Source: a virus. From it: 38,993 bases of DNA. A program made the position numbers and the translations under genes. Location of the stretch: IMG/VR virus record IMGVR_UViG_3300010293_000014, positions 1 to 38,993 of that record; one strand, 5' to 3'. This document shows positions 1 to 38,993 of the stretch, one piece after another. Below the pieces are notes generated by a model. The model saw nothing but the letters and a program-made list of their open reading frames with translations, searched no databases and was not told the origin of the DNA. Positions within the stretch are counted from its first letter, which is position 1. Each line of letters begins with the position of its first letter.

Positions 1-2
1 CG

Positions 3-188
3 AGACCGAATCTGATGTCTCAGGCCAAGGAACTGCGTCTAACTAAAGAAGACTTGGTTGGAGTTCACGAGCTGCTGCACAAACAACAAAAAGAAATAGA
101 AAAGTTAAAGCGGCAGCTCGGTCAAACAAGGTCTGAGCTATCAGTAGCAGAGTATGCACTCCGTAGATTAGTTAAAAATAATCAATGA
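3..188 (+). CDS. Small coiled-coil protein, left end cut or starting at 15
   Basis: This frame is open from the window edge to a TGA at 186-188. The first ATG in frame is at 15, so it is either a complete protein of about 57 residues or the C-terminal end of a longer one. The residues are strongly charged and heptad-like (a run rich in K, E, Q and L in the middle), which suggests a coiled coil. The stop overlaps the next ATG (185-187) in an ATGA arrangement, so the two genes are probably translationally coupled. I do not recognise the family. Confidence 0.6.
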   Translation, partial: RPNLMSQAKELRLTKEDLVGVHELLHKQQKEIEKLKRQLGQTRSELSVAEYALRRLVKNNQ

Positions 189-1162
189 TTATACACCAAT
201 CAACTGATGTTCTTTCTATTTCAGACGACGGTAGTGATGTGGAGATCATTGATCATCAGCCTGTGTTTATTAACAATACAGGGTGTCCTATCTATCAGGA
301 AGCCGAACTAAAAGACAACGGGCAACAGTTTATAAATTTCTTAAATTCTTTGTACAAATCAAAAAAAAGAAAAATATCATTTAGTCAGTTTTCGCTATTT
401 GATTCGTTGGATTTCTCTCCAGAGTTGCTGCATGGTGGATTGTTAGTGTTTAGTGATATGTTAAAAACCATACCTATCAACTTTACTAAGAACAAAAAGA
501 TATCGAAGCACTTTACTTTTTTATCAAACAAGCCAAGATATAACCGAATGATAACTAACTGCTGGATAGCAAATAATTGCCAGCATATACCGTTTGAATA
601 CTCTGCTACAACACCGAATCCAGATCATTTTAGCAGTTTTTTCCTGACTAACAACTTCGGGTTACAAGATACCTCTCTTTTACTACCTGAAAATTTTATT
701 TCTTTTGACTTAAAAAGGACTTCTAAGAAGAACGGCAACTACTACGTTTACGGTGATAACTTTACTAATTTCTCTTTTCTAAGAACTAAATTTTATTCTG
801 AATCGGTGTTAAGTTTAGTTTGTGAACCAGCATTTTTTGAGCCCGGGTTTATGTTCACCGAAAAAACAGTGCAAGCATACATCTCTGGACACTTTGTAAT
901 TTGGCCTGGCGGGTATAAATCAGAGGCATGCGCTTCTAAATTCGGTTTTGAAACATTTAATGATATAATCGATCATAGCTATCAATTTATAAAGTGCCCT
1001 ATCGAAAGAACCGTTGCTGCACTCAACATGAACAGGCGTATTATATTTGATTTAGAATACCAAAAAGAACTGTATTTTAAAAACTACGAAAAATTGATGC
1101 ATAACGCATCCTTGGTACAAGATCACAAAAAGCTAACAGAAGTGGCAAAAAACTTCGGTTGA
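185..1162 (+). CDS. Conserved phage hypothetical protein, 325 aa
   Basis: The function is not known. The C-terminal third contains FTEKTVQAYISGHFVIWPGG followed by GFETFNDIIDHSY. From memory, this resembles a segment (F.-T/S-EKT-x-K/Q... GF-x-TF-x-x-x-x-D-x-SY) found in many T4-like aquatic phage proteins of unknown function, sometimes labelled glycosyltransferase-like. No signal peptide or membrane segment is visible. The gene is AT-rich and starts by ATGA overlap with the upstream small gene, so the two form one unit. The end of the gene overlaps the -35 element of the next promoter. A role in sugar transfer is possible but is only inference from weak resemblance. Confidence 0.7.
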   Translation: MIIHQSTDVLSISDDGSDVEIIDHQPVFINNTGCPIYQEAELKDNGQQFINFLNSLYKSKKRKISFSQFSLFDSLDFSPELLHGGLLVFSDMLKTIPINFTKNKKISKHFTFLSNKPRYNRMITNCWIANNCQHIPFEYSATTPNPDHFSSFFLTNNFGLQDTSLLLPENFISFDLKRTSKKNGNYYVYGDNFTNFSFLRTKFYSESVLSLVCEPAFFEPGFMFTEKTVQAYISGHFVIWPGGYKSEACASKFGFETFNDIIDHSYQFIKCPIERTVAALNMNRRIIFDLEYQKELYFKNYEKLMHNASLVQDHKKLTEVAKNFG

Positions 1163-1186
1163 CTTTTATTTTAATTAGTGTATAAT
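1159..1186 (+). promoter_or_regulatory. Sigma70-type promoter
   Basis: A TTGACT -35 element (1159-1164), a 16-nt spacer and a perfect TATAAT -10 element (1181-1186) lie 30 nt before the ATG at 1216. The -35 overlaps the stop region of the upstream gene. A near-copy of this promoter occurs at 1796-1823. This is the host RNA-polymerase promoter type expected for early or immediate-early phage genes. Confidence 0.8.
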
Positions 1187-1215
1187 ACGAGCTATCGTAA
1201 TAAGAGGGCTCGAAA

Positions 1216-1695
1216 ATGTTTGCTTGGTTAAACAAATTCCGCAAGCCAGCAGTTAAAAAAATTGCATTTATTGACGGCGATCAAGGCATTCCGCAGTTAG
1301 TTAGTGCATACCACACTCACTTAGTTGGAACCGAAACCCATTTGGTTAAGATGCTGCGTGAAGGCGATAACGAGCCGCACCTGCTCCGTAAAGAGCACGA
1401 CTTTAATAAAGTTTACCTGCGCGGCTACACTGTAGGCAAGGAAGTAGTTGACAAGTTTATTGGGGCTTACATCCAAAAAGCTGTGAGCGATGGGTACACT
1501 CATATTACCGTAGTGTCAAATGATTATGACTTTGTGGATATCTTTAAGATGACTGCAAAGCTCAACCCAGACAAAAATCTAACGTTCCGCATGATTGTTC
1601 CTTGCGGGCAAGGTCGTGTTGCTTCAACCAAATCTACTACTAATTTCGAAATAGTCCATATGAATCAAGAGGCTACAAAACCACGCAGAAAATAG
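1216..1695 (+). CDS. NYN-domain (PIN-like) putative ribonuclease
   Basis: The 159-residue protein has the two halves of a NYN/LabA-type PIN-like nuclease fold. A first strand ends in acidic residues (IAFIDGD, D20 and D22), and a later motif VVSNDYDF (D103, D105) corresponds to the S/G-x-D-x-D-F signature of the family. NYN proteins are metal-dependent RNases, so a role in host or phage RNA turnover early in infection is a reasonable inference. It is preceded by a strong sigma70-type promoter and an RBS-like GAGGG about 6 nt before the ATG, and ends in TAG. It is probably a single-gene early transcript, since the next gene has its own copy of the promoter. Confidence 0.7.
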   Translation: MFAWLNKFRKPAVKKIAFIDGDQGIPQLVSAYHTHLVGTETHLVKMLREGDNEPHLLRKEHDFNKVYLRGYTVGKEVVDKFIGAYIQKAVSDGYTHITVVSNDYDFVDIFKMTAKLNPDKNLTFRMIVPCGQGRVASTKSTTNFEIVHMNQEATKPRRK

Positions 1696-1795
1696 AAATC
1701 CGTTAAAAATCAAGAGGTTACACAAACTGCTTAATTTTAGCCCAACTTTGTGCATGTAGACCCACAGAATTGCTGTAAATCTGTCTAAATTTTGG

Positions 1796-1823
1796 TTGAC
1801 TTTTATCCAAAAAAGCGTATAAT
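1796..1823 (+). promoter_or_regulatory. Sigma70-type promoter, near-copy of the one at 1159
   Basis: A TTGACT -35 (1796-1801), 16-nt spacer and perfect TATAAT -10 (1818-1823) lie 33 nt before the ATG at 1856. The block GGTTGACTTTTAT and the GTATAATA around the -10 are identical to the 1159 promoter, as is the spacer length, while the middle of the spacer differs. The leader ends in AGGAGCCCGAAA before ATG. Confidence 0.8.
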
Positions 1824-1855
1824 AACAACATCAAGAACGCATTAGGAGCCCGAAA

Positions 1856-2431
1856 ATGACGCGAGTTATTGAGAATCCGGCAGCATACGAAGCAGCGATC
1901 CGCAACAACATCCGCTTTAATGCTGAAAAAACGTTCTTCCGCACTCATGAAGATGCGTCCGACCTGATTGCGTTCGTCCAAGCTGGTGCGGAACGTGGCA
2001 ACGATTTCTTTAGCTCGCTGTGGGGCGGCTTTAGCACTTACGGTCGTTTTACTGAAGGCCAGGTTGCGGCGATTCGCCGCTCGATCGCTAAGGCTGCTGA
2101 ACGCAAGGCTGAGTGGTCCAAGAAGGAAGCCGAAAAGAACGCTAACCGCGTCCACGTTGGCGAAGTTGGCAAGCGTATGGTCGTGAAGCTGACGTGCAAG
2201 AAGGTTATTGAATACAGCCGCCCGACGTTCCACTACTACGATAGCGGTATTGGTTACATCAACATCGCTGAAGACGAAGCTGGTAACGTGTTTGTTTACC
2301 GTGGTAACTCCGCTGGTTTCCCGAACGAAGGCGAAACTGCAACGGTAAAGTTTACTGTTAAGGAACATGCTGTTTATAACGGCACGCCGCAGACGATTGT
2401 TACTCGCCCGGCGATTGTTGAGGAGAAGTAA
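1856..2431 (+). CDS. Conserved phage protein with OB-like C-terminal module, 191 aa
   Basis: The N-terminal part (FFSSLWGGFSTYGRFTEGQ, about residues 51-69) resembles a motif common in phage and plasmid proteins of unknown function, in which a basic helix follows 'GRLSxxQ'. The C-terminal half (from about residue 102, VGEVGKRMVVKL, to the end) is beta-rich and ends GETATVKFTVKEH...QTIVTRP. It looks like an OB-type module, and a related module appears in the gene at 2827. Codon use is noticeably more GC-rich than in neighbours such as 185-1162. It has a strong SD (AGGAG) and its own sigma70 promoter. A nucleic-acid-binding role is inference. Confidence 0.7.
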   Translation: MTRVIENPAAYEAAIRNNIRFNAEKTFFRTHEDASDLIAFVQAGAERGNDFFSSLWGGFSTYGRFTEGQVAAIRRSIAKAAERKAEWSKKEAEKNANRVHVGEVGKRMVVKLTCKKVIEYSRPTFHYYDSGIGYINIAEDEAGNVFVYRGNSAGFPNEGETATVKFTVKEHAVYNGTPQTIVTRPAIVEEK

Positions 2432-2432
2432 A

Positions 2433-2576
2433 ATGGAAGTTTCTTACTATGTTGATGAGCAGCCGGTATACAGCCTTCCTGGATGCAGCGAAGACTGGAC
2501 CGAAGCGCAATGGGAACAATGGCATCACAATTGCCATGTTCTTGGGATCGATCCTACAACCATAACGGTGGACTAA
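2433..2576 (+). CDS. Small acidic Trp-rich protein, 47 aa
   Basis: The ATG at 2433 sits one base after the upstream stop and has a good SD (AGGAGAAG, 2421-2428) inside the previous gene. A longer frame would start at 2367 inside the upstream gene, but this internal ATG is far better placed. The protein contains several Trp residues (EDWTEAQWEQWHHN) and no known motif. It sits in an early operon-like run with 1856 and 2581. The function is unknown. Confidence 0.6.
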   Translation: MEVSYYVDEQPVYSLPGCSEDWTEAQWEQWHHNCHVLGIDPTTITVD

Positions 2577-2580
2577 TATC

Positions 2581-2817
2581 ATGTCATATATTCAAGATGC
2601 AATCCGCGAGTGGGCTTGGGTAGTTGGTGCTGAGAGGCCCGACGCACAATGGATCCTGTCAGACTACGACACATAGGAACCCAATCCTCACTATAATGGT
2701 CCCGATCAGTGGCATCCCGAGGACTACGGTTTTGACGATGACGAGAACGATACTCCGATTAGTAAGCCTGCCTTGCAGCCGGCCTCGTAGGACTACTCCG
2801 ACGATATCCCGTTTTAA
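2581..2817 (+). pseudogene. Small gene interrupted by two in-frame ambers, SSB-like acidic tail
   Basis: From the ATG at 2581 the frame encodes 31 residues (starting MSYIQDAIREWAW) and meets TAG at 2674-2676. The same frame then continues with a protein-like acidic stretch (NPHYNGPDQWHPEDYGFDD) to a second TAG at 2788-2790, and then with DYSDDIPF and a TAA at 2815-2817. The total is 79 codons with no change of frame. The last residues match the C-terminal tip of bacterial SSB (D-D-D-I-P-F), which recruits SSB-interacting repair and replication proteins. The gene may be decayed by two nonsense changes, or may be expressed by amber readthrough. Without readthrough only a 31-aa peptide is made. 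Confidence 0.5.
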
Positions 2818-2826
2818 GGAGACAAC

Positions 2827-3516
2827 ATGGCATACCAAAAGCGAGAAGTGGTGACTTATCCAACTGCTGTTATGGTTGCTGCTGCACTTAAAGCAGTAGA
2901 AGGCAGTAATGGAGAAATCGTTAAGCAAGACCAGTCAGCTTACAACAGTCTGCAACCCGGTGGCGAAGAGGTGTATGTTCCTGCTGTTAAAAGCACCAAA
3001 ACCATCATGACTGAATTGCTCGCAAAGCCAGAAGAACTTGATGTTTCTGCTGGACAAGAAGCAATCGACTTTGTCCACGGCGCTGCTACTATGGCGGTGT
3101 TTTGTGGCAAAACGATGTCAGATTTTACCAAAAAGATGGTAGAAAAGATTCAAAACGAGACGGTTACGAGCCTCGATACTGGCTTTATGGTTTACTTTGT
3201 GCCAGTGTATAGCAACTTCAAGAAATCGTCGGAACGCAGAGAAAAAACGGTCGAATACATCAACTCGGAATACTTTGGTAAAGTAGGAGAAAAGGTTACG
3301 TTCGACCTTACAGTCATCAATTCGAAATGGCTTGACCAGTTTGGTATGTTTGTAGTGTTCGGACATACGGCAGACGGTAACTTAGTCAACTTTTTTACTG
3401 CCAAACCAGCCTGCACAGAATCCGGTAAATATACAGGCAAGGTGAAGAAACACGAACAGTCACAGTGGCACGAAAATACCAAGGTAACAGTTCTTAATTA
3501 TATAAAGGCAATGTAA
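2827..3516 (+). CDS. Conserved phage protein with OB-like C-terminal module, 229 aa
   Basis: The start is the ATG at 2827 with SD AAGGAG 5 nt upstream. The last third (about residues 150-229, from GKVGEKVTFDLTV through TADGNLVNFFT to KVTVLNYIKAM) is beta-rich. It aligns by eye with the C-terminal module of the 1856 product: both have G-x-V-G followed by a strand ending in L-T, then D/A-G-N-V/L, then a basic strand and a final T-V/I-L/V-x-x. I infer a nucleic-acid-binding OB-like fold in both. The N-terminal two thirds have no motif I recognise. This is the last + strand gene before a convergent operon; its TAA (3514-3516) abuts the stop of the 3517 gene. Confidence 0.65.
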   Translation: MAYQKREVVTYPTAVMVAAALKAVEGSNGEIVKQDQSAYNSLQPGGEEVYVPAVKSTKTIMTELLAKPEELDVSAGQEAIDFVHGAATMAVFCGKTMSDFTKKMVEKIQNETVTSLDTGFMVYFVPVYSNFKKSSERREKTVEYINSEYFGKVGEKVTFDLTVINSKWLDQFGMFVVFGHTADGNLVNFFTAKPACTESGKYTGKVKKHEQSQWHENTKVTVLNYIKAM

Positions 3517-3867
3517 CTAAATCAAATGTTTTGCTAACACCATTGTAGATAACCATATCCACAATGTATTAAATCCTACTAATGTAGGCAATAGCTTTTT
3601 GTTAGATGCCCATATCAGAGTAGCAGAAGTAAACAAAGCAAAAAAATACAATTGCCATATATGTATTCCGAAAATTAGTCCCGGAATAATAATTGCTGCT
3701 TTTGTTATCCAACTTGCTGCTTCTACAATATTATAGTCAGTCCAATATGCTCGTGTAAACCACAGTGCATAGCAATTTTTTATGTTTTTCCATCCGGTGT
3801 GAGTATAAACACTTCCTACTACTAGTATAGTCAAACATAAAGACAACAAAACTTGTTCATTCGACAT
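3517..3867 (-). CDS. Small integral membrane protein, 116 aa
   Basis: Three to four hydrophobic segments are visible (about residues 6-22, 50-70, 72-88 and 92-112), so this is an integral inner-membrane protein. No family is recognised. It is the last gene of a four-gene - strand operon and its start overlaps the end of the acyltransferase gene by 11 nt, which implies co-translation. Its stop abuts the convergent + strand gene. A transport or membrane-anchoring role for the operon's product is possible but cannot be read from the sequence. Confidence 0.7.
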   Translation of the reverse strand: MSNEQVLLSLCLTILVVGSVYTHTGWKNIKNCYALWFTRAYWTDYNIVEAASWITKAAIIIPGLIFGIHIWQLYFFALFTSATLIWASNKKLLPTLVGFNTLWIWLSTMVLAKHLI

Positions 3868-4453
3868 TTATTCTTCTTCTAGCAGGGCTTCCTAAGTAAA
3901 ACCCAGGTTCAGTAATATCCTTTGTAACTATTGCACCTGCTCCGATCATAACATCATCACAGATTGTAATTTTATCAATAATTGTCGATCTAGCACTAAG
4001 CACACATCTATCACCAATTGTGCTGCTACCTAACACAAACGCACCTGTATTCATAATGCACGATTTACCCAATTTGGCACTGTGATTAACTGTGCAATAC
4101 GGTCCGATCATACAGTCTTCTTCTACTACTGCATTGTTCGGTATCATCGAGTAAGGCCCAACGAATGTACCAGGTTTAATGGTTGCAGTAGACGATACCA
4201 CGCATGTTGGGTGAATGAACGTAAACCGTTTGATTTTTTTAGTGTCAATTTTGTTTATTATTAATTTACGCAGTTCTAAATTTCCAAACACTGCAACCAT
4301 CACACTTGAATTTTCTGTATCGAATGTATCTAACAAGAAATCGTCAGGAGAAACAATTAAACAAGATTTTCCAGTTTCTTGTATTTGTTCAACTATGTCG
4401 TGTATCGATACTGCGTGTTTAAAACCTATTAGTAAAACATTATTTTTCATCAT
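3857..4453 (-). CDS. PglD-like hexapeptide-repeat acyltransferase
   Basis: The N-terminal region (about 1-90) looks like the small Rossmann-like domain of PglD/NeuD-type sugar acetyltransferases (KNNVLLIGFKHAV... VMVAVFGN). The C-terminal region has consecutive hexapeptide turns typical of a left-handed beta helix (CVVSSTATIKPGTFVGP, NNAVVEEDCMIGPYC, TIGDRCVLS) and ends GAGAIVTKDITEPGFYLGSPA, a classic acetyltransferase ending with the N-acetyl-donor loop. The likely reaction is acetyl or acyl transfer to an amino-sugar or similar amine. I chose the start at 4453 because the longer frame from 4513 lies inside the halogenase gene; the ATG-ATG here overlaps the halogenase stop by 14 nt. Confidence 0.8.
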   Translation of the reverse strand: MMKNNVLLIGFKHAVSIHDIVEQIQETGKSCLIVSPDDFLLDTFDTENSSVMVAVFGNLELRKLIINKIDTKKIKRFTFIHPTCVVSSTATIKPGTFVGPYSMIPNNAVVEEDCMIGPYCTVNHSAKLGKSCIMNTGAFVLGSSTIGDRCVLSARSTIIDKITICDDVMIGAGAIVTKDITEPGFYLGSPARRRINVE

Positions 4454-5684
4454 AATACTCAAATTGATTAAAGTATAATCCCAAACTGGCCCAAATTGGT
4501 GAAGGGTATGCATTGGTTTTTACACTTGACTTAGATCTATAATGTTCCCATAACGATTTTTTAACGTCGAATTTTTTATAATATCGCCAAAATTCGGTGT
4601 CGTCTCTTTCCGACAACATATAATGGTGTAGAGTAAATGTTGACAAATCATGCAAAAGTTGTCTGATTGCTCTGTTATAAAAGGTTTGCTCCTTATTTTC
4701 GTTTAGGCATAACGCTAATACTTTAATGCATTGTCCAGTTAATAACAATCCGGGAGCTTCGAGTGGATCGATGAATCCATGAGCCAATCCTAAACTTACA
4801 ACATTACCGGACCACGGATTGGCTAGATAACCCACATTCCATTTTAGATTCATTGGTTTGGCATTGTTAAATTTTTTATGTTTGCTAATCATTGTTTCAA
4901 ATTCTGCTAATGCATCTGAATCAGAAATAAATTTGTCAGAATACACGTATCCTGTTCCCATTCTGTTTTGCAGAGGGACAATAAATTGCCACCCATAATC
5001 TCTCGCAATTGTTTGGGTGTATGTGCAAACACCCTTTACACCAGGGTACGGAACTTGGTCAGAATATTCAATAGGGCAAACCCATGTAGAATTAACAAGA
5101 TGATGTTCGGGTACTAGCCTGGTAGTATCAGTAGCAAATTTAGAATTTAATCCCGCGCAGTTGATATATAAGTCATACCCTTCTGGTAAAGTACCTGGCA
5201 AAGTGTCAATTATGTTTTTTACATTTCTACATGCATTTTTAGCCACCAACCCGATCTTAGTAGCATCGACGTGGTAGGCGTAAGAGTTTTTTACGTTGAA
5301 TCGGTAAAATTCATCATTGACTTGATCACGAGTTTTCTTACCTTGGCGAAACTCGTCAATAAAGCAGTCGATTCTTTCATTGGCATCAAACCAGAAAGAC
5401 ATTAAAAACGGGTCGCCATTCTTATAGTCCCATCCTTGTTTCATATTTCCAATTTTGTATGTAGCTTGTGTAGCAGGCATCCAATCTTCTTCATTTACTC
5501 CTAGCTCTTTCAAAAAGTCAACCGTTACAGGAGTAGTTGCTTCACCGATGGGAAGAGGTGGTATTCGATCACTCTCGAGAAGTGTTATATCAAGCCCAGG
5601 AACATTTTTTTCTAAGTAAGCAGCAGTTAACCATCCAGTAATGCCACCTCCGACAATCAGTACTTTTTTATTTTTGGACATCAT
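4440..5684 (-). CDS. Flavin-dependent tryptophan-halogenase-like protein
   Basis: The 414-residue protein has the FAD-binding GxGxxG (VGGGITGW, residues 11-18), the halogenase signature PIGEATTP (45-52), the Lys in TYKIG (K77, equivalent to the catalytic Lys of PrnA) and FIDPLEAPG (E309, equivalent to the catalytic Glu). The usual W-x-W-x-I-P motif is changed to GWQFIVPL (W232-x-F-x-V-P), followed by GTGYVYS. Flavin-dependent halogenases chlorinate, brominate or iodinate aromatic substrates using FADH2 and hypohalous acid. A cyanophage member (VirX1) is a known relative in this superfamily. It is shorter than PrnA (about 540 aa). It lies between an acyltransferase gene and a DUF6356-like gene with overlaps on both sides, so they probably act together. 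Confidence 0.88.
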   Translation of the reverse strand: MMSKNKKVLIVGGGITGWLTAAYLEKNVPGLDITLLESDRIPPLPIGEATTPVTVDFLKELGVNEEDWMPATQATYKIGNMKQGWDYKNGDPFLMSFWFDANERIDCFIDEFRQGKKTRDQVNDEFYRFNVKNSYAYHVDATKIGLVAKNACRNVKNIIDTLPGTLPEGYDLYINCAGLNSKFATDTTRLVPEHHLVNSTWVCPIEYSDQVPYPGVKGVCTYTQTIARDYGWQFIVPLQNRMGTGYVYSDKFISDSDALAEFETMISKHKKFNNAKPMNLKWNVGYLANPWSGNVVSLGLAHGFIDPLEAPGLLLTGQCIKVLALCLNENKEQTFYNRAIRQLLHDLSTFTLHHYMLSERDDTEFWRYYKKFDVKKSLWEHYRSKSSVKTNAYPSPIWASLGLYFNQFEYYDEK

Positions 5685-5946
5685 TTGCCTTATCGTAATC
5701 AGCTAAAATCTTTTGTACATGCTGTATTCTTTTAATCTCTTTGTACATTTTGTAGACTCCTATAGGACCATCACCTTTGTACATCCACGGAAATATACCG
5801 TGTAAGTAACTTTTTATAGCCATTTTTATTAGTCGACCACTTTGCATAAAGCTGTGATCTAAGTGCTGTTTATAAGTCCATTCTGTTTCTCTTAGGTGAT
5901 CTTTGCTTAGTTGTAGTTTTTCTTTAATTGACATTTTGATTGACAT
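5668..5946 (-). CDS. DUF6356-like small protein, 92 aa
   Basis: The middle of the protein (LDHSFMQSGRLIKMAIKSYLHGIFPWMYKG) matches my memory of the DUF6356 pattern, in which an H-containing helix is followed by H-x-x-F/L-P-W-x-F/Y and a C-terminal amphipathic helix. The function of the family is not known. It is the first gene of the - strand halogenase operon and its end overlaps the halogenase start by 17 nt. Two in-frame ATGs (5946 and 5934) are possible starts. A probable late-type promoter (AGTAAATA) lies about 20 nt upstream on the - strand. Confidence 0.6.
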   Translation of the reverse strand: MSIKMSIKEKLQLSKDHLRETEWTYKQHLDHSFMQSGRLIKMAIKSYLHGIFPWMYKGDGPIGVYKMYKEIKRIQHVQKILADYDKANDVQK

Positions 5947-5965
5947 ATTCTAATAAATATGTTAT

Positions 5966-5973
5966 TATTTACT
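5966..5973 (-). promoter_or_regulatory. Possible late-type promoter for the halogenase operon
   Basis: On the - strand the octamer AGTAAATA lies 20 nt before the ATG at 5946. It differs from the T4 late consensus TATAAATA at the first two positions. The short distance to the gene is the same as for better copies elsewhere in the window. Confidence 0.4.
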
Positions 5974-5974
5974 C

Positions 5975-5982
5975 TACAAATA
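5975..5982 (+). promoter_or_regulatory. Possible late-type promoter for the RNA ligase N-terminal gene
   Basis: TACAAATA differs from TATAAATA at one position and lies 28 nt before the ATG at 6010, with AAGGATAGGT as the leader RBS. It lies back to back with the - strand octamer at 5966, so 5947-6009 is a compact divergent promoter region. Confidence 0.4.
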
Positions 5983-6009
5983 AACAAGCATATTTTTTAA
6001 GGATAGGTA

Positions 6010-6324
6010 ATGAGTACATTTAGCGTACCTGTAGTAAAAATTAAAAGCATCACTCCTATTCCAGATGCAGACAGCATCGATGTCGCTGAGGTAATGGGAT
6101 ATCGTTGTGTAGTTAAGCGTGGCGAGTTTATGCCTGGCCAACTTGCTGCATACATTCCTGAAGATAGTATTGTTCCTATCTGGCTGCTTGAAAAAATGGG
6201 ACTGTGGGATACCAGTAAAAATAAAGGCAAATTAGCAGGGCCAGATGGTAACCGTGTAAAAGCGATTCGGTTAAGGGGGGTTATGTCTCAGGGATTGCTA
6301 TACCCTATACAGTCTGAAAATTAG
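6010..6324 (+). CDS. RNA ligase, N-terminal fragment of a split gene
   Basis: The 104 residues match the N-terminal OB-type domain of DRB0094/Rnl5-like RNA ligases. The pattern is V-x-K-I-x-x-I-x-P-I-x-x-A-D-x-I-x-x-A-x-V-x-G-Y-x-C-V-V-K-x-G-E-F, then A-Y-I-P-E-D-S-I-V-P, and finally VKAIRLRGVMSQGLLYP. In whole enzymes this is followed directly by the nucleotidyltransferase domain, which here is encoded separately at 7284-8090. The frame ends at TAG 6322-6324, 42 nt before a GIY-YIG homing endonuclease. I infer that the endonuclease insertion split one ligase gene into two polypeptides that may re-associate. Spliced-RNA joining through an intron is an alternative I cannot exclude. Confidence 0.8.
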   Translation: MSTFSVPVVKIKSITPIPDADSIDVAEVMGYRCVVKRGEFMPGQLAAYIPEDSIVPIWLLEKMGLWDTSKNKGKLAGPDGNRVKAIRLRGVMSQGLLYPIQSEN

Positions 6325-6341
6325 AACTTACATCATTCTGG

Positions 6342-6349
6342 TATAAATA
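6342..6349 (+). promoter_or_regulatory. T4-type late promoter for homing endonuclease
   Basis: A perfect TATAAATA octamer lies 18 nt before the ATG at 6367, with an AAGGTG Shine-Dalgarno in between. The endonuclease therefore carries its own late promoter. Confidence 0.7.
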
Positions 6350-6366
6350 CCATATAAGGTGATAAT

Positions 6367-7287
6367 ATGATATATGGTAAAGATTATTTTGGTTTTATAT
6401 ATAAATGGGTTAACCATGTTAACAAAAAATATTATATAGGATCCCATTATGGGCCACTTGATGATGGATACGTTGGGTCGGGTGTTTGGTTTCGGCGTGC
6501 ATACAACAAAAATCCAGAAAATTTTTCAAGGACTATTCTTAAATACTTAACGTCTGAAGATCCAGTAGAATTACTAACATTAGAACAACAATATTTAATA
6601 ACCGAATGCGAAGTCGGAAATAAAGACAAATGTTACAATATTTCTCGGCGAGCCGGTGGTGGCTGGCAATTGGCCGGAAAAGCAGATAGTGAAATTGCCG
6701 AAATTTATTCTAAGATAAGCAACACTTTAAAAAACAAAACCGAACAAGAAAGAATTATTATTACAGAGAAAATAAAAACCACATTAGCCGAAAATCCAGA
6801 GAGATGCAAAATAGCAATTGAAAAAATGAAAACTACCAAAAGACTGTGGGATGACCAGAAGAAAAAAACAATGGTAGAGAAAATGAAAAATACGTTACAT
6901 AACAACCCAGACATTAAAGAAAAGGCAAGACAAAAGTTCATTAATACAATTTCAATGAGAACAGATGAACAAAAACAAAAAATAAAAAATAACTGTTCTT
7001 CTAGTTGGACAGATGAAAGAAGGAAACAAATGTCTGTTAGGATAAAGCAACTTCGCGCACAGAGAACCCCTGAACAAATTGCTGCTGACCGGCAAAAAGC
7101 ATCATTGGCGCAACTAAACCGAGATCCGGAAAAAAGAAAAGAGGCATATCAAAAAAGTAGCGAAACATTTAAAAACAGATCAGTTGAAGAAAAAGAAAAA
7201 TCCAAGCAAAAAAGGTTAGAAAAAATAAACCCAAAGAAAGATCAAATAAACAAAAGGATAAGTGAGGCGAAAAGGAAAATTAAATGA
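6367..7287 (+). CDS. GIY-YIG homing endonuclease in split RNA ligase gene
   Basis: The N-terminus has the GIY-YIG nuclease core: GFIYKWVNHVNKKYYIGSHY at residues 9-28, then an Arg-containing helix and a catalytic Glu candidate in LTLEQQYLITECE. The rest is a very lysine-rich series of NUMOD-type DNA-binding helices (repeats of the type T-x-E-Q/E-R/K...K-I/M-K-x-T/R), similar to seg/mob-type free-standing endonucleases of T4-like phages. It probably cuts ligase alleles that lack the insertion and promotes its own spread. It sits exactly between the two ligase pieces, has its own late promoter, and its last four bases form ATGA with the start of the C-terminal ligase piece. Confidence 0.9.
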   Translation: MIYGKDYFGFIYKWVNHVNKKYYIGSHYGPLDDGYVGSGVWFRRAYNKNPENFSRTILKYLTSEDPVELLTLEQQYLITECEVGNKDKCYNISRRAGGGWQLAGKADSEIAEIYSKISNTLKNKTEQERIIITEKIKTTLAENPERCKIAIEKMKTTKRLWDDQKKKTMVEKMKNTLHNNPDIKEKARQKFINTISMRTDEQKQKIKNNCSSSWTDERRKQMSVRIKQLRAQRTPEQIAADRQKASLAQLNRDPEKRKEAYQKSSETFKNRSVEEKEKSKQKRLEKINPKKDQINKRISEAKRKIK

Positions 7288-8090
7288 AACATTATTTAGT
7301 AACAGATAAACAAAAAATCGAAGTATTCGAAGACCAAGATGTCTCAACAATATTAAACATTAACAAATGGTCGCCACCTGTTCCTGTCTTTATGGCTGGC
7401 GAGGTTTGCAATCAACGAGGCAATACCCTAAAGTACGATATCGAGAATATCCAACGTTACCCCGACGTTTTGCGAAACGGCGAAGAAGTTGTCTATACTG
7501 AAAAAATTCACGGAACATTCTGCGGCCTTGCTTACGCCTTTAACGTGTGCCATCAAGAACTGTATGGCACAAATGGATTTGCGTTTAGCAAAGGTCTTGG
7601 TGCTCAAGGTCTGGTATTTAAGAACAACGACAAGAATGCAAACAACGTATACCATCGTATGCTTATCAAGTATTACGAAGCTATTAAAGCACTAGCATTG
7701 ATGGAAAAGAGCCCAGTGTTTGTTCTTGGGGAAATCTATGGTAAAGGTATCCAAGACCTCACGTATGGAACACAAGTACCAGAATTCCGTGCATTTGACA
7801 TCTACGTTGGCCGTCCGGGGTTTGGACGATTTGTGGGATATGAGGAATTTGTATCTAAGTGCAAAGGTGTGTTCGAAACAGTTCCGTCTCTATATCGTGG
7901 TCCATACAGCAAAGAGTCTGAACTAAAATTTCGCAGCGGACAGGATGCAGTAAAAGGGGCAAACCTTCGAGAAGGCATTGTAATTAAGCCAGTAACAGAA
8001 AGGTCCGATCCTACACTAGGACGAATTATCCTAAAAAGTGTAAGTCCAGAGTACCTACTGCGAAAAGGGAATACAACCGAGTATCAGTAA
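7284..8090 (+). CDS. RNA ligase, C-terminal (nucleotidyltransferase) fragment
   Basis: The 268 residues contain the catalytic core of the ligase: motif I EKIHGT with the AMP-accepting Lys (K74), motif IV REGIVIKP and motif V RIILKSVSPEYL. A preceding segment, NKWSPPVPVFMAGEV, is typical of the DRB0094/Rnl5-like group that joins RNA ends. Because motifs I to V are complete, this piece may form the adenylate alone. The OB domain needed by relatives for nick sealing is in the separate gene at 6010. The first 15 or so residues (MKHYLVTDKQKIEVF) probably belong to the original linker, with the ATG supplied at the endonuclease junction. It ends inside a strong palindromic terminator. Confidence 0.85.
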   Translation: MKHYLVTDKQKIEVFEDQDVSTILNINKWSPPVPVFMAGEVCNQRGNTLKYDIENIQRYPDVLRNGEEVVYTEKIHGTFCGLAYAFNVCHQELYGTNGFAFSKGLGAQGLVFKNNDKNANNVYHRMLIKYYEAIKALALMEKSPVFVLGEIYGKGIQDLTYGTQVPEFRAFDIYVGRPGFGRFVGYEEFVSKCKGVFETVPSLYRGPYSKESELKFRSGQDAVKGANLREGIVIKPVTERSDPTLGRIILKSVSPEYLLRKGNTTEYQ

Positions 8091-8117
8091 AACAAAAGGG
8101 CCTAGGCCCTTTTGTTT
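8090..8117. terminator. Bidirectional rho-independent terminator
   Basis: A perfect 28-nt palindrome: AAACAAAAGGG, then CCTAGG in the centre, then CCCTTTTGTTT. It lies between the convergent ligase and phoH genes and overlaps both stop codons. GC-rich core and flanking A and T runs on both sides fit termination in both directions. Confidence 0.9.
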
Positions 8118-8931
8118 AATCCTCACCATAAAGATTTAGAATCTCCTTTACTACAGGATGACGTTGGATATCTTTTAATCCAAAGTCTACAGTGGATATC
8201 ATTCCACTGCGTGATTGGGCCAAGCGATCAATAAAGTCCTTCAAGCCATTATCGAGGACAAACTTTCTATCTTGCTGTCTCAGATCGCCTGTAATTACCA
8301 TCTTAGAGTTATCGCCGAGTCGTGTAAGTACCATCTTCATTTGGTTCACTGTGGAGTTTTGAGCTTCGTCAAATATAATCCACGCATTTTTAAAAGTACG
8401 ACCTCTAAGGTATGCTAGGGGAGAAATCTCTATTATTTGTTCATCTACCATACGTGCTACATCTCTAGGACTGAAATATTCTTGTATGACGTCGAAAATT
8501 GGTCTGGTCCATGGCTCCATTTTGCTTGTTAGGTCGCCTGGTAAAAACCCATGTTTTTCTTCGTCAACTTCTACTGCTGGACGGGTGATAATAATCTTCT
8601 GCACTTCTCCTTCTTTAAGTGCTTTTAACCCTGCCAATACTGCCATCATTGTTTTGCCTGTGCCTGCCGGCCCTGTTGCAAATATTATAAGTTTTTCCCA
8701 ATCAGTGAGTAAATCTATGTATGTCTCCTGGCTAATACTTTTTGGGACGAGTTCAATCGACTTTCTACGATATGACGTAGGTTGTAAACTAAAAACGTTA
8801 TCATCAATTTGAGTACTGTAGTTATTGCTATAGTTACTACGTTCCTGTTTGTCTCCTCTATAATATCTTGATTGTTGCTTCGGTGCTTGCTCTGCTCTTG
8901 CTGGTGCTACTCTGTTTTTACGTTTAGTCAA
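8116..8931 (-). CDS. phoH: PhoH-like ATPase
   Basis: A Walker A motif GPAGTGKT (87-94), a Walker B motif WIIFDEAQN, and the segments SPLAYLRGRTFKNAW and VITGDLRQQD identify a PhoH-family P-loop ATPase. The family is widespread in marine phages; its role is unresolved, with RNA helicase/nuclease-linked activity proposed for bacterial relatives. The N-terminal 45 residues are basic and low in complexity. The start appears to be TTG at 8931, since a perfect AGGAGG lies 5 nt upstream and no better ATG exists near the N-terminus. It is the only - strand gene in its neighbourhood, convergent with the ligase and divergent from the PP-loop gene. Confidence 0.93.
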   Translation of the reverse strand: MTKRKNRVAPARAEQAPKQQSRYYRGDKQERSNYSNNYSTQIDDNVFSLQPTSYRRKSIELVPKSISQETYIDLLTDWEKLIIFATGPAGTGKTMMAVLAGLKALKEGEVQKIIITRPAVEVDEEKHGFLPGDLTSKMEPWTRPIFDVIQEYFSPRDVARMVDEQIIEISPLAYLRGRTFKNAWIIFDEAQNSTVNQMKMVLTRLGDNSKMVITGDLRQQDRKFVLDNGLKDFIDRLAQSRSGMISTVDFGLKDIQRHPVVKEILNLYGED

Positions 8932-8936
8932 GTTAG

Positions 8937-8942
8937 CCTCCT
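8937..8942 (-). promoter_or_regulatory. Strong Shine-Dalgarno supporting the TTG start of phoH
   Basis: AGGAGG on the - strand lies 5 nt before the TTG at 8931. It decides the start in favour of TTG. Confidence 0.75.
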
Positions 8943-9054
8943 ATTCAAACGTAAAAATATTTAAGGCCGTATGATCCAGACTTTAACTGTAATATTGCTT
9001 TTCTATCGTTTAGAGTAAATATTAGACTGTGACAGGCACTCTTGTAAATACAGT

Positions 9055-10257
9055 ATGATTACTGTAGAACAAAACCCTAAACTAGGTTACTATAAAGTAG
9101 GCAACACCACTCATTATTCCAAGGTTCAAGCATTAATGGATGCTACCACTAAGAATAGTTTTCCGACCTGGATTTTTAATGACGACGCTTTTAAAAAACT
9201 TAACTGGACCGTAGAGCCACAAACATCTTTAAAAGAATTATACAGACTGAGGGCATTGCAACTCAGAGAAAAATATGACTATATTCGATTAGAGGCATCG
9301 GGCGGCGGCGACAGCACAACCGCTCTATTCAGTTTTATTAATAACGGAATCCATATTGACGAGGTAATTTTTCGTCGAGCAGAAACTGGATGCAGCGGAT
9401 TAGATCAAGACCCTTACAACACAAAATGTGAGAACACGTTAAGCGAGTGGAACTATGCAGCTAAACCGCTACTTAACTGGTTGAAAAAGGTCTCGCCAAA
9501 AACAAAAATCACAGTTCATGACTACACCGACAATTTAGTACACAATAACGAAGATGACACCTGGGTGTTTAAATCGAAGGATTACTTCCAACCAGGACAC
9601 GTTACTAAGCACTCTCACACTGGTTTAATTGAGCATCAACGATTACTTGAATCGGGCAAGAGAGTTTGTGTTTTATACGGCATCGACAAACCAAAAATGT
9701 GTATTAAAAAAGGATGGTGGTTTTTGTATTTCTTAGACTTACAAGCAAACCACAGCAACCCCGACACACAAGGATATACTAACGTTACTAACGAGTACTT
9801 TTATTGGACCCCTGACCTACCAGAGATAGTAATGAAACAAGCACACTTGATTAAAAATTGGTTTTCTCTACCACAAAACCAACATCTGCAATTTTTAGTT
9901 AGGTGGCCTAACCATTCTATCTCGCAACGTACTGCATACGAAGCAATGGTTAAACCAATCATTTATCCAGATTATGATCCGGCAACGTTCCAGGTAGTAA
10001 AACCCACTAACTCATTCTACAACGAAATGGATTTTTGGTTTTACCGAAACTTTAAAGAAACACCGCAGCATAAAGTCTGGCGTGCAGGGTTACGACTGTT
10101 AGTTAACAGCATAGATAAGAAATTTTTTAACTATGAACAAGGTAAACCGGTTGGGTTTAACGGATTCTTGTCTCCGTTTTATTGTTTGGGCCGTGCAGCA
10201 TTTAACCGAATAACGAATGTTGATTTAGAACCGGTATTTCCTAACCTTGATAAATAA
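9055..10257 (+). CDS. PP-loop (ATP pyrophosphatase) family protein, 400 aa
   Basis: EASGGGDSTTAL (residues 80-91) is the S-G-G-x-D-S PP-loop of the N-type ATP pyrophosphatase superfamily (PAPS reductase, QueC, asparagine synthetase and tRNA thiolation enzymes). These enzymes activate a substrate by adenylation. The rest of the protein has no family-specific motif I recognise, so the substrate is unknown; phage homologues are often labelled phosphoadenosine phosphosulfate reductase without proof. No good SD precedes the ATG. AGTAAATA (9014) and TGTAAATA (9043) upstream are weak late-type octamers. A TGT-superfamily gene occurs at the right edge of the window, but it is far away and I see no direct link. 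Confidence 0.75.
   Translation: MITVEQNPKLGYYKVGNTTHYSKVQALMDATTKNSFPTWIFNDDAFKKLNWTVEPQTSLKELYRLRALQLREKYDYIRLEASGGGDSTTALFSFINNGIHIDEVIFRRAETGCSGLDQDPYNTKCENTLSEWNYAAKPLLNWLKKVSPKTKITVHDYTDNLVHNNEDDTWVFKSKDYFQPGHVTKHSHTGLIEHQRLLESGKRVCVLYGIDKPKMCIKKGWWFLYFLDLQANHSNPDTQGYTNVTNEYFYWTPDLPEIVMKQAHLIKNWFSLPQNQHLQFLVRWPNHSISQRTAYEAMVKPIIYPDYDPATFQVVKPTNSFYNEMDFWFYRNFKETPQHKVWRAGLRLLVNSIDKKFFNYEQGKPVGFNGFLSPFYCLGRAAFNRITNVDLEPVFPNLDK
10249..10256 (+). promoter_or_regulatory. Late-type promoter octamer
   Basis: GATAAATA, one mismatch from TATAAATA, overlaps the end of the PP-loop gene and lies 43 nt before the DctP-like gene, which has its own AGGAG Shine-Dalgarno. Confidence 0.5.
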
Positions 10258-10299
10258 TTAAGTAACAACAATCCCGTCTATTTTACTAGGAGAAAAAAA

Positions 10300-11256
10300 A
10301 TGACACAACCTATCAACGTTCGCTGGGTTATCGCTCACGAACCTATTGGCCTTTTCTTAAAGGTTGCAGAACGATTTAACGAAGAGATTAACGCAAACCC
10401 AAAAACAAAAGGTATGTTTAATTTTGAAGTTATGGGCTTAACCGAATATGCAGCAAAATATAACAACTACCAACGTGTTACTAAGAATGACTTACTCGAC
10501 CTCATGAATGATGGGTCAATCGAGATGTGCCATATCTACACCACATGGTTAGGTGATTACAATCAAGACATGCAAGTCTTAGATCTCCCATTTTTATTCA
10601 AAGACCATGCACACGTCGACCGTGTTGTCGATGGTCCGTTAGGAAAGCAGATTTTAGAAGGTTTGGCTGAGAAATCTAAGTTTACAGGGTTAGCATTTAC
10701 ATACAGCGGCGGATATCGTATTGTCCCAGCTAAAGATGCCATCAACTCAGTTGACGGTTTCAAAGGAATGAAAGTTCGCACATCACGCAGCCCAGTCGCA
10801 ATCGAAACATTTAAGGCACTCGGTGCAATTCCAGTTTCCAATGTTGAGTTAGAAGACATGAACAGTGCAGCCGACGAAGGCACAATTGACGCAGGCGAAA
10901 GCACATATATTCGTGTGTTCCCTCTCAAACAGCATAAGTCCTTTGGTAAAATGATCGACACAAAGCATAGCGTGTTTATGACATCTATCGTTGTTGGCAC
11001 TGATTTCTTCAAAGGACTTGATCCAGAAGTTCAGCAAATTCTTTCTACCGCAGCATATAATGCAGCTAAGATTGAACGGGTTGAATCTGTTGCTGACGTA
11101 GCAGTAACTCGTGAAGAATGTGCAAAACGTAACATTCCAATTATCGAGTTTAGCGCAGAAGAACAAGCTAAGTTCGAGGCATTAACTGCACCAGTATACG
11201 ATACATTTAAGGATGCATTTACCCCTGGCTTAATTGACGCAGTCCGTAAAGCGTAA
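10300..11256 (+). CDS. TRAP transporter substrate-binding protein-like (DctP family)
   Basis: The 318-residue protein follows the DctP (TRAP-type solute-binding) fold: an N-terminal alpha/beta lobe with V-x-D-L-P-F-L-F (LDLPFLFKDH), the central GFKGMKVRTSRSPVAIETFKAL region with the conserved substrate-binding Arg, and the alternation of short strands and helices to the end. Known members bind dicarboxylates, sialic acid, ectoine or 2-oxo acids in the periplasm. There is no signal peptide here: the protein begins MTQPINVRWV, so it should stay in the cytoplasm or go into virions. Such genes are known from other aquatic T4-like phages. It lies alone between a late-type promoter and a strong terminator. 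Confidence 0.8.
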   Translation: MTQPINVRWVIAHEPIGLFLKVAERFNEEINANPKTKGMFNFEVMGLTEYAAKYNNYQRVTKNDLLDLMNDGSIEMCHIYTTWLGDYNQDMQVLDLPFLFKDHAHVDRVVDGPLGKQILEGLAEKSKFTGLAFTYSGGYRIVPAKDAINSVDGFKGMKVRTSRSPVAIETFKALGAIPVSNVELEDMNSAADEGTIDAGESTYIRVFPLKQHKSFGKMIDTKHSVFMTSIVVGTDFFKGLDPEVQQILSTAAYNAAKIERVESVADVAVTREECAKRNIPIIEFSAEEQAKFEALTAPVYDTFKDAFTPGLIDAVRKA

Positions 11257-11274
11257 TTAATTTTAATTACCCGC

Positions 11275-11305
11275 AAAGCCCTGAAATTATTTCAGGGCTT
11301 TTTCT
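11275..11305 (+). terminator. Rho-independent terminator after the DctP-like gene
   Basis: A perfect 12-bp stem (AAAGCCCTGAAA at 11275-11286 and TTTCAGGGCTTT at 11290-11301) with a TTA loop is followed by a T-rich run. It isolates the DctP-like gene from the sulfotransferase-like genes downstream. Confidence 0.92.
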
Positions 11306-11321
11306 TTGTGTAAATAGTAGT

Positions 11322-11565
11322 ATGAACTTACCAAAGCGAATATTTTTTACTGGTGTCCCTGGCTCACATTGGTCGGTACGGAAATTTTACCCATTCAAGA
11401 TGGGAGGCCGGTGACATCGGAACATTCGATTGGGCTAACGTTCCACATTGTGCTGCAAACGCGAGCCTTCATCTACGGGTACTACTACTTGTAACTGGTA
11501 TTGCAACCGAAGGTACTTACCAATTTTTAAAACAACTTAAAGAGGTAGATTCATTTAATGTCTAA
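11322..11565 (+). pseudogene. Decayed sulfotransferase-like gene (N- and C-terminal remnants)
   Basis: The ATG at 11322 starts MNLPKRIFFTGVPGSHWS, the N-terminal P-loop-like signature (FFTGVPGSRWS) of a phage sulfotransferase-like family. The frame then drifts and stops at a TGA at about 11412. A second frame open from 11353 ends GTYQFLKQLKEVDSFNV with a TAA at 11563-11565 that overlaps the next ATG, as an intact gene end would. Intact relatives are, as I remember, over 200 aa. I infer that an internal deletion with frameshift removed most of the gene. Only the two ends are recognisable. Confidence 0.5.
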
Positions 11566-12187
11566 AACTATGGTTATACTTACTGGCCCGCAAGGTGCTG
11601 GTAATCATTTATTTTCTAAAGTTCTGTCTTTGCATCCGGAAGTCTATGGGTGGAAAGAGTTACTTAAAGAAGAATGGATCGGGCACGATAAAGAACCGTT
11701 TGCTGAATACTGGAAGGATCCAAAAAAACTTAAAGAGTTTAATTGGAATCAAAGTAATTATTATGTAACCAGCATTAGTTGTCCTTACTTTGGCAACGGA
11801 GAAGAGACAGTACCAAAGTTCATGAAGTTTATATCTGCGTTACAGCAGCTTGACATTGATGTTAAAGTTGCTATCATCGGCCGGGATCAGAATATACTTC
11901 GGTTTCAGCAACAACGTGTGAGAGGCAAAATATCTTTACCTAAGTATTATGGAGAACTAAAAAAACTAATGCAATTTTACCCCTTATTTATTAGCCAAGA
12001 ATTGTTGCAGTTAAACGGACATCACTACTTAGAGTTTTTGCAAAATTATTTAAAAATACCGGTTATTTCTAAGGGCCCACAAGTTAAGAAAATCATTAAA
12101 GAGAATTCTAATTTAAAATACATAGTTTCTCCTGCTGACGGTAAGTTTGATAACCTTGCGAGAATAGCTAGTTCTAAACATGATTGA
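11558..12187 (+). CDS. P-loop sulfotransferase-like phage protein, 209 aa
   Basis: The N-terminal LTGPQGAGNHLFSKVL (residues 8-23) is a degenerate P-loop like the PAPS-binding 5'-phosphosulfate loop of sulfotransferases. The lysine normally found after the glycines is replaced (G-A-G-N-H). The downstream segments EWIGHDKEPFAEYW and YYVTSISCPYFGNGEE resemble a conserved family of T4-like aquatic phages that often lies directly behind the FFTGVPGSRWS type gene, here decayed. The true donor and acceptor are unknown. It overlaps the pseudogene stop by 8 nt and the next small gene by 8 nt, in one operon. Confidence 0.65.
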   Translation: MSKTMVILTGPQGAGNHLFSKVLSLHPEVYGWKELLKEEWIGHDKEPFAEYWKDPKKLKEFNWNQSNYYVTSISCPYFGNGEETVPKFMKFISALQQLDIDVKVAIIGRDQNILRFQQQRVRGKISLPKYYGELKKLMQFYPLFISQELLQLNGHHYLEFLQNYLKIPVISKGPQVKKIIKENSNLKYIVSPADGKFDNLARIASSKHD

Positions 12188-12371
12188 ACTAGCAGCAGCC
12201 AATGTGACCTATGTTGCCTGGAGATTATTTGTATCAGGCAACATAGTGCTGTTCTTTTATAAATTGTTACACAAAAAATGCTCAGACAAGGTGTCGTGGT
12301 ATGGCGCGGTATTTCTTATGGCGCAGGTATCGTTTATGTATGATTTTGTGATATTTAAATACTTTATATGA
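12180..12371 (+). CDS. Small membrane protein A, 63 aa
   Basis: Two hydrophobic segments (about residues 8-28 and 42-62) indicate a small two-pass membrane protein. The C-terminal segment (GAVFLMAQVSFMYDFVIF) aligns with that of the next gene (SVFIGAEITFVVDYFIF), so the two look like tandem paralogues. It overlaps the upstream gene by 8 nt and the downstream one by 4 nt (ATGA). The function is unknown. Confidence 0.65.
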   Translation: MIELAAANVTYVAWRLFVSGNIVLFFYKLLHKKCSDKVSWYGAVFLMAQVSFMYDFVIFKYFI

Positions 12372-12553
12372 TCACTATCTGGACATTATACGTACTAAGA
12401 ATCTTTGCGGCCTGGTGGCTAATCAGACATATTAAAACATTTATTACCAAAACGTTCCCAGCTGCAAAAGACACCACAACATTTTACCTGTCAGTTTTTA
12501 TAGGCGCAGAAATCACATTCGTAGTTGATTATTTTATATTCCAATCTATATAA
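12368..12553 (+). CDS. Small membrane protein B, 61 aa, paralogue of A
   Basis: A two-pass membrane protein (segments about 4-20 and 40-60) starting by ATGA overlap with protein A. Shared features with A are the D-Y/F-x-I-F ending, a preceding F-x-x-A/G-x-E/Q-x-T/S-F and a Lys-rich linker between the helices. The function is unknown. A role at the membrane late in infection is possible, given the lysis genes about 1.2 kb downstream. Confidence 0.65.
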   Translation: MITIWTLYVLRIFAAWWLIRHIKTFITKTFPAAKDTTTFYLSVFIGAEITFVVDYFIFQSI

Positions 12554-12556
12554 ATA
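12549..12556 (+). promoter_or_regulatory. T4-type late promoter
   Basis: A perfect TATAAATA overlaps the stop of small membrane protein B and lies 23 nt before the ATG at 12579. It could drive the run 12579-14361. Confidence 0.7.
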
Positions 12557-12578
12557 CATAATATTGTAATGGGCCGAT

Positions 12579-13163
12579 ATGTCACAAGTACTTAAAGATG
12601 TTATTGAAAACACCAAGGAGATTTTCCTATCAGACTCTGCATTAGATACGCTACTCGATTTTGAACGTGTTGTTGCAGAGTTAGATACCTATGTATTTAA
12701 AAACTGGAAACTAGGAGAACTAGTTTCTGGGCCAGTCCACGAAAAATATTTCGTAACATGCACATTTATGTGGCCATATAAAAAGATGCCCGATCCACGC
12801 GGCGGCGAAAGACTTCTAGATTATGGCTGTGAGATTTCTTATCGAAATGATGTACTAGAGTACCCTGTTAAAGTGAAAAGTTATGATGATTTTGAGCCCG
12901 GCGGCAAAATGCCGAAGATGCAACACTCTAAAGTTTGGTTAGTAGAAATCGTTATGCCTAAGCAGTTAATGTCTGAGATTAAGCAAGGGTCAGTAGAAAT
13001 CGAAGGTGAAAAACTAGACATCGACGAAATCGAGACAGCATACGATGAGGGGGTCGACGAAGAAGAGTTAGAAAATCAAGAACAAGGTCAAGGGCAAATG
13101 CCGGCTCAAGATATGTCGCAACAACAGCAACCACAACCACAACAAATGCCGGGGGGAATGTAA
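12579..13163 (+). CDS. Conserved T4-like phage protein, 194 aa, Q/P-rich tail
   Basis: Residues 1-150 (for example FKNWKLGELVSG, FVTCTFMWPYKKMPDPRGGER, VWLVEIVMPKQLM) fit a conserved family I have seen in T4-like aquatic phages without assigned function. The last 40 residues are a low-complexity acidic then Gln/Pro/Met-rich tail (QQQQPQPQQMPGGM). The late promoter and partner gene suggest a virion or assembly role, which is inference. The TAA overlaps the next ATG (TAATG). Confidence 0.7.
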   Translation: MSQVLKDVIENTKEIFLSDSALDTLLDFERVVAELDTYVFKNWKLGELVSGPVHEKYFVTCTFMWPYKKMPDPRGGERLLDYGCEISYRNDVLEYPVKVKSYDDFEPGGKMPKMQHSKVWLVEIVMPKQLMSEIKQGSVEIEGEKLDIDEIETAYDEGVDEEELENQEQGQGQMPAQDMSQQQQPQPQQMPGGM

Positions 13164-13726
13164 TGTTACTAAGAGAAGGCCTCGAACACGGCGATTTAAA
13201 ACGATTGGTTAAACCTGTTGTAAGCATCGACGAATTTAAAAGCAAGATGGGAAGTGATGCTGATATTTGTGTGTTAGCATTTACTACTTTTGCAAAAGAA
13301 CCTGCTGAAGATTTAGTAAACTTTATCGAAAAAAGCTACGAGTTTGTGTTAGATGCTGATTGCAGTAGCGGCGAAGACTTCGAAGGTAACCACTTTACGT
13401 TTGTTGAATTAGAAAGAACTAAAAAAGTTACTACCCAAATCTTTACGATTGTTAAAGACTTATTAAATCTAACCGAGCAAGATATTAGCGAGTGGAAATT
13501 TACATACTACAAAACAAATTCGTCAGTCGAACTAACTGAAGAAAATTTAACAAATACAGTAGTTACTTCGCCTGAGAAATATAAAACAAAATTCAAACCC
13601 GACGAGGAAATACAAGAAGCTGCTGAATTAAATGCGTATGCTGCATTAGCAAATGCCCCGGTTACTAAAAAAGTTAAACAAAATCATTATGTGTCTCACA
13701 TCCAAGCTTTAGCAGGAATTAAATAA
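13163..13726 (+). CDS. Conserved T4-like phage protein, 187 aa
   Basis: It starts MLLREGLEHGDLKRLV and contains SIDEFKSKMGSDADICVLAF and DLVNFIEKSYEFVLDAD, which match a family usually found directly after the 12579-type gene in related phages. No catalytic motif is seen. TAATG overlaps on both sides point to tight co-translation with 12579 and the endolysin. The function is unknown; a structural or assembly partner of the 12579 product is the likeliest reading. Confidence 0.7.
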   Translation: MLLREGLEHGDLKRLVKPVVSIDEFKSKMGSDADICVLAFTTFAKEPAEDLVNFIEKSYEFVLDADCSSGEDFEGNHFTFVELERTKKVTTQIFTIVKDLLNLTEQDISEWKFTYYKTNSSVELTEENLTNTVVTSPEKYKTKFKPDEEIQEAAELNAYAALANAPVTKKVKQNHYVSHIQALAGIK

Positions 13727-14361
13727 TGCTTACTGTAGAGAAACTTGAGAAAATACTAGGGCATAAGAAAGAAATAGTAGAATGGTTCTCTGCGTTAAAT
13801 CGAGTGTTACCAGAGTTTGGCCTCGACACTAAAGAACGTATTGCAGGGTTCGTTGCTCAGTGTGCTCACGAGTCTGCAGATTTTAACACTATTAAAGAAA
13901 ACCTCAACTACAGTGCAGAAGGGCTAAACAAAGTATTTAAGAAATACTTTCCTACGTTAGAGTCTGCTCAACCATATGCACGACAGCCAGAGAAGATTGC
14001 AAACAAAGTGTACGGTAATCGTATGGGCAACGGCGACGAAAAAAGCGGCGACGGATTCAAGTATTGCGGGAGAGGTCTAATACAACTTACTGGTAAAGAT
14101 AACTATCGTTCTTGCAGCAAAGATTTGTTTGGAGACGAGAGGTTGCTATCTGACCCAGATTACTTACTAACAAAAGAGGGTGCTGTCCGTAGTGCTTGCT
14201 GGTTCTGGAAAAAGAATAACTTAAACAAATGGTGCGACTCTGGTGACTTTGATGGGTTAAGCGACGTTATCAATCGTGGAAGAAAAACTGAAGTTATCGG
14301 CGATGCAATTGGATTCGCCCATCGACTCAAGAAATATAAGTTAGCTATTTCTATTCTATAA
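13726..14361 (+). CDS. GH19 family endolysin (chitinase-like muramidase)
   Basis: The 211 residues cover a glycoside hydrolase family 19 catalytic domain: QCAHESADFNTIKENLNYS (catalytic Glu candidates E49 and E58), the VYGNRMGN region, and KYCGRGLIQLTGKDNY (G-R-G-x-x-Q-L-T-G-x-x-N-Y). Phage GH19 proteins cleave peptidoglycan glycan strands at lysis. There is no signal peptide, so it needs a holin for release. The spanin pair and a holin-like membrane protein follow within 1.7 kb, completing a Gram-negative lysis cassette. Confidence 0.9.
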   Translation: MLTVEKLEKILGHKKEIVEWFSALNRVLPEFGLDTKERIAGFVAQCAHESADFNTIKENLNYSAEGLNKVFKKYFPTLESAQPYARQPEKIANKVYGNRMGNGDEKSGDGFKYCGRGLIQLTGKDNYRSCSKDLFGDERLLSDPDYLLTKEGAVRSACWFWKKNNLNKWCDSGDFDGLSDVINRGRKTEVIGDAIGFAHRLKKYKLAISIL

Positions 14362-14364
14362 ATA
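14357..14364 (+). promoter_or_regulatory. T4-type late promoter
   Basis: A perfect TATAAATA overlaps the endolysin stop codon and lies only 7 nt before the i-spanin ATG (14372). Transcripts from it would start at or just inside that gene, so it may serve the o-spanin and later genes. Confidence 0.5.
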
Positions 14365-14371
14365 AAGCACT

Positions 14372-14800
14372 ATGGTACCATTACTACCTCTTATCAGCTT
14401 TGTTAAGTCCCCTCTATTCAAGTATCTTGTGGTAGTTGCTATTGTTGCGGGGGTGTTGTTTGCTGCATACAAAAAAGGTGCAAACGACGTGCAATTAAAA
14501 TGGGACTTAGAAAAAGCCCAGGTCGAAAAAGAGATTGCTAAACTAAAAGAAAAGCAAGCAGAGAAAACAGTCGAAGTAGTTGTTAAGTATGTTGACCGTG
14601 TTAAGGTAGTAAAAGAAAAAGGAGACGCAATTGTTACCTACGTCGATAGATGGATCACACCTGAAGAAAATGATGGCTGTTCTTTGCCTATTGTCTTTAA
14701 CAGGTTGCACAACTTTGCAGTGCAAAACCGAATTCCCAACTCTTCCAGAGAAACTAATGCAGGAGCCGGACCGGTCAATGAAGCAGTTACCGGAAGATAA
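14372..14800 (+). CDS. i-spanin (Rz-like)
   Basis: An N-terminal signal-anchor (about residues 16-36, FKYLVVVAIVAGVLFAAY) is followed by a long charged coiled coil (about 45-100) rich in K and E, the layout of inner-membrane spanin subunits. It lies directly behind the endolysin, and a lipoprotein gene starts inside it in another frame, the Rz/Rz1 arrangement. The protein spans the periplasm with the o-spanin and fuses the membranes at the last step of lysis. Confidence 0.85.
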   Translation: MVPLLPLISFVKSPLFKYLVVVAIVAGVLFAAYKKGANDVQLKWDLEKAQVEKEIAKLKEKQAEKTVEVVVKYVDRVKVVKEKGDAIVTYVDRWITPEENDGCSLPIVFNRLHNFAVQNRIPNSSRETNAGAGPVNEAVTGR

Positions 14801-14933
14801 AGTAGTCCCATTGAATGAAGCAACTAAAATTATTGTAGATAACTACACAGTTGCACACGAGTGGAAAGCGCAGTTGCACTCATTGCAAGAGTGGGTTAGA
14901 GAACAAAAAAAGCTAACTGAGAAGAAGGATTAA
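14670..14933 (+). CDS. o-spanin (Rz1-like lipoprotein)
   Basis: From the ATG at 14670 the protein begins MMAVLCLLSLTGCTTLQCK, a lipoprotein signal with lipobox L-T-G-C. A longer frame from 14631 would bury the signal, so I prefer 14670. The first 131 nt lie inside the i-spanin gene in a different frame, and the rest extends beyond it, so this is an overlapping rather than fully embedded pair. It is longer (87 aa) than lambda Rz1 and less Pro-rich, with a helical C-terminal half. Confidence 0.85.
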   Translation: MMAVLCLLSLTGCTTLQCKTEFPTLPEKLMQEPDRSMKQLPEDKVVPLNEATKIIVDNYTVAHEWKAQLHSLQEWVREQKKLTEKKD

Positions 14934-14934
14934 T

Positions 14935-15321
14935 ATGAAAACTATTGCAGTAATATTTTCTGTTATTTTACTAACCGGGTGTGCTGCGTTAGAGAAATTC
15001 GATCAAGTTGAATACAGCCTCCTAAACACTATCACTACATCTTCGGAACTTGCTAAAGAAAACTGTAGCAATAAAGAAAAACTTGTTCCACAGGTAGATG
15101 CTTTGTATATATCTACAGTAGAATTTAAAAATTATGTAATACATTTTCCTAAGAACGTATACTTACACAACCCAGCAACAGAACTAGCAAAGATTGTTAA
15201 AGAATTGCATATCAGTGTTAAAGACCCAGCAATGACTGTTAAATATTGCGAAATTAAGCTTGATGTAATAAAAACCATTGGTTCTAGCACTCAACAAGTA
15301 GCAGCAACAAAAGGAAAATAA
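14935..15321 (+). CDS. Small lipoprotein, 128 aa
   Basis: The N-terminus (MKTIAVIFSVILLTGCAALE) is a lipoprotein signal peptide with lipobox L-T-G-C, so the mature protein should start at C16 and sit in the outer or inner membrane. Two further Cys are present in the mature part. No family is recognised. It starts two bases after the o-spanin stop and probably belongs to the lysis or late-membrane group. Confidence 0.7.
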   Translation: MKTIAVIFSVILLTGCAALEKFDQVEYSLLNTITTSSELAKENCSNKEKLVPQVDALYISTVEFKNYVIHFPKNVYLHNPATELAKIVKELHISVKDPAMTVKYCEIKLDVIKTIGSSTQQVAATKGK

Positions 15322-15322
15322 T

Positions 15323-15595
15323 ATGCCTAACAACATCGATTCTTTAGTATTTTTAGTATTAGATTTAAACTCGTTAAAAATTTCAGATCATAAATTATCA
15401 GAAGTTAGAACACAAATTGCAGACTTAATTAAAGCATACTCGAACAACGAAATTAGATCATCTGAATTTATCGAACTAGCAAGTAATATAAAAGTCGAAG
15501 CAGTAATCTTAGCTGAAAATCAAGAATCAATTCTCAAGCAACAAGTTGTAGAATTGCTCAGAAAAGCGACTTCAATAGTATCACATATTAACTAA
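15323..15595 (+). CDS. Hypothetical helical protein, 90 aa
   Basis: The protein is mostly alpha-helical with no membrane segment and no motif I recognise. It starts two bases after the lipoprotein stop with an AAGGAAA SD inside that gene's end, so it belongs to the same transcript. The function is unknown. Confidence 0.6.
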   Translation: MPNNIDSLVFLVLDLNSLKISDHKLSEVRTQIADLIKAYSNNEIRSSEFIELASNIKVEAVILAENQESILKQQVVELLRKATSIVSHIN

Positions 15596-15604
15596 TTTTA
15601 CCAA

Positions 15605-15612
15605 AATAAATA
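15605..15612 (+). promoter_or_regulatory. Late-type promoter octamer
   Basis: AATAAATA, one mismatch from TATAAATA, lies 19-26 nt before the holin-like gene. Confidence 0.45.
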
Positions 15613-15630
15613 CACAACATGGAGTTGTGT

Positions 15631-15996
15631 ATGAACCATTTAATGTCACTAGTCGAAATCTTCTCTAATCCAAAATATCTTTGGGCTATAGCAAGCTTTC
15701 TAGTGTTTGTTATGGTTGTTATTTCGGTTATACGAATCCATTTATCCTCTAGCAAATTCGACCTAGTCCAACTATTCGCATTTGATCAATCAACCGGTAA
15801 GCTGTCAGATTCGAAAGTTCGGTTGAACATTGCATTTATCATTTCTTGTTGGGCATTCGTGTATTTGGTTATGGATGGTAAATTTACCGAATGGTACTTT
15901 TTTGGATTTATGGGTGCCTGGGTAACTGATCGAATCTTTAGTAGAAAAGCCAAAGAAGAACCAACCCAATTACCAGAGTCAGACGATAAACAATAA
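15631..15996 (+). CDS. Holin-like membrane protein
   Basis: Three hydrophobic segments (about residues 12-32, 62-80 and 84-100 from this start) with a charged, acidic C-terminal tail fit a small holin-like or lysis-associated membrane protein. The segment FDQSTGKLSDSKVRLNIAF preceding the second membrane segment resembles a pattern in T4-like phage membrane proteins (T-G-K-x-S-x-S/T-K). The start at 15631 has a GGAG six bases upstream; the earlier ATG at 15619 has none. The position near endolysin and spanins supports the call, but function is inference. Confidence 0.55.
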   Translation: MNHLMSLVEIFSNPKYLWAIASFLVFVMVVISVIRIHLSSSKFDLVQLFAFDQSTGKLSDSKVRLNIAFIISCWAFVYLVMDGKFTEWYFFGFMGAWVTDRIFSRKAKEEPTQLPESDDKQ

Positions 15997-15997
15997 G

Positions 15998-16026
15998 TTG
16001 ACAATTATATACGAGTAGTATATGCT
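15998..16026 (+). promoter_or_regulatory. Sigma70-type promoter for dnaJ-clpA
   Basis: A perfect TTGACA -35 (15998-16003), 17-nt spacer and TATGCT -10 (16021-16026, 4 of 6 consensus) would start transcription near 16033-16034, at the ATG of MDYYELLG. An early-type host promoter between late genes suggests that the chaperone cassette is expressed separately from the lysis genes. Confidence 0.55.
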
Positions 16027-16033
16027 TTTAAGT

Positions 16034-16882
16034 ATGGATTACTATGAACTATTGGGTCTACAAAAAACCGCAACCGAAAGCGATATCAAGAAGGCATATC
16101 GTAAACTCGCGTCTAAGAATCATCCCGACAAAGGCGGGTCAACTGAACAGTTCCAAAAAATACAGGAAGCCTATGATCACCTAAGCGATCCTACCAAACG
16201 AGCTGCATACGACAACCGTGGCAGAGGACCCCATATAAATTTTGGCCCTGGCGGGTTTAACATGCATTCAGATTTTGACGAAGATATAGCAGATCAATTT
16301 AGTCGTATGTTTGGATTTAAGTTTAATGGTCGCGCCGATCCGTTCACTGCACAAAGCAGCCCAAGGAAAAATAAAGACCTTCGGGTTAGCATTTCGGTAA
16401 CCTTAAAATCAACGCTCGAAGAACAAACTAAAACGTTGTCTGTCCAAACAACCAAAGGGACCTCGGAATTAGTAGAAGTTAAAATTCCACGCGGTGCTGT
16501 TACAGGTGACGTAATAAAATACACCGGACTAGGTGACAATTTCTTTGCTAGTTTACCTAGAGGAGATCTTTATGTGCAGTTGCATGTACTACCAGATGAG
16601 AAATTCCAAATCGAAGAAACTAACTTGTTAACTAACTTGAGTGTGTCAGTGTATGATGCTATACTAGGTACACAAGTTGAGGTTAATGGGTTAGACAGCA
16701 AAATGTTTATGCTTACTATTCCAGCAGGCACACAGCCAAATACTAAATTTAGGATTAAAGATCAGGGGTTGTATTCTAACAGAGGCGCAAACAGAGGTCA
16801 CTTATATGTAGAAATACGTGTTACTGTACCAAAAGACTTAACAGAACAACAAATAGACTTAGTAAAACAGTTAAAAGGTTAA
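16034..16882 (+). CDS. DnaJ/CbpA-like co-chaperone
   Basis: The J domain is complete ([32 protein letters not shown] with the HPD motif, then [14 protein letters not shown]). It is followed by a Gly/Phe-rich linker and the C-terminal substrate-binding domains ([39 protein letters not shown]). There are no zinc-finger CxxCxGxG repeats, so it is CbpA-like (type II). It would stimulate host DnaK. I prefer the ATG at 16034 (MDYYELLG, the family start) over 16022; neither has a clear SD and 16022 would lie within the -10 element. It is followed 21 nt later by a ClpA-like unfoldase. Confidence 0.9.
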
Positions 16883-16903
16883 ATATTTTAAAGGGTAATT
16901 TTT

Positions 16904-19189
16904 ATGATTCAACACAATCCAGAAATCGAAGTTATTGTAAATGAAGCTTCTCTTATTGCAAAGAAGCTAAAACATGACTATGTCACGATTGAACACCTAT
17001 CAATGGCATTGCTTATGTTTAAGCCGTTTAACAACTTGCTTCGGACTATGGGAGCAGACATCGACGGGTTGCTTAACGAACTAGAAACGTACATCCGTCA
17101 ACAGGACTACTTAGTCACAAAAAGGCCTGATGAATACGAGAATCCTAAAAAGACCCACGCACTAGAACGAGTGTTTAATCGTGCGTTAACCCAAGTGTTG
17201 TTTAGTGGTCGAAACCAAGTTCAAGTAGTTGATCTATGGATTAGTGTTGCGTCTGAGAATGTAAGCCATGCTTCGTACTTTTTCTTAAAATATGGCCTCG
17301 AAAAAGGAGCAGTTGTACAATATTACAACGAACATTACACCAACTCAGAAGGACAAAAAGAAGCTACAGCACACAAAGCAGACTCTATTCTTGAAGAGTT
17401 CTGCACCAATTTAAACCAACTAGCAAAAGACGACAAGATTGATCCGGTGATCGGACGTGATTCCGAAATTGATGAAATCGCCCAGGTCCTAGCAAAACGA
17501 AATAAGAGCAATGTGCTAATTGTTGGTGATGCTGGTGTTGGAAAAACTGCAATTGCAGAAGGACTTGCTCGCAACATTGTTAACGGCAAAGTGCCAGAGT
17601 ACCTTAAGAAGTTTAAGGTTTACAACTTAGACATCGGCTCATTGCTTGCAGGTAGTAAGTACCGCGGCGAATTCGAAGAGAAGCTCAAGAATGTTCTTAA
17701 AGCACTAGAAATTAAAGGTAACTCAATTCTGTTTATTGACGAAGCTCATCAGATGAAGGGTGCAGGCTCAGGCGGTAGTTCTAGTGTTGACTTTGCTAAC
17801 ATGATCAAACCTGCTCTAGGCAAAGGAAACATTAAAGTAATCGCATCAACAACCTGGGAAGAATATACCCAGTCGTTTGAGAAAGACCGCGCACTAATGC
17901 GTCGATTCTATCGGCTTGCAATTGATGAACCAACTCCAGAGGTTGCAACCGACATCTTAATTGGCCTTCGTCCTCATTTTGAGAAATTCCATAATGGTAG
18001 TATCTCGAAAGAAGCAATTACTGCTGCTGTTGATCTTAGTGTTAAGTACATGACTGACAAGCGACTTCCAGACAAAGCGATTGACCTAATCGATACCGCT
18101 TGTGCAAAACTTAAGATTGCTGGCACAAGGTGGACGGTTGAAGAGAATGACATTGTAGCAGTAGTATCTAAAATTACAAAAATCGCTCCGGAGCAAATTG
18201 GCGCAGGGCACACCCATGTCGGTCTTGACAGCCTCGAGACTAATGTTAAAGAAAGGCTTTACGGACAAGATAGCGTAGTAGACAATGTCTTAGAACGCAT
18301 CTATGTTGCCCGTGCTGGATTAAAGTCACTGCATAAGCCCATTGGCAGTTTCTTGTTTATTGGACCAACGGGCACAGGTAAAACTGAGCTATGCAAACTT
18401 CTGTCTGAGAATATGAATATGAAGTTGCTGCGGTTCGATATGTCAGAATACCAAGAGAAACACAGTGTTGCAAAGCTAATTGGTGCGCCCCCTGGATATG
18501 TTGGATACGACGATAGTAACTTAGGTGGTGGTTTGCTCATTAGCGAAGTCGAAAAGAACCCGCATTCTATTATCTTGTTTGACGAAATCGAAAAGGCTCA
18601 CCCAGATGTGTCAAATATCCTCCTGCAATTAATGGACGAGGGATTTATTACTAGTAGCAACGGTAAGAAGGCCGACTGCCGCAATACTATTGTTGTAATG
18701 ACATCTAACTTAGGTGCTGCCGACCACGAAAGGAATGCAATTGGCTTTGGCCGAGATCTACAAAAGACTGGCGAAGATGACAAAGCAGTTAAGGACTTCT
18801 TTAAGCCAGAGTTCCGTAATCGAATCGACGCAATCTGCAAGTTCGGCAAACTCGACACACTGAGCATTCGCAAGATTGTTAGTAAGTTCATTCATGAACT
18901 TAACGACCTTCTTCTATCAAAGCAAATTAAAGTATCGCTTACTGAGTCTTGTGTTGATCATTTGGTTACCGTCGGCTTCGACGATAAAATGGGTGCTCGC
19001 CCAATGGGTCGTAAGATCAACGAACTTATTAAGATTCCGCTATCAAAGAAAATCTTATTTGACAATATCCAACCACACAGTGTAGTCACCGTTGACTATG
19101 TAGGAGACAAAATCGAGTTTAGAATTAACGTAGTAGATCCAACTCTTATCCCAATGGTAAACAATGATGGCTATGTTGTCATGGTTTAA
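16904..19189 (+). CDS. ClpA-like AAA+ unfoldase
   Basis: Domains in order: an N-terminal Clp repeat domain (1-145), AAA1 with Walker A GDAGVGKT (208-215) and FIDEAH, and AAA2 with Walker A GPTGTGKT and LFDEIEKAHPD, followed by a C-terminal D2-small domain. There is no ClpB middle coiled coil. In AAA2 the loop ERNAIGFGRD carries I-G-F, the tripeptide by which ClpA and ClpX dock to ClpP. The length of 761 aa equals host ClpA. I infer that it loads host ClpP with phage-chosen substrates. No phage clpP or clpS is seen nearby. It follows dnaJ in the same transcript, and its end overlaps the next gene by 26 nt. Confidence 0.9.
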   Translation: MIQHNPEIEVIVNEASLIAKKLKHDYVTIEHLSMALLMFKPFNNLLRTMGADIDGLLNELETYIRQQDYLVTKRPDEYENPKKTHALERVFNRALTQVLFSGRNQVQVVDLWISVASENVSHASYFFLKYGLEKGAVVQYYNEHYTNSEGQKEATAHKADSILEEFCTNLNQLAKDDKIDPVIGRDSEIDEIAQVLAKRNKSNVLIVGDAGVGKTAIAEGLARNIVNGKVPEYLKKFKVYNLDIGSLLAGSKYRGEFEEKLKNVLKALEIKGNSILFIDEAHQMKGAGSGGSSSVDFANMIKPALGKGNIKVIASTTWEEYTQSFEKDRALMRRFYRLAIDEPTPEVATDILIGLRPHFEKFHNGSISKEAITAAVDLSVKYMTDKRLPDKAIDLIDTACAKLKIAGTRWTVEENDIVAVVSKITKIAPEQIGAGHTHVGLDSLETNVKERLYGQDSVVDNVLERIYVARAGLKSLHKPIGSFLFIGPTGTGKTELCKLLSENMNMKLLRFDMSEYQEKHSVAKLIGAPPGYVGYDDSNLGGGLLISEVEKNPHSIILFDEIEKAHPDVSNILLQLMDEGFITSSNGKKADCRNTIVVMTSNLGAADHERNAIGFGRDLQKTGEDDKAVKDFFKPEFRNRIDAICKFGKLDTLSIRKIVSKFIHELNDLLLSKQIKVSLTESCVDHLVTVGFDDKMGARPMGRKINELIKIPLSKKILFDNIQPHSVVTVDYVGDKIEFRINVVDPTLIPMVNNDGYVVMV

Positions 19190-19880
19190 ACTCAACCGAG
19201 ACATACAGTTATCTTATACGTTAAAACGATACCACGGAAAGTACAACTACAAACTAAAATTGTACGCTCCGTGTTTTCGAATGGCAACTAACTTAAGAAC
19301 ATATTCTGAGTCGGCCATTCGCCATGCGTTAAAGAACCAAGGAGAAAGGTTTATTAATGACAGACACACCGAGAATGCAAATGCAGCTCAGTTAATGTAC
19401 TTGTTAGTTGAACTTTCTAACCAAGCCGACCATATTTCTGTTCGAGTAGAGCATCCTACTATAACAGTGTACAGCAACGACGAACAGCTTCTGTTTAACA
19501 TTGCTAACAAGATGCCCGGCGGTGATCCTCGAGGAAACAACAAAGTATTAGAATTTTGGCGACCGCATGAGCAAACAGTATCCGACCTAGAAAACAATAT
19601 AGTCTTTGTTAAAACTCCGCCTAAGTACAAATATAAAATAATTACTAGAGAAGGTCAGTTCAACAGTGAAGTTAGAACTCCGTTATTTAATTACATAGTG
19701 TCGTTAGGGGAGGAAGTGAGTATTTCCCCAGGATATGCAGAACGACTTACTTTTACCATGGGAACATGGCTACCGTCAAGTAAAATACTAGTAAACGACG
19801 AGAGAATGTTACTAATGTTTAAACTACTTGCTCCGTCACTAATATCAACAATATACGAGTTAAAAGTTTTACCATCATAA
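19164..19880 (+). CDS. Conserved phage hypothetical protein, 238 aa
   Basis: The start lies inside the clpA-like gene (overlap 26 nt), with ATGs at 19164, 19167 and 19173. The protein is mixed alpha/beta with no membrane segment and no recognised motif. It has an even spread of charged residues and reads like a folded enzyme or structural subunit. The tight overlap implies translation coupled to the unfoldase, and thus perhaps a role as adaptor or substrate of it, which is only a suggestion from position. Confidence 0.6.
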   Translation: MMAMLSWFKLNRDIQLSYTLKRYHGKYNYKLKLYAPCFRMATNLRTYSESAIRHALKNQGERFINDRHTENANAAQLMYLLVELSNQADHISVRVEHPTITVYSNDEQLLFNIANKMPGGDPRGNNKVLEFWRPHEQTVSDLENNIVFVKTPPKYKYKIITREGQFNSEVRTPLFNYIVSLGEEVSISPGYAERLTFTMGTWLPSSKILVNDERMLLMFKLLAPSLISTIYELKVLPS

Positions 19881-19883
19881 ATA
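19876..19883 (+). promoter_or_regulatory. Late-type promoter octamer
   Basis: CATAAATA lies 19 nt before the ATG at 19902, with AAGGA as SD in between. Confidence 0.55.
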
Positions 19884-19901
19884 TAAAAATAAGGATTTAC
19901 C

Positions 19902-20069
19902 ATGGCTAAAATTGTAGAAGAAAACATTGTTATCAAAATCAGCTCAATCGTTAAGGACGGAGCAGCAGACGAAACCCCTCACATTAGCGACGAGTTACTA
20001 GTTACCTTAGAAACTGTTGTTTCTGAGATAGTTGGCAGCGGAGTAGTAGTTGAGGTAGTAGCAGCATAA
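19902..20069 (+). CDS. Small acidic hypothetical protein, 55 aa
   Basis: ATG at 19902 with AAGGA SD. The 55 residues start MAKIVEENIVIKISSIVKDG and end GVVVEVVAA; the composition is acidic and beta-prone. The TAA overlaps the next ATG (TAATG at 20067-20071), so it is coupled to the 20069 gene. The function is unknown. A late octamer just upstream fits a virion-related set. Confidence 0.65.
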   Translation: MAKIVEENIVIKISSIVKDGAADETPHISDELLVTLETVVSEIVGSGVVVEVVAA

Positions 20070-20434
20070 TGCATCGCAATATTACTTTAGTTCCTACTAT
20101 TTCTTCTGGTACTAGTGGGCCATTATATGTTAGCGAAAAACAAAAGGGCGCCGGATATTACAAGTCACAAAACCCAATTCACACCACTGTTTACACAGTA
20201 ACCGCTGGATTCAGGGGAAGGATCAAACTCCAAGGAACATTAGTGTCTGACCCAGTTGAATTAGACTGGGCTGACATCTCCGAAACTGAAGTTGAGTTGA
20301 ACGATACTGAAGAAGGTGCTCCGGAAACAATTTCTATAGATACAAACTTTAAAGGGCAGTACATATGGGTTCGTGCAGTAATATCTGATTTTACTGACGG
20401 ATCCTTAGAAAAAATCTCGTATTCGTACAACTAA
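20069..20434 (+). CDS. Beta-rich phage protein, likely structural, 121 aa
   Basis: The protein is rich in beta-prone residues (TVYTVTAGFRGRIKLQGTL, TNFKGQYIWVRAVISDF) and reads like a single beta-sandwich domain of the kind found in virion decoration or fibre-associated proteins. No enzyme motif is seen. It is in an operon with the 55-aa protein and 18 nt before the glycosyltransferase-like gene. The structural role is inference. Confidence 0.6.
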   Translation: MHRNITLVPTISSGTSGPLYVSEKQKGAGYYKSQNPIHTTVYTVTAGFRGRIKLQGTLVSDPVELDWADISETEVELNDTEEGAPETISIDTNFKGQYIWVRAVISDFTDGSLEKISYSYN

Positions 20435-20451
20435 TCTTACAAGGACACTAA

Positions 20452-21273
20452 ATGAATAAGAAAAAGTCGACTCCTAAGGCCTCTACTGGCCAGAAGTTTC
20501 AGAGCACCGGAAAAACCCACACCGAAGTAATTCAGGAAATACAAAAAATTCAAGCCCAGCAGGCGCATCTTCAACCCACGCAAGAAGTGCCTTTTGATTT
20601 TTCGAAAGTGCATGTTCACATTGGCTTACCAGCGTACGGCGGATTAATCACCGAAGCATGTTTTACTAGCTTTCTTAAATTCGTATTAATGGCATCACGA
20701 GCAGGACTTAATTGGTCTCTAGATACTATGGTTAACGAATCGCTTATTACACGAGGCCGCAATAACTTAATGGCTAAAATGAGAGCTAACGAAAAGGCTA
20801 CTCATTATATGTTCATTGACGCAGATATTCGATTCCAACCAGAATCAATCTTCCAAATGATTGCTGCTGATAAAGAAATTATTGGCGGTTTGTATCCTAA
20901 AAAGTCGTTGCCAATTAACTATGCAATTAACTTAAAGAGAGAAACAAAGATTCAAGGTCCGCTGTTTACAGTTGACACCTTAGCAACAGGGTTCCTAATT
21001 TTTAAACGAGAAGTGCACGAAGCACTTATCAAAGCACACCCAGAAACAAAGTATGTAGACGATGTCGGTCTCGGTAAACAATATGAGCCAAACATGTATA
21101 GCATTTTCGATACAATCATCGACGAAAATGGTCATTATTTGAGTGAAGATTGGACCTTTTGCCGTAGGGCTGCAAAATTAGGGTACGACATGTGGGCCGA
21201 CAGCCGAGTGTTGCTGAACCACTGCGGGACCTATGAATTTTTAGGGGATCTCAGTAAGATCCAGACCCCTTAA
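20452..21273 (+). CDS. GT-A type glycosyltransferase-like protein, 273 aa
   Basis: After a basic low-complexity N-terminus (1-45), the protein has VHIGLPAYGG and then TRGRNNLMAKM and YMFIDADIRFQP with D-A-D (123-125), the metal- and sugar-nucleotide-binding DxD of GT-A glycosyltransferases. Further on are IGGLYPKK, the ATGFLIFKR acceptor-loop region and SEDWTFCRRA (E-D, general base region). The length and motif order fit phage glycosyltransferases that modify virion proteins or DNA. The acceptor is unknown. It sits between two beta-rich proteins that could be targets. Confidence 0.78.
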   Translation: MNKKKSTPKASTGQKFQSTGKTHTEVIQEIQKIQAQQAHLQPTQEVPFDFSKVHVHIGLPAYGGLITEACFTSFLKFVLMASRAGLNWSLDTMVNESLITRGRNNLMAKMRANEKATHYMFIDADIRFQPESIFQMIAADKEIIGGLYPKKSLPINYAINLKRETKIQGPLFTVDTLATGFLIFKREVHEALIKAHPETKYVDDVGLGKQYEPNMYSIFDTIIDENGHYLSEDWTFCRRAAKLGYDMWADSRVLLNHCGTYEFLGDLSKIQTP

Positions 21274-21299
21274 ATCTGCGTAGGTACGCATAGACATAA

Positions 21300-21385
21300 T
21301 AAATATTACTGCTGGACATATAAGCTCTCCTGAGTTGTCTAGGGTAGTCGGATACTGTCAATATCGCGGACTACACTAATATTTA
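21300..21385 (+). ncRNA. Candidate structured RNA (three-way junction) in a 141-nt gap
   Basis: Within the gap 21274-21414, TAAATATTA (21300-21308) can pair with TAATATTTA (21377-21385). Inside it are two further stems: GGACA/TGTCT (21314-21318, 21336-21340) with an inner GCTC/GAGT, and GTAGTC/GACTAC (21344-21349, 21369-21374). Together these form a closed three-way junction. I recognise no known RNA family. A late-type octamer AATAAATA (21298-21305) overlaps the first strand, so the pairing may instead be chance in AT-rich DNA. Confidence 0.3.
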
Positions 21386-21414
21386 CCTAACAAACCGTAA
21401 AAGGAAACTATAAT

Positions 21415-21861
21415 ATGGCAACCGAAGAACTTAGATTTAAAGTAGGTCTTTCCGGAACATACTGGGACCGAAGACCGCAATATGAAATCTTAGTCAACAA
21501 CGAAGTTAAAAAATCTGGCACTATTGTGAGCGAATCCGGAATTGTTGAGTACATCGAATTTTCTGCCGAGGTCGAAGAAGATGTTAGTCATACGTTGCAG
21601 ATTCGCTTAATAGGAAAAGTAGCATCCGATGTTGTGCAAAACAAAAATGGGAATATCGAAAAAGACCTATTGCTTAACATCGTCGAAATCGAAATTGACG
21701 ATATCGAGTTAGAATTCTTGAAATGGACTCATTCTAAATACATTCCAGACGAGCCAAAGGAGGGATTCCCTTCTAACATGCATGTTAACTTAGGTTGGAA
21801 CGGAACCTACGAACTAAAGTTTAATTCCCCGTTTTATATCTGGGTGTTGGAATCAATGTAA
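21415..21861 (+). CDS. Beta-rich protein, possible carbohydrate-binding-like fold, 148 aa
   Basis: It starts with AAAGGAAA as SD. The sequence (RFKVGLSGTYWDRRPQYEILVNNEVKKSG... HTLQIRLIGK... NIVEIEIDDIELEFL) reads like a jelly-roll of the type used in calcium-dependent carbohydrate-binding modules: a Tyr/Asp-rich first strand pair, a 'G-x-x-H-x-L-x-I-R-L' strand, then 'I-D-D/G-x-E-L'. The 90-aa protein at 23360 has a similar layout. A virion or tail-associated binding role is inference. It is followed by a 468-nt stretch without an intact gene. Confidence 0.55.
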   Translation: MATEELRFKVGLSGTYWDRRPQYEILVNNEVKKSGTIVSESGIVEYIEFSAEVEEDVSHTLQIRLIGKVASDVVQNKNGNIEKDLLLNIVEIEIDDIELEFLKWTHSKYIPDEPKEGFPSNMHVNLGWNGTYELKFNSPFYIWVLESM

Positions 21862-21939
21862 TTTAACGAAATACGAGATATAGGTGTAATTATGTATATC
21901 TCTGACTACAATTATCACCGTGCCACCTAAACAACTAAC

Positions 21940-22303
21940 CTAGTTAAAAACCCGACGGCAGTGAATACACGATGCTAAAATGCCATTTGCTTGCCGGTAT
22001 TTCTCTCTGAGACCTTCGCTGCGGTCCGAATGAAATTCGCTTATTTGCTTCTTCCTCTCCGGTGTCATTGACTTAATCCGTAGCCTCTCTTAGTTTCTGC
22101 TTAACTTCCTCAGATAGTGGGCCGCGTTTTAATCCGGAAGCACCTTTTGTTTTTCCTCGGAGCTGAATTGCTTGCATGTGTCTTTCTTTAATTACCGGAT
22201 CGTGCATTGGATTGAACACTCTTCTGTATTCTTGATTATCTATCTTTAGCTGTTCGTATAACTTTCCTGTTAATTTTGCTCTTTGATGGAAATCATTGAC
22301 TGT
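21940..22303 (-). pseudogene. Homing-endonuclease relic on the - strand (NUMOD3-like pieces)
   Basis: The gene-free stretch 21862-22329 holds, on the - strand, an open piece without a start codon (from about 22303 to TAA at 22073-22075). It contains ASGLKRGPLSEEVKQKLREA, a NUMOD3-type DNA-binding repeat. Five bases later, in another frame, follows an ATG piece (22068-21940) with MTPERKKQISEFHSDRSEG, a second NUMOD3-like helix, and a CxxC (SCIHCRRVF). The two look like one gene broken by a frameshift, with the nuclease domain lost. Both resemble the repeats of the intact endonucleases at 6367 and 37167. The remaining bases 21862-21939 contain only an imperfect hairpin (GAGATATA/TATATCTC). Confidence 0.55.
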
Positions 22304-22311
22304 TATAAATA
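22304..22311 (+). promoter_or_regulatory. T4-type late promoter
   Basis: A perfect TATAAATA lies 19 nt before the ATG at 22330. It marks the start of the 22330-28240 block of probable virion proteins. Confidence 0.7.
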
Positions 22312-22329
22312 AACATAAATGGATATTTT

Positions 22330-23376
22330 ATGTTTATTTCAGAGCTGTTCGAACACCAAGACTTTAAAAAAATAATAATATGCGCTGGTGGTTTTCATCC
22401 GTGGACCCCAGGCCACTCTGCCCTTTACCAATCCGCAGTAAAAGCATTTCCTGATGCTGATGTATGGGTCGCTGCAACCAACGACACTAAAACAAGACCT
22501 TTCCCGTTTGAAGTTAAAAAGCAATTAGCTATCATCGCAGGTGTTCCGGAAGATAGATTTGTTCAAGTACGCATTCCTTTTAAGCCAGACGAGATTACAT
22601 CAAAGTATGATCCGAATAGCACAGTGTTAATTTACTGTCGCAGTGAAAAAGACGCAGGCGACATTAAAATTGGCGGCAATAAGAAAGACGGTACACCAGC
22701 ATATATCCAACCATACAACCCAGACAATGTACAACCGTTAACTAAACACGGGTACATGGTTTACTTACCTACAGTCCAATATAAAGCAGGAGCAAGCGGA
22801 ATCACTGGTGCAACACAGATTAGAGAAATGTGGCCGCAAGCAGACAACAAAGCAAAACAGCAAATTGTTGTAGACCTATACCCAAGAACAAAAAATAACC
22901 CAGCATTAATTAAGAAAGTAATTCAGTTACTGGACAGTGCATTAAGTTCTACGGTTACTGAAGACTGGAGTACACACTCATATTATCATAATGATCGTCC
23001 AGGTACTAAAGACGGGTTACCTTATGAATACAGTCTGATGCGTTACTACCCGGACGATATTCCGCCACACTGGGATAAAGAAGCAACTATTAAAAGATGG
23101 CAAGACGAAGACCGGTCAAATGAAAAGTTAAAAAGAATTTATAGTTATCCAAAGCAAGTAGACGAAGACTTTGACACCAGCGATGTTATTGTGATTCCTG
23201 GATGGGGACAAATTACTGTAGCACAAGCAGAAAAAGAAATGGCCGAGTTAATGCGTGAAATGAAGAATTACATCGCAGATCGTAACTTTGCTGGTGCTAA
23301 CGAATATAACAAAAAAATTGAACCATTTGCATTAGCACTAAAACAGTATTGGGCTAAAAATGCAGAACACAACTAA
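22330..23376 (+). CDS. Cytidylyltransferase-like protein with possible capsid-targeting N-terminus
   Basis: Residues 15-32 (IIICAGGFHPWTPGHSAL) carry the T/H-x-G-H motif of the nucleotidyltransferase superfamily (NadD, CoaD, CTP transferases), and TGATQIREMW is the matching I-S/G-x-T-x-I-R motif. The enzymatic domain covers about 1-205. The C-terminal part is helical and charged. The first eight residues MFISELFE resemble short N-terminal signals, ending in x-x-E, of T4 internal head proteins that are cut by the prohead protease. Similar starts occur in the next genes. Whether it is packaged or acts as an enzyme in the cell is open. Confidence 0.7.
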   Translation: MFISELFEHQDFKKIIICAGGFHPWTPGHSALYQSAVKAFPDADVWVAATNDTKTRPFPFEVKKQLAIIAGVPEDRFVQVRIPFKPDEITSKYDPNSTVLIYCRSEKDAGDIKIGGNKKDGTPAYIQPYNPDNVQPLTKHGYMVYLPTVQYKAGASGITGATQIREMWPQADNKAKQQIVVDLYPRTKNNPALIKKVIQLLDSALSSTVTEDWSTHSYYHNDRPGTKDGLPYEYSLMRYYPDDIPPHWDKEATIKRWQDEDRSNEKLKRIYSYPKQVDEDFDTSDVIVIPGWGQITVAQAEKEMAELMREMKNYIADRNFAGANEYNKKIEPFALALKQYWAKNAEHN

Positions 23377-23632
23377 AATAAATGTCGAAGTGCATTGCAC
23401 TGATAGCACATTTAGTCCTGCATACAGGTTATACTTAAATAACACCTTATTGACCGAACGTACATTTATTTGGGATAATAAGGTGCATTGCATAGATGAA
23501 GAAATTGTAGCTGATATACGTGAAGGCGCACACAATGTGACAATAGAGTTAGTAAAACCGCCCGGTGACTTTGAGTTAAAGAATATAAGAATAAACGGTG
23601 TTCCGGTAACAGGACCGCAATTTATAATTTAA
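23360..23632 (+). CDS. Small beta-rich protein, 90 aa
   Basis: It overlaps the end of the 22330 gene by 17 nt. Residues such as AYRLYLNNTLLTERTFIWD, EIVADIREGAHNVTIEL and FELKNIRINGVPV give a single beta-sandwich that resembles the 21415 product in motif order (strand with x-L-Y-L/V-N, then a G-x-H-x-V/L-x-I strand). A carbohydrate-binding-like fold is possible. The function is unknown. Confidence 0.6.
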   Translation: MQNTTKINVEVHCTDSTFSPAYRLYLNNTLLTERTFIWDNKVHCIDEEIVADIREGAHNVTIELVKPPGDFELKNIRINGVPVTGPQFII

Positions 23633-23639
23633 ATAAATA
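23632..23639 (+). promoter_or_regulatory. Late-type promoter octamer
   Basis: AATAAATA, one mismatch from TATAAATA, overlaps the stop of the 23360 gene and lies 21 nt before the ATG at 23660. Confidence 0.5.
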
Positions 23640-23659
23640 TACTAATATATGGACTTGCT

Positions 23660-25204
23660 ATGAAAATCAACAGTATTATATCAGAAGACGACGGCGGAAC
23701 TTGTTCAAGTTCTATTGCTGCGGCGCCTGTACAAAACTTATTTGCAGAACCGCAACGAAGAAATAAAAAGAAACGTGTTAAAGAAGAAATTAGTCGCAAT
23801 AAACCTAACCCATATACTCCTGGCACTTGGGAATATAAGAATTATGAACTTGGTGCAGCAGGGCAAGGTGTTAAACGCAGTAAAGTTGCACAAAAAATAG
23901 CAAAAGATGAGCTTGAAGACGATGAATTTTTTACAGCTCAGGAAAAAGTTAAAGAAGGTGCCAAATCAGCACCACGAGGCACTACTGCACTAAACAAAGC
24001 TGGTAAGAAAGCGGTAGACAATATTAAAAAGAAGAAGCAAGAAGAAAAGAAACCAGTTACCGAAGGATATTCAACCTGGTCAACTGAAAAGCTACAAAAG
24101 TTCTGGGATCAGCACAAAGATGGCGAATATCCAAGCCCACCTTTTGCACAACAGCTTCGTTTAGCTCATAAAGAACTACAAAAAAGAAAAAAAGCATCTA
24201 AGAAACCAGTTACTGAATCGGCAAACCACTATATGGGTAAGTTTGCTAAAGATGGGCAAACATATACCCTTTGGCAAGAAGCAGACTATTACTATCAACT
24301 AACTAAATCAGTACAGAACGCACAAGGATCGTTCGAGACAGTTAAAACATTTGACGATATGTCGCACGATGAGGTTCTTAACTGGTTAAGCCAAAGGGAA
24401 TTCAATCAGGTTAGTAACGAAAGCAAACTATCCCGCAAGAAGTGGATTATTGAGGGTGATAACGGTAATCTAAAAATGGTCTCTGCTCCTGCAACATGGA
24501 CTAAAGAACAAGTGCAAGAGTCAACAGGAACTACTCGTATCGCTGAAGCTCCGGTAGCAGATAATTTAAGACCCACTACTGATTCCAACGCCGCGTTACT
24601 CGCTAAATTAGCAAAAGTGATACAATCTTGTAACACCGTTGATCAGTTAATTTCGGCTACAAAATTTGCCGACAAGGTAGAAAAAGAAATCGGACACCGT
24701 ATACGTATGCAACAAGGATTTTCTGGTTACGGTAGAGTTACTGATATAATGGCAGACGTAACCCGCGACATTCGTCGCAAAGCCAAAGAGTTAGGTGTAG
24801 ATTTTGACTCACTAACCGAAGCTCCAATGAAGCCAGTTCGCTCTTACAAAGTTGGCGGGTCAGATGATCCTGCTGTAAAAGCAAAAACAAGAGCAGCTGA
24901 CAGATACGCAAAAAGCAAAGAATCTAAGTTAGCAGAATTACGTACAGAGCCAGTAGACCAGTGGGACGTAATGGATGCAATTCGTGAACAAGGTGGCATC
25001 GGCGAAGCAGATCACTTTATTTCTTACAAAACCGGACTTATAACTATAGACGGAGTTCAAGTTAGAGCAGTTAAATGCGAAGTTATGTCACAAGTTAACC
25101 CAGAAGACGATTTAGGAGTAAGTGATCCAACTGAAACAACTACTCGTCACTTAGTGTACCGTAACCCAGCAAACCCACAGAAATTAGAAGTACAGATCGG
25201 ATAA
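23660..25204 (+). CDS. Probable internal virion protein with multiple protease-like sites, 514 aa
   Basis: The protein is hydrophilic, Lys-rich and low in hydrophobic cores at the N-terminus. It contains many short sites of the type hydrophobic-T/S/A-E followed by a small residue: KPVTEGYST, KPVTESANH, RIAEAPVAD, DSLTEAPMK, IGEADH and the N-terminal IISEDDGG. T4 prohead protease gp21 cuts after such L/I-x-E sequences, so I infer a precursor that is cleaved into several pieces inside the head. A region around residues 295-375 is helical and more protein-like. No enzyme motif is seen. Confidence 0.6.
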   Translation: MKINSIISEDDGGTCSSSIAAAPVQNLFAEPQRRNKKKRVKEEISRNKPNPYTPGTWEYKNYELGAAGQGVKRSKVAQKIAKDELEDDEFFTAQEKVKEGAKSAPRGTTALNKAGKKAVDNIKKKKQEEKKPVTEGYSTWSTEKLQKFWDQHKDGEYPSPPFAQQLRLAHKELQKRKKASKKPVTESANHYMGKFAKDGQTYTLWQEADYYYQLTKSVQNAQGSFETVKTFDDMSHDEVLNWLSQREFNQVSNESKLSRKKWIIEGDNGNLKMVSAPATWTKEQVQESTGTTRIAEAPVADNLRPTTDSNAALLAKLAKVIQSCNTVDQLISATKFADKVEKEIGHRIRMQQGFSGYGRVTDIMADVTRDIRRKAKELGVDFDSLTEAPMKPVRSYKVGGSDDPAVKAKTRAADRYAKSKESKLAELRTEPVDQWDVMDAIREQGGIGEADHFISYKTGLITIDGVQVRAVKCEVMSQVNPEDDLGVSDPTETTTRHLVYRNPANPQKLEVQIG

Positions 25205-25207
25205 ATT

Positions 25208-27019
25208 ATGAGCGATATTAAAAAATACTTAGAAATATTAAACGAAGATGGGCCAGGCGCAAAATGGCGGCAAGGCGTTCGTGCTTCTGGACATGCACCA
25301 GGACAAAAACACTCGTTGGGTGTTGGGCCGGTTGGCGGCACATTTGACACCGTAAACGATTACGGTGACGAAAGAAAAGTACCAGTTGACAAATATCGTG
25401 ATTATGACGATCCGTTAGCAAAAAGAGATCAAACTAAGCTATCAACTAAAGGTACACCGTTACAACCTAAGAATGCTGCAAACAACTTAAAGGGTGCAAT
25501 TAAAGGATCGTTAGGAAAACACGGACCAGTCGGCACATTACCAGAAGGAGACGACGGTATTTCTAAAGACGAAGAGACCGAATTCCACACAGAGTTAGAT
25601 AAGTTAGTACACAACACTTTCGGCAAACGTGCAGATGAAGCTCGTGATCCAGACGAGGCTTACGACCGGTATTGCCAAGAAAAAGTAGATAACACTATGC
25701 CAGATGGTCGCAGCGAATGGGAACACATGGGACACGGTTGGGCCCACCCAGACTACGATCGCAAGACACTACAAAAATTATCCGACATTGAAAATCGTGT
25801 AGACGAAGAAAACGGATTTGGATCAGGTGGAATGAGTGCTGATGAGTTAGTAGGAGCGATCTCTTATCGAATTCAACGTCAGCGCCTTGATCTTATTAAA
25901 ACATACGGGCTTGACGCTGTTATGGATGCAGTTGACCAAGTAGCGTCTTTCCACGAAGGTATTGACGAATTAGGCAGCAGCGACGTTAGTGCTATGGTTA
26001 ATGATGTTGAACGCCAACTTGGTGCTGGCCCAGTAGATGATGACTATACAGATAGAGCAATGCGTAAAGGAGAGATGGGTGACTATAGCGTAGAAGAAGA
26101 CGCAGCAGACCCAAAGAACTTAGACATGACAAACCTCGACTTTGGGGATATGGATAAAGAACCGTTAGACTTTACAGAAGCAATGAAACGTGAGTGGGAA
26201 AACTATATTGTCGAAGCAATGGGCAAGTCACCAAATCGTGAATTATGGGATCAGGTTCGCAGTAAAGGGGTTGTTCCATCAATTAACCGCGAACGCTACA
26301 CCGATATGTCGGGCGAAGGTTTAGAAGGTCCATTCCGCCAAAAGAACGGACAAGTATTATACTACGATCCAAGACAAGGTCAGTATTACAATCGTGACAC
26401 CGACATGTATGTTGATCAATCCGACTTTGCTGCTATGAACGAAGAACAGATCGGCGAACTATCACACGAAGCGTTATCTAAATATGTTGACCGACTTGAT
26501 CCCGATCGCATTAACTCAGATCCTGCGTCACGTCAAGGTTTTGGTCGTGCACTAAACAAAATGCATAGTCCAGAACATGTTAAAATTCCTGCGTATCGTA
26601 CAAGAAAAGAAGACGACATCGAAAGCGATTTTATCTCAGAAGGCGATCCAGATATCCCAATGGATGTCCACTTAAAAATGAAGGAAAGAGAGAGTCGACA
26701 GTTCAGAGACAAGATGGCGAGATCTGAGTCAGATAGAATTTGCAGTCGCGCTGACCAAGCAGCTCAAGATTTTACAAAAAGACAACCAGTTGAAGAATAC
26801 GGTGCTGTGAATCCTCAGTCGTCTCAACCAATGGGCAGTAATCCACAAACCCCCGAACAACTGTCGCAAGATACACAGAATCAGCAAAAACAACCAATGG
26901 GTAGCACAAATAATGCTAACCAACAAACAGATGACACACTAGCTAAATTTGGTAAAGCAATGCAAGATCCATCAGTTGCTAACCAAATGAAACAGTTGTT
27001 ACAGAAAATCTCGCTGTAA
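25208..27019 (+). CDS. Probable internal virion protein, 603 aa
   Basis: It starts MSDIKKYLEILNEDGPG, an amphipathic helix ending in x-N-E that resembles a capsid-targeting sequence. Internal sites of the same kind include LPEGDDG, DFTEAMKREWENYIVEAMGK and FISEGDPD. The body is acidic and polar with repeated Asp/Glu-rich linkers, and the last 90 residues are Gln/Asn/Pro-rich (QNQQKQPMGSTNNANQQTD). There is no membrane segment or catalytic motif. It starts three bases after the previous stop. I infer a packaged, protease-processed protein. Confidence 0.6.
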   Translation: MSDIKKYLEILNEDGPGAKWRQGVRASGHAPGQKHSLGVGPVGGTFDTVNDYGDERKVPVDKYRDYDDPLAKRDQTKLSTKGTPLQPKNAANNLKGAIKGSLGKHGPVGTLPEGDDGISKDEETEFHTELDKLVHNTFGKRADEARDPDEAYDRYCQEKVDNTMPDGRSEWEHMGHGWAHPDYDRKTLQKLSDIENRVDEENGFGSGGMSADELVGAISYRIQRQRLDLIKTYGLDAVMDAVDQVASFHEGIDELGSSDVSAMVNDVERQLGAGPVDDDYTDRAMRKGEMGDYSVEEDAADPKNLDMTNLDFGDMDKEPLDFTEAMKREWENYIVEAMGKSPNRELWDQVRSKGVVPSINRERYTDMSGEGLEGPFRQKNGQVLYYDPRQGQYYNRDTDMYVDQSDFAAMNEEQIGELSHEALSKYVDRLDPDRINSDPASRQGFGRALNKMHSPEHVKIPAYRTRKEDDIESDFISEGDPDIPMDVHLKMKERESRQFRDKMARSESDRICSRADQAAQDFTKRQPVEEYGAVNPQSSQPMGSNPQTPEQLSQDTQNQQKQPMGSTNNANQQTDDTLAKFGKAMQDPSVANQMKQLLQKISL

Positions 27020-27029
27020 GGAAACAATA

Positions 27030-27866
27030 ATGTTTGTTGTTGATTTATTTGAGAGCGCAGTAGACGAACAAACAGTACACGGGTTTAATAAGCCCGGTAC
27101 TCATCCTGAGATTGTTCAACACATTGACCCAAACGATACCGGTGAGTTTTACATACTCCCACACTTCCCCCCTCGGTTCCAAAAGAAAGTAGAATTTCTT
27201 GCGAGATTCCATCATGTTCCCTTACACCATAACAAAGTAACACACGACTGGTACATCGAAGATTTTAACAAAGAATTTGTCCGTGATATCGAATATGTTT
27301 TATCAGCAGCTGGGTATGGTGCATTGGGATTAGCTGAAAGTTCCCCGGATGAATTTAGAGCAAATTCACTCCGGCCCGAACACTACGAAGTAGTTGATCC
27401 AACAAAAGATGAAGATGATAGGTCAAGGCGGCACTACGCTACTAATGACTTACAATCTGCTCAGAGAATCGCTGATAAATTAGGTTTAGCAGTAATTAAA
27501 GTTATTAGTCCAAAGAAGTCAGTCACATCACACCTCTTTGCGTTTGAAGCTAAAGGCACAAAGCTGTCAGCCGCCGAAAAGAAACTTAATCCAGGGGTTA
27601 ACTTAAACGAACTTATCGGACGGCATGTATGGGTTATTGTTCCAGAATATCCACACATCGCTAAATCCGCTAAAGTACTCAGAGTCGGTGAGTCGGGGTT
27701 GGTACACGTACAACTAAAAACCCCAATCGGAAATCATCAAGCAGTACCAGACTTTTTTAAAGGCGAATCTAAGATTGCAGTGAGACCAAGCGAGATATAT
27801 GTAGATATTCCGCCAAACGAATTTAAAAAGAAACCAAAAACTACTAACCAGGAAGAACTAATATGA
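27030..27866 (+). CDS. Probable virion-associated protein, 278 aa
   Basis: It starts MFVVDLFESAVDEQ, again a short hydrophobic stretch ending in L-F-E, close to MFISELFE of the 22330 product. A middle region (THDWYIEDFNKEFVRDIEYVLSA) is helical. The C-terminal half has IGRHVWVIVPEYPHIAKSAKVLRVGESGLVHVQL, which reads like a small SH3-like beta barrel. The stop overlaps the next ATG (ATGA). The function is unknown; packaging is inferred from the N-terminus and the neighbours. Confidence 0.6.
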   Translation: MFVVDLFESAVDEQTVHGFNKPGTHPEIVQHIDPNDTGEFYILPHFPPRFQKKVEFLARFHHVPLHHNKVTHDWYIEDFNKEFVRDIEYVLSAAGYGALGLAESSPDEFRANSLRPEHYEVVDPTKDEDDRSRRHYATNDLQSAQRIADKLGLAVIKVISPKKSVTSHLFAFEAKGTKLSAAEKKLNPGVNLNELIGRHVWVIVPEYPHIAKSAKVLRVGESGLVHVQLKTPIGNHQAVPDFFKGESKIAVRPSEIYVDIPPNEFKKKPKTTNQEELI

Positions 27867-28240
27867 GCACCCAATTAATCCGTAAATATGCAGACATCGT
27901 AACTGAGTCTGACTTCTTTAAGAATCCAGATTTATTAGCCCAGGATCAACTATCGGCACCACCAGAAGAGATCAACATTGACGAAGCAGAGTTCGATGGC
28001 CCAGGCATGTTAGATCAACCCGATCTTAGCGAAATACATGAGTACCTTGAAGCTCTCGAGTCACATTTATGGGAAGCCATCGACAAGGCAAGATATCTTG
28101 CACGCCTAGGTCGTAACGTTTCCGGACCGTTCTCTGGGCAGCTAAAGTCGTATTTAATGCCACACTTAGAAGCATGGATTGAAGACACCAATCAGCCAGG
28201 GTCGTTAGCATCATTACGCAGGATGCTTGAGGACGAATAA
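27863..28240 (+). CDS. Probable virion-associated small protein, 125 aa
   Basis: An ATGA overlap joins it to the 27030 gene. It starts MSTQLIRKYADIVTESDFF, an amphipathic helix ending in V-T-E before Ser, like the other members of this block. The rest is helical and acidic (a Glu/Leu-rich region about 50-70 and a C-terminal helix). No motif is recognised. It is the last gene of the block before a short non-coding stretch. Confidence 0.6.
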   Translation: MSTQLIRKYADIVTESDFFKNPDLLAQDQLSAPPEEINIDEAEFDGPGMLDQPDLSEIHEYLEALESHLWEAIDKARYLARLGRNVSGPFSGQLKSYLMPHLEAWIEDTNQPGSLASLRRMLEDE

Positions 28241-28277
28241 GAACTCTAACCGGGACCGTTATGGTTACGAGGAGGTG

Positions 28278-28330
28278 CCTATCAGCCTTTTTAAGTGAGA
28301 TTCGCTACCGAGCTTAAATAAAATGATAGG
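28278..28330 (+). promoter_or_regulatory. Possible RBS-sequestering hairpin before the SGNH-like gene
   Basis: CCTATCA (28278-28284) is complementary to TGATAGG (28324-28330), whose AGG is the Shine-Dalgarno of the ATG at 28339. Between them TTTAAG (28290-28295) pairs with CTTAAA (28313-28318). The two stems stack around a symmetrical 5x5 internal loop, closing a 17-nt loop. If formed, the structure hides the ribosome site. It lies in the 98-nt gap 28241-28338. Confidence 0.45.
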
Positions 28331-28338
28331 ATTTCTAT

Positions 28339-29082
28339 ATGCACTGGACTAAAGGTTTATTTCACGCAACTGAGGTGTTGCACAATCATCAACCTCACTC
28401 AACCAAACGCTGGTTAGGATCAGATTCTGAACAAGAATATAATCAGCATAAAGCTGAAGCAAACGCTCGTGGGTACGACGAGAATTCGATAACATACATC
28501 TTAAACGAGTACGGGTTTCGAAGCAAAAGTTTTTCTAAATTAGATGAAGATGCAACTAAGTTTAAAATCTTGGTATCTGGATGCAGTCACACATTTGGTA
28601 TAGGTAACAGATTAGAAGACACATGGCCTGTTAAATTTGCTGAGATGATTCCGAATTCTGTTCTTTACAACATTGCCCTCGGAGGACAAAGTCCGGACTA
28701 CACAGTACGATCAATTTACAGAACAATTGATGTGTTTAAGCCCAATTTAATTGCAGTATTTTGGCCGCCGATTGGAAGAGTTGAATTCCCAACTGAGTAT
28801 AATCCAAGAAACCATTACATGCCCTCCGACAAAGAATATCCTAAATGTTTAGCAGACAACACATATCACCAGTACCTTTTCCAAAAGAATGCAATTCTCT
28901 TAAATGAAATCGCTAAGTCAAGGGATATACCTCTAGTTACACTTACAAACGAAGAGTTTTGCCAAAAATATTATATCTGCGACAATTATGCAAGAGACCA
29001 TCATTGGGGGTTGCAAAACCAGATGGCTATTGCTAATAAAATGTTCGAACAATATTTACAACTACCTAGTAAATCAGTATAA
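28339..29082 (+). CDS. SGNH/GDSL-like hydrolase domain protein, 247 aa
   Basis: ILVSGCSHTFGIGN (77-90) is block I of the SGNH fold with the nucleophile Ser at 83 (G-C-S-H). GGQSPDY is a block-II-like turn with Gly, and DHHWG near residue 222 is block V (D-x-x-H). The family includes esterases and acyltransferases of lipids and sugars. The substrate is unknown. Related proteins are present in many T4-like aquatic phages. The leader can form a hairpin that covers the SD. Confidence 0.75.
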   Translation: MHWTKGLFHATEVLHNHQPHSTKRWLGSDSEQEYNQHKAEANARGYDENSITYILNEYGFRSKSFSKLDEDATKFKILVSGCSHTFGIGNRLEDTWPVKFAEMIPNSVLYNIALGGQSPDYTVRSIYRTIDVFKPNLIAVFWPPIGRVEFPTEYNPRNHYMPSDKEYPKCLADNTYHQYLFQKNAILLNEIAKSRDIPLVTLTNEEFCQKYYICDNYARDHHWGLQNQMAIANKMFEQYLQLPSKSV

Positions 29083-29108
29083 TTACTGTTATTACTTAGG
29101 AGAATCGC

Positions 29109-29369
29109 ATGGCAAGCCGAATGTTTTCGCTCGAACAAAAGAACAAACTCAATCAAATTATCAACGAAGGCATCAACATTATGCAAGAAGTTGAGGATTT
29201 GTCTGCTGGTTTAAACGACACTATTAAAGCAGTTGCTGAAGAAATGGAAATTAAGCCAGCCGTTCTTAAAAAAGCTATTAAAGTAGCACAAAAATCAAAA
29301 TTTACTGAGCTTAGTAAAGACCACGAACTTCTTGAGGATATCCTCGAAACTGTTGGCAAGACACTGTGA
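29109..29369 (+). CDS. DsbA-like double-stranded DNA-binding protein, 86 aa
   Basis: The protein is a short set of helices: FSLEQKNKLNQIINEGINI, AEEMEIKPAVLKKAIKVAQK, then an acidic C-terminal helix. This layout, with the 'E-M/L-x-I-K-P-x-V-L/V-x-K-A-I' helix, resembles T4 DsbA and its cyanophage relatives, which bind dsDNA and assist late transcription at TATAAATA promoters. The SD is TTAGGAG. Its TGA overlaps a GTG start of the next gene. Confidence 0.6.
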   Translation: MASRMFSLEQKNKLNQIINEGINIMQEVEDLSAGLNDTIKAVAEEMEIKPAVLKKAIKVAQKSKFTELSKDHELLEDILETVGKTL

Positions 29370-29956
29370 ATTTATCTGGTGTAGTAGTTTTTACTCATGG
29401 ACGAACCGGCTCGCACTTATTATGCGCCAATCTTGCAAAATGGTTTGAATGGCCACTGGTTTTAACTAAAGAGGTCCACACGTGGCCTTCAGTGATCCAC
29501 GCACACAACCCATTGTTTAATAAAGAAAATTGCATTAACGTCTTAAGTTATAGGAAAGATTTATTTTCAGTAGCAATTAGCACAATAGTAAAAAAACATC
29601 AGATGAGCTCAGGACCAATAACAATATCCGACGTTGAATTTGATAATTTTATTATTTATAGCAAAGCGTTCAACCACTTAATAAGAACAACTAAATCTAA
29701 TCTAGTAGAAATCGAATACGAATCAATGATAACAGATCCTAGCTATGTATCTCTAAGATTTGGTATGAACACAAAAATAGATTTATCTGCCACAAAACGA
29801 GAAGAATCTAACATGTACTCAAGTTTTGTAACAAACTACCAATATCTTTACCATCGATATGCACAAAATGATGTCGAGTTAGATCGTGACACCTTACAAT
29901 TTGCCATTAAAAATATGTCAGACCTTTTTCCAGTAAGCGATTATCCATGTTTATAA
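29366..29956 (+). CDS. Sulfotransferase-like protein, 196 aa
   Basis: The N-terminus VVFTHGRTGSHLLCANLA (7-24) is the 5'-phosphosulfate loop signature of the sulfotransferase family (R-T/S-G-S-x-L/F-L). A second element, INVLSYRKDLFSVAIST, corresponds to the 3'-phosphate loop (R-x-P/D-x-x-x-x-x-S). The start is GTG at 29366 in a GTGA overlap with the DsbA-like gene. The acceptor is unknown. This is the third sulfotransferase-like gene of the window, counting the decayed one at 11322. Confidence 0.65.
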   Translation: MNLSGVVVFTHGRTGSHLLCANLAKWFEWPLVLTKEVHTWPSVIHAHNPLFNKENCINVLSYRKDLFSVAISTIVKKHQMSSGPITISDVEFDNFIIYSKAFNHLIRTTKSNLVEIEYESMITDPSYVSLRFGMNTKIDLSATKREESNMYSSFVTNYQYLYHRYAQNDVELDRDTLQFAIKNMSDLFPVSDYPCL

Positions 29957-29993
29957 TAATCCAATTCATTAATTAATTTTCGGGAGATCTATC

Positions 29994-31733
29994 ATAGGTT
30001 ACGTTGATGCACTGTTAGACAAAGACAACGATAAGATTTTTGTTGTTGAAAGAACACCGGAAGGCGAGCGTAAGTTCGTAGAGTACCCCGCTAATTATAC
30101 CTTTTACTACGACGACAAAAAAGGGAAGCATCGCACTATTTACGATACCCCAGTATCTAAATTCTCTACCAACAGTTACAAAGAATTTGCTAAAGAAATT
30201 CGTTTCTACAGTAGAGATAAGATATGGGAAAGCGATATTAAACCAGTATTCAGATGCTTAGAAGAGTATTACAAAGGTAAAAAGTCACCTAAACTACAAA
30301 CAGCATTCTTCGACATTGAGACCGATTTCCACCCAGACCGAGGTTTTGCTTCGGCAGAGGATCCGTTTAATTCGATTACTGCTATCTCAGTGTTTTTAGA
30401 TTGGATGCCTGAAGGTAGCCAACTTGTTACATTAGTAATGGCACCAAAAGGATTACACCCTGAGACTGCACAGAAAATTTGCTCTGGATTCGAGAACACA
30501 GTTTTGTGTGAAACAGAAGTGCAGATGCTAGAAATGTTCCTTGACTTAATTGACGACGCAGATGTGTTAAGCGGGTGGAACAGTGAAGGTTTCGACATCC
30601 CGTATACTGTAATGCGTATTACTACCGTGATGTCTAAGGACGATACTCGTCGCTTCTGTTTGTGGAATCAATACCCAAAGAAGCGTCTATTTGAACGGTA
30701 CGGTGCTGAACAGATGACCTTCGATTTAGTTGGTCGCGTACATCTCGACTACATGCAACTATACCGCAAGTACACATATGAAGAGCGTCATAGCTACTCG
30801 TTAGACGCTATTTCTGAATACGAGCTTGGAGAAAAGAAAGTTGCGTATGAAGGAACGCTTGACCAGTTATATAACAACGACTTCGAAAAGTTTGTGCTGT
30901 ATAATCGACAAGACACCGTCCTTCTTGCGAAACTAGATGCAAAGCTAAAATTTTTAGACTTAGCTAACGAACTTGCCCATGATAACGGCGTTTTGCTTCC
31001 TACAACTATGGGTGCAGTGGCGGTCACTGAGCAAGCAATTATTTTAGAATCCCACCGTCGTGGTATGATCGTTCCGTCCAGAAAACACAAAGGTGATGGA
31101 TCCGACGTTGATATCTTAGAGGATGACGACTTAGCTGCTGAACGAGCAATGTGGGGTATTGAAGATGACGATACCAACTTGTTCAACGACGAACAAGCAG
31201 CAGGTGCATATGTAGCAGTACCAAAAGCAGGTATGCATAAATGGATCGGTGCAATTGACATTAACTCTCTATACCCGTCTACTATTCGTGCATTAAATAT
31301 GGGTCCGGAAACAATCATTGGCCAACTGCGTCCAATTATGACAGACAGTTATATCAATGAGAAGATGAAGGACAAACGTGTAGGCAAGCGTATGATGAAG
31401 GGGTACTCCTTTGCAGAAGCATGGGACGGACTTTTTGGTACACTTGAATACACCGCAGTAATGGAACGGAAAACGGATGTCGAAGTTACAATTGACTGGA
31501 ATAACAGCAACGAGTCAACTGTTCTTCGTGCTAGTGAAGTATACGAACTAGTGTTTAATAGTGGAAAAAACTGGTGCATTAGTGGTAACGGCACTATCTT
31601 TACTTACGACTTAGAAGGCATTGTTCCAGGATTATTAAAGCGTTGGTATGCTGAACGTAAAAAGAAACAACTCAGAAAGAAAAAATTTAACGATTTGTCA
31701 AACGGCATCGAGATACCAAACAGATTACTATAA
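29994..31733 (+). CDS. 43: DNA polymerase family B (gp43-like), part 1 of 3: exonuclease and motif A
   Basis: The open frame begins after a TAA at 29970 and has no ATG, GTG or TTG before conserved sequence starts (GYVDALLDKDN). A GGGAG Shine-Dalgarno (29982-29986) lies 7 nt before ATA at 29994, so I infer an AUA start; the first ATG, at 30390, would remove the Exo I motif. Motifs: Exo I FFDIETDF, Exo II GWNSEGFDIPY, Exo III YNRQD, and polymerase motif A DINSLYPS. The frame ends after a Lys-rich segment (ERKKKQLRKKKFNDL) in the fingers region, where an EDxHD homing endonuclease follows. Together with 32638 and 34319 it makes one polymerase. ATC at 29991 is an alternative start. Confidence 0.88.
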   Translation: MGYVDALLDKDNDKIFVVERTPEGERKFVEYPANYTFYYDDKKGKHRTIYDTPVSKFSTNSYKEFAKEIRFYSRDKIWESDIKPVFRCLEEYYKGKKSPKLQTAFFDIETDFHPDRGFASAEDPFNSITAISVFLDWMPEGSQLVTLVMAPKGLHPETAQKICSGFENTVLCETEVQMLEMFLDLIDDADVLSGWNSEGFDIPYTVMRITTVMSKDDTRRFCLWNQYPKKRLFERYGAEQMTFDLVGRVHLDYMQLYRKYTYEERHSYSLDAISEYELGEKKVAYEGTLDQLYNNDFEKFVLYNRQDTVLLAKLDAKLKFLDLANELAHDNGVLLPTTMGAVAVTEQAIILESHRRGMIVPSRKHKGDGSDVDILEDDDLAAERAMWGIEDDDTNLFNDEQAAGAYVAVPKAGMHKWIGAIDINSLYPSTIRALNMGPETIIGQLRPIMTDSYINEKMKDKRVGKRMMKGYSFAEAWDGLFGTLEYTAVMERKTDVEVTIDWNNSNESTVLRASEVYELVFNSGKNWCISGNGTIFTYDLEGIVPGLLKRWYAERKKKQLRKKKFNDLSNGIEIPNRLL

Positions 31734-31755
31734 TACCTTAATTTTGTTAAGTAGG

Positions 31756-31763
31756 TATAAATA
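31756..31763 (+). promoter_or_regulatory. T4-type late promoter for homing endonuclease
   Basis: A perfect TATAAATA lies 18 nt before the ATG at 31781, with AAAAGGAAG as SD between. Confidence 0.7.
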
Positions 31764-31780
31764 ACATAAAAGGAAGTAAC

Positions 31781-32674
31781 ATGGTAACATGTTTAATATG
31801 TCAAAAAGAGTTTAGAAACCTAACAAGTCACATAAATTTTAAACACAAAGTTACAAAAGAGATGTATACCAAAACGTATCCGGGTGCACAGATTGTCTCA
31901 ACTGAGTTATCTGCACAGTTTTCCGAGAGAGCTAAATCTATGCACAAGAGTCTTAAAGAATCAGATTCTGAAAACTATCGCGCTATCAGGAATAAAACCT
32001 GCCAACTGATGCGAGACCGAAAAGGCAATTCGTTTGTACATTCAGACGAAACAAAGAAAAAGATGTCTGCCTCACACACCGGAAAGACTCGCGAGCCACA
32101 TACTGAGCAAACTAAACAACTTTTAAGTAAACAAAAGATCGGAAAGCCTGTAAATCTGTCAGACAAAAGCAAACAAGCTAAGTCCGAAAAACAAAAAGCC
32201 AATTGGGAAACACGAAGAGAAGACAGTAAACAATTCTCTAAGTATATAGAACTGTTATCTACTAGAAGACGTGATTATATAAAAGAGCACGGTATCGTCC
32301 TCCCAAAGAGAGGAAAGAAAACAAATATAGAGAAACAGTTTATTGAATTTCTGGATGCAAATAGTATACAATACATTTATCAGTATCCACTAGATGGTAA
32401 ATATTACGATTTTTATCTGCAAACACTAAATTTGCTAGTAGAAGTCGACGGAGAATACTGGCATCGATTCCCTGCTGCAATTAGAAACGATTTAGAAAAG
32501 CATAGTATCGCAAAAGACCATAAACTAAAACTTTTAAGAATTACTCACACTAATTGGGTTCCGGAGTTAGTATTCGAAACCGATTATAATTTAATACAAA
32601 AACACAATCATCAAATTTTAAATTCAAGGACAAAAGAATGTCAGAACTACGAGATCTCGATTTCGATCGTCTAA
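31781..32674 (+). CDS. EDxHD (Vsr-like) homing endonuclease at the first polymerase break
   Basis: The N-terminal C-x-x-C ... H (CLICQKEFRNLTSHINFKH) followed by KEMYTKTYPGA is a zinc-finger-like element of the MucR/Ros type. The middle has NUMOD3 repeats (HSDETKKKMSASHTGK, TEQTKQLLSKQKIGK). The C-terminal nuclease (from about 180) has IEKQFIEFLD, YYDFYL and LLVEVDGEYWHRF, the E...D...YWH pattern of the Vsr-related EDxHD endonucleases known from fractured phage genes. It lies between polymerase pieces 1 and 2 and its end overlaps the start of piece 2 by 37 nt. Confidence 0.88.
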   Translation: MVTCLICQKEFRNLTSHINFKHKVTKEMYTKTYPGAQIVSTELSAQFSERAKSMHKSLKESDSENYRAIRNKTCQLMRDRKGNSFVHSDETKKKMSASHTGKTREPHTEQTKQLLSKQKIGKPVNLSDKSKQAKSEKQKANWETRREDSKQFSKYIELLSTRRRDYIKEHGIVLPKRGKKTNIEKQFIEFLDANSIQYIYQYPLDGKYYDFYLQTLNLLVEVDGEYWHRFPAAIRNDLEKHSIAKDHKLKLLRITHTNWVPELVFETDYNLIQKHNHQILNSRTKECQNYEISISIV

Positions 32675-33363
32675 CACAAATATTCGAGACTGGATCAAAA
32701 GAAGAACTTGATCAATTTTGCAAAGAAAATTCACTGCGAATTAAAGACGGTAAAGTTATACCAAATAATTTCACCGAAGTAAAAAATGCTATAGAGTATT
32801 GGGATAAAAAACAACTTGTAACCAAGATTAATTTGAATAGCCTTTATGGTGCACTGTTGAACGCAGGTTGCCGTTTCTTTGACCAGCGTATCGGGCAGTC
32901 TACTACATTAACTGGGCGTTTAATTGCACGCCATATGGACGCTTACATTAATCAAGCAGTAACAGGTATTTACGACCATACCGGTGAAGCTATTGTGTAC
33001 GGTGACAGTGTAACCGGCGACACCCGTATTAAAACAAACGACGGCGAAGTGACCATAGAAGAATTATTTAATCAGTGTCAACATACCACTCTATCGCCGT
33101 CAGGAAAAGAGTACAGAGGAGGCATTGATACAAAAGTAATTGGGTTCGACGGTAACGAACTAAAACCAGTTATGAGTGAAGTTTCGTATGTTATGAGGCA
33201 CAAAACTAAGAAAAAGTTATATAAAATAACTTTCTCTAATGATAAAACCGTAACAGTTACTGAAGACCATAGCCTTATTGCGTTAAGGAACGGAACATTA
33301 GTAGAAGTTACTCCGTTGCAAGTTCTAGAAACCGATGTGTTTATCTCGCTGCTGGATAAATAA
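32638..33363 (+). CDS. 43: DNA polymerase part 2 of 3 (motif B) fused to split-intein N-half
   Basis: Residues 1-123 continue the polymerase: IEYWDKKQLVTKINLNSLYG contains motif B (K-x-x-x-N-S-L-Y-G), then RIGQSTTLTGR, and the extein ends AIVYGD, the first half of catalytic motif C. An intein N-half follows (118 aa, see separate entry). The start is the ATG at 32638 within the upstream endonuclease gene; the first 45 residues (MSELRDLDFDRLTQIF...) bridge the original fingers loop. By itself it lacks the second catalytic Asp, so it depends on trans-splicing with the 34319 product and on association with part 1. Confidence 0.9.
   Translation: MSELRDLDFDRLTQIFETGSKEELDQFCKENSLRIKDGKVIPNNFTEVKNAIEYWDKKQLVTKINLNSLYGALLNAGCRFFDQRIGQSTTLTGRLIARHMDAYINQAVTGIYDHTGEAIVYGDSVTGDTRIKTNDGEVTIEELFNQCQHTTLSPSGKEYRGGIDTKVIGFDGNELKPVMSEVSYVMRHKTKKKLYKITFSNDKTVTVTEDHSLIALRNGTLVEVTPLQVLETDVFISLLDK
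33007..33360 (+). other. Split intein, N-terminal half (118 aa)
   Basis: It begins at Ser1 directly after YGD: SVTGDTRIKTNDGEVTIEEL is intein block A. Block B is VTVTEDHSLIAL, with the conserved T-x-x-H (T-E-D-H). It ends at TAA 33361-33363 without endonuclease blocks C to E. The matching C-half is encoded 956 nt downstream. Confidence 0.9.
33355..33362 (+). promoter_or_regulatory. Late-type promoter for homing endonuclease
   Basis: GATAAATA, one mismatch from TATAAATA, overlaps the last codons of the intein N-half gene and lies 25 nt before the ATG at 33387; GGAG sits in the leader. Confidence 0.55.
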
Positions 33364-33386
33364 TATGGAGACAGGAGTATCACCGT

Positions 33387-34343
33387 ATGCCAAAATGCTT
33401 AGAGTGCGGGGCAGAGTTACCCCGATTACAATGGACTCATTTTAAATACAACTGTACAGGAAAATTTAAAAACGGAAAAGAATATAAACAAGCATACCCA
33501 GGAGCAACATTAGTTGACCCTATCCTTGCACAAGCAACAGCAGTAACCTTACAAAACTTAATTAAGAAATACGGAGAACAAGAAGGAAATGCTCGCTGGG
33601 AACAGTATCGAACAAAACAAGCTATATCAAATTCTTTTGAGTACAAAAAAGAAAAGCATGGGTGGAGCGAAGAACAATACAACCAGTTTAATCGTTCAAG
33701 AAGCCAAACGTTAGAAATAATGATTTTAAGACACGGCGAAGGAAAAGGTTTAGAGATGTGGAATGAATATTGTGCTAAACAATCATACACTAAGTCCAAA
33801 GAATACTTAATCACAAAATATGGAAAACAAGTAGGAGAAAAAAAATTTAAAGAAATATGTATCAAAAAAGGAGAATCAGGGTCACCTATTGCAATTGCTA
33901 AAAAATTATCCATTTCTCTCGATGAAGCAGTAGAATTGATTGTATCAAGACAACGTCTTTCTTACGTAAGTGAACTAGAAAAAGAATTTGTACTACTCTT
34001 AGAAGAAGCAATAGGATATAAACTCGAGTACACTAATTACTCTCAACCGTTTGGAAAATGGTCATCATTACTAAATTCATATGTTGTGTATGACATAAAA
34101 CATAAAAATTTAATAATAGAATTTAATGGAGACTACTGGCATGCAAATCCTGCTATATACAAATCCGATGCAGTTATACGTGGGAAGTTAGCAATAGATA
34201 TACAGCAAAAAGATATGTTAAAATTAAAAACTGCTGAGGAACTAGGATTTAAAGTGTTAGTTGTGTGGGAAACAGACTTTAAAAAAGACAAGCAACGTAC
34301 TATTGTTGAGGTAAAAGAATGGATATCGAATCAGTTACAATAA
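33387..34343 (+). CDS. EDxHD (Vsr-like) homing endonuclease between the intein halves
   Basis: It has the same order of parts as the 31781 product. The N-terminal zinc-binding element (CLECGAELPRLQWTHFKYNC then GKEYKQAYPGATLV) is followed by a helical middle with repeats around K-x-G-x-x-x-G-x-x-x-W/F (EGNARWEQY, KGLEMWNEYC, VGEKKFKEIC). The C-terminal nuclease has SELEKEFVLLLEE, YVVYDIKHKNLIIEFNGDYW and H, then VLVVWETDFKKD. It lies between the two intein-encoding genes, so it is the free-standing endonuclease expected for a fractured intein. Its end overlaps the C-half gene by 25 nt. Confidence 0.9.
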   Translation: MPKCLECGAELPRLQWTHFKYNCTGKFKNGKEYKQAYPGATLVDPILAQATAVTLQNLIKKYGEQEGNARWEQYRTKQAISNSFEYKKEKHGWSEEQYNQFNRSRSQTLEIMILRHGEGKGLEMWNEYCAKQSYTKSKEYLITKYGKQVGEKKFKEICIKKGESGSPIAIAKKLSISLDEAVELIVSRQRLSYVSELEKEFVLLLEEAIGYKLEYTNYSQPFGKWSSLLNSYVVYDIKHKNLIIEFNGDYWHANPAIYKSDAVIRGKLAIDIQQKDMLKLKTAEELGFKVLVVWETDFKKDKQRTIVEVKEWISNQLQ

Positions 34344-34444
34344 AAAGCATCGAATGTATAGGTGAAGTAGATGATTATGTGTATGACTTAAGTATTAAGG
34401 ACCGAGATCCGTACTTTTTTGCTAATGATTGTTTGGTACATAAC
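34319..34444 (+). other. Split intein, C-terminal half (42 aa)
   Basis: After MDIESVTIKSIECIGEVDD comes block F (DDYVYDLSIKDRDPYFFAN) and block G (DCLVHN), with the penultimate His and terminal Asn required for cleavage. The first C-extein residue is Thr (+1), suitable as nucleophile. Sizes of 118 and 42 aa are close to other naturally split phage inteins. Confidence 0.92.
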
Positions 34445-35338
34445 ACTGACTCTTGTTACTTTAGTGTATGGCCTATTATTAAAGACGATGTTAAAGCAGG
34501 CAAACAAGAATGGGACAAAGATATTTGCATCAGTGTATATGACAGCATTGCTGACCAAGTCAACGAGTCATTCCCTGCATTCATGCAGCAAGCATGTCAT
34601 GCTACACTTGAACATGGTGCACTAATTAAAGGTGGGCGAGAACTTATTGCATCAACCGGACTGTATATTAAGAAAAAACGCTATGCAGTTCTTATCTATG
34701 ATATGGAAGGTGATCGACTTGACTTGTATGATGAAGAAAAGGCTAAGAAAAAAGGTGTAATACCAGGGTTAGGCAAGCTAAAAGCTATGGGTCTAGACTT
34801 AAAACGTGCAGATACACCTAAGATTGTGCAAGACTTTCTGATTAATGTGCTACAAGACGTGTTAACCGGCACCCACAAAGAAGATATTTTTGCTAAGATT
34901 AAAGAGTTCAAGTATTACTTTAAGGAACTGCAACCATGGGAAAAAGGTACACCAAAGCGAGTTAATAACTTAACTAGATACCGCACTAAAGAAGAACGTC
35001 TAGGGAAAGCAAACATGCCAGGTCATGTTCGAGCTGCTATCAACTACAACCACCTTAAAGATATGTATAAAGATATGCACTCTATGAAAATCCTTGATGG
35101 TATGAAAGTTATTGTATGTAAACTAAAAGAGAATCCGTTAGGCCTTACATCAGTAGCATACCCAACTGATATTCTACATATACCCGATTGGTTTAAGAAC
35201 TTACCGTTTGACGACGATCTGATGGAAACAACAATTGTTGATAAGAAAGCAGAAAACCTGCTAGGTGTTTTGAACTGGGACATTGCGAACAATACTCAGA
35301 TTAAAACTAATTTCGATAGCTTGTTTGCCTTTGAATAA
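34319..35338 (+). CDS. 43: Split-intein C-half fused to DNA polymerase part 3 of 3
   Basis: Residues 1-42 are the intein C-half (see separate entry), ending H-N before Thr. The polymerase then continues TDSCYFSVWP, the second half of motif C with the catalytic Asp, and runs to the C-terminus through ASTGLYIKKKRYAVLIYDMEG (K-K-R-Y motif), the thumb region and a C-terminal NNTQIKTNFDSLFAFE. That last tail (S-L-F-x-F) is the clamp-binding ending seen in T4-type polymerases. Splicing to part 2 would restore YGDTDS. The start is the ATG at 34319 inside the upstream endonuclease gene. Confidence 0.92.
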   Translation: MDIESVTIKSIECIGEVDDYVYDLSIKDRDPYFFANDCLVHNTDSCYFSVWPIIKDDVKAGKQEWDKDICISVYDSIADQVNESFPAFMQQACHATLEHGALIKGGRELIASTGLYIKKKRYAVLIYDMEGDRLDLYDEEKAKKKGVIPGLGKLKAMGLDLKRADTPKIVQDFLINVLQDVLTGTHKEDIFAKIKEFKYYFKELQPWEKGTPKRVNNLTRYRTKEERLGKANMPGHVRAAINYNHLKDMYKDMHSMKILDGMKVIVCKLKENPLGLTSVAYPTDILHIPDWFKNLPFDDDLMETTIVDKKAENLLGVLNWDIANNTQIKTNFDSLFAFE

Positions 35339-35346
35339 GTATTATC

Positions 35347-36306
35347 ATGAAATTAAGCGAACTTGTTAAAGCCAGAAAGTTACTGTTATCTAATATCTCA
35401 TCTCTCGGATTAAAAAACGAGACAGACACATACATTAAAAGTGTAAATGATGTTAGGTACACTGTTCCGTTAAGCCCCGATCTCGATTCGTTATTAATGG
35501 ATTTAAACAATACTGTCGATTCGCTTAAACAAGACTTTCTCGACACTACAACTCTGCACATCCACAAAGCAATTAGCATAATAGACCATCGGATAGCAGA
35601 ACGCACCAAGGATTACTTTGCAAGAGGGTACAAAATTAACGATTGCTTTGCAACAAATAGATCAGATGTTAGTTTCGAACGAACTAGTCGGCAACTACCG
35701 ATTAGTAGCGAAGCTAAACAAAAAGTTATATCCCGAATTCAAGTATATTCAGATTGGCATTATCCAGGATTAGAAATCGGACCCGGTGATGGTCAGTGGA
35801 CTAGTTACCTTGTAGCAAACGACCCGCTCTACATTGTAGATATCGAGAAAGAATTTCTCGATTCTACTGCCTTTACGTTTAGTCCAGAATACCGACTTCG
35901 TTTGAGACCGTACTTGATTGACTGGGCTAAATCCGAAACCGACCTATCAATGTTACCACAAGGTCAGTTTGGGTTTGTGTTTTCTTGGAACGTGTTTAAC
36001 TACTTCCCCCTTGATATGATTAAGCAATATTTGATCCACATTAAAGAGGTTCTTAGACCCGGCGGAGTTTGCATGTTTAGCTATAACGACGGAGAAAACC
36101 CAAACAGTATTCTAAGGGTTGAGAATGGTTCGATGAGTTACATACCAAAAAGTATGTTAGTGGCTCTATGTAAAAGCTTAGATTTCAATATAATTGAGCT
36201 GCATGACGAAGACGAAGTTATTAGTTGGATCGAAATTCGTAAACCTGGCGAACTGCAAACTATCAAAGCTCACCAAACTTTAGGTAAAATATCACCTCTT
36301 GTTTAA
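35347..36306 (+). CDS. SAM-dependent methyltransferase-like protein, 319 aa
   Basis: After a helical N-terminus (1-135), GLEIGPGDGQWTSYL (141-155) is motif I (E-x-G-x-G-x-G) of a class I methyltransferase. LYIVDIEKEFL is the acidic end of strand 2, and FVFSWNVFNYFP and VLRPGGVCMFSY are the motif IV and post-VI regions seen in small-molecule or sugar methyltransferases. No target-recognition domain for DNA is evident. It starts 8 nt after the polymerase stop. The substrate is unknown. Confidence 0.75.
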   Translation: MKLSELVKARKLLLSNISSLGLKNETDTYIKSVNDVRYTVPLSPDLDSLLMDLNNTVDSLKQDFLDTTTLHIHKAISIIDHRIAERTKDYFARGYKINDCFATNRSDVSFERTSRQLPISSEAKQKVISRIQVYSDWHYPGLEIGPGDGQWTSYLVANDPLYIVDIEKEFLDSTAFTFSPEYRLRLRPYLIDWAKSETDLSMLPQGQFGFVFSWNVFNYFPLDMIKQYLIHIKEVLRPGGVCMFSYNDGENPNSILRVENGSMSYIPKSMLVALCKSLDFNIIELHDEDEVISWIEIRKPGELQTIKAHQTLGKISPLV

Positions 36307-36314
36307 CAAATTTT

Positions 36315-36345
36315 CGTTGACTTATATCAACGATCTAAATATACT
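36315..36345 (+). promoter_or_regulatory. Sigma70-type promoter with palindrome at the -35
   Basis: TTGACT (36317-36322), a 17-nt spacer and TATACT (36340-36345) precede the clamp-like gene by 26 nt. The -35 lies inside CGTTGA/TCAACG arms (36315-36320 and 36327-36332, six bases between), an operator-like inverted repeat. AAAGGAAA in the leader is the SD. Confidence 0.7.
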
Positions 36346-36371
36346 TTATTATCACACTTGAAAGGAAACTT

Positions 36372-37118
36372 ATGTCAACACCCTTAATCGATTACCTACG
36401 GGACGTAGTTCAACACACATATGGACTTGGCTTCATTGATCTTGTTAAAGCAGTCGGTACTACAGAAGAAACTAGCATTGCTGCTATTGCTGATGACCGC
36501 TCAGTAATTATTCAAGCAACTTGCAAAGCACCGATGAAAGAATTTGTCGGGTCAACCGTTGGCTTGCCAAACTTACAAAAACTAAACATCATTCTTAACA
36601 TTCCAGAATATAAAGAAGGTGCGTCAGTTAAGGCTACTAAGGTTACTAAGGACGGTGCAGAAGTAGTGTCTGGTCTCCATTTCGAAAATAAAGCAGGCGA
36701 CTTTAAAAACGACTATCGCTTTATGTCACAAGAAATCGTTAACGAAAAACTTCGAACAGTTAAGTTTAAAGGTGTTAAATGGAATGTCGACTTCGAACCA
36801 ACAAACAACGCAATTCAACGGTTGAAGTACATGGCTCAAGCAAACAGCGAAGAATCAGTCTTTAATGCCACTAGTGTAAACGGCAAATTAGTGTTTTCGT
36901 TTGGCGATCATAGCACTCACGCAGGCAACTTCGTGTTCTGCGACCTACCTGGCGGTGAACTTAAGAAAGAGTGGAAGTGGCCAGTCGCTGCTATCATTGC
37001 TATTCTAAGTCTGGCAGGCGACAAAACCTTTAAGATGAGCGACGAAGGTGCTGCTATGATCACAGTTGATAGCGGCTTGTTTGATTACGAATACATTATT
37101 CCAGCGCAGCAAAAATAA
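36372..37118 (+). CDS. 45: Probable sliding clamp (gp45-like)
   Basis: The length of 248 aa and a beta-alpha pattern in two halves fit gp45-type clamps. FVGSTVGLPNLQKLNIILNIPEY (76-98) matches the first-domain helix and the interdomain region of cyanophage-type gp45 as I remember them, and DYRFMSQEIVNEKL opens the second domain. Identity is not high enough to be certain by eye. It lies directly downstream of the polymerase and methyltransferase genes behind an early promoter, and the polymerase ends in a clamp-binding-like tail, all of which supports the call. Confidence 0.7.
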   Translation: MSTPLIDYLRDVVQHTYGLGFIDLVKAVGTTEETSIAAIADDRSVIIQATCKAPMKEFVGSTVGLPNLQKLNIILNIPEYKEGASVKATKVTKDGAEVVSGLHFENKAGDFKNDYRFMSQEIVNEKLRTVKFKGVKWNVDFEPTNNAIQRLKYMAQANSEESVFNATSVNGKLVFSFGDHSTHAGNFVFCDLPGGELKKEWKWPVAAIIAILSLAGDKTFKMSDEGAAMITVDSGLFDYEYIIPAQQK

Positions 37119-37140
37119 TATGTAGATAACGCAAGTAAAG

Positions 37141-37148
37141 CATAAATA
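37141..37148 (+). promoter_or_regulatory. Late-type promoter for homing endonuclease
   Basis: CATAAATA, one mismatch from TATAAATA, lies 19 nt before the ATG at 37167, with TAGGAG as SD. Confidence 0.55.
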
Positions 37149-37166
37149 AACATATAGGAGACTATT

Positions 37167-37868
37167 ATGTTTTACGTTTATGCATACTTGCGTACAAAAG
37201 ATTTAACACCTTACTACATCGGAAAGGGAAAAGAAAACAGGGCCTGGACTAAAGACCATTCTGTTGTTCTGCCTGCAGATGCTAACCGAATAGTTATTTT
37301 AGAAAATAATTTAACAGAGCTGGGTGCATTAGCCATTGAAAGAAGGATGATTGCTTGGTATGGCCGTAAAGATTTAGGTACAGGTATTCTGCATAATAGA
37401 ACAGATGGCGGTGACGGGTGCAGTGGTATTGTACCGTGGAACAAAGGTAAAGAAATTGGATCGTTTTTAACAGAACAAGGTAGAGCTAAAATATCTAAAG
37501 CAAATCTTAATAAACCTAAAAATCACGGGGATAAAGTCTCTGCTTCTACTAAAGGAAAGCCAAAATCTGAGGAGCACCGAGCTAAACTTAGTGCCGCCGG
37601 ATTAGGTAAAGAGCCTTGGAACAAAGGGCTCACTAAGGAAACAAACAGTGCTATTCAGAAATACGCAGATTCACTTAAAGGTCGTAGCTTTACTGAGGAA
37701 CATTGTGCTAAACTTAGTGAGTCGCATAAAGGGCGAAAAAATACCGAAGAGCAAAAGCAGAAAATTAGTGCAGCACTTAAAGGAAGAGTAATGTCACCCG
37801 AAACAAAACAAAAAATGTCAGATGCTAGGAAACGTATATGGGAAGAAAAGAAAAATGGAAAGAGATAA
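37167..37868 (+). CDS. GIY-YIG homing endonuclease with NUMOD3 repeats
   Basis: The N-terminal core [20 protein letters not shown] (2-21) is GIY-YIG-like, followed by RAW, and [16 protein letters not shown] carries the catalytic Glu. After a DGGDGCSG turn, at least four NUMOD3-type repeats occur: [60 protein letters not shown] and [19 protein letters not shown]. These bind DNA. It is a free-standing endonuclease between the clamp-like gene and a TGT-like gene, and overlaps the TGT-like start by 14 nt. It does not obviously split a gene here. Confidence 0.92.
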
Positions 37869-38993
37869 CTTAACAGCAAAACAGCTTGGACCCGATGGAA
37901 AAAGCAAAATAGCCGTTTTCTTGCCGGCATTGAGTGGATTTTACGCCACTTACGTAGGCAAGCAAAGACATGATCCTAACTACGTTGATCCTGCTCGAAT
38001 CCCTGCAGACTTCGAAACAGGAATCGAAGGGCTTAACTGGCTAAACGCAGAAGAAGCATACTTCCCGTACAAGTGGGCATTATACTCTGCAGGACACGCA
38101 GAGTTAGATGTTAACAAGCATTCGCCTAAAGAAGATATGGTACGCAACCGTGATCGTAATAACACGTTTGTATTGGGCGACTCTGGCGGATTCCAAATTG
38201 GTAAAGGTGTATGGGAAGGAGATTGGAAAGATCCTAACTGCCCTAAGGCTAAGAAGAAGCGTGAGCTAGTCCTTAGCTGGATGGATGCGTATATGGATCG
38301 TGGTATGATCCTTGATATCCCTGCGTGGGTTGCTCGTAGCCCAGCAGGTGCTAAGGCAACAGGAATCAATGATTATGCCGCAGCAGTTAAAGCTACCGAG
38401 ATCAACAACGATTACTTTATGCAAGCACGGAATGGTAACTGTAAATTCCTAAATGTATTGCAAGGTGAAACCCATAAAGATGCTGATGATTGGTATCACC
38501 GTATGAAACATTACTGCGATCCTAAGCAACACGACCAACCATTTGAAGGTTGGGCAATGGGAGGGCAGAACATGTGCGACAGCCATCTTATCTTGCGTAG
38601 GCTAGTGGATATGCGGTTTGATGGACTGTTAGAAAAAGGGCAGCATGACTGGATGCACTTCTTGGGCACCAGCAAGCTAGAATGGGCATTACTCTTAACC
38701 GATATACAAAGGGCTGTTAGAAAATATCACAATGAAAACTTTACCGTATCTTTTGATTGCGCCTCACCGTTTCTCGCAACAGCAAATGGACAAATCTACA
38801 CAAACAACGAGTTTGCAGACCGAGAAAAATGGGTCTATCGGATGCAGCCAAGCGTCGACAACAAAAAATATGCTACAGACACTAGGCGCTTTGCTGATGC
38901 CGTCATCCAAGATGGCATCTTTCCAATCTTCGAAGACAGCCCAGTAAGTGAACGGACTCTAGTTAAAGACATTTGCATCTATAAGCCAGGCGA
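37855..38993 (+). CDS. tRNA-guanine transglycosylase superfamily, candidate phage DpdA; right end cut
   Basis: This frame is open from the ATG at 37855 to the window edge (379 codons), so it is partial. It shows the TGT catalytic motifs: [10 protein letters not shown] (base-binding D109), VLQGE (202-206), GWAMGG (232-237) and FDCASP with the candidate nucleophile D301. [14 protein letters not shown] matches the strand before it. Bacterial TGT has FDC-x-x-P-T-R at this place and a zinc site further on, not seen here yet. Phage members (DpdA) insert 7-deazaguanines into DNA to resist restriction. I infer this role from phage context; no queuosine-pathway gene is obvious in the window. The start lies within the upstream endonuclease gene. 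Confidence 0.8.

Follow-up and report, generated by a model that had tools for sequence, protein, structure and literature searches.

A candidate halogenation and acylation cassette with recurrently linked partner genes in a viral genome

In a 38,993-base IMG/VR virus record, referred to here in full as the window, four intact minus-strand ORFs spanning 3517-5946 run head to tail, each overlapping the next, and encode a DUF6356 protein, a flavin-dependent halogenase-family protein, a PglD/NeuD-like acyltransferase and a small membrane protein. We tentatively favour, with a little under even confidence, the reading that these genes form an accessory tailoring cassette of the phage, by which an aromatic substrate is halogenated and acylated. 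Direct support for the cassette comes from its gene content, the fold and conserved catalytic residues of the halogenase, and recurrent linkage; the enzyme is a probable halogenase of aromatic molecules, adding chlorine, bromine or iodine. The halogenase type and the idea of a phage-made halogenated metabolite are already known, and the four-gene set is new. The order of three of the four genes is repeated in one other locus, while genes for DUF6356 and the membrane protein accompany halogenases in many other aquatic viruses, pointing to a virus-encoded tailoring module not described before.

All four minus-strand genes proposed in the earlier note are present and intact, and its overlap lengths of 17, 14 and 11 nt were obtained again by computation. 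The first gene encodes the DUF6356 protein (5668..5946; 92 aa) and shares 17 nt (5668-5684) with the halogenase gene (4440..5684; 414 aa). The acyltransferase gene (3857..4453; 198 aa) lies in a frame that is open to 4513; translated from its longest ATG, this ORF (3857-4513) would yield 218 aa and overlap the halogenase gene by 74 nt, and the 14-nt value is that given by the ATG at 4453. The last gene (3517..3867; 116 aa), which encodes a four-TM-type (four-helix) membrane protein, overlaps the acyltransferase gene by 11 nt (3857-3867). The operon had been drawn from 3517 to 5973, but its first ORF begins at 5946. A divergent intergenic space of 63 nt (5947..6009) separates the cassette from an RNA ligase gene, and on the other side a plus-strand gene of unknown function converges on it, ending one base away at 3516; tail genes are not adjacent. 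The intergenic space, which a plus-strand sigma-70-like site overlaps, holds no convincing minus-strand promoter, and promoter matches there did not exceed the shuffled expectation. The promoter and terminator scans were uninformative, and the Rfam search found no element. The RNA ligase gene (6010-8090; phrog_968) is itself split by a homing endonuclease ORF (6367-7287), with no Rfam group I intron match.

The halogenase-family protein matched PF04820 Trp_halogenase at 5e-66 (223.8 bits against a curated cutoff of 21) and PHROG 2928 at 8e-82. Its AF2 model (pLDDT 91.5) adopts the Trp-halogenase fold and matches PrnA, RebH, Thal and VirX1 (Foldseek E 4e-32, TMq up to 0.84). The GxGxxG dinucleotide motif is found as G12-x-G14-x-x-G17, and the catalytic Lys and Glu reported earlier are indeed in place, with K77 aligning to RebH K79 and E309 to RebH E357. 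Two other motifs deviate: G-W-Q-F-I-V-P (WQFIVP at W232-P237) stands where W-x-W-x-I-P would be expected, and the tunnel motif F-x-x-P-x-x-S-x-G, cited for flavin-dependent halogenases (PMC8407142), reads FIDPLEAPG, with Ser replaced by Ala.

Together with a Thr-to-Pro change in the same F-x-x-P-x-x-S-x-G stretch and a proline (P45) in the G-x-G-E loop, the W-x-F for W-x-W and Ser-to-Ala deviations would suit a halogenase relative that does not halogenate, being either a flavin monooxygenase or inactive. We consider this improbable in light of the wider clade and of characterised enzymes: K77 and E309 are invariant across the 48 viral sequences aligned, PLEA forms occur widely in the viral relatives, and functional FDHs, Bmp5 among them, can lack WxWxIP (PMC8407142). 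Single-sequence scans with either the halogenase or the DUF6356 protein recovered no viral relatives and profile scans were needed, which for the halogenase yielded close viral relatives of ~390-410 aa sharing 44-50% identity over their full length. Within this short clade, W-Q-F-x-[IV]-x is common in the 48-sequence alignment. The motif that the earlier note called altered, W-x-F-x-V-P, does read so, but it is typical of the short viral clade rather than an anomaly of this gene, and the idea that W-x-F represents a lesion was rejected. The window protein does depart from near-invariant positions elsewhere, with P45 for Gly (46/47), A49 for Ser and N175 for Asp, and its P311 is unique in the alignment set. 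This last position is presumably where the backbone amide of a Thr in PrnA binds halide (chloride). Because proline cannot supply a backbone amide at this presumed halide site, halogenation, which is likely for the short clade, is less certain for the window copy.

Further differences bear on the substrate. The protein is ~50 residues shorter than RebH after residue 81, and the alignment ends at RebH residue 459, five residues before the end of the window halogenase, which has neither the C-terminal helical lid nor the Trp-contact region of free-tryptophan halogenases. In Thal, the lid (residues 445-466) encloses tryptophan; VirX1 has no such lid, a difference that has been associated with an enlarged pocket and a broader substrate range (PMC7948982). 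Because the window halogenase is missing the C-terminal lid, a bulky or attached aromatic is a likelier substrate than free tryptophan, and the alignment suggests an open site. Relative to PrnA, RebH and Thal (PF04820), the fold and catalytic pair are thus shared, but the free-Trp lid, ~70 C-terminal residues and ~50 residues of the substrate domain are missing and the motifs vary. The characterised viral halogenase VirX1 (cyanophage Syn10, PDB 6QGM; PMC8407142) resembles the window protein in its viral origin, variant-A FDH fold, catalytic Lys and Glu and lack of a helical lid; it differs in sharing only ~29% identity, in being ~100 aa longer and in keeping W-x-W-x-V-P, and no DUF6356, acyltransferase or membrane partner is annotated in the Syn10 neighbourhood. 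Phage halogenases are not new: 78 phage records match, mostly cyanophages and including Syn10, the source of VirX1, and prnA has appeared in earlier lists of cyanophage genes with no purpose assigned to it (PMC2984593; PMC3037559). Two halogenase matches from human-fecal 'phage' (H10 and H42) have the look of bacterial DNA, with TonB-receptor-like genes, and were discarded as not phage.

One recurrent partner is the DUF6356 gene, whose product matched PF19883 at 1.6e-9 (38.2 bits, above the curated cutoff of 24.4). A halogenase was found within 2 kb of DUF6356 in 18 of 22 viral loci by HMM and in 19 of 22 by tblastn, the locus added by the latter (L266) having a partial halogenase match, and some bias remains in these counts because the DUF6356 profile was built with two sequences chosen with halogenase linkage. 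After clustering at 85% identity, the linkage was seen in 6/8 clusters. In two control sets taken from the collection that supplied these loci, a halogenase lay within 2 kb in 1/80 acyltransferase loci and in 3/80 membrane-protein loci. Viewed from the halogenase, DUF6356 is nearby in 16 of 80 short-clade loci and the membrane gene is adjacent in 14 of 80, counts that exceed the number of independent events, as some of these loci belong to near-identical phages. A small oxygenase-like gene with no Pfam match usually separates DUF6356 from the halogenase; the two genes overlap directly in the window, in L277, in L274/L276 and, in reversed order, in L215.

The order of the first three genes is repeated on one viral contig, L277: DUF6356 (2538-2762), a halogenase (2734-3990) and an acyltransferase (3983-4564) are followed by another, longer halogenase gene (4561-6060), and the successive overlaps are 29, 8 and 4 nt. 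The acyltransferase of L277 shares 34% identity with that of the window and keeps the active-site His. The exact four-gene order of the window, which the earlier note had proposed to look for in other phages, was found nowhere else in the collections searched; what stands of the proposed unit is the linkage of halogenases to DUF6356, to the membrane protein and, once, to the acyltransferase. This uniqueness, the usual placement of the membrane gene elsewhere and the halogenase linkage of the acyltransferase in just 1 of 80 viral loci would be expected if there were no pathway at all and separately acquired cargo genes shared a transcript by chance. We judge such an accident distinctly improbable, given the arrangement in L277 and the repeated overlapping of halogenase genes with DUF6356 or membrane genes, in opposite orders, in divergent phages.

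DUF6356 is also present in 29/299 sampled bacterial genomes, where its neighbours are mainly Lrp/AsnC-like regulators and amidotransferase-like genes. No halogenase occurred in the 1.5-kb flanks of the 25 bacterial DUF6356 loci, and no bacterial source for the unit was found. On viral contigs L255-L259, putative TctA/TctC tricarboxylate-transporter-like genes, named from sequence, lie just upstream of DUF6356.

The membrane protein matched no Pfam, PHROG or NCBIfam family; its AF2 model (pLDDT 92) is all helical, and a fold search against the PDB returned nothing significant. It belongs to an abundant, unnamed virus family with at least 553 confirmed viral matches and a single copy among 84,980 prokaryote genomes. 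That copy (L093:6001-6357), in the genome of a Bathymodiolus symbiont (Thiodubiliella), has a transposase-like gene on one side and a flavin monooxygenase gene on the other. Beyond the short clade, the membrane gene lies downstream of longer, more divergent halogenases in seven loci, mostly directly and otherwise one gene away. Two of the 14 short-clade loci (L200 and L218) contain halogenase-membrane protein-halogenase operons with 1-4-nt overlaps. Most members of the family have other neighbours, DNA polymerase genes among them, which weakened the case for a membrane protein dedicated to halogenases. Because the membrane protein is mostly found elsewhere and bacterial DUF6356 genes have no flanking halogenase, neither gene is exclusive to halogenase chemistry: both accompany halogenases in viruses but do not mark halogenation wherever they occur.

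The acyltransferase matched Hexapep at 3e-20 and has the hexapeptide beta-helix and active-site His, the catalytic-type His in NHSAKLG aligning with that in EHECVIG of PglD. It has the left-handed beta-helix and active-site His in common with PglD (UDP-N-acetylbacillosamine N-acetyltransferase) and NeuD, but its score against TIGR03570 NeuD/PglB (7e-37, 127 bits) falls below the cutoff of 160.8 that defines the subfamily, and no bacillosamine pathway genes were found nearby. The N-terminal IGFKHAV replaces what we take to be the glycine-rich sugar-nucleotide loop of PglD. No homologue of this acyltransferase was found in the 80 short-clade halogenase loci, and among 80 viral acyltransferase loci L277 is the one in which a homologue is linked to a halogenase. 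In another viral contig (L002:2487-4528), which also carries recombinase- and single-strand-binding-like genes, an acyl-AMP-ligase-like gene overlaps a NeuD-like acyltransferase gene that has no active-site His and is not halogenase-linked.

From this set of genes we infer halogenation of a substrate of some size at the membrane, acylation of the same molecule and a benefit to the phage, along the following lines. A host flavin reductase would supply FADH2, no such gene having been recognised beside the halogenase, and the halogenase would use FADH2, O2 and halide to form HOX. By way of Lys77, HOX would then reach an aromatic ring that Glu309 activates. The substrate would be a bulky or attached aromatic, such as a peptide, a protein side chain or a lipid- or sugar-linked group. 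DUF6356 and the membrane protein, both translationally coupled, would probably place the halogenase, or hand over its substrate, at the membrane, and the hexapeptide acyltransferase may then transfer an acyl group to this product at an amine or hydroxyl. The likely benefit during infection would be an altered host-surface or virion component, or a protective metabolite. A more far-reaching version, which we regard as quite unlikely, would make DUF6356 and the 116-aa membrane protein parts of a widespread and hitherto undescribed viral halogenation machine at the membrane that acts on a macromolecule or peptide, with DUF6356 as one candidate substrate and with acyltransferases and oxygenases as plug-in components.

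The neighbourhoods of related halogenases suit either small-molecule or macromolecule tailoring. An SbmA/BacA peptide-transporter gene (PF05992) lies upstream of the halogenase in marine phages, ~1.3 kb away in 30/80 short-clade loci and also in L013-L019, and AMP-binding and GNAT-like genes, non-homologous to the window acyltransferase, adjoin the halogenase in 12-13/80. As adenylation and acyl-transfer genes, the latter also speak for the tailoring-cassette reading. Transporter, AMP-binding and GNAT-like genes would equally fit a cassette that makes a diffusible halogenated, acylated metabolite, for example an antibiotic, signal or protectant. A precedent is the halogenated-metabolite cluster proposed for the jumbo cyanophage S-SSM6a (Iyer et al., 2021; PMC7824862). 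We find a diffusible product unlikely for the window, where SbmA is absent from all 38,993 bases, the free-Trp lid is missing and neither the cassette nor its neighbours yielded a scaffold-making gene (NRPS, PKS, aminotransferase or carbamoyltransferase); no substrate gene or precursor was evident either.

Modification of tail-fibre or host surface proteins or glycans, by halogenases of the clade acting with neighbouring Asp/Asn- or prolyl-hydroxylase-like oxygenases, is likewise unlikely in our estimate. It would agree with the open site suggested above, with the Asp_Arg_Hydrox (Asp/Asn-hydroxylase-like) and 2OG-FeII_Oxy_3 oxygenases among the neighbours of relatives, and with a PglD-like enzyme, which is typical of glycan pathways. 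Tail-fibre or structural genes also adjoin halogenases in cyanophages and in L015, L023 and L045; in L045 a collagen-like Gly-Pro repeat protein is encoded nearby as well. The window cassette, however, is not beside tail genes, and T4-like phages have plastic accessory regions among their structural genes, so location alone is a weak guide.

As to novelty, the earlier statement that such a pathway had not been described as a unit holds for this particular gene set, but viral halogenases and a phage halogenated-metabolite cluster were already known (PMC8407142; PMC7824862). The S-SSM6a cluster resembles the cassette in pairing a phage halogenase with companion modifying enzymes in a proposed biosynthetic role; it differs in having ten genes, with carbamoyltransferases, a methylase and 2OG oxygenases, and the part of the source that describes it does not mention DUF6356, a hexapeptide acyltransferase or a membrane protein of the window type. 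Neither the four cassette genes nor the flanking genes on either side matched a carbamoyltransferase or HemK-like methylase. The interest of the cassette lies in its partner genes rather than in its halogenase. Marine-phage halogenases are recurrent but unexplained metabolic genes, and recurrently coupled partners (DUF6356, the nearly virus-specific membrane protein and a matched acyltransferase) offer handles for finding their natural substrates. The short, lid-less clade also supplies enzymes for which bulky substrates may be acceptable.

The virus itself had been called T4-like, which seems only loosely right: its family-B DNA polymerase matches phrog_262, yet PA5oct-type Pseudomonas jumbo phages are among the nearest named relatives of both this polymerase (50% identity) and a ClpA-like protease (41% identity). 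The polymerase gene (window 30390-33363) is split: it comprises at least two ORFs, and an HNH endonuclease-like ORF separates them. Elsewhere, at 10300-11256, the window carries a phage-borne gene for a DctP (TRAP-type) solute-binding protein (PF03480, 2e-44).
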